Positions 1 through 34,514 of a DNA stretch of 34,514 nucleotides are shown here, one piece after another; position 1 is the stretch's first letter; each line of letters starts with the position of its first letter. The notes under the pieces are model-generated. The model saw only the letters and a program-made list of their open reading frames with translations. It was not told the DNA's origin and did no database searches. The translations under genes and the position numbers were made by a program. Where the stretch lies: contig JAFQAT010000069.1 of the NCBI GenBank assembly GCA_017399865.1, positions 1-34,514 of the forward strand, in the 5' to 3' direction. This stretch comes from Bacteroidales bacterium (lineage in GTDB: Bacteria > Bacteroidota > Bacteroidia > Bacteroidales > UBA932).

Positions 1-580
1 AGAGACTCCGGTCGAGGCTCCTGTAGAGGATGAACCGGATGATGATCTTCCGTTCTATGACCTTCCGGCGGAACCTGTTGAAGAACCTGTCGAAGAACCT
101 GTTGAAGGACCTGTAGAAGAAACGGTTGAGGAACCTGTTGACGACACCGTGGAAGAAGTTGATGAAGAACCGGCAGACCTTCCGGCAGAAGAACCTGTTG
201 TGCAGGATGATGATGACGACCTGCCTGTTTTTGCTCAACCGGAGCCTGAGCCAGAACCAGACACGGCACCGGTTGTGGACCAGAAGGCCAGACCAGCTGT
301 CATTGATTCCATGACGGACAGGCAGGCATGGCGAACCGACATGCCGGGCACTCAGGTGAAGGACATCAGGAGCGCAATCTCGCTTAATGACAGGATACTC
401 TTCATTAATACGCTTTTCAACCAGGATCCTATGGCTTTCCAGGAGGCCTTGACGAAGATCAATCAGATGACCACACTGGACGAGGCTGTAAGCTATATCG
501 TGACAGAGCTCCCTGACTGGGATCTCGGTTCCGAGACCGTTTACCGTTTCATGATGGCTGTCCGCCGCAAGATCAGATAG
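1..580 (+). CDS. C-terminal part of an acidic Pro/Glu-rich protein (5' end outside the window)
   Basis: The reading frame is open from base 2, so the gene begins upstream. The visible 192 residues start with a long low-complexity stretch of degenerate EEPVEEPV-like repeats rich in Glu, Asp, Pro and Val (about the first 95 residues), interrupted by DDDLPFYDLP and DDDDLPVFAQP segments. This is likely an extended, disordered linker. The last ~75 residues look folded: they contain ISLNDRILFINTLFNQD and end in a basic MMAVRRKIR tail. This tail resembles a conserved C-terminal module I associate with uncharacterised Bacteroidales proteins that carry a variable acidic middle. Function is unknown. 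The stop lies 1 base before the rsmI start, so the two are probably co-transcribed. Confidence 0.75.
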   Translation, partial: ETPVEAPVEDEPDDDLPFYDLPAEPVEEPVEEPVEGPVEETVEEPVDDTVEEVDEEPADLPAEEPVVQDDDDDLPVFAQPEPEPEPDTAPVVDQKARPAVIDSMTDRQAWRTDMPGTQVKDIRSAISLNDRILFINTLFNQDPMAFQEALTKINQMTTLDEAVSYIVTELPDWDLGSETVYRFMMAVRRKIR

Positions 581-581
581 C

Positions 582-1316
582 ATGGCAGGTATATTATACA
601 TAGTCCCGACCCCTGTGGGCAACCTTGAGGACATGACTTTCAGGGCAATAAGGGTCCTTAAGGAGGCGGATCTCATTCTTGCGGAAGATACCAGGACAAG
701 CTCTGTTCTGCTCAAGCATTATGAAATCAAGGGTCGTATTGAGTCTCACCATAAGTTCAACGAGCATAAGACGGCCTCAATGATAAAGGAACGTATCCTT
801 TCCGGACTGAATGTGGCCTTGATAAGCGATGCCGGAACTCCTGGCATCTCGGATCCCGGCTTTCTTCTTGTCAGGACGTGCGTCCAGGAAGGCATTGAGG
901 TGCAGACCCTTCCAGGCGCGACGGCGTTCGTGCCCGCACTCGTCTCGTCGGGCTATCCGTGCGACCGCTTCTGTTTTGAAGGATTCCTTCCGCAGAAGAA
1001 GGGCCGCCAGACCCGTCTGATGGAACTTTCCGAGGAGACAAGGACGATGATCTTCTATGAATCCCCATACCGTCTTGTGAAGACTCTGGAGCAGTTTGCG
1101 GAGTTCTTCGGGCATGAAAGAGAGTGCTCTGTCGCCCGTGAAATCTCCAAGAAATTCGAGGAACATAAGCGCGGAACCCTTGCGGAAGTCTCTGCTTGGT
1201 ACAAGGAGCATGAGCCGAAAGGAGAGATCGTAATCATCGTTTCCGGTGCTCCGGAGACTAAAAAAAAGAAAAAAGCATATAAAAACGGAAAAAACTGCAT
1301 GGAGGACGACGAATAA
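582..1316 (+). CDS. rsmI: 16S rRNA (cytidine-1402-2'-O)-methyltransferase RsmI
   Basis: RsmI uses S-adenosylmethionine to 2'-O-methylate C1402 in the decoding centre of 16S rRNA; it acts in the cytoplasm. Family hallmarks are visible: PTPVGNL (residues 9-15), AEDTR (34-38), SDAGTPGISDPG (82-93) and LPGAT (110-114). These build the tetrapyrrole-methylase-type SAM pocket. The protein is 244 residues, somewhat shorter than the E. coli form, and ends in a lysine-rich tail (TKKKKK...) that matches an A-rich DNA stretch near 1260. The start is ATG one base after the preceding stop. A promoter-like and a terminator-like element follow the gene. Confidence 0.95.
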   Translation: MAGILYIVPTPVGNLEDMTFRAIRVLKEADLILAEDTRTSSVLLKHYEIKGRIESHHKFNEHKTASMIKERILSGLNVALISDAGTPGISDPGFLLVRTCVQEGIEVQTLPGATAFVPALVSSGYPCDRFCFEGFLPQKKGRQTRLMELSEETRTMIFYESPYRLVKTLEQFAEFFGHERECSVAREISKKFEEHKRGTLAEVSAWYKEHEPKGEIVIIVSGAPETKKKKKAYKNGKNCMEDDE

Positions 1317-1318
1317 TC

Positions 1319-1348
1319 TTGCAGTTTCCGTATTGACGGCTACCTTTG
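1319..1348 (+). promoter_or_regulatory. Bacteroidota-type promoter candidate downstream of rsmI
   Basis: TTG at 1319-1321 is followed after 19 bases by TACCTTTG (1341-1348), which fits the TAnnTTTG -7 box used by the Bacteroidota primary sigma factor. Transcription would start near 1353-1356. A terminator-like hairpin follows only about 15 bases later, before the helix-hairpin-helix gene. Confidence 0.5.
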
Positions 1349-1368
1349 CAGAAGGGATGAATCATGGA

Positions 1369-1404
1369 CAGATACTTTGCTTAAGGCAGGTATCTGTTTT
1401 TTTT
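1369..1404 (+). terminator. Intrinsic terminator-like hairpin with T8 tract
   Basis: CAGATAC (1369-1375) pairs perfectly with GTATCTG (1390-1396), with possible further pairing inside the loop (TGC/GCA), and eight T residues follow directly (1397-1404). It could end the rsmI transcript or attenuate the transcript starting at the promoter just upstream. The next start codon is only 9 bases beyond it. Confidence 0.6.
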
Positions 1405-1412
1405 GATTTATT

Positions 1413-2318
1413 ATGGAAAGTTCAGAGAAAAAGAAGTCGGGACTGTCTGAATCCTTTGTCATAGGGGTAATTGCCATAGTCTTCCTTATCATAGGATATC
1501 AGACAGCCCTTTTCATCCATCGGGCTGCGGTCATGAAGATAACCGCGAACAGGGACGAACCGGATACTGTATATGTCCGGATTCCGATATCACGAGACAG
1601 TATTGCAGGAAGGAGCGAATCCGGGATTTCCGGAGAAGAGACTGAAATCGTAAGAAGCTATGCCAGCCATTCCCGGCGTGCACAGACTGTGAGGACCAAT
1701 GTCCCTCGCAAGACTGTCGAGACATTCCGGTTTGATCCTAACACAGCATCAGTGGAAGATCTGTGCCGCTTGGGATTCAGTCCAAAGCAGGCACAGTCCA
1801 TCGACAATTACCGTAAGAAGGGAGGACGTTTCAGACGCAAGGAGGATTTTGCCAAGTCATATGTGGTGGCAGACAGTATCTTCCGCCGCCTCGAAGCATA
1901 TATCGACATTCCTCTTGTCGATCTGAATGTCGCGGACTCCGCCGCCTTTGATGCCCTCCCGGGCATCGGCGGCTGGTTCGCGACAAAGATGATCGAACAC
2001 CGCAAGGCGCTGGGAGGATACTCCTATAAGGAACAGCTGATGGATATATATCGGTTTGATCAGGAAAAGTTTGACGGGCTGAAGGATCTGGTAACTGTTT
2101 CTCCGGAGAATGCCGTACCATACCCTCTATGGACCTTGCCGGCGGATTCCCTGCGTGCACATCCTTATATCCGCAATCTCGAAACTGCGAAAGCGATAGT
2201 CCTATACCGCGAGACCACCCCTCCCGACCGCTGGACCATCGAAGCCCTTCGCGATGCGGGGATATTGACTGTGGAACAATACAACCGCCTTTCTCCATGC
2301 CTGATAGCTTTACATTAA
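1413..2318 (+). CDS. Membrane-anchored helix-hairpin-helix (ComEA-like) protein
   Basis: This 301-residue protein has a single N-terminal membrane helix (about residues 14-38, after a Lys/Glu-rich start). A polar linker follows, then at least two helix-hairpin-helix modules. The first starts at FDPNTAS (107-113). The second is more canonical: DLNVADSAAFDALPGIGG then ATKMIEHRK (about 170-198). A third, degenerate repeat may lie near HPYIRNLETAKAIVLYRE. Such modules usually bind DNA without sequence specificity. A membrane anchor plus HhH repeats resembles ComEA-type DNA receptors, but no transformation genes are nearby, so a role in DNA uptake is not established. The ATG at 1413 directly follows the T-rich terminator-like element. 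Confidence 0.8.
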   Translation: MESSEKKKSGLSESFVIGVIAIVFLIIGYQTALFIHRAAVMKITANRDEPDTVYVRIPISRDSIAGRSESGISGEETEIVRSYASHSRRAQTVRTNVPRKTVETFRFDPNTASVEDLCRLGFSPKQAQSIDNYRKKGGRFRRKEDFAKSYVVADSIFRRLEAYIDIPLVDLNVADSAAFDALPGIGGWFATKMIEHRKALGGYSYKEQLMDIYRFDQEKFDGLKDLVTVSPENAVPYPLWTLPADSLRAHPYIRNLETAKAIVLYRETTPPDRWTIEALRDAGILTVEQYNRLSPCLIALH

Positions 2319-2336
2319 CATATAAACCATGTAACT

Positions 2337-2566
2337 ATGCCGAAAATATTTGAATACTTTGGACTTGTGTTCTTTTTCTATTCAACGGAAAATTAAAGTC
2401 AGTTGTTAGGAGAAATGCAAAAGGTTATTTACCTTTGTCTCAACGTGATGCGAAAATAGCTGAGGATTTTATCCGGGTATATGCCCTGGATATAGTTCAG
2501 AAATGGATCGATTATTTCATTATGAAGAAACCGGTACATTGTACTCACATAAAGACCAGAATATGA
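2337..2566 (+). pseudogene. Broken DUF4160 gene (internal deletion plus frameshift)
   Basis: An ATG at 2337 opens a 19-codon frame that reads MPKIFEYFGLVFFFYS, the typical DUF4160 N terminus, then stops at 2394-2396. The rest of the family continues in another frame (codons starting at 2387, 2390...), reading NGKLKSVVRRNAKG, LPLSQRDAKIAEDF and DIVQKWIDYF, and stops at 2564-2566. Intact members are about 100 residues and have a His-containing core between these halves (EHxPxHVHV-like). Here roughly 25-35 residues of it are missing and the halves are out of frame. The final TGA overlaps the ATG of the DUF2442 gene (ATGA), preserving the usual tandem arrangement. The remaining sequence still matches closely, so the loss looks recent; a sequencing error alone would not explain the missing core. 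Confidence 0.8.
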
Positions 2567-2805
2567 ATATTGTAGATGCAGTATATTCAGGAGGACTGTC
2601 TTTGACATTGACCTTCAGTGATGGAACCGTACGTGTTGTGGATTTCGGTAGTTTCATAAGAAATCATCCTCATCCTCAATATGATAAGTATCTTGATCCG
2701 GATGTCTTCAGGACTTTTGCTATTGAGAATGGGAATGTGGTCTGGGGGGATGATTGGGATATGATTTTTCCGGTAGAAATACTATATTCGGGAAGAATCC
2801 AATAA
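2563..2805 (+). CDS. DUF2442 domain protein
   Basis: This 80-residue protein has the DUF2442 pattern: a hydrophobic strand with LTLTFSDGTVRVVDF near the start, a middle with YLDPDVFRTF, and a closing GNVVWGDDWDMIFPVEILY. Function is not established. DUF2442 genes often follow DUF4160 genes as a two-gene unit, and some authors suspect a toxin-antitoxin relation; that is unproven. I chose ATG 2563 rather than the upstream in-frame ATG at 2503, because 2503-2562 codes for the end of the DUF4160 product in another frame and the 2563 start gives the usual ATGA overlap. With its partner broken, this gene is now effectively an orphan. Confidence 0.8.
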   Translation: MNIVDAVYSGGLSLTLTFSDGTVRVVDFGSFIRNHPHPQYDKYLDPDVFRTFAIENGNVVWGDDWDMIFPVEILYSGRIQ

Positions 2806-2814
2806 ATAGTGACA

Positions 2815-2855
2815 ACCAAAAGTCTCCCTCTGCAATACAGAGGGAGACTTTTGGT
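2815..2855. terminator. Bidirectional terminator between DUF2442 and recA
   Basis: A perfect 18-bp stem (2815-2832 with 2838-2855) has a 5-base loop. The stem core is GTCTCCCTCTG/CAGAGGGAGAC flanked by A4/T4, so either strand can give a U-rich 3' side. It lies between two converging genes. Confidence 0.85.
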
Positions 2856-2870
2856 CGGATATCAGGAGTA

Positions 2871-3899
2871 CTAGTCCTGTACGTTCTGGATGACTTCGCG
2901 GATCTTTGCCTCAATCTCGTCGCAAAGCTCTACATTGTCGGTCAGGAGGTTCTTTACTGCTTCACGTCCCTGGGCGAGCTTGCTGTCCCCGTAGCTGAAC
3001 CATGAGCCGCTCTTCTTGATGATGTCGTATTCGACTGCAAGGTCGATGACTTCTCCTACTCTTGAGATTCCCTCGCCGTAGACGATGTCGAACTCTGCCT
3101 TCTTGAACGGAGGAGCCATCTTGTTCTTCACGATCTTTACCTTCGTGCGGTTTCCGAGAGCCTCGTCACCGTCCTTGATCTGGGTCGTCCTGCGGACGTC
3201 CACGCGGACAGATGCGTAGAACTTGAGCGCGTTACCTCCGGTAGTCGTCTCCGGATTTCCGAACATCACGCCGATCTTGTCACGAAGCTGGTTGATGAAG
3301 ATGCAGCATGTGTTTGTCTTGCTGATGTTTGCTGTGAGCTTTCTGAGCGCCTGGCTCATGAGTCTTGCCTGGAGTCCCATCTTCGAGTCTCCCATTTCTC
3401 CCTCGATCTCCGCTTTTGGAGTAAGGGCTGCAACAGAGTCGATCACGATGATGTCGATGGCGCCTGAGCGGATGAGGTTGTCCGCAATCTCGAGGGCCTG
3501 CTCTCCGTTGTCAGGCTGTGAGATGAGCAGCGTGTCAAGGTCTACTCCGAGGTTCTTTGCATAGGTTCTGTCAAAAGCATGCTCCGCGTCGATGATGGCG
3601 GCGATGCCCCCCTGTTTCTGGGCCTGGGCGATCGCGTGGATCGCCAGAGTGGTCTTACCGCTGGACTCCGGTCCATAGATCTCGATGACCCTTCCTCGTG
3701 GGTATCCGCCTATGCCGAGCGCGGCATCAAGGGCAATGGAACCGCTCGGAATCACCGAAACCTCCCATTTAGGCTGATCTCCCAACTTCATGATCGTACC
3801 TTTGCCGTAATCTTTCTCAATCTTGTCAATCGTCGCCTGCAATGCCTTGAGTTTCGCAGCATTGATGCCGGTACCGTCCTGTACTTCTTCTTTAGCCAT
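2871..3899 (-). CDS. recA: Recombinase RecA
   Basis: RecA is the ATP-dependent strand-exchange protein of homologous recombination and co-protease for the SOS response. All hallmarks are present in 342 residues, the normal length: Walker A GPESSGKT (76-83), DAEHAFD (104-110), Walker B with VIDSVAAL (152-159), the MSQALRKL segment, [21 protein letters not shown] (loop L2 region) and the C-terminal domain ending in NVQD. It is transcribed alone on the minus strand from its own promoter (3955-3986) with a leader of about 50 bases, and ends at a strong bidirectional terminator. I could not recognise a LexA-type operator in the leader. Confidence 0.99.
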
Positions 3900-3954
3900 A
3901 AATGATAAATCTTTAAAAAGTTAAGCGTCTTCGGAACCTTTCCGCTAGACAAAG

Positions 3955-3986
3955 CAAATGTAATGAAAAACTTTCACTGCGACAAA
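3955..3986 (-). promoter_or_regulatory. recA promoter
   Basis: On the minus strand, TTTG (3983-3986) is followed after 20 bases by TACATTTG (3955-3962). This matches the Bacteroidota TTTG-N19-21-TAnnTTTG consensus well. Initiation near 3948-3950 leaves a leader of about 50 bases. Confidence 0.7.
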
Positions 3987-4054
3987 ATTATTGATAGCTT
4001 GTGCCAAAGTGGGTTACAAGCCATGGCTGTAATAATATTTTTACAAAAAATCAT

Positions 4055-4062
4055 TATTTTTG
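4055..4062 (+). promoter_or_regulatory. -7 box for the rlmN operon
   Basis: TATTTTTG fits TAnnTTTG. I see no clear TTG at the -33 position. Initiation near 4068 would exclude the in-frame TTG at 4060 as a start and supports ATG 4087 for rlmN. Confidence 0.5.
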
Positions 4063-4086
4063 TATGTTATTTGTTTTGCTGCAGAT

Positions 4087-5154
4087 ATGAAGATTAAGTT
4101 GTTAGGTAAGAATCTGGATGAGCTGAAGGCCCTTGCCGCTGAAGAGGGTCTGCCTGGCTTTGCCGCCAAGCAGATCGCCCAGTGGCTGTATGTCAAGAAA
4201 GTACGCTCGATAGACGAGATGACGAATCTGTCGAAGGCTGCGCGTGAGAAGCTCTCACAGAAGTATGAGGTGGGTGTGGTGCCTTATGCGGGCCTGCAGG
4301 TTTCGTCGGACGGTACTAAGAAGTATCTCTTTCCGGTAAAATGTTCTCATAAGAAGGGGATGGTCACAGTTACCGATGAGGCTGAACTTGAGTCCGGAGC
4401 CATAGAGGCGGTGATGATACCTGACGATGACCGTGCGACCTTATGCGTGTCTTCGCAGTCAGGCTGCAGGATGGGCTGCAGGTTCTGCATGACAGGAAGA
4501 CAGGGATTTCATGGTCATATGTCTGCGGCAGACATCATCTCGCAGTTCATTGCTGTCGACGAGTCCGACCGCCTGACCAATGCCGTCTTCATGGGCATGG
4601 GAGAGCCGCTGGACAATTATGACAATGTCATGCGTGCAATCGAAATCCTGACTGCGGACTGGGGGTTCGCATGGAGCCCGAAAAGGATAACGGTATCCAC
4701 AATCGGCGTCATGCCGAACCTGAAAAGATATCTGGATGAGTGCAGATGCCATCTTGCCGTCAGCCTGCATGATCCGTTCGGTCCGGAGCGCCTGAGCATC
4801 ATGCCTGTACAGAAGGCATGGCCGATCCAGGAAGTCATAGACCTTATCAAGCAGTATGATTTCACGGGACAGAGACGTGTCAGCTTTGAATACACGATGT
4901 TTGCAGGCTTCAATGACACCAAGGCTCATGCGGATGCTCTTATCAGGATGCTTAAAGGCCTTGAATGCCGTATGAATCTTATCAGATTCCATAAGATACC
5001 AGACTTCCCTTACGAGACTTCTGCGCCGGTGATCATCGAGAACTTCAAGCAGAGGCTTAACAACAGCGGCCTGACGACTACGGTCAGGGCGTCTCGAGGA
5101 GAGGATATTCTGGCTGCATGCGGAATGCTTGCCGGACAACATAAGGAGAACTAG
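4087..5154 (+). CDS. rlmN: Dual-specificity RNA methyltransferase RlmN (radical SAM)
   Basis: RlmN methylates C2 of adenine at 23S rRNA A2503 and at position 37 of some tRNAs, using radical SAM chemistry. The cluster motif CRMGCRFC is present (Cys127, 131, 134), followed by MTGRQGFHG. MGMGEPLDNYDNV and RITVSTIGVMPN are typical of the family. The C-terminal Cys that carries the transferred methyl in this family is present in AACGMLAG (Cys345). The length from ATG 4087 is 355 residues, typical for the family; the longer TTG-started frame at 4060 overlaps the -7 box and was rejected. The gene heads a plus-strand run with the patatin gene 2 bases downstream. Confidence 0.96.
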   Translation: MKIKLLGKNLDELKALAAEEGLPGFAAKQIAQWLYVKKVRSIDEMTNLSKAAREKLSQKYEVGVVPYAGLQVSSDGTKKYLFPVKCSHKKGMVTVTDEAELESGAIEAVMIPDDDRATLCVSSQSGCRMGCRFCMTGRQGFHGHMSAADIISQFIAVDESDRLTNAVFMGMGEPLDNYDNVMRAIEILTADWGFAWSPKRITVSTIGVMPNLKRYLDECRCHLAVSLHDPFGPERLSIMPVQKAWPIQEVIDLIKQYDFTGQRRVSFEYTMFAGFNDTKAHADALIRMLKGLECRMNLIRFHKIPDFPYETSAPVIIENFKQRLNNSGLTTTVRASRGEDILAACGMLAGQHKEN

Positions 5155-5156
5155 GA

Positions 5157-7544
5157 ATGAAAAGGTTTGTTTCAGTCATCATGATGGCCGTCTGTCTGCT
5201 TGCAGGCAGTCATTCCGCCTATGCCAGAGGGGTCGATCCGAAGGCGGATGCGGAAGCTGTCGCGCGTATGCAGAAGAAGATGGCTGAAATCAGGAAGCAT
5301 CGTCCGACTGTGGCTCTGGTGCTCAGCGGAGGCGGGGCGAAAGGTGCTGCCCATGTGGGCGTGATAGAGTACATAGAGGAGCTGGGCATACCTGTCGATA
5401 TGGTCCTTGGTACAAGCATGGGAGGACTCATCGGCGGTCTGTATGCCTTGGGCTACACAGTCCCTGAGATGGACTCGCTTGTCAGGAACATGGACTGGAA
5501 CTGGGCGCTCAGCGACCGTCTGTCCCGTGAGTATTTGTCATATTCCGATACTAAATACAAGGAAAAATATCTTATTGCCATACCTTTCTACTACGAGAGG
5601 GACTATTACAAGATGAAGCTGGCGGACGAACATCGTTTCGACGATATCCGCAGGCATGAGATCCTCCATATCGGAGCCGACAATGAGGATGGGGCCGATC
5701 TTCTCAGGAACAATCTTCTTGGAAGCCTTCCTTCCGGATATATTTATGGCCAGAATGTGAGCAATCTGATAAGCTCCCTTACCATAGGGTATCAGGATTC
5801 CCTTGATTTCCAGTCATTCCCGATCCCTTTCGCATGCGTGGCTACGGACATGGTTTCCGGAAAGGCTAAGATATGGCACAGCGGCAAGATGAATACGGCC
5901 ATGCGGTCGACCATGTCGATTCCGGGCATATTCGCTCCTGTCCGTACGAACGGAATGGTGCTGGTGGACGGAGGAATGAGGGACAATTATCCGACCTCGC
6001 TTGCGAGGGAGATGGGCGCGGACATCATAATAGGAGTAGACCTTTCCCAGGACAAGCGTTCCTATATGGAGGTCAACAACATCGGAGATATCATAGGCCA
6101 GGGCATCGATATGCTGGGCAGGGATGCGTTCGAGAAGAATGTCGGAATTCCGGATGTGAAGATCAAGCCGTATCTTCCGGAATACAACATGATGAGCTTC
6201 AACAAGCAGGCCATCGATACCATCATTGTCCGTGGAAGGCGGGCGGCAGAGGCCCAGGACTCGCTTTTGAGGATGGTCGCCGTCAAGACCATGGGAACAT
6301 ATAAGCCGGAACATAAGCCGAAGGCGTTTGATTTCCATGCAGACTCGCTCATGATTGATGATATCGAGATCACCGGTGTGCTTCCGAAGGAAAAGCTCCT
6401 CCTCATGGACAGGATGGACCTTTACCCGGGGCAGATGATAAGCCGTGAAGGTCTGGACGATATTGTTGCTAAGATATATGGAACTCATTGCTATGATTAC
6501 GTTACATACGAGCTTCTGGGAACAGAGGAACCGTTCAAGCTTGTGATCAACTGCAAGAAGGGTCCTATCCACCAGCTGGGAATCGGAGTGAGGGCTGATA
6601 CCGAGGAGATCGTATCCGTTCTTGTCAATCTCGGAATCAACGTGCACAAGCTCCACGGGCATTCATTCGACCTGGCAGGAAAGATCAGTGCAAATCCGTA
6701 TATCCAGGCGAAATGGTCATATGACATGCCGGACATACCTACGGTCAATGCGTCCGCATCATTCAGATGGACCGACATGGGCATGCTCAATTTCGGAACA
6801 AACAATCTCAGCCTCAACTACTTCAATGCAAGGCAGGAATTCTATCTGTCGAACATAAAGTGGAGATTCATGGACATCAGAGGAGGACTCAGGAACGATA
6901 TATTCGACATCAGGAACATAAAGTCCTCGCAGATCATCGACGAGTATGACAAGACCAATCTTTCAAATGATTTCGTGTCTTTGTTCGTCGACGGGCGTAC
7001 CGATACATTCGATGACGGATATTTCCCGTCCAAGGGTGTGAATGCCGGAATGTCCTATGCATGGACGTTTGCAGGTATACCGGAGATGGTACATAATTTC
7101 CATGCCGTCCAGGCCGATGCAAAGCTGGTCGTTCCGGGAGGGGACATCTTTACCTTCATACCTTCCGTATACTGCAGGTTCCTGTTCGGAGGAGGGATAC
7201 CTTTGGCATATTTCAACGCGATAGGAGGCTCTCTGCCAGGGCGTTTCGTGGATCAGCAGGTACCGTTCATCGGAGTGACCAATCTTGTGGCAATGGAGAA
7301 CATAATGACTCTGTTCCGTACCGATTTCAGGTTCAGGGTTGCGCGCAACCATTATGTGACAGGAACCATCAATTATGTACGTGATTCCGAGACCTTCAGA
7401 CAGTACGACCAGGGATTGGGAAACTTCGGAGCGGGAATAGAGTATTCGTACGATACCATATTCGGTCCTATATCAGCTAATGTCCACTGGTCGGATTTTA
7501 CAGGGAAGGTCGGTATGTATCTGAGTGCAGGTTTTAATTTCTGA
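5157..7544 (+). CDS. Patatin-like phospholipase with POTRA and outer-membrane barrel (PlpD/type Vd-like)
   Basis: This 795-residue exported protein starts with a signal peptide (residues 1-23, ending SAYA). The patatin domain shows the GGGAKG oxyanion loop (58-63), the GTSMGG nucleophile elbow (85-90, Ser87) and the DGG motif (Asp271), so the Ser-Asp dyad is complete. After about residue 395 a POTRA-like unit (DDIEITGVLPKEKLL...) leads into a long C-terminal beta-barrel of the BamA/surface-antigen type. The protein ends in Phe, as outer-membrane barrels do. The family is thought to hydrolyse phospholipids, with the lipase domain either exposed or released; side of the membrane is inferred. 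It begins 2 bases after rlmN and ends 4 bases before recX. Confidence 0.92.
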   Translation: MKRFVSVIMMAVCLLAGSHSAYARGVDPKADAEAVARMQKKMAEIRKHRPTVALVLSGGGAKGAAHVGVIEYIEELGIPVDMVLGTSMGGLIGGLYALGYTVPEMDSLVRNMDWNWALSDRLSREYLSYSDTKYKEKYLIAIPFYYERDYYKMKLADEHRFDDIRRHEILHIGADNEDGADLLRNNLLGSLPSGYIYGQNVSNLISSLTIGYQDSLDFQSFPIPFACVATDMVSGKAKIWHSGKMNTAMRSTMSIPGIFAPVRTNGMVLVDGGMRDNYPTSLAREMGADIIIGVDLSQDKRSYMEVNNIGDIIGQGIDMLGRDAFEKNVGIPDVKIKPYLPEYNMMSFNKQAIDTIIVRGRRAAEAQDSLLRMVAVKTMGTYKPEHKPKAFDFHADSLMIDDIEITGVLPKEKLLLMDRMDLYPGQMISREGLDDIVAKIYGTHCYDYVTYELLGTEEPFKLVINCKKGPIHQLGIGVRADTEEIVSVLVNLGINVHKLHGHSFDLAGKISANPYIQAKWSYDMPDIPTVNASASFRWTDMGMLNFGTNNLSLNYFNARQEFYLSNIKWRFMDIRGGLRNDIFDIRNIKSSQIIDEYDKTNLSNDFVSLFVDGRTDTFDDGYFPSKGVNAGMSYAWTFAGIPEMVHNFHAVQADAKLVVPGGDIFTFIPSVYCRFLFGGGIPLAYFNAIGGSLPGRFVDQQVPFIGVTNLVAMENIMTLFRTDFRFRVARNHYVTGTINYVRDSETFRQYDQGLGNFGAGIEYSYDTIFGPISANVHWSDFTGKVGMYLSAGFNF

Positions 7545-7548
7545 TGCC

Positions 7549-8007
7549 ATGGAGCGTGTTTTGGACAGAATGAGGAATCTTTGTTCCCGCAGGGAATACT
7601 GCAGGACAGATATCATGAAGAAGGTGATGACGGCTCTTGATGGCGATAGAGAAAAGTCGGAGAAGGTTGTGGCGACACTGATGGCGGAAAAGTATCTGGA
7701 TGAGTTCAGGTATGCTTCTGCCTTTGCTAGAGATAAGTCCTCTCTGTCAGGTTGGGGGCCGACGAAGATCAGGTATATGCTTTCGTCGAAGGGAATTCCG
7801 GGAGATGTCATAGAAAGAGCTCTGGAGGAAATAGATGAGTCCAAGGCAGGGATGAGACTGGAAAAATTGATGGAAAACAAGTTCAAGGTCCTCAAGGATG
7901 ACCCTCAGTGCCGTCTCAAGATGTTGCGTTTCGGTCTTTCAAGAGGATACGGATATGATGAGATACAACAAGAATATGAAAAACTACAGAAAGCTTACAG
8001 AGGTTGA
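7549..8007 (+). CDS. recX: Regulatory protein RecX
   Basis: RecX binds RecA filaments and limits or modulates their activity. The protein is 152 residues of tandem three-helix repeats, with CSRREYC near the start, then LMAEKYLDEFRYASAFARDK and GWGPTKIRYMLSSKGIP, which match the RecX pattern of a W-G-x-x-I/L-x-x-x-L core after an aromatic/Arg segment. I chose ATG 7549, 4 bases after the patatin stop, over a GTG at 7525 that would overlap the upstream barrel gene. recX is often beside recA; here rlmN and the patatin gene separate them and recA lies on the other strand. Its 3' end overlaps the DUF4954 gene by 32 bases. Confidence 0.9.
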   Translation: MERVLDRMRNLCSRREYCRTDIMKKVMTALDGDREKSEKVVATLMAEKYLDEFRYASAFARDKSSLSGWGPTKIRYMLSSKGIPGDVIERALEEIDESKAGMRLEKLMENKFKVLKDDPQCRLKMLRFGLSRGYGYDEIQQEYEKLQKAYRG

Positions 8008-9964
8008 AATAGAGATCCTCAAGTCGCAGCTGTGCAGCGCGGCAGACTGGTCCCTGATAGAGGTTGCGGAAGGGTTCCTTCCCGAGACGGTCCACCATAC
8101 CAGATTCTCCGGCCAGGTCAGGCTGGGAGTCTTCCGCAAGGAGTTCTGCCTACCGGGAGGAATACGCAAACCTTCCGGAATCGGCTATGCCACATTGCAC
8201 AATGTCACTGTCGGAGACGATTGCTGCATCGAGAATGTGAAGAATTACATAGCCAATTATGAGATAGGACATGATACGTTCATAGAGAACGTCGATATAA
8301 TCCTGACGGATTGTGTGAGCAGTTTCGGAAACGGTGTGGAGGTTACCGTACTCAACGAGACCGGCGGACGTGAGGTCATGATATTCGACCATCTTACAGC
8401 CCAGACAGCCTATGTCATGGCTTTGTACCGCCACCGCCCGGAGATGATTTCACAGCTACGCGGTATGATTGCCAGGTATGTAGAGGATGTTTCATCTTCA
8501 GTGGGAAGTATCGGCTGCAATTCAGTCATAGTTGATTCCGGCTATATTAAGAATGTGAAGGTCGGTGATTTCTGCAAGATCGAAGGAGCATCCCGTCTCA
8601 AGAACGGAAGCATCAACAGCAAACAGGAAGCACCTGTACATATAGGCGTGGGAGTCATCGGAGACGACTTCATCATTTCCAGCGGGTCGAGTGTTGAGGA
8701 TGGTGTGACCTTCTCAAGATGTTTTGTAGGTCAGGCATGTATGCTGGGACACAATTATTCCGCATCTGATTCCCTTTTCTTCAGCAACTGTCAGGGAGAG
8801 AACGGAGAGGCATGCTCGATCTTTGCAGGTCCGTTTACCGTGACCCATCATAAGTCGACTCTTCTGATCGCCGGAATGTTCTCTTTCATGAATGCAGGAT
8901 CCGGATCGAACCAGAGCAACCATATGTACAAGCTGGGTCCTATCCATCAGGGAATCATGGAGAGGGGAGCGAAGACCGCATCGGATTCATATATCCTCTG
9001 GCCTGCAAAGGTCGGGGCATTCTCTCTTGTGATGGGACGCCATGTAAGCCATCAGGATACGTCGGATCTGCCTTTCTCGTATCTGATAGAGCAGCAGAAC
9101 ACCTCGTTCATCATGCCTGGAGCCAATCTCAAGAGTGTCGGTACCATCCGTGACGCAAAGAAATGGCCGGTACGAGACAAGAGGAAGGATCCTGTCCTTC
9201 TTGACCAGATAAACTTCAATCTCCTCAGCCCATATACCATCCAGAAGATGCTCAACGGCGTGTCGGTCCTTAAGGAACTCCAAAGGGTGTCCGGTGTCAA
9301 TTCGGACGCATACACATATCAGAGCGGCAAGATAAAGAGTTCTTCTCTCAAGAACGGTCTGAAATATTACGGCATGGCGATAGACAAATTTCTGGGCAAC
9401 TCGCTGATAACAAGAATCATGGGGTCGGATGCAACTGATATAGTGGCACTTCGCAATGCATTTGTCCCTAAGTCGTCATATGGAGAAGGGGACTGGGTGG
9501 ACCTTGCGGGACTGATCGCTCCTAAGGATGCGGTAACGGCGCTTCTGGATGACATCCAGTCAGGTGCAGTCAATGATGTGGCTGCAGTCAATGCCTCTTT
9601 TGCAGAGATGCATAAGATGTATTACAGCTACGAATGGAAATGGGCATATAGGGTCATTCAGGAATATTACGGAGTGGATTTTGATACGGTTACAGCAGAA
9701 AAGCTTATGGAACTTGTCGGAAAGTGGAAGGATTCGGTTGTCGGACTTGACAATATGATTTACGAGGATGCACGTAAGGAGTTCTCATTGAGCATGATGA
9801 CAAGTTTCGGAGCTGACGGTGACGAGACTCAGCGTAAGGAGGATTTCATGCAGGTACGCGGGTCTTTCTTCGAGTCTGATCCTTTCGTAACCTCCGTGAA
9901 GGAACATATCAAGGTCAAATCGGCTCTTGGTGACCAGGTGCTTGAAAGATTGCGCAGACTATAA
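7976..9964 (+). CDS. DUF4954 family protein
   Basis: This 662-residue protein is a long member of an uncharacterised, highly conserved Bacteroidota family. The first ~450 residues read as a hexapeptide-type left-handed beta-helix with repeated hydrophobic/Gly units: TLHNVTVGDDCCIENVKNYIANYEIG, FIENVDIILTD and the conserved block with GHNYSASDSLFFSNCQGENG, FTVTHHKSTLLIAGMF and NQSNHMYKLGPIHQG. Such folds often belong to acyl- or nucleotidyl-transferases, but no catalytic role is known to me. The C-terminal ~200 residues look helical. I chose ATG 7976 (MKNYRKLTEVEIEIL) because the conserved N terminus begins there; a frame from 7898 would run deep inside recX. It is followed by a bidirectional terminator. 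Confidence 0.88.
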   Translation: MKNYRKLTEVEIEILKSQLCSAADWSLIEVAEGFLPETVHHTRFSGQVRLGVFRKEFCLPGGIRKPSGIGYATLHNVTVGDDCCIENVKNYIANYEIGHDTFIENVDIILTDCVSSFGNGVEVTVLNETGGREVMIFDHLTAQTAYVMALYRHRPEMISQLRGMIARYVEDVSSSVGSIGCNSVIVDSGYIKNVKVGDFCKIEGASRLKNGSINSKQEAPVHIGVGVIGDDFIISSGSSVEDGVTFSRCFVGQACMLGHNYSASDSLFFSNCQGENGEACSIFAGPFTVTHHKSTLLIAGMFSFMNAGSGSNQSNHMYKLGPIHQGIMERGAKTASDSYILWPAKVGAFSLVMGRHVSHQDTSDLPFSYLIEQQNTSFIMPGANLKSVGTIRDAKKWPVRDKRKDPVLLDQINFNLLSPYTIQKMLNGVSVLKELQRVSGVNSDAYTYQSGKIKSSSLKNGLKYYGMAIDKFLGNSLITRIMGSDATDIVALRNAFVPKSSYGEGDWVDLAGLIAPKDAVTALLDDIQSGAVNDVAAVNASFAEMHKMYYSYEWKWAYRVIQEYYGVDFDTVTAEKLMELVGKWKDSVVGLDNMIYEDARKEFSLSMMTSFGADGDETQRKEDFMQVRGSFFESDPFVTSVKEHIKVKSALGDQVLERLRRL

Positions 9965-9966
9965 CA

Positions 9967-10001
9967 AAAAAATCCGTCCGAGGTCATCGGACGGATTTTT
10001 T
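9967..10001. terminator. Bidirectional terminator between the DUF4954 gene and pgi
   Basis: A perfect 15-bp stem (9967-9981 with 9987-10001), with core TCCGTCCGA/TCGGACGGA, is flanked by A6/T6 tracts and has a 5-base loop. It works for both converging genes. Confidence 0.9.
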
Positions 10002-10020
10002 GTTAGTATAGAATATCTGA

Positions 10021-11361
10021 TTAGAGTCTTGCCTTGAGAGCGTCTGCCATTTCCTCGTAGCCAGGCTTGCCGAGGAGGGCGAACATGTTCTTCTTGTAAG
10101 CTTCCACGCCAGGCTGGTCGAACGGATTCACACCGAGAACGTATCCGCTGATACCGCATGCCTTCTCGAAGAAATAGAACAGTGCTCCGAGGTTGTACTC
10201 GTTCACGCATTCGATTGAAAGCGAGATCTGAGGTACGCCTCCGTCGATGTGTGCGAGCCTTGTTCCGAGCTCAGCCATCGCGTTGCACTCCTCTACATGC
10301 TTTCCTGTAAGGAAGTTCAGGCCGTCAAGGTTCTGAGGATCGTTTTCGATGAGCATCGAGCGGTTGCTCTTCTCAACTGAAACCACGGTCTCCATCAGAG
10401 TGCGCTCTCCGTCCTGGATGTACTGGCCCATTGAGTGGAGGTCTGTTGTGAAGTTTACGGATGCAGGGAAGATGCCGAGGCCGTTCTTGCCTTCAGACTC
10501 TCCGTAAAGCTGCTTCCACCACTCTCCGAGGAATGTGAGCTTAGGATTGTACGCGACAAGGATCTCGATCTTCTTGCCCTGTGCATAAAGGGCGTTGCGC
10601 ATTGCTGCGTACTGGACTGCAGGGTTGCACTCGCATTTCTTTGCGCATTCCTCTTCCATTGCAAGAGCTCCTTCGAGCATCGCCTTCATATCGAAGCCGG
10701 CGAGAACGATAGGAAGGATTCCTACTGGGGTAAGTACAGAGAAACGTCCACCTACGTTATCTTCGATCACAAATGTCTTGTAACCTTCCTGAGTCGAGAG
10801 AGACTTGAGGGCACCGCGTGCCTTGTCTGTTACGGCTACGATACGCTCTGCAGCCTCTGCCTTTCCATATGTCTCTTCTAGATATTTCTTTACAAGTCGG
10901 AATGCAACTGCAGGCTCTGTTGTGGTACCTGACTTTGATATCACGACACATGCTGCATTTCTTTCCTTTACGAGGTCCATGAGCTCGCACATGTATTCCT
11001 CTGACAGGTTCTGGCCTGCGAATACGATCTCAGGAGCGTTGCCCTTGTTCTTGAGCTGCTTTGCAAACTGATGTGACAGGGCCTCGATAGCGCATTTTGC
11101 ACCAAGGTATGAACCTCCGATTCCGATCACGATGACAAGGTCGACGTTCTTTGCAGCCCATGCGTCCCTTACGGCCTCGCATTCGGCTACAAGTCCGCTC
11201 TTCAATGTCTCTGAAGGCAGGTGCTTCCATCCGAGGAAGTCGTTTCCTGCGCCAGTCTCGTTCTCGAGTACTTCAAGAGCGGCAAGAGATTTCTCTACAT
11301 ATGCATTATAGTCTGCGTCTTTTACAAAGGAACTGCATCCTCCAAGATTTACTTTTACCAT
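10021..11361 (-). CDS. pgi: Glucose-6-phosphate isomerase
   Basis: Pgi interconverts glucose 6-phosphate and fructose 6-phosphate in glycolysis and gluconeogenesis. The 446-residue length matches the shorter bacterial type. Sugar-isomerase motifs are clear: IGIGGSYLGAK (79-89), the phosphate loop SKSGTTTEP (142-150), NVGGRFSVLTPVG, and FTTDLHSMGQYIQDGERTLMETV near residue 310. The C-terminal QPGVEAYKKNMFALLGKPG is the usual Pgi signature with the catalytic Lys. It is a single-gene unit between a divergent promoter region and a strong terminator. Confidence 0.98.
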   Translation of the reverse strand: MVKVNLGGCSSFVKDADYNAYVEKSLAALEVLENETGAGNDFLGWKHLPSETLKSGLVAECEAVRDAWAAKNVDLVIVIGIGGSYLGAKCAIEALSHQFAKQLKNKGNAPEIVFAGQNLSEEYMCELMDLVKERNAACVVISKSGTTTEPAVAFRLVKKYLEETYGKAEAAERIVAVTDKARGALKSLSTQEGYKTFVIEDNVGGRFSVLTPVGILPIVLAGFDMKAMLEGALAMEEECAKKCECNPAVQYAAMRNALYAQGKKIEILVAYNPKLTFLGEWWKQLYGESEGKNGLGIFPASVNFTTDLHSMGQYIQDGERTLMETVVSVEKSNRSMLIENDPQNLDGLNFLTGKHVEECNAMAELGTRLAHIDGGVPQISLSIECVNEYNLGALFYFFEKACGISGYVLGVNPFDQPGVEAYKKNMFALLGKPGYEEMADALKARL

Positions 11362-11393
11362 ATCAATTAGATTTAATTACACTTCTAACTTGG

Positions 11394-11427
11394 CAAAGTT
11401 AACACTTTTTGAAAAAAGACATGCAAA
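11394..11427 (-). promoter_or_regulatory. pgi promoter candidate
   Basis: On the minus strand TTTG (11424-11427) precedes TAACTTTG (11394-11401) by 22 bases, close to the consensus spacing. Initiation near 11388 gives a leader of about 27 bases. It interleaves with the plus-strand promoter of the next gene. Confidence 0.55.
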
Positions 11428-11440
11428 ATACTTATATTTG
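11408..11440 (+). promoter_or_regulatory. Promoter of the glycerophosphodiesterase gene
   Basis: TTTG (11408-11411) and TATATTTG (11433-11440) are 21 bases apart, an excellent Bacteroidota promoter match. Initiation near 11446 leaves about 20 bases before the ATG at 11467. Confidence 0.7.
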
Positions 11441-11466
11441 TATTCGTATTTACAATTATTTCCGAT

Positions 11467-12255
11467 ATGAGAAGGACCATACTGATTTCTTTGATTCTGA
11501 TTATGATCATGCCGACAATGCTTGACGCTCGTAGGAAAGGTCCTCGTGAAACCGGAATCGTGGCACACAGGGGATTCTGGAACTGCGAGGAGGCCGGATA
11601 TGCCAAAAACTCGATTGCCGCCCTCCGATGTGCCCAGGAGGCGGGATTGTGGGGCAGCGAATTCGATGTCAACATAACCGCTGACAGCGTGCTGATCGTA
11701 TATCATGACGGTGAGATCGACGGCAAGAGGATCGAGAAATACCCGTATTCGGAATTCAAGGATTTCAGGCTTGCAAACGGCGAACGCATTCCTACAATCG
11801 ACGAATACCTCGCCCAAGGCAGGAAATGCCCGGAGACCAAGCTCGTCTATGAACTGAAGACCCAGTCGTCTCCGGAGATCGAGGATGCATTCGTCAATCT
11901 CGCTGTGGCGAATCTTGCCGAGAACGGCATCCTTCATCCCGACAGGGTCATGTTCATATCATTCAGCATACACATGTGCCAGAGGCTTGCGGAGATGCTT
12001 CCGGGCTATACTGTACAGTTCCTTGGCTCAAGTCTGGATCCTGACCAGCTGAATGACCTCAAGGTCAATGGCGTGGACTATAACCATGAGGTGTATGTCA
12101 AGCATCCCAAGTGGTACAGGCGTGCCAGAAGGAACGGCATGAGCGTGAACGCATGGACGGTCAATGAAGAAAAGGATATGGTCCGCATGATAAAGATGGG
12201 CGTGGACCAGCTTACTACCGACAATCCTCTTCAGGCGAGGGAACTGCTCAAATGA
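11467..12255 (+). CDS. Exported glycerophosphodiester phosphodiesterase
   Basis: The enzyme family splits glycerophosphodiesters into glycerol 3-phosphate and an alcohol. This 262-residue protein has an N-terminal signal sequence (about residues 1-21, MRRTILISLILIMIM then TMLDA). The GDPD catalytic set is visible: HRG (34-36), Glu65 and Asp67 in GSEFDV, and HDGEIDG with His80. KLVYELKT supplies a further acidic metal ligand. The usual PENT segment after HRG is replaced by KNS, a modest deviation. The C terminus has the typical VNAWTVNEEKDMVRMIKMGVDQLTTDNP end. It is probably periplasmic or surface attached. Its stop overlaps the next start (ATGA), so the two are translationally coupled. Confidence 0.93.
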   Translation: MRRTILISLILIMIMPTMLDARRKGPRETGIVAHRGFWNCEEAGYAKNSIAALRCAQEAGLWGSEFDVNITADSVLIVYHDGEIDGKRIEKYPYSEFKDFRLANGERIPTIDEYLAQGRKCPETKLVYELKTQSSPEIEDAFVNLAVANLAENGILHPDRVMFISFSIHMCQRLAEMLPGYTVQFLGSSLDPDQLNDLKVNGVDYNHEVYVKHPKWYRRARRNGMSVNAWTVNEEKDMVRMIKMGVDQLTTDNPLQARELLK

Positions 12256-13118
12256 CCGGCCTGATAGAAGAAATAGCCTTTTTTCTGGAGAAGGAAGGAT
12301 TCGAGTGCTCCCGGCAGATGCGTGACGGCTTTGATGTCATATGCGCCGGCGCGGCTGACGGACGGCTCTCGAGAGTCATTCTGCCTCTGGAGATTTCATC
12401 AGAAACTCCTGAAGAAGCCGTTGCAGCCAGTGACCGTGCTCTCGGATGTCTCGAATTCATGCAGGGCATAGGCGAGACTCCTCTGATTGTCACGGAAGAC
12501 CGATGGCGTATGCAGAAGGATATGATGCATAAACGTCTGCTTGCCCATATGGAGGTGTTCGGCCAGGCTTTTGCCCGTAACTGCGAAGTCCGGAGAATTG
12601 AGAAATCAGAAGCTTATGATTTTCTCATGGCCAATCATTCGTATGGAGACGCGGCGTGCCGGTACCGGTATGGCCTTTTCCTGAAAAGGCAGACCGGCCA
12701 TCTGGCGGCTGATGCCGCGCTTGTTCCGGGCACATTGCTCGCCGTTGCGACATTCTCCAATGCCCGCAAGTGGGTCAAGGGAGACAGGGAGATAAGGTCA
12801 TATGAGTGGACCAGGTATGCCTCTCTTCCTGGAGTCCGGGTCAATGGTGGCATGGGAAAGATGCTGAAGGCCTTCATTGATGAGGTCCGTCCGGATGACG
12901 TGATGAGCTATGCGGATCTGGAATGGTCGGAAGGAGAAGTCTACAGACAGTTGGGTTTCGCCCTCGAGGGACAGAAGAATCCTGTCCTGTTTTCGGTTGA
13001 CCCTGTGACATGGGTAAGGACTCCGGTAAGGCAGGGGAATGCCGGTTCTTCGGGGAATCTGTGGTTCCGTAACTTCGGAAGCAATAAATACCGCCTCAAG
13101 CTTACGGACTACGAATAA
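12252..13118 (+). CDS. Uncharacterised protein with a GNAT/Mom-like C-terminal domain
   Basis: No assigned function. The 288-residue protein has two parts. The N-terminal ~110 residues include PLIVTEDRWRMQKDMMHKRLL and ARNCEVRRIEKSE, which resembles the junction seen in phage endonuclease-associated proteins. The C-terminal part carries NHSYGD (128-133), RYRYGLFL (137-144), LAVATFSNARKW (163-174), EWTRYASLPGVRVNGG (185-200) and DDVMSYADLEWSEGEVYRQLGF (215-236). This order (small conserved residue after FS, R-x-x-S/A-L, GG at a cofactor-like turn, SYADxxWS...LGF) matches a GNAT-like domain found in phage proteins and distantly in the DNA modification protein Mom. The assignment is inference. 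It overlaps the upstream phosphodiesterase by 4 bases, so the pair is an operon. Confidence 0.75.
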   Translation: MTGLIEEIAFFLEKEGFECSRQMRDGFDVICAGAADGRLSRVILPLEISSETPEEAVAASDRALGCLEFMQGIGETPLIVTEDRWRMQKDMMHKRLLAHMEVFGQAFARNCEVRRIEKSEAYDFLMANHSYGDAACRYRYGLFLKRQTGHLAADAALVPGTLLAVATFSNARKWVKGDREIRSYEWTRYASLPGVRVNGGMGKMLKAFIDEVRPDDVMSYADLEWSEGEVYRQLGFALEGQKNPVLFSVDPVTWVRTPVRQGNAGSSGNLWFRNFGSNKYRLKLTDYE

Positions 13119-13124
13119 AATGAC

Positions 13125-13132
13125 TATCTTCG
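13125..13132 (+). promoter_or_regulatory. Weak -7 box candidate for purC
   Basis: TATCTTCG differs from TAnnTTTG at one position and lies 45 bases before purC. No good -33 element is visible. It is the best candidate in the 58-base gap. Confidence 0.3.
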
Positions 13133-13176
13133 CAGACTGAATCTAATAAGGATAATCAATTATAAAGATATTAAAA

Positions 13177-14121
13177 ATGGAAGCAATAGTAAAGACCGAT
13201 TTCAATTTTCCAGGACAGACCAGCCATTATGTAGGCAAGGTTCGTGACGTGTACAGCATTGGTGAAGACTATCTTGTGATGGTGGTTTCAGACCGTATCT
13301 CTGCATTTGACGTCGTACTCCCTAAGGGTATTCCTTTCAAGGGTCAGGTCCTCAATCAGATTGCAGCCAAATTCCTGGATGCGACTGCCGACATCCTTCC
13401 TAACTGGAAGATCGCAGTTCCGGATCCTATGGTGACAGTAGGACACAAATGCGAACCGTTCAAAGTTGAAATGGTCATCCGCGGATATCTTTCCGGCCAT
13501 GCATGGAGAGAATACAAGGCAGGAAAGCGCACTATCTGCGGTGTGGAGATGCCTGAAGGAATGGTCGAGAACCAGAAGTTCCCGCAGCCTATCATAACTC
13601 CGACCACAAAGGCTGCCGAAGGACATGACGAGGACATCTCGAAAGAGGAAATCATCGCCCAGGGCATCGTGAGCAGGGAGGACTACGAGCAGCTTGAAGC
13701 CTATACCCGCGCAATCTTCCAGAGAGGAACGGAGATCGCCGCAAAGATGGGACTCATCCTGGTAGATACAAAGTACGAGTTCGGAAAGAAGGACGGAAAG
13801 ATCTATCTCATGGACGAGATCCACACTCCTGACTCTTCAAGGTATTTCTATGCGGAAGGATATGAGGAGCGCCTTGCAGCCGGTCAGAAGCAGAAGCAGC
13901 TCTCGAAGGAGTTCGTGCGTGAGTGGCTCATGGCAAACGGCTTCCAGGGACAGGAAGGCCAGCAGGTGCCGGAAATGACCGATGATATCGTGAACGGCAT
14001 AACAGACCGCTATGTAGAGCTCTACGAGAACATCACAGGCGAAAAGTTCGAAAAGGCCGAAGGAACGGACATCCTTGCAAGGATTGAAAGGAACGTTACT
14101 GACTGCCTTGCTTCGCTCTGA
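13177..14121 (+). CDS. purC: Phosphoribosylaminoimidazole-succinocarboxamide synthase (SAICAR synthetase)
   Basis: PurC joins aspartate to CAIR using ATP in purine biosynthesis; it is cytoplasmic. The sequence shows GKVRDVY (20-26), SDRISAFDV (38-46), [13 protein letters not shown] (98-110) and the PROSITE-like signature [14 protein letters not shown] near residue 215. At 314 residues it is of the longer type common in Bacteroidota and yeast, compared with ~240 in E. coli. No other purine gene is nearby. The next gene starts 19 bases downstream, so read-through is likely. Confidence 0.97.
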
Positions 14122-14140
14122 GACATAATCTGTTCTTGAT

Positions 14141-15592
14141 ATGACCCTTACCCCGGTACAGAAGAGGGCGGCGATGAAGATCGCTGTGGACCTGGCGAAG
14201 GCGGACAGGCAGATACACGGCGCTGAAGTGTCTCTGCTCAATGACTGCCAGCGAAGCTTCGGTCTGACGGATGATGAACTGGAAATGATTCATTATCTGT
14301 CGCTTCAGGAATGCATTGAAGTCCTTGAAGATCTGCCCGAATCTGAAAAGGAAGCCCTTATCTGTACTTTCGAAGGGGTGATACAGGCGGACGTGGATGT
14401 GGATTCGCGTGAGAGGATTCTTCTTGCGGCGATACGCATGGCGCTTTCGGATAAGTCGCGTGAATGGACCAGCCTCTTTTCTGTAAATGATGTAGAATCC
14501 GAATGTTCCTCATCCCAGATCATATACCTGGAGAAACGTAAGTGTCTTAGCAGCAGGGAAGTGCTTGATGATGACTTCAATAACCTGCTTCTTTCCAAGA
14601 CTTTGAATGACGTCGGTCTGCAGCTGTTCTATCTTCCACGGGTAAAGAAGGATCTGGATATGGACCTTCTCTGCCGTTCCATGGAATACATCCTTCCGTC
14701 GGGAAACCGTGCGGTTTCCGAGAATATGGGTGATGCATTGGAGAAGATCACATCCGTTTCCCTCTTCAATGCATTCTGTTCGGCCTTCAGACTCTCACCG
14801 GGTCTTGTCCGATTTGATGCCTTCCTTGTGCTGAAACTTCAGGAAGGGGAGATGCTGGGTGATGAAGGCAAGCTTACCCGAAGCATGGACTTCATATGCA
14901 TGGATGTGAGCCGTGACATGAAGAAGAGGGTCTCTTATTTCGTGACGCAGCTTGATGCCCCTTCACGCAAGCTCTCATACGAAGGATACTACCGTCTTCT
15001 GTATGACCATCTCATGTCCTCGTCGTCTGTGGTCAGTTCTGTCAGGATAGATGAAAAAGGGGATTTCTATCTGACAGATGTCGGCAATCAGAAACTCTGT
15101 TTTGAGTCATCACCTCAGGCCAGGACGTTCTATCTTCTGCTTCTGCGTTATGGAGTCAGAGGAGTTTCCCAGCAATGTTTCGATGGTGCGATGGCCTATC
15201 TTGAGAAAGTAAAGGACAGGTATGCGGAAAGCGGGTGGAACTTCTCCGAATTCATGAGCGGTCTGGAAAAGGCTGATGATGAGTATGCGAAGCTGATACG
15301 TAATATCGTCATAATATATAGCCGTCTCTCTACGAAGGATCCCGAAAGCGAGAGTTTCATAGGTTATGTCACAACCATCATCAGGCATCGCAGCACGCTG
15401 AAGAATTACATCAATAACGGATTCCGTTCAGCATCGCATCTGTCAGATAAGGAAGCGTACTGCGTGCGCTTCGATCAGGACACAAAGTCATATGCCGTCT
15501 CTGCGGACGTTTCGCTGTTTTCTGTTTATGAGGAAGATGGCGAGACGGTTCCTCTTTCCGGCTGCCGTATGTGGAACATCCTTTCCGTATAA
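14141..15592 (+). CDS. Uncharacterised protein with N-terminal TerB-like domain
   Basis: The 483-residue soluble protein begins with a helical domain (about residues 1-115) of TerB type: DLAKADRQIHGAE is followed by LLNDCQRSFGLTDDEL and then FEGVIQADVDVDSRERILLAAIR, with paired acidic residues as in tellurite-resistance TerB metal-binding helices. The rest (about 120-480) is mixed alpha/beta; it contains SYFVTQLDAPSRKLSYEGYY and a terminal segment of about 60 residues in short strands. I recognise no catalytic motif. It lies between purC and a calcium ATPase. A link to stress or metal homeostasis is only suggested by the domain and neighbour. Confidence 0.75.
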   Translation: MTLTPVQKRAAMKIAVDLAKADRQIHGAEVSLLNDCQRSFGLTDDELEMIHYLSLQECIEVLEDLPESEKEALICTFEGVIQADVDVDSRERILLAAIRMALSDKSREWTSLFSVNDVESECSSSQIIYLEKRKCLSSREVLDDDFNNLLLSKTLNDVGLQLFYLPRVKKDLDMDLLCRSMEYILPSGNRAVSENMGDALEKITSVSLFNAFCSAFRLSPGLVRFDAFLVLKLQEGEMLGDEGKLTRSMDFICMDVSRDMKKRVSYFVTQLDAPSRKLSYEGYYRLLYDHLMSSSSVVSSVRIDEKGDFYLTDVGNQKLCFESSPQARTFYLLLLRYGVRGVSQQCFDGAMAYLEKVKDRYAESGWNFSEFMSGLEKADDEYAKLIRNIVIIYSRLSTKDPESESFIGYVTTIIRHRSTLKNYINNGFRSASHLSDKEAYCVRFDQDTKSYAVSADVSLFSVYEEDGETVPLSGCRMWNILSV

Positions 15593-15673
15593 AGAATCAA
15601 AACGTTTGGATTTTCATCTTCATTGTCACGATTATTGGATACTTTCGCAAAGTCTTACTAATTGTTTTGCGAA

Positions 15674-18421
15674 ATGTCTAAAGGAAGATCGTATTTAAAT
15701 GACTGTCTGTCAAGTGAATCCGAAATCGTAAGAAACGGTGCCGGCAAAAATATAATTCCTCCGCCAGAGAAAGATCCATGGTGGAAACTCTATCTTGAAA
15801 AGTTCAAGGACCCGATAATAATCGTCCTGCTCGTTGTGTTCTTCTTCTCCGTTGTCGTCGCTGTCTATGAAGGCGTGTACATGGATAAGGGAACATCTGT
15901 CTTCATAGAGCCTGTGGGAATCATGGTCGCTCTTCTTCTTGCGACCGGAGTCGGATTCATTTTCGAAATGAAGGCCGCCAAGGAGTTCGAAATATTGAAC
16001 AAGGTCAAGGATTCCCGCCCGGTCAAGGTGTTCAGGAAGGATTCTGCAGGAAAGGTCCGACTGGTGGAAATACCGAAGCAGAATGTCGTCAGGGACGATA
16101 TCGTCAAGATTGAAAGCGGTGATGAGATACCGGCAGACGGATATCTGCTTGATGCCACATCACTCATGGTGGATGAATCAAACTTTACAGGTGAACCTTA
16201 TGCCTCAAAGACAGACGAAGAGTCGGAATTCGATGACGATGCCACCTACCCGTCCAACTTCCTTTTAAGGGGAACTACCGTGATTGAAGGGAATGGAGTG
16301 ATGCGCATTTCTGCAATCGGTATGGATACGGAAGAGGGAAAGGGTGTCGCCATAACCCAGGAAGGCCTGGAAGAAGAGACCCCTCTGAACCGTCAGCTCG
16401 CCCAGCTTGGCAGGATGATATCGGTAGCAAGCTTTGTAATCGCTACCCTTATTGTTGTCGGCAGGCTTGTCTTCTATGCAGTAAACGGAGGATTCTCCGA
16501 CGGTACAAGTTTCGTCGAGATAGCGGAGTTCATCCTCGCTTCAATCATGATTGCCGTTACTTTGATTGTAGTGGCCGTGCCGGAAGGACTGCCTATGAGC
16601 GTTACCGTCAGTCTTGCCTTGAGCATGAGGAAGATGCTGAAGGAGAATAATCTTGTCCGCAAGCTCCACGCATGCGAGACCATGGGAGCGGCAACCGTAA
16701 TATGTACGGATAAGACAGGTACCCTGACCAAGAATCAGATGACCGTGATGGAGACGGACTTCTATGGAGGGGATGAAGTACTTGAACTTATCCGTCAGAA
16801 CATGGCCGTCAATTCTACGGCTGAACTCGTGCAGGAAACAGATGGGAATATGGTGTCTATCGGCAATCCGACCGAGGTGGCGCTCTTGAAATGGCTTCAG
16901 GTGAATGGCGTGGATTATCATGAATACCGTGATTCAGCTGAAGTTGCAGGTCAGATTCCGTTCTCGACAGAAAACAAGTATATGCAGACTACGGTCCGCA
17001 GGGATGATTCCGGCGGATTGTTGAGGCTTGTCAAGGGTGCTCCGGAGATTGTCATGGGTATGTGCGATTCCATAGCTGCAGGGCAGACGCGTGAACATGT
17101 GAATCAGACCCTTGCGGGCTATCAGTCGAAGGCGATGAGGACATTGGGATTTGCATGCGGGAAGATCGGCGGTCCGGATGCGTCGGGACTCGTTTTCCTT
17201 GGCGTCGTCGGCATCGCGGACCCTGTAAGGGACGATGTCCGCGAAGCGATCGAGACATGTAAGGACAAGGCCGGAGTCAGGGTCATCATCGTGACCGGTG
17301 ATACTCCGGGAACGGCGAATGAAATCGGACGTCAGATCGGCCTTATCGGGCCGGACGAACCGAACCAGACAATAACCGGTCCCGAGTTTGCCGCTCTTAG
17401 CGACGAAGATGCCAAAGAACTTGTTGCCGATAAGTCATTCAAGATAATATCGCGTGCGCGTCCGGAAGACAAGGCCCGCCTTGTCCGTCTGCTTCAGGCC
17501 TGCAACGAGGTCGTGGCTGTTACGGGAGACGGTACGAATGATGCCCCTGCATTGAGCAAGGCCCATGTCGGACTGTCCATGGGAGACGGCACATCCAGGG
17601 CAAAGGAAGCCAGTGATATAACCATCATCGATAACTCATTCTCCAGCATAAACAAGGCGATCATGTGGGGACGTTCCCTGTATCTCAACATCCAACGCTT
17701 CATCATCTTCCAGATGACCATCAACCTGTGTGCCTGCCTGATCGTGCTTCTGGGATCGTTTCTGGGCCTTGAATCGCCGCTGACAGTCACCCAGATGCTG
17801 TGGGTGAACCTCATCATGGATACATTCGCAGCCATGGCATTGTCGTCCCTGCCAGCCGACAGGAAGGTGCTGAATGACAAGCCGCGGAAATGGAACAGCC
17901 ATATCGTCAACAGAAAGATGCTGGGACGTATTGTGGGTGTAGGGCTTCTTTTCTTTGTCCTGCTTACCGGACTCTGGCAGCTTCTCTGGCATGCTGACAT
18001 AACCAGCGTCCGCGATCTGATCTTGCCGGATACCTTGAGACTTTACTTCAAGGGATTTGCCGATTTCTCACATTCGTCAGATATGAGCAGCACGGAGCTG
18101 GGCATATTCTTCTCGATATTCGTAATGCTCCAGTTCTGGAACCTCTTCAATGCGAAGTACTACAGGACGGACAGAAGTCTTATTCTGGATATCATTGACC
18201 TGTTCAGGAATCCGAAGAAAGTGAAGGAATCATTCAGCGCGGGCTTCATCTGGATATCCCTGGTCATCGTTCTAGGCCAGATCCTGATCGTGACCTTTGC
18301 CGGCCCTCTCTTCAACGTCTCCCGCCTCAGCTTCAGCGACTGGATGTGGATGCTTCTGCTGACCTCTCCGGTTCTTCTTGTCGCTGACGTTGTCAGGACG
18401 GTCAGGAGGGTGATCCGATAA
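15674..18421 (+). CDS. P-type (PMCA-like) Ca2+-transporting ATPase
   Basis: This 915-residue membrane pump has the full P2 ATPase order. The actuator loop has VDESNFTGEP with the catalytic Glu, where the Ser of TGES is Pro. The M4 ion site is VAVPEGLP. The phosphorylation site is DKTGTLTKNQM (Asp346). The nucleotide domain has KGAPEIVM. The hinge is TGDGTNDAPAL (617-627). The M5-M6 region QMTINLCACLIVLLG and WVNLIMDTFAAMAL has the Asn...Asp pair of plasma-membrane-type (IIB) calcium pumps rather than SERCA. Two N-terminal and about six C-terminal membrane helices are present. It likely exports Ca2+; ion specificity is inferred. I chose ATG 15674 over an in-frame TTG at 15662. A weak -7-like TACTTTCG lies at 15640-15647. 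Confidence 0.93.
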   Translation: MSKGRSYLNDCLSSESEIVRNGAGKNIIPPPEKDPWWKLYLEKFKDPIIIVLLVVFFFSVVVAVYEGVYMDKGTSVFIEPVGIMVALLLATGVGFIFEMKAAKEFEILNKVKDSRPVKVFRKDSAGKVRLVEIPKQNVVRDDIVKIESGDEIPADGYLLDATSLMVDESNFTGEPYASKTDEESEFDDDATYPSNFLLRGTTVIEGNGVMRISAIGMDTEEGKGVAITQEGLEEETPLNRQLAQLGRMISVASFVIATLIVVGRLVFYAVNGGFSDGTSFVEIAEFILASIMIAVTLIVVAVPEGLPMSVTVSLALSMRKMLKENNLVRKLHACETMGAATVICTDKTGTLTKNQMTVMETDFYGGDEVLELIRQNMAVNSTAELVQETDGNMVSIGNPTEVALLKWLQVNGVDYHEYRDSAEVAGQIPFSTENKYMQTTVRRDDSGGLLRLVKGAPEIVMGMCDSIAAGQTREHVNQTLAGYQSKAMRTLGFACGKIGGPDASGLVFLGVVGIADPVRDDVREAIETCKDKAGVRVIIVTGDTPGTANEIGRQIGLIGPDEPNQTITGPEFAALSDEDAKELVADKSFKIISRARPEDKARLVRLLQACNEVVAVTGDGTNDAPALSKAHVGLSMGDGTSRAKEASDITIIDNSFSSINKAIMWGRSLYLNIQRFIIFQMTINLCACLIVLLGSFLGLESPLTVTQMLWVNLIMDTFAAMALSSLPADRKVLNDKPRKWNSHIVNRKMLGRIVGVGLLFFVLLTGLWQLLWHADITSVRDLILPDTLRLYFKGFADFSHSSDMSSTELGIFFSIFVMLQFWNLFNAKYYRTDRSLILDIIDLFRNPKKVKESFSAGFIWISLVIVLGQILIVTFAGPLFNVSRLSFSDWMWMLLLTSPVLLVADVVRTVRRVIR

Positions 18422-18459
18422 CCAGTCCTTTGCGGCAGCCCTTCCCGGACATCAGTCTT

Positions 18460-18484
18460 CCCTTGGGGCCGTCCTCCCCAAGGG
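18460..18484 (+). terminator. GC-rich hairpin after the Ca2+ ATPase gene
   Basis: CCCTTGGGG (18460-18468) pairs perfectly with CCCCAAGGG (18476-18484) around a 7-base loop. No T tract follows, so it may act as a processing or partial termination signal rather than a classical terminator. Confidence 0.4.
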
Positions 18485-18541
18485 CTTCGGTAGCCAGCCC
18501 CTTAAGCGGCCTTTCAGTCACCCCCCCTGAATGGCTTTCTT

Positions 18542-18657
18542 GCGACACCTGTGACAGTTTTGAGACATTTATTGATACAGGTGTTGCCAGAACCAGCCCT
18601 TTTGAACGATTCCCGCGACACCTGTGACAGTTTTCGTGCGTTTTCTGTCACAGGTGT
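18542..18657. repeat. Two adjacent copies of an intergenic hairpin repeat
   Basis: GCGACACCTGTGACAGTTTT occurs at 18542-18561 and again, identical, at 18615-18634. Each copy is followed by an inverted partner. After the second, CTGTCACAGGTGT (18645-18657) is a perfect 13-base complement of ACACCTGTGACAG (18618-18630). After the first, TGATACAGGTGT (18573-18584) matches 10 of 12. The result is two stem-loops with 14-19-base loops, 73 bases apart, in a gene-free stretch. The form recalls REP/BIME-type elements or a dimeric-protein binding site. Confidence 0.7.
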
Positions 18658-18679
18658 GGAAACGAGTCAGATTATTTTG

Positions 18680-18687
18680 TAAATTTG
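18680..18687 (+). promoter_or_regulatory. -7 box candidate for the membrane protein gene at 18695
   Basis: TAAATTTG matches TAnnTTTG. It lies only 7 bases before the ATG at 18695, so the transcript would be nearly leaderless, and no clear -33 is seen. Confidence 0.35.
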
Positions 18688-18694
18688 TAGGGTT

Positions 18695-20110
18695 ATGAAA
18701 GATAAGACCCTCTTTGAAAAGCTGTTTCCTTACCATGTGAGCCAGATAGAGATGTTCTATGGTGAGGAGAAGTGCAGAGAATATGTCAAGGAAGCTAATG
18801 ATTGGCTTGTGTCCTTCATGTGGCTTTTAGGAATGTCGTGCTTTGTTGTAGTCATGACAATTGCCGATATCTCGTCTCTGTCAAGCCGGACCATAAGTAA
18901 ATTGCTCTTGTTCAGTATCTTTCTTTTATGGATGGTCTACATCTTGATCACACAATTGAAGGATATCTATAAGATGACTTGGGGAGACGGTTATCTTATG
19001 AAGAAATGGTTGAAAGCTACAATACTGGTACTGACCGTATCTGCAGTATCTGCCGGTTTCAACATCTATTCCATTGTGACTATGCTTGATTTCAGCAGCC
19101 TGAAAAAGAAACGGGCGGAGATGGATGAACTAGGAATTGTAGTCACGATACCTCGTGGATGGGATACCTTCTATTGGAATCAGAAACCGTCTCCTTCCAG
19201 TTCCAAGCCGACTTATAGCTTCAGCGTGAGTGATGACTATCGGCAGATGGATTTCAAGGTTTATGGACGGACCCGTACTCCAGAAACCTCTTTCAAAGAT
19301 ATTGAACCGGTGTTTGACAGAGTTGTAGAAGTTTCTCTGGACGGCTCATTGATTGCCGGGCCGGAAACCGTGGAGCACCACGGTTTGGCAGTGCACAGGA
19401 CCATAGGCACGCAGAAAGTCTCTCCGGGAATTACGTATATTCATTATCAGCTGATTCATAAGGGTTCCGTAATCAGCTATGTATATCGTTTCTATAACGA
19501 CCGTTATGATCTTGATAGGGAACTCTCTGCATCGGAACGTATGCTGAAGAATATTGAACTGACCGATGTCATGGTGCCGGAACCCGCAATGCAGAAGATG
19601 GTAAGAAGCATAGTGCAGGAGAATGTATATCCATACGATTTCTCAGAATATGACCATGGGATTGACATCCGTTCTGCCTGCATGGATATAGCTTTCCCGG
19701 CAGACAGGAGATCGGTACTGTGGATTGTTCGCAATCAAGGTTTCTTCAATTTCATCATTCATATGAAAGATGGGTCTGATATCAGATTCGTACTACAGCC
19801 GGGACAGGCTGAAGGGAATACGGCCATCGCAGAAGAGGAAGAGGCTTTCATAGTACATACATACGTAATGATGGATAAGGAAGAAGGGTATCTTCATGTT
19901 CCTGAAATCGTGAGGATCGGAGGTTTTTCAGGATGGAAGGCAATAGGGAAATTGTCAAGGATCAACGGGGATTTCATTGTGGCGTGTTACGATACGTGGT
20001 ATAAGGGATCACATCTTCAGATATGTGCTGAGATTCCGGATGATGGCAGGGATTATCGGGCCGGACTGGCCAAGGCGGAAACCATTATTGAAAACATTGA
20101 CTTTTATTGA
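18695..20110 (+). CDS. Uncharacterised membrane protein with three N-terminal helices
   Basis: I do not recognise the family. The 471-residue protein has a short polar N terminus with [20 protein letters not shown]. Three hydrophobic helices follow (about 38-57, 67-86 and 107-130), then a large soluble part from about residue 140. The soluble part has two similar-looking regions: the first has [13 protein letters not shown] and later [24 protein letters not shown], then LKNIEL. The second has [20 protein letters not shown] and ends [10 protein letters not shown]. The first is reminiscent of DUF1795/PsbP-like domains (PxGW start, ..VxSIxF end), an inference from pattern only. Codon use and AT content are slightly higher than in neighbours. 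It starts just after the repeat-bearing gap. Confidence 0.75.
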
Positions 20111-20139
20111 TTCCGTTCGGGCATTTTTTTGTAATTTTA
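20107..20139 (+). promoter_or_regulatory. Weak promoter candidate for uvrA
   Basis: TTG (20107-20109) is followed after 22 bases by TAATTTTA (20132-20139), a one-mismatch TAnnTTTG. It lies in the 52-base gap before uvrA. Confidence 0.35.
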
Positions 20140-20162
20140 CGGGCTCGGAAAAATGATGACAT

Positions 20163-23030
20163 ATGGCAGAAGAAGGGAACATAATAGTAAGAAAAGCCAA
20201 GGTAAACAACCTGAAGGATATAACTGTCGAGATACCGCGAGGCAAGTTCGTGGTAATCACAGGCATATCCGGTTCGGGAAAATCGTCCCTTGCGTTCGAT
20301 ACTCTCTTTGCAGAAGGCCAGAGGCGCTTCGCAGAGAGTCTTTCTTCGTATGCCAGACAGTTCCTCGGCCGTATGTCCAAGCCTGACGTCGAGCTTATCG
20401 AGGGCATACCGCCGGCAATCGCCATAGAGCAGAAGGTGAATACACGCAATCCACGCTCTACAATCGCTACAAGCACGGAGATATATGATTATCTGCGTAT
20501 GATCTTCGCCCGTATCGGACGTACATATTCTCCTGTGACCGGTGAGGAGGTCAAGTGCCATACGGCAGGCGATGTCATGCGATATATCTTTGAAGGGGGA
20601 GCGTCTGCAGTATATCTTCTCGCAGACCTGAACTGGGATGCAAGAGAGGACAAGGTCGAGCTCATGCTCCAGCTGAAGGAGGAAGGTTATTCTCGTTTCT
20701 TTACAGATCGGGCTGTGCGTATCGAAGAGGTCATGAAGATGGCGCAGACCGGGGAGTATCCGTCTGAACTTTATCTTCTGATAGACAGACTGAAGGTGCC
20801 TTCCGTAAAGGACGGTCTTCCGGAAGAATCATATTCCCAGACAGACTGGGAAGACCTGCAGACCCGTCTTCATGCTTCGATTGATTCCGCTTTCGACAAG
20901 GGCAACGGCTCCCTTCTCGTGAGGAAGGAATATGCGGATTCCGGAAAAGTGGAGCTGAAAGACTTTATAAACCGGTTCGAGGCCGACGGAATCGAGTTCG
21001 CAAGGCCGGACGAATATATGTTCAGCTTCAACAGTCCTCTGGGCGCATGTCCTGTGTGCGGAGGTCTGGGACAGATCATCGGCATCAGCGAGGATCTTGT
21101 CGTACCGGACAAGAGCAAGACGATATATGATGGGGCCATAGCATGCTGGCGAGGGGAGAAGATGGGCTGGTTCAAGGACCAGCTGGTAAGGAACTCCGCC
21201 CGTTATGGCATACCTATATTCGAGCCCTACTGCAACCTTAGCCAGGAAGTCAAGGACCTTATCTGGAACGGGTGTCAGGGACCGACGGAAGAGGATTCGG
21301 TCTTCGGACTCAACGAATTCTTCAAGTGGGTCGAATCCAACAGGTACAAGATACAGTACAAGTACATGCTCAGCCGTTACTCGGGCAGGACGGTCTGCAA
21401 GGAATGCGGAGGCAGCAGGCTCCGTAAGGAAGCGATGTATGTGAAGGTGGGTGGAAAGACCATCCACGAGCTTCTCTGCATGAATGTGGAGCAGATGCTC
21501 CAGTTCTTCGAGAACCTTTCTCTGGAGGATTGGGAACAGAAGGTGGTCCGCAAGGCTGTGGAGGAAATCGAGTCCAGATTGAGGTATATTCTTGACGTCG
21601 GTCTGGGATATCTTACTCTGAACCGTACGTCAAACACCCTTTCAGGCGGTGAGAGCCAGAGAATAAATCTGGTGACTGCTTTGGGAAGTTCTCTGGTGGG
21701 ATCTCTATATATTCTTGACGAGCCAAGCATCGGGCTTCATCCGAGGGATACGGCAAGACTGATAGACGTGCTGAAACGCCTGCGTGACATCGGCAATACA
21801 GTTGTGGTAGTGGAGCATGATGAGGAGATAATGAGGGCAGCCGACCTTATCATAGATATCGGTCCTAAGGCCGGAGTCAACGGTGGAGAGATCGTTTATC
21901 AGGGGCGTCTTGACGGGGAAAAGACAGAAGAAGAAAGGTCGAGGTCGCTTACTCTCCAGTATCTGGGAGGTGACAGGACCCGCTATGTGAGAAAGAAGCA
22001 TTCATGGAACTATTCCATCACTGTGGAAGGTGCCATGGAACATAATCTTAAGGATATAAACGTGAAGTTCCCTCTCGGGGTCCTTACCGTAGTCACAGGT
22101 GTCAGCGGAAGCGGAAAGTCGTCCCTGGTGGGCGATATACTCTATCCTGCCCTGTACCGCCATATCAATCAGGCCGGTTCGGCACCGGGAACGTTCAGAG
22201 GCCTTTCCGGAAGCCTGGACCGCATCACCCAGGTGGAGTATGTGGATCAGAATCCGATAGGAAAGAGTTCCCGCTCGAACGCAGTCACATACCTCAAGGT
22301 ATATGACGATATCAGAAAGCTTCTTTCCGACCAGCAGTATGCAAGGATGAATGGATTTACTCCTTCCCATTTCTCCTTCAATATCGATGGAGGACGCTGT
22401 CCCGAATGTCAGGGCGAAGGATTCGTAAAGATCGGCATGCAGTTCATGGCAGACGTTTCCATGGTATGCGAGTCATGCGGAGGCAAGAGGTTCAGACCTG
22501 GTATTCTGGAAGTACGCTACAAGGAAAAGAACATAGATGACATACTCAATATGAGCGTAGAAGAGGCCATATCCTTCTTCGGCTCGCAGGATGATCCGGT
22601 TGCGAAGAGGATAGCCGAAAGGCTCCAGCCTCTGGTGGATGTAGGTCTGTCGTACATAAAGCTCGGACAGAGCAGCAGCACTCTCTCCGGCGGTGAGAGC
22701 CAGAGAATAAAGCTGGCATATTTCCTCTCTATGAGCGGCGAACAGGTGTCGAAGTCAAAGCAGCAGAAGATACTGTTCATATTTGACGAGCCGACCACAG
22801 GTCTGCATTTCTACGATGTCGAGAAGCTTCTCAAGTCCTTCGACGCCCTTCTGGCAAAGGGCCATACGATAGTCGTCGTCGAGCATAATCTGGATGTGAT
22901 CCGGGCAGCCGACTGGGTCATCGATCTTGGTCCTGAGGCCGGTGACGCTGGCGGCAGTCTGGTATACGCCGGCACACCGGAAGACCTCGCTGCATGCGAG
23001 TCTTCCCATACGGCCGCCTATCTTCGTTAA
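20163..23030 (+). CDS. uvrA: Excinuclease ABC subunit UvrA
   Basis: UvrA recognises damaged DNA and loads UvrB in nucleotide excision repair. The 955-residue protein has the duplicated ABC-ATPase layout. Walker A motifs are GISGSGKS (34-41) and GVSGSGKS (646-653). Each half has LSGGESQRI, followed by [11 protein letters not shown] and [11 protein letters not shown]. Zinc-binding Cys pairs are visible in CPVCGGLG with CKECGGSRL, and in CPECQGEG with CESCGGKRF. The second zinc module and its [12 protein letters not shown] context are typical of UvrA1. Length is normal. The stop codon overlaps the stop of the converging fimbrillin-like gene by 4 bases, with no space for a separate terminator. 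Confidence 0.98.
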
Positions 23031-25243
23031 GGCCTCACCAGTATAAGTGCCATCCCGCTTCTGTTTATAGGGTCTCCTGCAGTCATGTATACTATCCCTG
23101 ACCCGGGCTTCTTCAGATATAATGTGACTCCATGCCCGTCATCATCGACCCGGTAGTCATAGATGCCTCTGCTTTTGTCGTAGTTCAGTTCCTCATAACC
23201 AGGGTCGAAAGGAGCTGTCCGGGGATAGCACTCACACCAGACGCGTATGGTGTCGCCAACATGTCCTTCGATGTAGTTTCCCGGCATGATGTCGAATACA
23301 GGGATGACGGGACCTATGCCGCTTTTGTCAATCCTCCATCCGCTCTGGGACAGACCGTCATTTTCAGGGATGACGGTTATAGGATAATGGCTGTTTCTTT
23401 CTATGTCGTAGCGCCCTTCTTCGTCCTCGATATAAAATCTGTAGATCAGCGGACTGTCGTAGCTGATCAGATCGGACGACAGGTAATCCATCTCGATTTC
23501 CACGTATGACGCGGTGTCGACCGACAGTTCCTGACCCTGCATGTTCTCAAGCACATAGACGGAAACCTCGTCGCTCAATCCTCTGCTTCCGGAAATGTTC
23601 AGCGGCTTGCATTGTACGGCATCCAGTTCGGATCCCCGTTCAAACACGTCATGGTAGGAATACGCTCTTGATGGGACGGCTATGGATGCATATCTGGGAC
23701 AATTGCCGATGCTGACCCGTCTCACGGTTAGCCTGACGTCTTTTGAAAGACGGCTTCTGTCCATTCTCAGACTTATCTTTGCTGTAATGCGGACCAGATC
23801 GATGGCAATCTCTCCTCCAGGCTTTATGCCTTCGGCAAAAGCGCTCATGGGAAGCCCGTTACCGTATCCATCGCCTTCCTTCAGCTCCACAAACGACTTT
23901 TCCCACTCGGAATAATCCTTGATGTCAAGCTTCCGTCCAATATTGGCGAGAGCAGCTATGGTATAGTTTCTCCCTTTTATGAGCGGGATGCTGAATTCAA
24001 TGTCATCACTTTCTCGGATGCCATCTTTCCAGATAGTTTTTTCAACTGCTCCGTCAGCGAAGATCCATATGTTCATGTCGTTGATCTTCCCCTCGTCCTG
24101 AAGGCCTGCCTTTGTCCCGACGCCAGGCGGCCTCACGATGATTTTCGTGTTCTGGAACATTACCCGATTGTCGTCCTTATCCTCCCATGGCTTGACGCTC
24201 ATGAGAACGTCAGCATCCTCGGCGCCGATCGCTGTATCCGGATCCTTCATGCCTTTGCGTGAAATGGTGATGTTGAAGACATATCTGCTGTTTCTTTGGA
24301 TTCCCGGGTTTTCCGTGCCTTCCGAGCGGTTGATGTCTATCGGCCACCAGAATGTCTCGCCTCTGATCTTTCCTTCGATGACAAGCCTTGTGAACGGAGT
24401 GCCGGGTCCTTCCTTCTGACTTGTATTCGGATAGCATATGAAGCTTATTCCGGGCTCGACCGGTTTCCCGGATATGTTGAAGTCCATCTTGTGATATACC
24501 ATGTCAGGTTCGGCAAAGCATGCGACATCATCCATGTCCAGTTTTCTGGAATTGACGGTCTGACCAGGGACTATATGGCCGTCCGAAGTCAGAGGACATT
24601 GCGCGTTTACATTTGTCAGATATGCGCAGACATCCGTAATCTCCTCTCCTTCATATGCGCTCCCTCTGAAGTCGCACCGTATCGACTGCAGTACGATCTC
24701 GCTTGCCATTCTTCTCATTTCCATGTGACTGACTACGGGGCTGCCTGCCGTGACTTCTCCTTCAGCCGTCGCATACAGGGAACCACGTCTTTCCTTCTGC
24801 AGTTCAAGGTATACCTCGTCCAAGGCCTCAATCGAGTTTATGCCCGTCCAGTCATATATGGATCTTTGCAGATTGGCGCATATGAATACCTTCTTTCTTC
24901 CGCTTTGGGACCTTATTCCTATGCTGCTGCCGTCGAAGGTGTCCATCCGCTGGTAGGAATCAAGGTGACCTGCCCGGTCGTCGTCGAATGTGAATATGTC
25001 TATCGGTCCTGTCATGCTATTGTCCTCCAATACGTCCAGCGTGACCTTTGTCGTCACTTCGTTCCCGTCAGTTATCTCCGGATCCGTGCCTATTGGATCT
25101 TTACATGAAAACAGCGTCGGGAGAATGAGCAAGGTCGTGATAGTGCCCAGAGTGAGCTGTTTATGATATAGAAATAATCGCTTGAAAGAAATTGTAGATG
25201 TGAAACTCCTCTCCCGACTCCTGTTTTTCATGCTTCTGTTCAT
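23027..25243 (-). CDS. Fimbrillin-like surface lipoprotein (two-module)
   Basis: The 738-residue protein starts with a basic N terminus, a hydrophobic stretch (about 30-46) and a lipobox-like LFSC, placing the lipid-bearing Cys at residue 47. The body reads as beta-rich fimbrillin-type modules. The first ends in NSRYVFNITISRKG and VKPWEDKDDN. A second begins IIVRPPGV then MNIWIFADG and includes YTIAALANIG. Later, VSVYVLENMQGQELSVDTASYVEIEMDY, YRFYIEDEEGRYDIERNSHYPITVIPE resembles the DUF4906/fimbrial end domain. A final Ig-like region follows. A fimbrial tip or anchoring role is inferred. I chose ATG 25243, which overlaps the upstream stop (ATGA), over a longer frame reaching 25423. It is the second gene of a minus-strand operon. 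Confidence 0.8.
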   Translation of the reverse strand: MNRSMKNRSRERSFTSTISFKRLFLYHKQLTLGTITTLLILPTLFSCKDPIGTDPEITDGNEVTTKVTLDVLEDNSMTGPIDIFTFDDDRAGHLDSYQRMDTFDGSSIGIRSQSGRKKVFICANLQRSIYDWTGINSIEALDEVYLELQKERRGSLYATAEGEVTAGSPVVSHMEMRRMASEIVLQSIRCDFRGSAYEGEEITDVCAYLTNVNAQCPLTSDGHIVPGQTVNSRKLDMDDVACFAEPDMVYHKMDFNISGKPVEPGISFICYPNTSQKEGPGTPFTRLVIEGKIRGETFWWPIDINRSEGTENPGIQRNSRYVFNITISRKGMKDPDTAIGAEDADVLMSVKPWEDKDDNRVMFQNTKIIVRPPGVGTKAGLQDEGKINDMNIWIFADGAVEKTIWKDGIRESDDIEFSIPLIKGRNYTIAALANIGRKLDIKDYSEWEKSFVELKEGDGYGNGLPMSAFAEGIKPGGEIAIDLVRITAKISLRMDRSRLSKDVRLTVRRVSIGNCPRYASIAVPSRAYSYHDVFERGSELDAVQCKPLNISGSRGLSDEVSVYVLENMQGQELSVDTASYVEIEMDYLSSDLISYDSPLIYRFYIEDEEGRYDIERNSHYPITVIPENDGLSQSGWRIDKSGIGPVIPVFDIMPGNYIEGHVGDTIRVWCECYPRTAPFDPGYEELNYDKSRGIYDYRVDDDGHGVTLYLKKPGSGIVYMTAGDPINRSGMALILVRP

Positions 25244-25761
25244 TTTCTGTCTGTTCTGATTGTCCAATATATTCCGATACAGAGTTCCGTACCATTCAGA
25301 TTGTCTTCCTGTACTGCCTGCAGGATGTCTGTCCTCAGTGACATCATGGCGCATAGCCTCCTGCATATCGGTATGCAGTAGCCAGCCTCGATGCAGCAGT
25401 CCGCCCTGACATCTTCCGTACACTTGAGTCCGGTTTCCAGATATGCGCCTTCATATATGCTTTCAGGCCAATAGCGGAAACCGATCCGGCTGTTCTTTAG
25501 TATGGAACTTCTTTTCATCGGAGTGGCGAATTCGCCTGTGTGTTCCTCATATTCGCTGCGGTCCTTTCTGAATAATCCGCTGATGTCAGTATCAGTCCTC
25601 CACGTGACAGACCACTTCCGGCTGAATCCGCATCCAGCGGAAATGTTCATCCCGCTGGTCTTCAAGAAGCTTCCCACGTCAATGCCCAGACTGAAAACAG
25701 GCTGGGCATGTCCGCAGCAGCATAGAAGGAAGGCTGAAAGAATGGCAGAAATCCGTTTCAT
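25240..25761 (-). CDS. Small exported outer-membrane-type protein of the fimbrial operon
   Basis: The 173-residue protein has a signal peptide (MKRISAILSAFLLCCCGHAQ) and a short beta-rich body with alternating hydrophobic residues (SLGIDVGSFL, SAGCGFSRKWSVTW, RIGFRYW, YLETGLKC) ending CIGIYWTIRTDRK. It resembles the small DUF3575-type barrels that precede fimbrillin genes in Bacteroidales, but the match is by pattern only. I chose ATG 25761 because the signal peptide begins there; an in-frame start at 25803 would add 14 polar residues. Six Cys in the mature part is unusual for such a barrel. Its stop overlaps the next start. Confidence 0.65.
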   Translation of the reverse strand: MKRISAILSAFLLCCCGHAQPVFSLGIDVGSFLKTSGMNISAGCGFSRKWSVTWRTDTDISGLFRKDRSEYEEHTGEFATPMKRSSILKNSRIGFRYWPESIYEGAYLETGLKCTEDVRADCCIEAGYCIPICRRLCAMMSLRTDILQAVQEDNLNGTELCIGIYWTIRTDRK

Positions 25762-25772
25762 CTTTTTTTTCG

Positions 25773-25780
25773 CAAAGCTA
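25773..25780 (-). promoter_or_regulatory. -7 box candidate for the fimbrial-type operon
   Basis: TAGCTTTG on the minus strand fits TAnnTTTG. It is only about 12 bases before ATG 25761, giving a very short leader, so it may be fortuitous. Confidence 0.3.
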
Positions 25781-25844
25781 TGCCTGCCGATCCGAATCAT
25801 CATCAGATCATAAAAAAGATTCGGCGGATTTTTCTTTTTTTTAT

Positions 25845-25886
25845 ATGCTAAAATTTATTTTATCGTATTAAAATTTATTTTAGCAT
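25845..25886. repeat. Phased AT-rich repeat/palindrome in a divergent control region
   Basis: TAAAATTTATTTTA occurs twice in direct orientation (25849-25862 and 25869-25882), exactly 20 bp apart, which is two helical turns. The outer ends form a perfect 10-bp inverted repeat, ATGCTAAAAT (25845-25854) and ATTTTAGCAT (25877-25886). The element lies between the minus-strand fimbrial-type operon and the plus-strand DUF47 gene. The layout suggests an operator for a dimeric or tetrameric regulator. Confidence 0.65.
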
Positions 25887-25939
25887 GCTTTCGTTGATAT
25901 GAAATGCAGTTTTTTTATGATTTATTGACAAAAAGATTA

Positions 25940-25947
25940 TAAATTTG
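25940..25947 (+). promoter_or_regulatory. -7 box of the DUF47 gene
   Basis: TAAATTTG matches TAnnTTTG; initiation near 25953 gives a leader of about 18 bases. The phased repeat lies about 55-95 bases upstream of it, a position suited to a regulator. Confidence 0.5.
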
Positions 25948-25970
25948 AAAGATATCAATCCGACTGACTT

Positions 25971-26624
25971 ATGGGAAAACTTGATTTATTTAAGATTTTC
26001 AGATCAAACAGAAATCATTATCTGCCGGTATTTGCCCAGCAGGCCACATATCTGCTTCATGCTTCTTCAACATTGTGCGAGATGACCGAGACGGTCGATC
26101 CTGTCCAATGGCGTAAGATGGAAAAGGAAATCAAGGCTTGTGAAGTGCAGGGTGATGCCCTTCTTACAGAATTCCATGAGCAGCTTTACGAAGGCCTTAT
26201 AAGGAAGATCAAGAGAAGCGACCTTCAGACTATCGCGATGAAGATCGATACTTTCCTTGACAATATAAACGATTCTGCGAAATCCATTCCGCTTTATATG
26301 CCTAAAAGGATAGATGCGCAGATTGCCGATCTTGCCCAGTACATCAATGCGGCAGCGGATTCGATAAAGAAACTGATGCCTCTTTTCACGGATCTGAAGA
26401 AGAACTATGCAAGGATTCTGGTCCAGTGCGAGAGAATAACTGAGCTTGAACATGCGGCAGATGACACGTTCGCGGAGTATATCGGATACATATTCACCCA
26501 TGAGTCCGATCCGATAGAACTCATGAAATACAAGAATATTGCTGAAGCCTTTGAATTGGCGACGGATGCTGCAAAAAGCGTCTCGGACAGCATTCGGAAG
26601 ATGCTGATGCGCTATCAGGATTAG
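25971..26624 (+). CDS. DUF47 (PhoU-like) phosphate transport regulator
   Basis: This 217-residue helical protein belongs to the DUF47/PhoU-divergent family. Features are the N-terminal LFKIFRSNRNHYLPVFAQQA, then KACEVQGDALLTEFHEQLY, TFLDNINDSAKSIPLYMP and the acidic ITELEHAADDTFAEYI. The E/D-x-x-x-D sites resemble PhoU metal-binding helices. Members usually sit next to a PiT phosphate transporter and are thought to regulate it; no transporter gene is present in the window, so its partner is elsewhere or absent. Its stop overlaps the stop of the converging glycerophosphotransferase gene by 4 bases. Confidence 0.9.
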   Translation: MGKLDLFKIFRSNRNHYLPVFAQQATYLLHASSTLCEMTETVDPVQWRKMEKEIKACEVQGDALLTEFHEQLYEGLIRKIKRSDLQTIAMKIDTFLDNINDSAKSIPLYMPKRIDAQIADLAQYINAAADSIKKLMPLFTDLKKNYARILVQCERITELEHAADDTFAEYIGYIFTHESDPIELMKYKNIAEAFELATDAAKSVSDSIRKMLMRYQD

Positions 26625-27826
26625 GACAGCTGATGCGAGGTCATCCACTCGCTCAAAGCCTTGCTTGAAGTCCCGTTTTCAACCATGCCTATCTTCTCCT
26701 CATAGAATCTGTCGAGATTCCGGAGGTAGGCTTCCATGTCGAATTCCTTTATCCTGTCAAGAAGTTCCTGCTCATTTCTTGCAAGCGGGAACGGCATTTC
26801 GTCGAACCTGAAGTAATAGCCCCTGTTGTATTTTTCGATATCCGTGGCATATAGCACGCATGGCTTGCGGAGCATCCCTATGTCGAACATCGAGCTGGAA
26901 TAGTCGGTAATAAGCATGTCCGTAATGCATAACAGGCCCTGCATGTCAGGATACGAGGTCGCATCAACGACTTTTTCGTAGCAGGTCAGCGAGGATGTGT
27001 CTACCTTGCCTATCAGATTAGGGTGCAGCCTCAGCAATACCGTGATTCCTGTGCCTCCGAAGATCTTGTCCAGCTCGGGAACCGTCTTCCCCCAGTCTAT
27101 CCTGTAAGGTTCGATGCTGTGGTCTGCCCTGAATGTAGGCGCATACAGTATTATCTTGTCGGAAGCGGGGATCGAATATGTCTTTCTTACATCATTTTCA
27201 ATCGTCCTGTGCCTTGCAGAGTCAAAGAAGATGTCGCATCTCGGAATACCCTTCTCCAGTATCTCTCCGGAATACCAGAACGATTCCTTGAGCAGCCTGG
27301 TCTGGAATCTGCACCCGGAAATCATCAGGTCGCATATCCTGGAGTCGATCTTTGCCTTCTTCAGATAGCTGTATCGTAGCTTGTCTTCTGCATCCTTCTC
27401 GATCTTCTTGAGCGCTACTCCTCCATGCCAAAGCATCAGGTATTTCTGACCCGGTCTTTTCGTCCAATACATTCTGTACGGGTCTGTGCGGGCGTTCGTT
27501 ATCATGAATTCTGCTGTGTTGACAAGTATGAAATACCGGAGCGAGAGATAGCGGAAGCATCTGATTCTTTTGTCAATTCCCGATATGTCCACCTTTCTTC
27601 TGAAGACCCAGCATATTTCGAACTCCGGGTTGTTTTCCAGAAGGTATTCCGTCAGGTACCGCGGATTGCATCCGTACTGCTTGAATGTGTACGCCCACAT
27701 CATCACCCTGCCTTTCCTCACTTTGGTGAAGCAGCGTATGATAAGAGAAAAGAGATTGCCGAAAGCCATGAAGATCCTGTTGAGCCTCCAGCTGATTGCC
27801 GATACCGTTTTCTTGACAGACATCAT
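26621..27826 (-). CDS. CDP-glycerol glycerophosphotransferase family protein (TagB/TagF-like)
   Basis: The enzyme family transfers glycerol phosphate from CDP-glycerol to a glycan or polymer at the inner face of the membrane, as in wall teichoic acid synthesis. This 401-residue protein has the family set: LWHGG (132-136), a middle with RCDIFFD, LYAPTFRA (227-234), LRLHPN (265-270) and LITDYSSSMFD (305-315), giving the paired His sites of the GT-B-like fold. A single N-terminal amphipathic region precedes it. The length equals TagB rather than the longer TagF. Acceptor and whether it adds one or many units cannot be read. It starts divergently from licD, 62 bases away; an alternative start is the next codon (27823). 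Confidence 0.88.
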   Translation of the reverse strand: MMSVKKTVSAISWRLNRIFMAFGNLFSLIIRCFTKVRKGRVMMWAYTFKQYGCNPRYLTEYLLENNPEFEICWVFRRKVDISGIDKRIRCFRYLSLRYFILVNTAEFMITNARTDPYRMYWTKRPGQKYLMLWHGGVALKKIEKDAEDKLRYSYLKKAKIDSRICDLMISGCRFQTRLLKESFWYSGEILEKGIPRCDIFFDSARHRTIENDVRKTYSIPASDKIILYAPTFRADHSIEPYRIDWGKTVPELDKIFGGTGITVLLRLHPNLIGKVDTSSLTCYEKVVDATSYPDMQGLLCITDMLITDYSSSMFDIGMLRKPCVLYATDIEKYNRGYYFRFDEMPFPLARNEQELLDRIKEFDMEAYLRNLDRFYEEKIGMVENGTSSKALSEWMTSHQLS

Positions 27827-27845
27827 ATCCTTTGCATTTGTATGC

Positions 27846-27853
27846 CAAAGATA
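27846..27853 (-). promoter_or_regulatory. -7 box of the glycerophosphotransferase gene
   Basis: TATCTTTG on the minus strand fits TAnnTTTG, 19 bases before the ATG at 27826. The 62-base gap also has to hold the licD promoter on the plus strand, where I see only a poor match (TATTTTTA, 27867-27874). Confidence 0.5.
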
Positions 27854-27888
27854 TGAAAAAAATGTCTATTTTTACAGATTGTTAATTT

Positions 27889-28713
27889 ATGGATGGATTT
27901 CGTCAGATGGATTTCAGCAGATATAACCCGGAAGGCTCTCTATTGCGTCGCGATCAGAAGGAATTGTTCCGCATTCTGACCGTTGTGGCGGATATATGCC
28001 GGGATAACGGAATACAGTGGTGGATGGATTCGGGAACTTTGCTCGGAGCAATGAGACATAAGGGCTTCATCCCGTGGGATGACGATATCGACATCGTGCT
28101 CATGAAGGAGGATTATGACAGACTTGAAAAGATCCTCTGCTCTCTTGAAAGCGATGAATTCGTGTTCCATTGCATCAGGACGGACAAGGACTACATCAAC
28201 CCTTTCGGAAAGTTCCGCAAGAAGGAAGGATGTGTGAAGGTGAAGAGCAAGAGATACGATTACTACCGATGGGCAGGAATCGGCATCGACATCTTCGCCA
28301 TCGAAAGGACAAACAGACTTTCAGTTTCGCTGGCACGTTTCTTCTATAAGATGTTTATAAATTATACGGTCCATATCAGATGCCGCCGCGTGAGGCATGC
28401 CCTCATCTCATTCGGACAGTTCATATGCTTCAGGCTGCTTTTCCCTGTATTCAGGCTTGTCGGAAAGATAAATCCGAAAGGGGAATACCATTATGCGTTG
28501 GGAACCGGATGGACGAAGGCCGCATATACTCCGGATATGCTTCTGCCTGTGACTGAAGCTGAATTCGAAGGGATGATGATGCCTGTCCCTCATGATCCGG
28601 ACAAGTATCTGAAGAAACTATACGGCGACTGGAGGAAACTTCCGACTGAGGAGCAGATCCGCAAGGCCATCCATTGTCAGGAATATAAGGAAGAAATTTT
28701 CGGTAAAGAATAG
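27889..28713 (+). CDS. licD: LicD family phosphotransferase
   Basis: LicD proteins move phosphocholine or other phospho-alcohols from a CDP carrier onto glycan acceptors. This 274-residue protein has the classic block WWMDSGTLLGAMRHKG...PWDDDIDI (44-69) including the DDDID metal site of the nucleotidyltransferase fold, followed by ELYxDWR-like LKKLYGDWRKLPT near the C terminus. It is of full family length. It heads a plus-strand run with tagD, a Stealth gene and a GT2 gene at 2-6-base spacing. A choline-kinase/cytidylyltransferase fusion lies at the other end of the cluster, making phosphocholine the likeliest donor group, though glycerol phosphate is possible given tagD. Confidence 0.93.
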   Translation: MDGFRQMDFSRYNPEGSLLRRDQKELFRILTVVADICRDNGIQWWMDSGTLLGAMRHKGFIPWDDDIDIVLMKEDYDRLEKILCSLESDEFVFHCIRTDKDYINPFGKFRKKEGCVKVKSKRYDYYRWAGIGIDIFAIERTNRLSVSLARFFYKMFINYTVHIRCRRVRHALISFGQFICFRLLFPVFRLVGKINPKGEYHYALGTGWTKAAYTPDMLLPVTEAEFEGMMMPVPHDPDKYLKKLYGDWRKLPTEEQIRKAIHCQEYKEEIFGKE

Positions 28714-28719
28714 CAAGTG

Positions 28720-29112
28720 ATGAAAAGAGTCATAACATACGGTACATTCGACCTTCTTCATTATGGTCATATAAATCTTCTTCGCAGGGCTAGGGAACTG
28801 GGAGATTATCTGGTGGTAGTCGTTTCATCTGACGAGTTCAACTGGAACGAGAAAGGCAAGAAATGCTATTTCACCTATGAGCAGCGCAAGGCTATGGTGG
28901 AGTCCATCAGGTATGTTGATCTGGTGATACCGGAAACAAACTGGGAGCAGAAGCGCACGGATGTCCATGATTATGATATCGACGTATTTGTGATGGGTGA
29001 TGACTGGGAAGGAAAGTTCGACTTTCTGAAGGAGGAAGGCGTGGAAGTTGTCTATCTTCCGAGAACACCAGAAATCAGTACGACCCAGATAAAGAACGAC
29101 CTTAACAAATAA
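28720..29112 (+). CDS. tagD: Glycerol-3-phosphate cytidylyltransferase
   Basis: TagD makes CDP-glycerol from CTP and glycerol 3-phosphate. The 130-residue protein has the full set: YGTFDLLHYGHINLLRRA (7-24) with HYGH (14-17), RKAMVESIRYVD, MGDDWEGKFD (82-91) and the signature RTPEISTTQIK (105-115). Length is normal for TagD. I chose ATG 28720 over the GTG at 28717. It sits between licD and the Stealth gene and should supply the donor for the TagB/TagF-like enzyme on the opposite strand. Confidence 0.95.
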   Translation: MKRVITYGTFDLLHYGHINLLRRARELGDYLVVVVSSDEFNWNEKGKKCYFTYEQRKAMVESIRYVDLVIPETNWEQKRTDVHDYDIDVFVMGDDWEGKFDFLKEEGVEVVYLPRTPEISTTQIKNDLNK

Positions 29113-29114
29113 GC

Positions 29115-29993
29115 ATGGATATAGTAATTACATATGTCGACGGTAACGATCCGGTCTGGAAGGCGGATTATCAGAAGCATACTGATGTCCCTGTCATGGA
29201 GAAGCGTTTCCGTGACTGGGGTACTCTGAAGTATCTCCTCAGAGGAATAGAGGTCAATATGCCTTTCATAAGGAATGTATATCTCGTGGTATCCCATCCG
29301 TCTCAGGTCCCTCAGTGGGCTGACACTGAGAATCTCAGGGTGGTTCTTCATGAGGACATAATCCCTCAGGACTATCTCCCTACCTTCAACTGCAACCCTA
29401 TAGAGATGCATCTTCATCGTATTGAAGGACTTGACGAGGAGTATCTGTATTTCAATGACGACCTGTATCCTCTGAGGCCTTGCAGGCCGGAAGACTTCTT
29501 CCGTGGAGGAAAGGGAGTGCTTAAGTTCAGCCGCCATTACTTTGTGTCCGGCATGTACAAGCATATCTGCAAGAATTCAGATACATCGGCAAGGAAGGCC
29601 TTGGGCATGCCCTCTTCATGGGCATTCATCCGTCCTCAGCATACATGTACAGCCATGCTGAAAAGTCAGTGCGAGGAAGTGTATGCCAAGCTTGAACCTG
29701 AGATCCTGAAGTCGCTGACCAAGACGAGGACTGCAGACAATCTGAACCAGTACCTGTTCCTGGACTACCAGTATTTCAAGGGACTGATGATTGATGAAAA
29801 GATTTCCAACAAGCATTTTTCGGTAGCTCTTACATCTCCGGAAAAGCTGAAGTCATATATCCTGAACCCGGACAGGAATCTGTTGTGTGTCAATGATGTA
29901 CGATTGAGTGAGAAGAAGTACGAGCTTCTTCGTGAGGCGATGCTTTCTGCGTTAGAGACCAGATTCCCGTACAAATCCAGATTTGAGAAGTAG
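29115..29993 (+). CDS. Stealth-family capsular polysaccharide phosphotransferase
   Basis: Stealth proteins transfer hexose 1-phosphate units from nucleotide sugars, creating phosphodiester links in capsules. This 292-residue protein has the expected conserved regions: CR1 at the start (MDIVITYVDGNDPVWKADYQ), CR2 (about 31-130) with RDWGTLKYLLRGIE, YLVVSHPSQVPQW, and LYFNDDLYPLRP (111-122), and CR3/CR4-like HTCTAMLKSQCEEVY and TADNLNQYLFLDYQYFKG. Start is ATG 2 bases after tagD stops. Donor sugar cannot be read from sequence. The next gene is 2 bases downstream. Confidence 0.92.
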   Translation: MDIVITYVDGNDPVWKADYQKHTDVPVMEKRFRDWGTLKYLLRGIEVNMPFIRNVYLVVSHPSQVPQWADTENLRVVLHEDIIPQDYLPTFNCNPIEMHLHRIEGLDEEYLYFNDDLYPLRPCRPEDFFRGGKGVLKFSRHYFVSGMYKHICKNSDTSARKALGMPSSWAFIRPQHTCTAMLKSQCEEVYAKLEPEILKSLTKTRTADNLNQYLFLDYQYFKGLMIDEKISNKHFSVALTSPEKLKSYILNPDRNLLCVNDVRLSEKKYELLREAMLSALETRFPYKSRFEK

Positions 29994-29995
29994 AT

Positions 29996-30928
29996 ATGGA
30001 CAGATACAGGATATCCCTTGTCGCTCCCGTCTATGGAGTCGAAAAATATATAGCGAAGTTTGCTGAATCAGTCCTGGACCAGACCTATCAGGACATCCAG
30101 TTCGTATTCGTCAATGACGGTACCAAAGATCGCTCCATGGATATCCTCCGTCAGCTCATCGAAGAACGTTATGCACATCTGAAACAGCGGATTCTGATCG
30201 TGGATAAGGAGAACGGCGGGCTTCCATCTGCCCGCAAGGCGGGCCTGGATGTGGCCGAAGGCGAATACATTCTCTTCGCAGATTCAGATGACTGGCTGGA
30301 AACGGATGCTGTAGAGAAGGTGATGGCTAAGGCAGATGAAACGGATGCCGACATCGTTTATTTTGACCTTGTAAAGGAATACGGCCACAGGACGAGCTAT
30401 AAACGCGAAAGGGACTACACCGGCAAGACAAAGGAAGACTTCATAGTCAACATGTTCAATTACAAGTCTTTCGGATATACCGTGACCAAATGCTTCAAGA
30501 GAAAGCTTTATACTGACAATGTGATATATATGCCTAAGCTGGGAATGCATGAGGATATATATCTGATGTCTCAGATAATCTTCTACGCCGGGTCGCTGGT
30601 GCATATCCCGGAAGCATTGTATCATTACAGGAAAGACAACCCGGATTCATTCTGTGCCCAGGACAGGCACAAGAGGCATATCGCATCCACTACAAATCTT
30701 CTTGACCTGTACGAACACTATAGGGACAACCTTAAAGGCAGTCCGATCGAAAAGGTTGCCGGAAGCATTCTTATGCGTGCCGGACAGCACAGCATCATGC
30801 ATGGATATGACTTTTATGAGAAGTATCCGTATCTTGCAGGCGATCTGCGCAAGACCCGCATCAGCTGCAGATATCGTACGGCTGTACCTATGCAGATCAT
30901 TGTGAAGATATATTCTCTATTCCGCTGA
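29996..30928 (+). CDS. Family 2 glycosyltransferase
   Basis: This 310-residue protein is an inverting GT-A enzyme: ISLVAPVYGVEKYI (6-19), VFVNDGTKDRS (37-47), ENGGLPSARKAGL (72-84) and FADSDDWLE (94-102) with the DxD-type metal site. No membrane helices are obvious, so it likely works at the cytoplasmic side on a lipid-linked acceptor. Sugar specificity is not readable. It ends the plus-strand run and its 3' end overlaps the converging choline gene by 12 bases. Confidence 0.9.
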   Translation: MDRYRISLVAPVYGVEKYIAKFAESVLDQTYQDIQFVFVNDGTKDRSMDILRQLIEERYAHLKQRILIVDKENGGLPSARKAGLDVAEGEYILFADSDDWLETDAVEKVMAKADETDADIVYFDLVKEYGHRTSYKRERDYTGKTKEDFIVNMFNYKSFGYTVTKCFKRKLYTDNVIYMPKLGMHEDIYLMSQIIFYAGSLVHIPEALYHYRKDNPDSFCAQDRHKRHIASTTNLLDLYEHYRDNLKGSPIEKVAGSILMRAGQHSIMHGYDFYEKYPYLAGDLRKTRISCRYRTAVPMQIIVKIYSLFR

Positions 30929-32506
30929 GTATAGGGCCATAGCCTTTTCCGAGTAGAGATATGTATATCTGTACCAGAGATCAAGAAACTCTCCGGTATC
31001 CACTCCGTTGCACTCCTGATAGATTGCCCACAGATACCAGCAGTATGAAGCGATCGCCGTGTAAGCCAGATAGTGGCGCAGCTCTTCGTCTGACGGCTCA
31101 TGTCCCAGATATGCCTTTATGGCGAACAGAGCCTCTTCGTAGTTCAGGTCGGAGCAGGCTATGAATGACCCCAGGTCCTGTGCCGTGTCTCCCTGTCCCG
31201 AGTATTCCCAGTCGATGAGCGTCATGTCGATGTCTTCCTTGCTGTCATCGGAAATCAGGAAGTTTGCCGCAAGGGCATCGCAATGGTTGAGGCATTCCGG
31301 CCAGTTGTCTTCCATAGCATGGAGGTGGAGACGGCTGATGCGCTCGTTGAGGTCGTAGAAGTCCGGAGTCTCGTCTTTTCCCAAGGCCTGTATCTTCTGT
31401 AAGAAGTCGTTAGCCTGATCCCAAAGCCTGTACGGGAATTCAGACTGGATATTGGCTTCATGCAGTCTGGCGAGTATGCTGAGCGCCTTGGAGAGTTCCG
31501 CAGGATTATGGTAGTCCAGGATGCGCGCGTTCTCGACGAAGTAAGATATCTTCCATCCTTCCTCTGCATCCATATGGATGAATGTCTTGTCCAGACCAAG
31601 GGACTTTGCCACCTGCATGCTGAAATACTCGCTCCTTCGGTTGAGGAACTCTTCCGTTCCGTCGCCCGGATGGCGGTAGACATATTTCCTTCCGTCTTTG
31701 ATACATGTGAAGCGGAATGAAGAATTGGTCATTCCGTTCTTGAGGACGACGATCTCGTCTATGTCCTTTTCTTCGCAAGACAGCACGGAGCAGATGTTCT
31801 TCATTATCCTGCTTCCGGTGTCGTTCAGGTACTTCGGATCGAAAGCGCGAAGCTCGGCCAACGAATCGAATTCTTCGATCTCATGCGGCCTGTACCTGCG
31901 CATCTTCATAGGCGGAAGCTCTGCAATATGACGCAGATATACGTCTTCCCAATACTCGCTTCTGGTCTTCTCGTCCTTGTATTCTTCGACCATTATCTCG
32001 CGGAATCTTTCAGAAAACTCCTTGCTGAAGAATGCGTGGCCGAGCATGTACCATGAGTCTCTGCCTCCGACGGTAACTTCGGTGATGTTCCCTTCCTCAT
32101 CTGTTGTGAGGCAGTATTCGTTGGTGGGGCCTTCTGCGTACAGGGCGGAATAATAGCTGTTCTTTACATCCTCTATGAATACGTTCTCAGGGAAATAGTT
32201 GTCCGAAGAGCATATGTAGGTATCCTCGAGGCTGTCGAGCACGCGCATGATGGATGAGGTGTTGTTGTATATGCTGTAATCCTCGTTCATGACAAGCTTT
32301 ACTCCGTACTTTTCCTCCAGATACATGAACAGTCCGCTCTTGTATCCTATAACTATAAGTATATCCTTGATGCCAGCTTCCTGGAGCTGACGTATCTGGC
32401 GCTCGATCAGAATCTCACCTTTTACTTCGAGGAGGCCCTTCGGCTTTTCGTATGAGAGGGGAGCGAATCGTGAGGATGTCCCCGCAGCCATGATTATCGC
32501 ATTCAT
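30917..32506 (-). CDS. Fused phosphocholine cytidylyltransferase (LicC-like) and choline kinase (LicA-like)
   Basis: One 529-residue chain carries two enzymes. Residues 1-~230 are a sugar-nucleotidyltransferase fold: MNAIIMAAGTSSRFAPLSYEKPKGLLEVKGE, with MNEDYSIYNNTSSIMRV and the SSDNYF metal-type site, as in LicC (phosphocholine + CTP to CDP-choline). Residues ~245-529 are an APH/ChoK kinase: NGMTNSSFRF, KYVYRHPG, HCDALAANF (408-416; the catalytic Asp410 and Asn415) and TLIDWEYSG (429-437, with Asp432) as in LicA. LicB-like choline uptake is absent from the window. Substrate could be choline, ethanolamine or a related amino alcohol; choline is favoured by LicD. It lies after nqrF on the same strand, past a terminator. 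I see no good -7 box in the 67-base gap. Confidence 0.88.
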   Translation of the reverse strand: MNAIIMAAGTSSRFAPLSYEKPKGLLEVKGEILIERQIRQLQEAGIKDILIVIGYKSGLFMYLEEKYGVKLVMNEDYSIYNNTSSIMRVLDSLEDTYICSSDNYFPENVFIEDVKNSYYSALYAEGPTNEYCLTTDEEGNITEVTVGGRDSWYMLGHAFFSKEFSERFREIMVEEYKDEKTRSEYWEDVYLRHIAELPPMKMRRYRPHEIEEFDSLAELRAFDPKYLNDTGSRIMKNICSVLSCEEKDIDEIVVLKNGMTNSSFRFTCIKDGRKYVYRHPGDGTEEFLNRRSEYFSMQVAKSLGLDKTFIHMDAEEGWKISYFVENARILDYHNPAELSKALSILARLHEANIQSEFPYRLWDQANDFLQKIQALGKDETPDFYDLNERISRLHLHAMEDNWPECLNHCDALAANFLISDDSKEDIDMTLIDWEYSGQGDTAQDLGSFIACSDLNYEEALFAIKAYLGHEPSDEELRHYLAYTAIASYCWYLWAIYQECNGVDTGEFLDLWYRYTYLYSEKAMALYSAE

Positions 32507-32527
32507 ATAAGATGTCGTTAAAATTGT

Positions 32528-32557
32528 TAAAGGCCCGGACTGTCGGCCGGGCCTTTA
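32528..32557 (-). terminator. Terminator after nqrF
   Basis: TAAAGGCCCGG pairs perfectly with CCGGGCCTTTA (11 bp, 8-base loop); on the minus strand it is followed by CAATTTTAAC, moderately U-rich. It separates the nqr operon from the licC-licA fusion downstream. Confidence 0.8.
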
Positions 32558-32573
32558 TGTTGAGAATGGAGAC

Positions 32574-33833
32574 TTATGCTCCGAAGTTGTCGTAGAGGAT
32601 GTTCTCTGGTGGAACTCCGAGTGAGTCGAGGAGGTTTACAACCGCTCCGACCATCATAGGAGGTCCGCACATGAGGTAAAGTGCATCTTCTGGGTTCTCA
32701 TGCTGCTTGAGGTATGTTTCGAACATCACGTTGTGTACGAAACCTGCAACATATGGAACACCTGCTGCATCTGCCTCCGGATCCGGTCTGTCAAGTGCAA
32801 GGTGGAACTTGAAGTTAGGGAATTCCTTCTCGATTGCATGATAGTCATCGAGGTAGAATGCCTCCTTAAGCGCACGTGCGCCATAGAAGAAGTTCACCTT
32901 TCTTGAAGTCTTCTCTGTCTTGAAGAGATGCATGATGTGGCTTCTCATAGGGGCCATACCTGCACCACCGCCGACGAAGATCAGCTCGGTCTCCGGAGAG
33001 AGGTCCTTTGGAAGGAAGAACTCGCCGTAAGGGCCTGAGATGGTGATCTTGTCACCTGGCTTGAGTGAGTAGATGTATGAAGAGCAGATACCTGGATTTA
33101 CGTCAACCCACTTTCCTGCAGCCCTGTCGAACGGAGGAGTTGCGATACGTACGTTGAGCTTGATGATGTCTCCCTCTGCAGGGTAGCAGGCCATAGAGTA
33201 CGCACGTACTGTAGGGGTTGGGTTCACCATCTTGAGGGTTCTGAGTCCCATCTTCTCCCAATCTTCCTTGTACTGGTCGTCCACGTCGATGTCCTTATAG
33301 TCTACAGTTACTGCAGGGACGTCGATCTGGATGTATCCGCCTGACTGGAAGTTGAGGTGCTCGCCTTCAGGAAGCTTCACCACGAACTCCTTGATGAAGG
33401 TAGCCACGTTGTGGTTTGAAACCACCTCGCATTCCCACTTCTTCACGCTGAGGGCAGAAGCCGGAACTTCGATTGACATGTCTTCCTTGATCTTCACCTG
33501 GCAGCCGAGACGCCAGTTGTTTGCGATCTGCTTGCGGTTGAAGAAGCCGACCTCTGTAGGGAGGATCTCTCCGCCACCTTCGGTCACGCGGCACTTGCAC
33601 TGTCCGCAGGCGCCCTTTCCGCCGCATGCTGAAGGAAGGAAGATCTTCTGCTCTGCGAGGGTTGAGAGAAGGTTTCCGCCAGGAGTCACCTCGACGATCT
33701 TGCTTCCCTCGTTGATATTGATCTTAACTGTTCCTGAAGGTGTCAGCTTCGTCTTGATGAAGAGGAGAAGCGCCACCAGAATGAGTGTGACGATCACGAA
33801 GACAATCACAGCAAAGAGTATTGTTTGTGTCAT
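32574..33833 (-). CDS. nqrF: Na+-translocating NADH:quinone reductase subunit F
   Basis: NqrF is the NADH entry subunit of the Na+-pumping Nqr complex. It has an N-terminal membrane helix (about 4-27). A 2Fe-2S ferredoxin domain follows with Cys70, 76, 79 and 111 (ACGGKGACGQC and LGC). The FAD site shows RAYSMACYPAE and the NADH site GGGAGMAPMRSH and LMCGPPMMVGAV. It ends in DNFGA, typical of NqrF. Length (419) is normal. A strong AGGAGGA ribosome binding site precedes the start, unusual for this phylum. It is the last gene of the operon. Confidence 0.97.
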   Translation of the reverse strand: MTQTILFAVIVFVIVTLILVALLLFIKTKLTPSGTVKININEGSKIVEVTPGGNLLSTLAEQKIFLPSACGGKGACGQCKCRVTEGGGEILPTEVGFFNRKQIANNWRLGCQVKIKEDMSIEVPASALSVKKWECEVVSNHNVATFIKEFVVKLPEGEHLNFQSGGYIQIDVPAVTVDYKDIDVDDQYKEDWEKMGLRTLKMVNPTPTVRAYSMACYPAEGDIIKLNVRIATPPFDRAAGKWVDVNPGICSSYIYSLKPGDKITISGPYGEFFLPKDLSPETELIFVGGGAGMAPMRSHIMHLFKTEKTSRKVNFFYGARALKEAFYLDDYHAIEKEFPNFKFHLALDRPDPEADAAGVPYVAGFVHNVMFETYLKQHENPEDALYLMCGPPMMVGAVVNLLDSLGVPPENILYDNFGA

Positions 33834-33850
33834 ATTCTTGTCCTCCTATA

Positions 33851-34468
33851 TTAAAGCTGAATACCCATGAATGTCATGAATGCAATACCCATGAGACCTA
33901 CGGTGATGAATGTGATACCAAGGCCCTTGAGTCCTGCAGGCACGTGTGAATAAGCCATCTTCTCGCGGATTGCGGCAAGAGCCACGATGGCGAGCCACCA
34001 GCCGATACCTGAACCGAGAGCATATACTACCGGTTCGCCGAAGCTCACGAAATCCCTTTCCTGCATGAAGAGCGAACCACCGAGGATCGCACAGTTCACT
34101 GCGATGAGCGGAAGGAAGATTCCTAGCTGTGAGTAGAGTGCCGGAGTGAACTTCTCGACAACCATCTCGACGATCTGTACGATTGCGGCGATGACAGCGA
34201 TGAACACGATGAAGCTGAGGAAGCTCAGGTCAAGGCTTGCATATTTCTCGCCCATCCATGCGAGTGCGCCCGGCTTGAGGATGTACTCGTTGAGGAGATA
34301 GTTGACAGGAAGAGTGATGAGAAGCACTGCGATAACGGCAATACCGAGGCCGTTAGCTGTCTTCACGTTCTTTGATACCGCCAGGTATGAACACATACCA
34401 AGGAAGTAGGCGAATATCATATTGTCGATGAAGATCGACTTTACAAATAAGCTAATATAATCTGCCAT
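33851..34468 (-). CDS. nqrE: Na+-translocating NADH:quinone reductase subunit E
   Basis: NqrE is one of the paired six-helix membrane subunits of Na+-NQR. The 205-residue hydrophobic sequence starts [24 protein letters not shown] and contains [19 protein letters not shown] and [15 protein letters not shown], the conserved half-channel with the iron-ligand Cys regions (GMCSY at 24-28 and VNCAI). Gene order nqrD-nqrE-nqrF and the 17-base gap to nqrF are typical. Confidence 0.96.
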
Positions 34469-34487
34469 AGTTTTCTTTAGTTATGTG

Positions 34488-34514
34488 TTATTTTTCCTGA
34501 AGGTCCTTCTGGAT
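34488..34514 (-). CDS. nqrD: Last codons of nqrD (5' part outside the window)
   Basis: Reading the minus strand from the window edge gives IQKDLQEK followed by TAA, 19 bases before nqrE. Position in the conserved nqrABCDEF order, rather than the eight residues themselves, supports nqrD. Confidence 0.7.
   Translation of the reverse strand: MQKDLQEK

Follow-up and report, generated by a model that had tools for sequence, protein, structure and literature searches.

The chromosomal site between uvrA and nqrF in a genus of uncultured Bacteroidales recurs in related genomes with varying content, carrying other glycan gene sets or none in related species. This site, rather than the exact set of six genes that occupies it in the window (the whole stretch of 34,514 nucleotides analyzed here), is the larger finding. 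The likely task of the six genes is to equip a surface sugar with phosphocholine and glycerol-phosphate. The reading that they form an exchangeable cassette, adding phosphorus-linked groups to a short surface glycan, is favored with moderate confidence.

Arrangement of the cassette

The ORF list and its translations confirmed six open reading frames at positions 26621 to 32506 (Table 1). All frames are open, match Pfam or NCBIfam families, and have intact catalytic motifs, in agreement with the first-pass annotation, which had described six adjacent genes with complete motifs. Domains were called by profile searches against Pfam and NCBIfam with curated cut-offs. The start codons of two genes are uncertain, with that of LicD at 27889 or 27907 and that of TagD at 28717 (GTG) or 28720 (ATG). 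The TagF-like gene is divergent from the row LicD-TagD-Stealth-GT2, and the LicC-LicA fusion gene (LicCA) is convergent with GT2, the two coding ends overlapping by 12 bases. Because of these two orientations, the six genes do not form one operon.

Table 1. Features of the cassette and of the site in the window
Feature	Position	Strand	Evidence
uvrA, left boundary of variable site	20163..23030	+	UvrA DNA-binding and ABC domains
Genes for FimD-like and small barrel-like proteins, recurring beside the site	23027..25803	-	NF052322 34 bits (below cut-off); PF06321 27 bits (above cut-off)
PhoU_div/DUF47, left neighbor of cassette, recurrent flank	25971..26624	+	PF01865 2e-15
TagF/TarF-like CDP-glycerol:glycerophosphotransferase, 401 aa	26621..27826	-	PF04464 1.1e-68; His134, His268
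LicD-family phosphotransferase (274 aa), probably transferring phosphocholine	27889..28713	+	PF04991 1.7e-38
TagD glycerol-3-phosphate cytidylyltransferase, 131 aa	28717..29112	+	TIGR01518 206 bits, cut-off 165.4
Stealth-family sugar-phosphate transferase, 292 aa	29115..29993	+	PF11380 CR2 1.4e-31
GT2 glycosyltransferase, 310 aa	29996..30928	+	PF00535 1.2e-29; DSDD motif
LicC-LicA fusion (CTP:phosphocholine cytidylyltransferase and choline kinase), 529 aa	30917..32506	-	NTP_transf_3 and Choline_kinase
Hairpin, terminator-like, between nqrF and LicCA	32529..32556	.	by eye in sequence, no tool score
nqrF and nqrE, right boundary of variable site	32574..34468	-	TIGR01941 581 bits, TIGR01940 321 bits

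The GC content of the cassette, 0.45 to 0.52, lies within the range of 0.42 to 0.55 across the window, so that the composition gives no signal of a foreign island. No tRNA or Rfam RNA was found. A phase-variation switch at the cassette was also sought and not found: there was no invertible-promoter site of the form TTG-N17-23-TANNTTTG within the cassette, and the inverted repeats listed between 26500 and 34514 were at most 23 nt long, 73 to 84% complementary, and none flanked promoters.

Enzymes encoded by the cassette

The assignment of the products as TagF-like, LicD, TagD, Stealth, GT2, and LicC-LicA proteins was borne out by profile and PDB matches and by the motifs. The TagF-like protein had TagF (3l7i, 1.4e-42) as its best PDB match and both catalytic histidines, H134 and H268, are conserved. 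It matched PF04464 but stayed well short of the cut-offs of the curated TarF, TarL, and TarB models; the best of these NCBIfam models, TarF, which has 388 positions, gave 174 bits against a cut-off of 550. In TagD, the motifs HxGH and ISTT are intact, the match to the glycerol-3-phosphate cytidylyltransferase structure 1coz scored 192 bits, and the curated model was exceeded, which supports CDP-glycerol as the predicted product. The Stealth protein matched CR2 (PF11380), with CR1 at 20.4 bits below the cut-off of 27.2, and had GlcNAc-1-phosphotransferase and CpsY (8j2n) as PDB matches.

The W-DDDID motif of LicD is intact, and no second LicD gene turned up in the host genome. It scored 67 bits with the NCBIfam Mf1 cholinephosphotransferase model, below the cut-off of 225, and its only PDB match was FKRP, a ribitol transferase. 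LicD enzymes can use other donors, as FKRP does, which counts against the phosphocholine reading.

Residues 2 to 224 of the LicC-LicA fusion matched the Streptococcus pneumoniae LicC structure 1jyk (7.9e-35) and residues 234 to 508 the choline kinase 4r77 (5.7e-21), so that the second half corresponds to LicA of S. pneumoniae. R13, K23, and D102 are present, as are the choline kinase residues H408, D410, N415, and D432 in the LicA half. CDP-choline is the most likely product as judged from sequence. The specificity residues are mixed and count against choline: D105 and D192, the LicC positions said to set LicC apart from the aminoethylphosphonate (AEP) enzyme PntC, correspond by hand count to Ser and to Glu, the latter as in PntC, although these residues are usual in LicCA (Ser in 97 of 101 rows and Glu in 101 of 101, with the streptococcal ones among them), and the aromatic-box Trp136 of LicC is Tyr. 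The fusion might then activate ethanolamine, aminoethylphosphonate, or a similar small alcohol, phosphonate, or amine instead of choline; E187 of the fusion corresponds to Glu196 of PntC, and the first domain has a match (1.8e-6) to the nucleotidyl transferase/aminotransferase 6pd1. This explanation is unlikely. All 101 LicCA rows, among them those from streptococci, have Glu at this position, the second half is a kinase with choline kinase structures as best matches, which an AEP pathway would presumably not need, and no linked aminotransferase or PEP mutase occurs among the Pfam-nameable genes of the window. A viral origin of the fusion was rejected, with none of 21 pattern matches in viral contigs being related to it.

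Distribution of the cassette genes

The exact set of six genes was found only in the host genome and in one other, G021, which has the same gene order and its own TagD on a contig ending inside LicCA; a further genome (G265) possesses five of the six genes. TagD exceeded the curated cut-off in 4 of 400 same-genus genomes, an even draw from a genus of more than 400 species, and of these four, only the host and G021 are also in the list of same-genus LicCA carriers. The search for co-occurrence proposed in the first-pass annotation thus has a mostly negative outcome for the exact combination; what recurs in the genus is the site and the combination of LicCA, LicD, Stealth, and GT2. A sample of 391 other Bacteroidota genomes gave no LicCA match at E <= 1e-60. 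One close record came from a water buffalo cecum.

The rarity of the exact set in the genus would agree with a functionless insertion that is decaying or only passing through. This is highly improbable, considering the six open frames with their catalytic motifs and the retention of all six genes in G021 at 79 to 95% identity, with 27% of the LicCA length compared. A misassembly of the cassette is unlikely because the order is the same in G021, with its own TagD, and in a second locus (L032), where TagD is replaced.

A LicD gene was present in the fetched stretch of 26 of the 80 LicCA loci on genome contigs, with no match to the LicD profile in the other 54, in 13 of the 17 same-genus LicCA stretches, and in 0 of 20 background stretches. 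The profile was seeded with five proteins from the counted loci, three of the 26 and two of the 13, and the counts without these seeds are 23 of 77 and 11 of 15. In two Bacteroidales loci, L033 and L034, LicCA occurs with LicD, a gene for a small probable outer-membrane protein, and an EamA transporter gene, which was assigned by Pfam in L033 and by 88% identity to that protein in L034. These two loci, like the LicD counts, favor the decoration reading.

A rival reading is that LicCA only adjoins glycan genes and feeds phosphatidylcholine synthesis. LicCA fusions are known from Treponema, and that of T. denticola (Kent et al. 2004, cited in PMC8590670), of the same fusion architecture, supplies CDP-choline to a cholinephosphotransferase forming phosphatidylcholine, according to the available part of PMC8590670. 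The host genome encodes one CDP-OH_P_transf protein, and a CDP-alcohol phosphatidyltransferase signature gene occurs in 1 of the 17 same-genus LicCA stretches (L199). The host protein, of 236 aa, is encoded on another contig, beside acyltransferase-like and small membrane-protein genes as read from translations, and the signature was found in none of the 80 LicCA loci. In contrast to T. denticola, LicCA here shares its cassette with LicD and glycan transferases, and LicD accompanies it in the same-genus stretches counted above (two of the 13 being profile seeds). A role in phosphatidylcholine synthesis is thus very unlikely.

The variable site between uvrA and nqrF

Linkage of uvrA and nqrF was present in 35 of 60 fetched, hand-picked stretches. 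A cassette-family gene (at least 50 bits) was found in 18 of the 35 linked stretches and in none of the 20 stretches that lack the linkage (P = 4.6e-5, with rows related by descent). Without G399, G078, and G395, for which LicCA and nqrF on one contig were already known, the count was 15 of 32 linked stretches (P = 1.4e-4). The PhoU_div/DUF47, FimD-like, and small barrel-like flank genes recur at the site in relatives, and LicCA fusions of separate lineages are located there. Other species have at this site, among others, the Kdo transferase gene waaA, a lipid A acyltransferase gene, NeuB, and Caps_synth, which point to surface glycolipids. The first-pass annotation had missed the variable-content nature of the locus.

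The pneumococcal cps locus is a fixed-site variable locus with exchangeable glycan genes between conserved boundary genes. The uvrA-nqrF site resembles it in both respects and differs in its boundary genes, in its occurrence in Bacteroidales, and in a window in which neither a polymerase nor a flippase was seen.

Proposed function

Choline would be phosphorylated by LicCA and then converted to CDP-choline, and TagD would provide CDP-glycerol. In the cytoplasm, an acceptor would receive a sugar from GT2 and a sugar-1-phosphate from Stealth, followed by one or a few glycerol-phosphates from the TagF-like enzyme and phosphocholine from LicD, and the product may be exported by machinery encoded elsewhere. 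We infer these substrates, the order of steps, the acceptor, and export from the gene content. The acceptor would most likely be an oligosaccharide of the LPS/LOS-core type or another membrane-anchored one. Linkage of waaA to the site in six stretches, one by Pfam and five clustering with it, is suggestive of an LPS-core acceptor; the waaA query had no match in the host and matched only one of 15 relatives, which weakens LPS as the acceptor in this lineage. One EamA query of the host genome (77.8% complete) gave no LicB-like importer, and the EamA profile had no match in the 17 same-genus LicCA stretches, which weighs against the proposed role.

The cassette may alternatively produce a true repeating, teichoic-acid-like capsule that the TagF-like protein polymerizes, since TagF-like, TagD, and GT2 proteins are all encoded in it. 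The available parts of PMC5974469 and PMC11924219 describe such Gram-negative capsules as polymerized by TagF-like enzymes, sharing with the cassette CDP-glycerol chemistry and the TagF fold and, in the Campylobacter jejuni HS:1 system, a glycerol-3-phosphate cytidylyltransferase. These polymerases are large and carry a fused glycosyltransferase domain (1149 aa for the structure 8qoy; for HS1.09, a domain to residue 1095 according to the available part of PMC11924219), whereas the protein here is a short stand-alone one of 401 aa beside choline genes, with even its best model, TarF, far below the cut-off. The “teichoic-acid-like” label given earlier to the polymer is not supported on these grounds. 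No exporter, and neither TagO/TagA initiation nor TagGH export, was found among the Pfam-nameable genes of the window, and the host genome (77.8% complete) had no Wzy_C match. A repeating polymer is therefore rather unlikely, and the modification of an existing glycan, also considered in the first-pass annotation, is the likely role.

For the favored role in decoration, the closest comparison is the Lic-1 pathway (LicABCD) of Haemophilus influenzae and S. pneumoniae, which shares with the cassette the reactions of LicA and LicC and a transferase of the LicD family. In contrast to Lic-1, LicC and LicA are fused here, no LicB is adjacent, and the genes belong to a glycan locus of Bacteroidales that also encodes TagD, TagF-like, and Stealth proteins. 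The phosphocholine O antigen of Proteus mirabilis O18 (PMC8027243, available part) similarly has lic genes in a Gram-negative surface-glycan locus, in that case separate licA, licB, licC, and licD with a flippase, and “glycerol” is absent from the available main text. No report of the LicCA/TagD/Stealth set in Bacteroidota was among the top matches of literature searches, which does not prove its absence, and the available parts of the matched literature named no surface phosphocholine pathway in Bacteroidota.

Biological meaning

Natural antibodies and C-reactive protein bind bacterial surface phosphocholine. Phosphocholine on bacterial surfaces also contributes to host mimicry (PMC10434233, available part). 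A swappable phosphocholine locus would matter because the immune system recognizes phosphocholine. It is conceivable, and proposed here tentatively, that the genus possesses an exchangeable surface-glycan (“serotype”) locus between uvrA and nqrF, and that this locus has recruited phosphocholine pathways from at least two separate lineages, that of the window possibly from Bacillota. Commensal Bacteroidales would in that case expose phosphocholine, which natural antibodies target, on glycans that change. In the boldest form of this proposal, lineages without a recognizable waaA may build a lipoteichoic-acid-like LPS substitute from the locus. With such a locus defined in a Bacteroidales genus rich in species, genetics would offer a way to tell which commensals present phosphocholine and how Bacteroidales surfaces diversify, and linked genomes that have or lack the cassette form natural pairs for comparison.

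Layout of the cassette

The first-pass annotation had claimed six adjacent open reading frames and an enzyme family for each; the coordinates (see the table below) were borne out exactly, and a clear family match was obtained for every gene. The strands give three blocks, TagF-like (−), LicD-TagD-Stealth-GT2 (+), and LicCA (−), the latter a LicC-LicA fusion, which rules out a single operon. PhoU_div, a small barrel-like protein, a FimD-like protein, and uvrA form the left flank, and nqrF and nqrE the right flank. Since the highest 19-residue hydropathy mean over the six proteins was only 1.58, all of them are read as putatively cytoplasmic or peripheral. About 14 kb from the cassette, the window contains a gene of the glycerophosphodiester phosphodiesterase family; speculatively, its product could free glycerol-3-phosphate and choline from glycerophosphocholine, feeding TagD and LicA.

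Coordinates of the features in the window and in fetched loci
Sequence	Position	Strand	Feature
Window	26621-32506		Six-gene cassette
Window	30917-32506	−	LicCA
Window	11467-12255		PF03009 gene
L032	4639-6133		Cytidylyltransferase with one or two Asn_synthase-like proteins
L033	5115-7730		Cytidylyltransferase with one or two Asn_synthase-like proteins
L034	7907-9244		Long TagD-like protein
L033	9210-9992		Recurrent LicCA neighbor
L034	9259-9990		Recurrent LicCA neighbor
L033	10001-13153		Tandem double fusion
L034	10001-13159		Tandem double fusion
L112	9837-11450		Amidohydrolase-like gene (538-aa frame)

Co-occurrence in the genus and phylum

LicCA matched at E ≤ 1e-20 in 26 of 400 same-genus genomes. 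Inspection of the table by eye gave 17 matches near full length, 5 single domains, 2 cut by contig ends (G021 and G286), and 2 with the halves in separate frames (G173 and G213). Across the phylum, evenly sampled with 392 genomes, the host itself (G000) gave the only match at E ≤ 1e-60. The scan of the contig collection genome_contigs added two other Bacteroidales-labeled records, L033 and L034, and one possibly misassigned Bacteroides bin, L062 (Bacteroides sp. NALB_7821a_19). The LicCA of this bin sits amid very close Lachnospiraceae/Clostridium rows, one of the same NALB series, and is perhaps a binning error.

TagD scored above the curated cutoff in 4 of the 400 genomes (G000, G021, G033, and G336), of which only G000 and G021 are also in the LicCA list. 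G021 possesses all six genes (TagF-like 83%, LicD 79%, TagD 95%, Stealth 89%, GT2 89%, and LicCA 84% identity, the last over 27% of the length), and G265 possesses five at 45 to 77% identity. The TagD position in G265 is taken by a different cytidylyltransferase (97 bits to TIGR01518, cutoff 165.4) and an Asn_synthase-like gene, both on the strand opposite to LicD, Stealth, and GT2. Because TagD and LicCA occur together only in G000 and G021, with five genes in G265, the exact combination is lineage-specific. Within the genus, the co-occurrence proposed in the first-pass annotation was mostly lacking for the exact set; what recurs is the site together with LicCA, LicD, Stealth, and GT2.

Weaker TagD-like matches at 1e-30 were found in 57 of the 400 genomes, including these four, and one in G109 adjoins LicCA. 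They are mostly frames of about 450 aa (e.g., G365:C22 and G109:C1); such a long protein in L034 combines a cytidylyltransferase with a Gfo/Idh/MocA-type domain and is maybe a two-step CDP-polyol enzyme. A cytidylyltransferase with Asn_synthase-like proteins was also seen at LicCA loci. In L032, this pair occupies the TagD position of the window, and its Asn_synthase-like protein had no relative at E ≤ 0.01 among solved structures.

The uvrA-nqrF site

The same boundary genes enclose another set of genes in G006, namely Stealth, GT2, two LicD, LicCA, amidohydrolase, LicC-like, IspD-like, and SDR. Sixty same-genus stretches beside nqrF were picked by hand from an nqrF search of 198 genomes (189 matching), a nonrandom sample with long contigs and close relatives preferred; in 35 of them, uvrA was 2.4 to 15.5 kb from nqrF in the orientation of the window. 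In a 36th stretch (L177), uvrA is on the opposite strand, and this stretch was scored as unlinked. Read by eye, 23 of the 35 contain one or more glycan-type genes, 9 contain only the flank genes FimD-like and PhoU_div, in some cases together with waaA, and 3 were unclear. The site also harbors genes for NeuB, Caps_synth, a lipid A acyltransferase, and additional glycosyltransferases, as well as the Kdo transferase gene waaA in six stretches, of which one was tested by Pfam and the other five cluster with that one.

A stretch was counted as cassette positive with at least one match of at least 50 bits to the six proteins anywhere within it. This was the case for 18 of 35 linked versus 0 of 20 unlinked stretches of at least 17 kb, five shorter unlinked ones being excluded (Fisher P = 4.6e-5; the rows are related, so this is not a clean probability). 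Without G399, G078, and G395, in which LicCA and nqrF were already known on one contig, the result was 15/32 versus 0/20 (P = 1.4e-4), and with L177 also moved to the linked set 15/33 versus 0/19 (P = 3.0e-4), again for related rows.

G416 and G322 are 99% identical to the host in nqrF and 84 to 85% in UvrA. TagF-like, TagD, and LicCA had no match in their fetched stretches, which contain a LicD, a Stealth, and a GT2 gene at 47 to 75% identity among other genes. In these close relatives, near identity in nqrF with differing content suggests exchange of cassette content at the site.

LicCA lineages

In a 101-row LicCA tree, the window protein and the Bacteroidota-labeled L032, L033, and L034 form one group (SH-aLRT 100), which lies among Bacillota with one clostridial row as its neighbor (support 87). 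Far from this group stand a clade of 13 other same-genus rows and a further clade of two, on long branches (2.48 and 3.68) with a placement flagged as unsure. LicCA shares a stretch with uvrA and/or nqrF in 13 of the 19 genomes with full or contig-cut LicCA (G000, G021, G265, G006, G399, G078, G395, G221, G244, G273, G192, G109, and G286); the other 6, some on short contigs, show no visible linkage (G264, G116, G110, G376, G251, and G020). Taken together, the tree clades and this linkage place LicCA from at least two lineages at one site; separate transfers or old divergence would both fit the tree.

The RUG isolates L033 and L034, presumably of rumen origin, encode a 1,050-aa tandem double fusion, LicC-LicA-LicC'-LicA', followed by an EamA transporter gene. 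As the halves are only about 23 to 24% identical, the second may handle another amine. A neighbor of about 240 to 260 aa recurs at LicCA loci (also in L202, L204, and L213); the two copies run against Pfam gave no match. Inspected by eye, the protein shows a signal peptide, strands rich in aromatic residues, and Phe as the last residue, features reminiscent of an outer-membrane barrel, which might serve as a choline channel. An amidohydrolase-like gene recurs in L112 and related loci, next to LicCA of the second lineage.

Enzymes and function

LicCA splits cleanly into residues 2 to 224, similar to Streptococcus pneumoniae LicC (1jyk, 7.9e-35), and 234 to 508, similar to choline kinase 4r77 (5.7e-21). 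G9, R13, K23, D102, H408, N415, and D432 are invariant in the 101-protein alignment, and D410 is conserved in 99. Two positions are reported, in the accessible text of PMC6697681, to tell LicC from PntC, the aminoethylphosphonate cytidylyltransferase. Counted by hand from the structure alignment, the window protein has Ser100 (LicC Asp105) and Glu187 (LicC Asp192, PntC Glu196) there, which would weigh against a plain choline reading. Glu187 is present in 101/101 rows, including streptococcal ones, and therefore does not single out this protein.

TagD gave 192 bits against structure 1coz. Residues 38 to 393 of the TagF-like protein align to the catalytic part of TagF, with H134 and H268 as the two histidines apparently replaced in 3l7j and 3l7m. 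Stealth matches GlcNAc-1-phosphotransferase and CpsY. Among solved structures, LicD matches only FKRP; its match to the model of Mycoplasma Mf1, which moves phosphocholine from CDP-choline onto glucolipid (PMC11982090, in part), was below the model cutoff.

LicD was present in 26 of the 80 genome_contigs LicCA loci taken as the best 80 of 480 (18/47 of those of at least 17 kb) and in 13 of 17 same-genus LicCA stretches versus 0 of 20 background stretches; these counts include the five seed proteins of its profile, three from the 80 and two from the 17. The LicB-like EamA profile matched 11 of the 80, its two seeds counted, and none of the 20 or the 17. Alternatively, LicCA may supply phosphatidylcholine synthesis, the use reported for Treponema denticola LicCA (PMC8590670, in part), and one of the 17 same-genus stretches (L199) does hold a CDP-alcohol phosphatidyltransferase signature. 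This signature was found in 0 of the best 80 loci and 0 of the 20 background stretches with a pattern that recovers the host's own protein of this family. With LicD linked to LicCA and the signature nearly absent, glycan decoration is on balance favored over phosphatidylcholine synthesis.

Other species carry waaA at this site, which points to the LPS core as a possible acceptor of the decoration. A waaA query had no match in the host draft genome (2.19 Mb, 83 contigs, 77.8% complete) or in 14 of 15 relatives, several of them at least 90% complete; the sole match was the genome that supplied the query. A divergent waaA, or a lineage lacking ordinary LPS, would account for this. Wzy_C had no match in the host genome.

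Every single chemistry of the cassette has precedent. TagF-type capsules are already known in Gram-negative bacteria (PMC5974469 and PMC11924219), and Proteus has a phosphocholine O antigen with lic genes (PMC8027243), each according to the accessible text. In the accessible text of a phosphocholine-pathway survey of 26 species, the terms "bacteroid," "licCA," and "fusion" do not occur (PMC10434233), nor do choline terms in that of a Capnocytophaga capsule paper (PMC5156936). What is novel, as far as the literature search reaches, is the combination of genes, its occurrence in Bacteroidales, and the exchange site between uvrA and nqrF.
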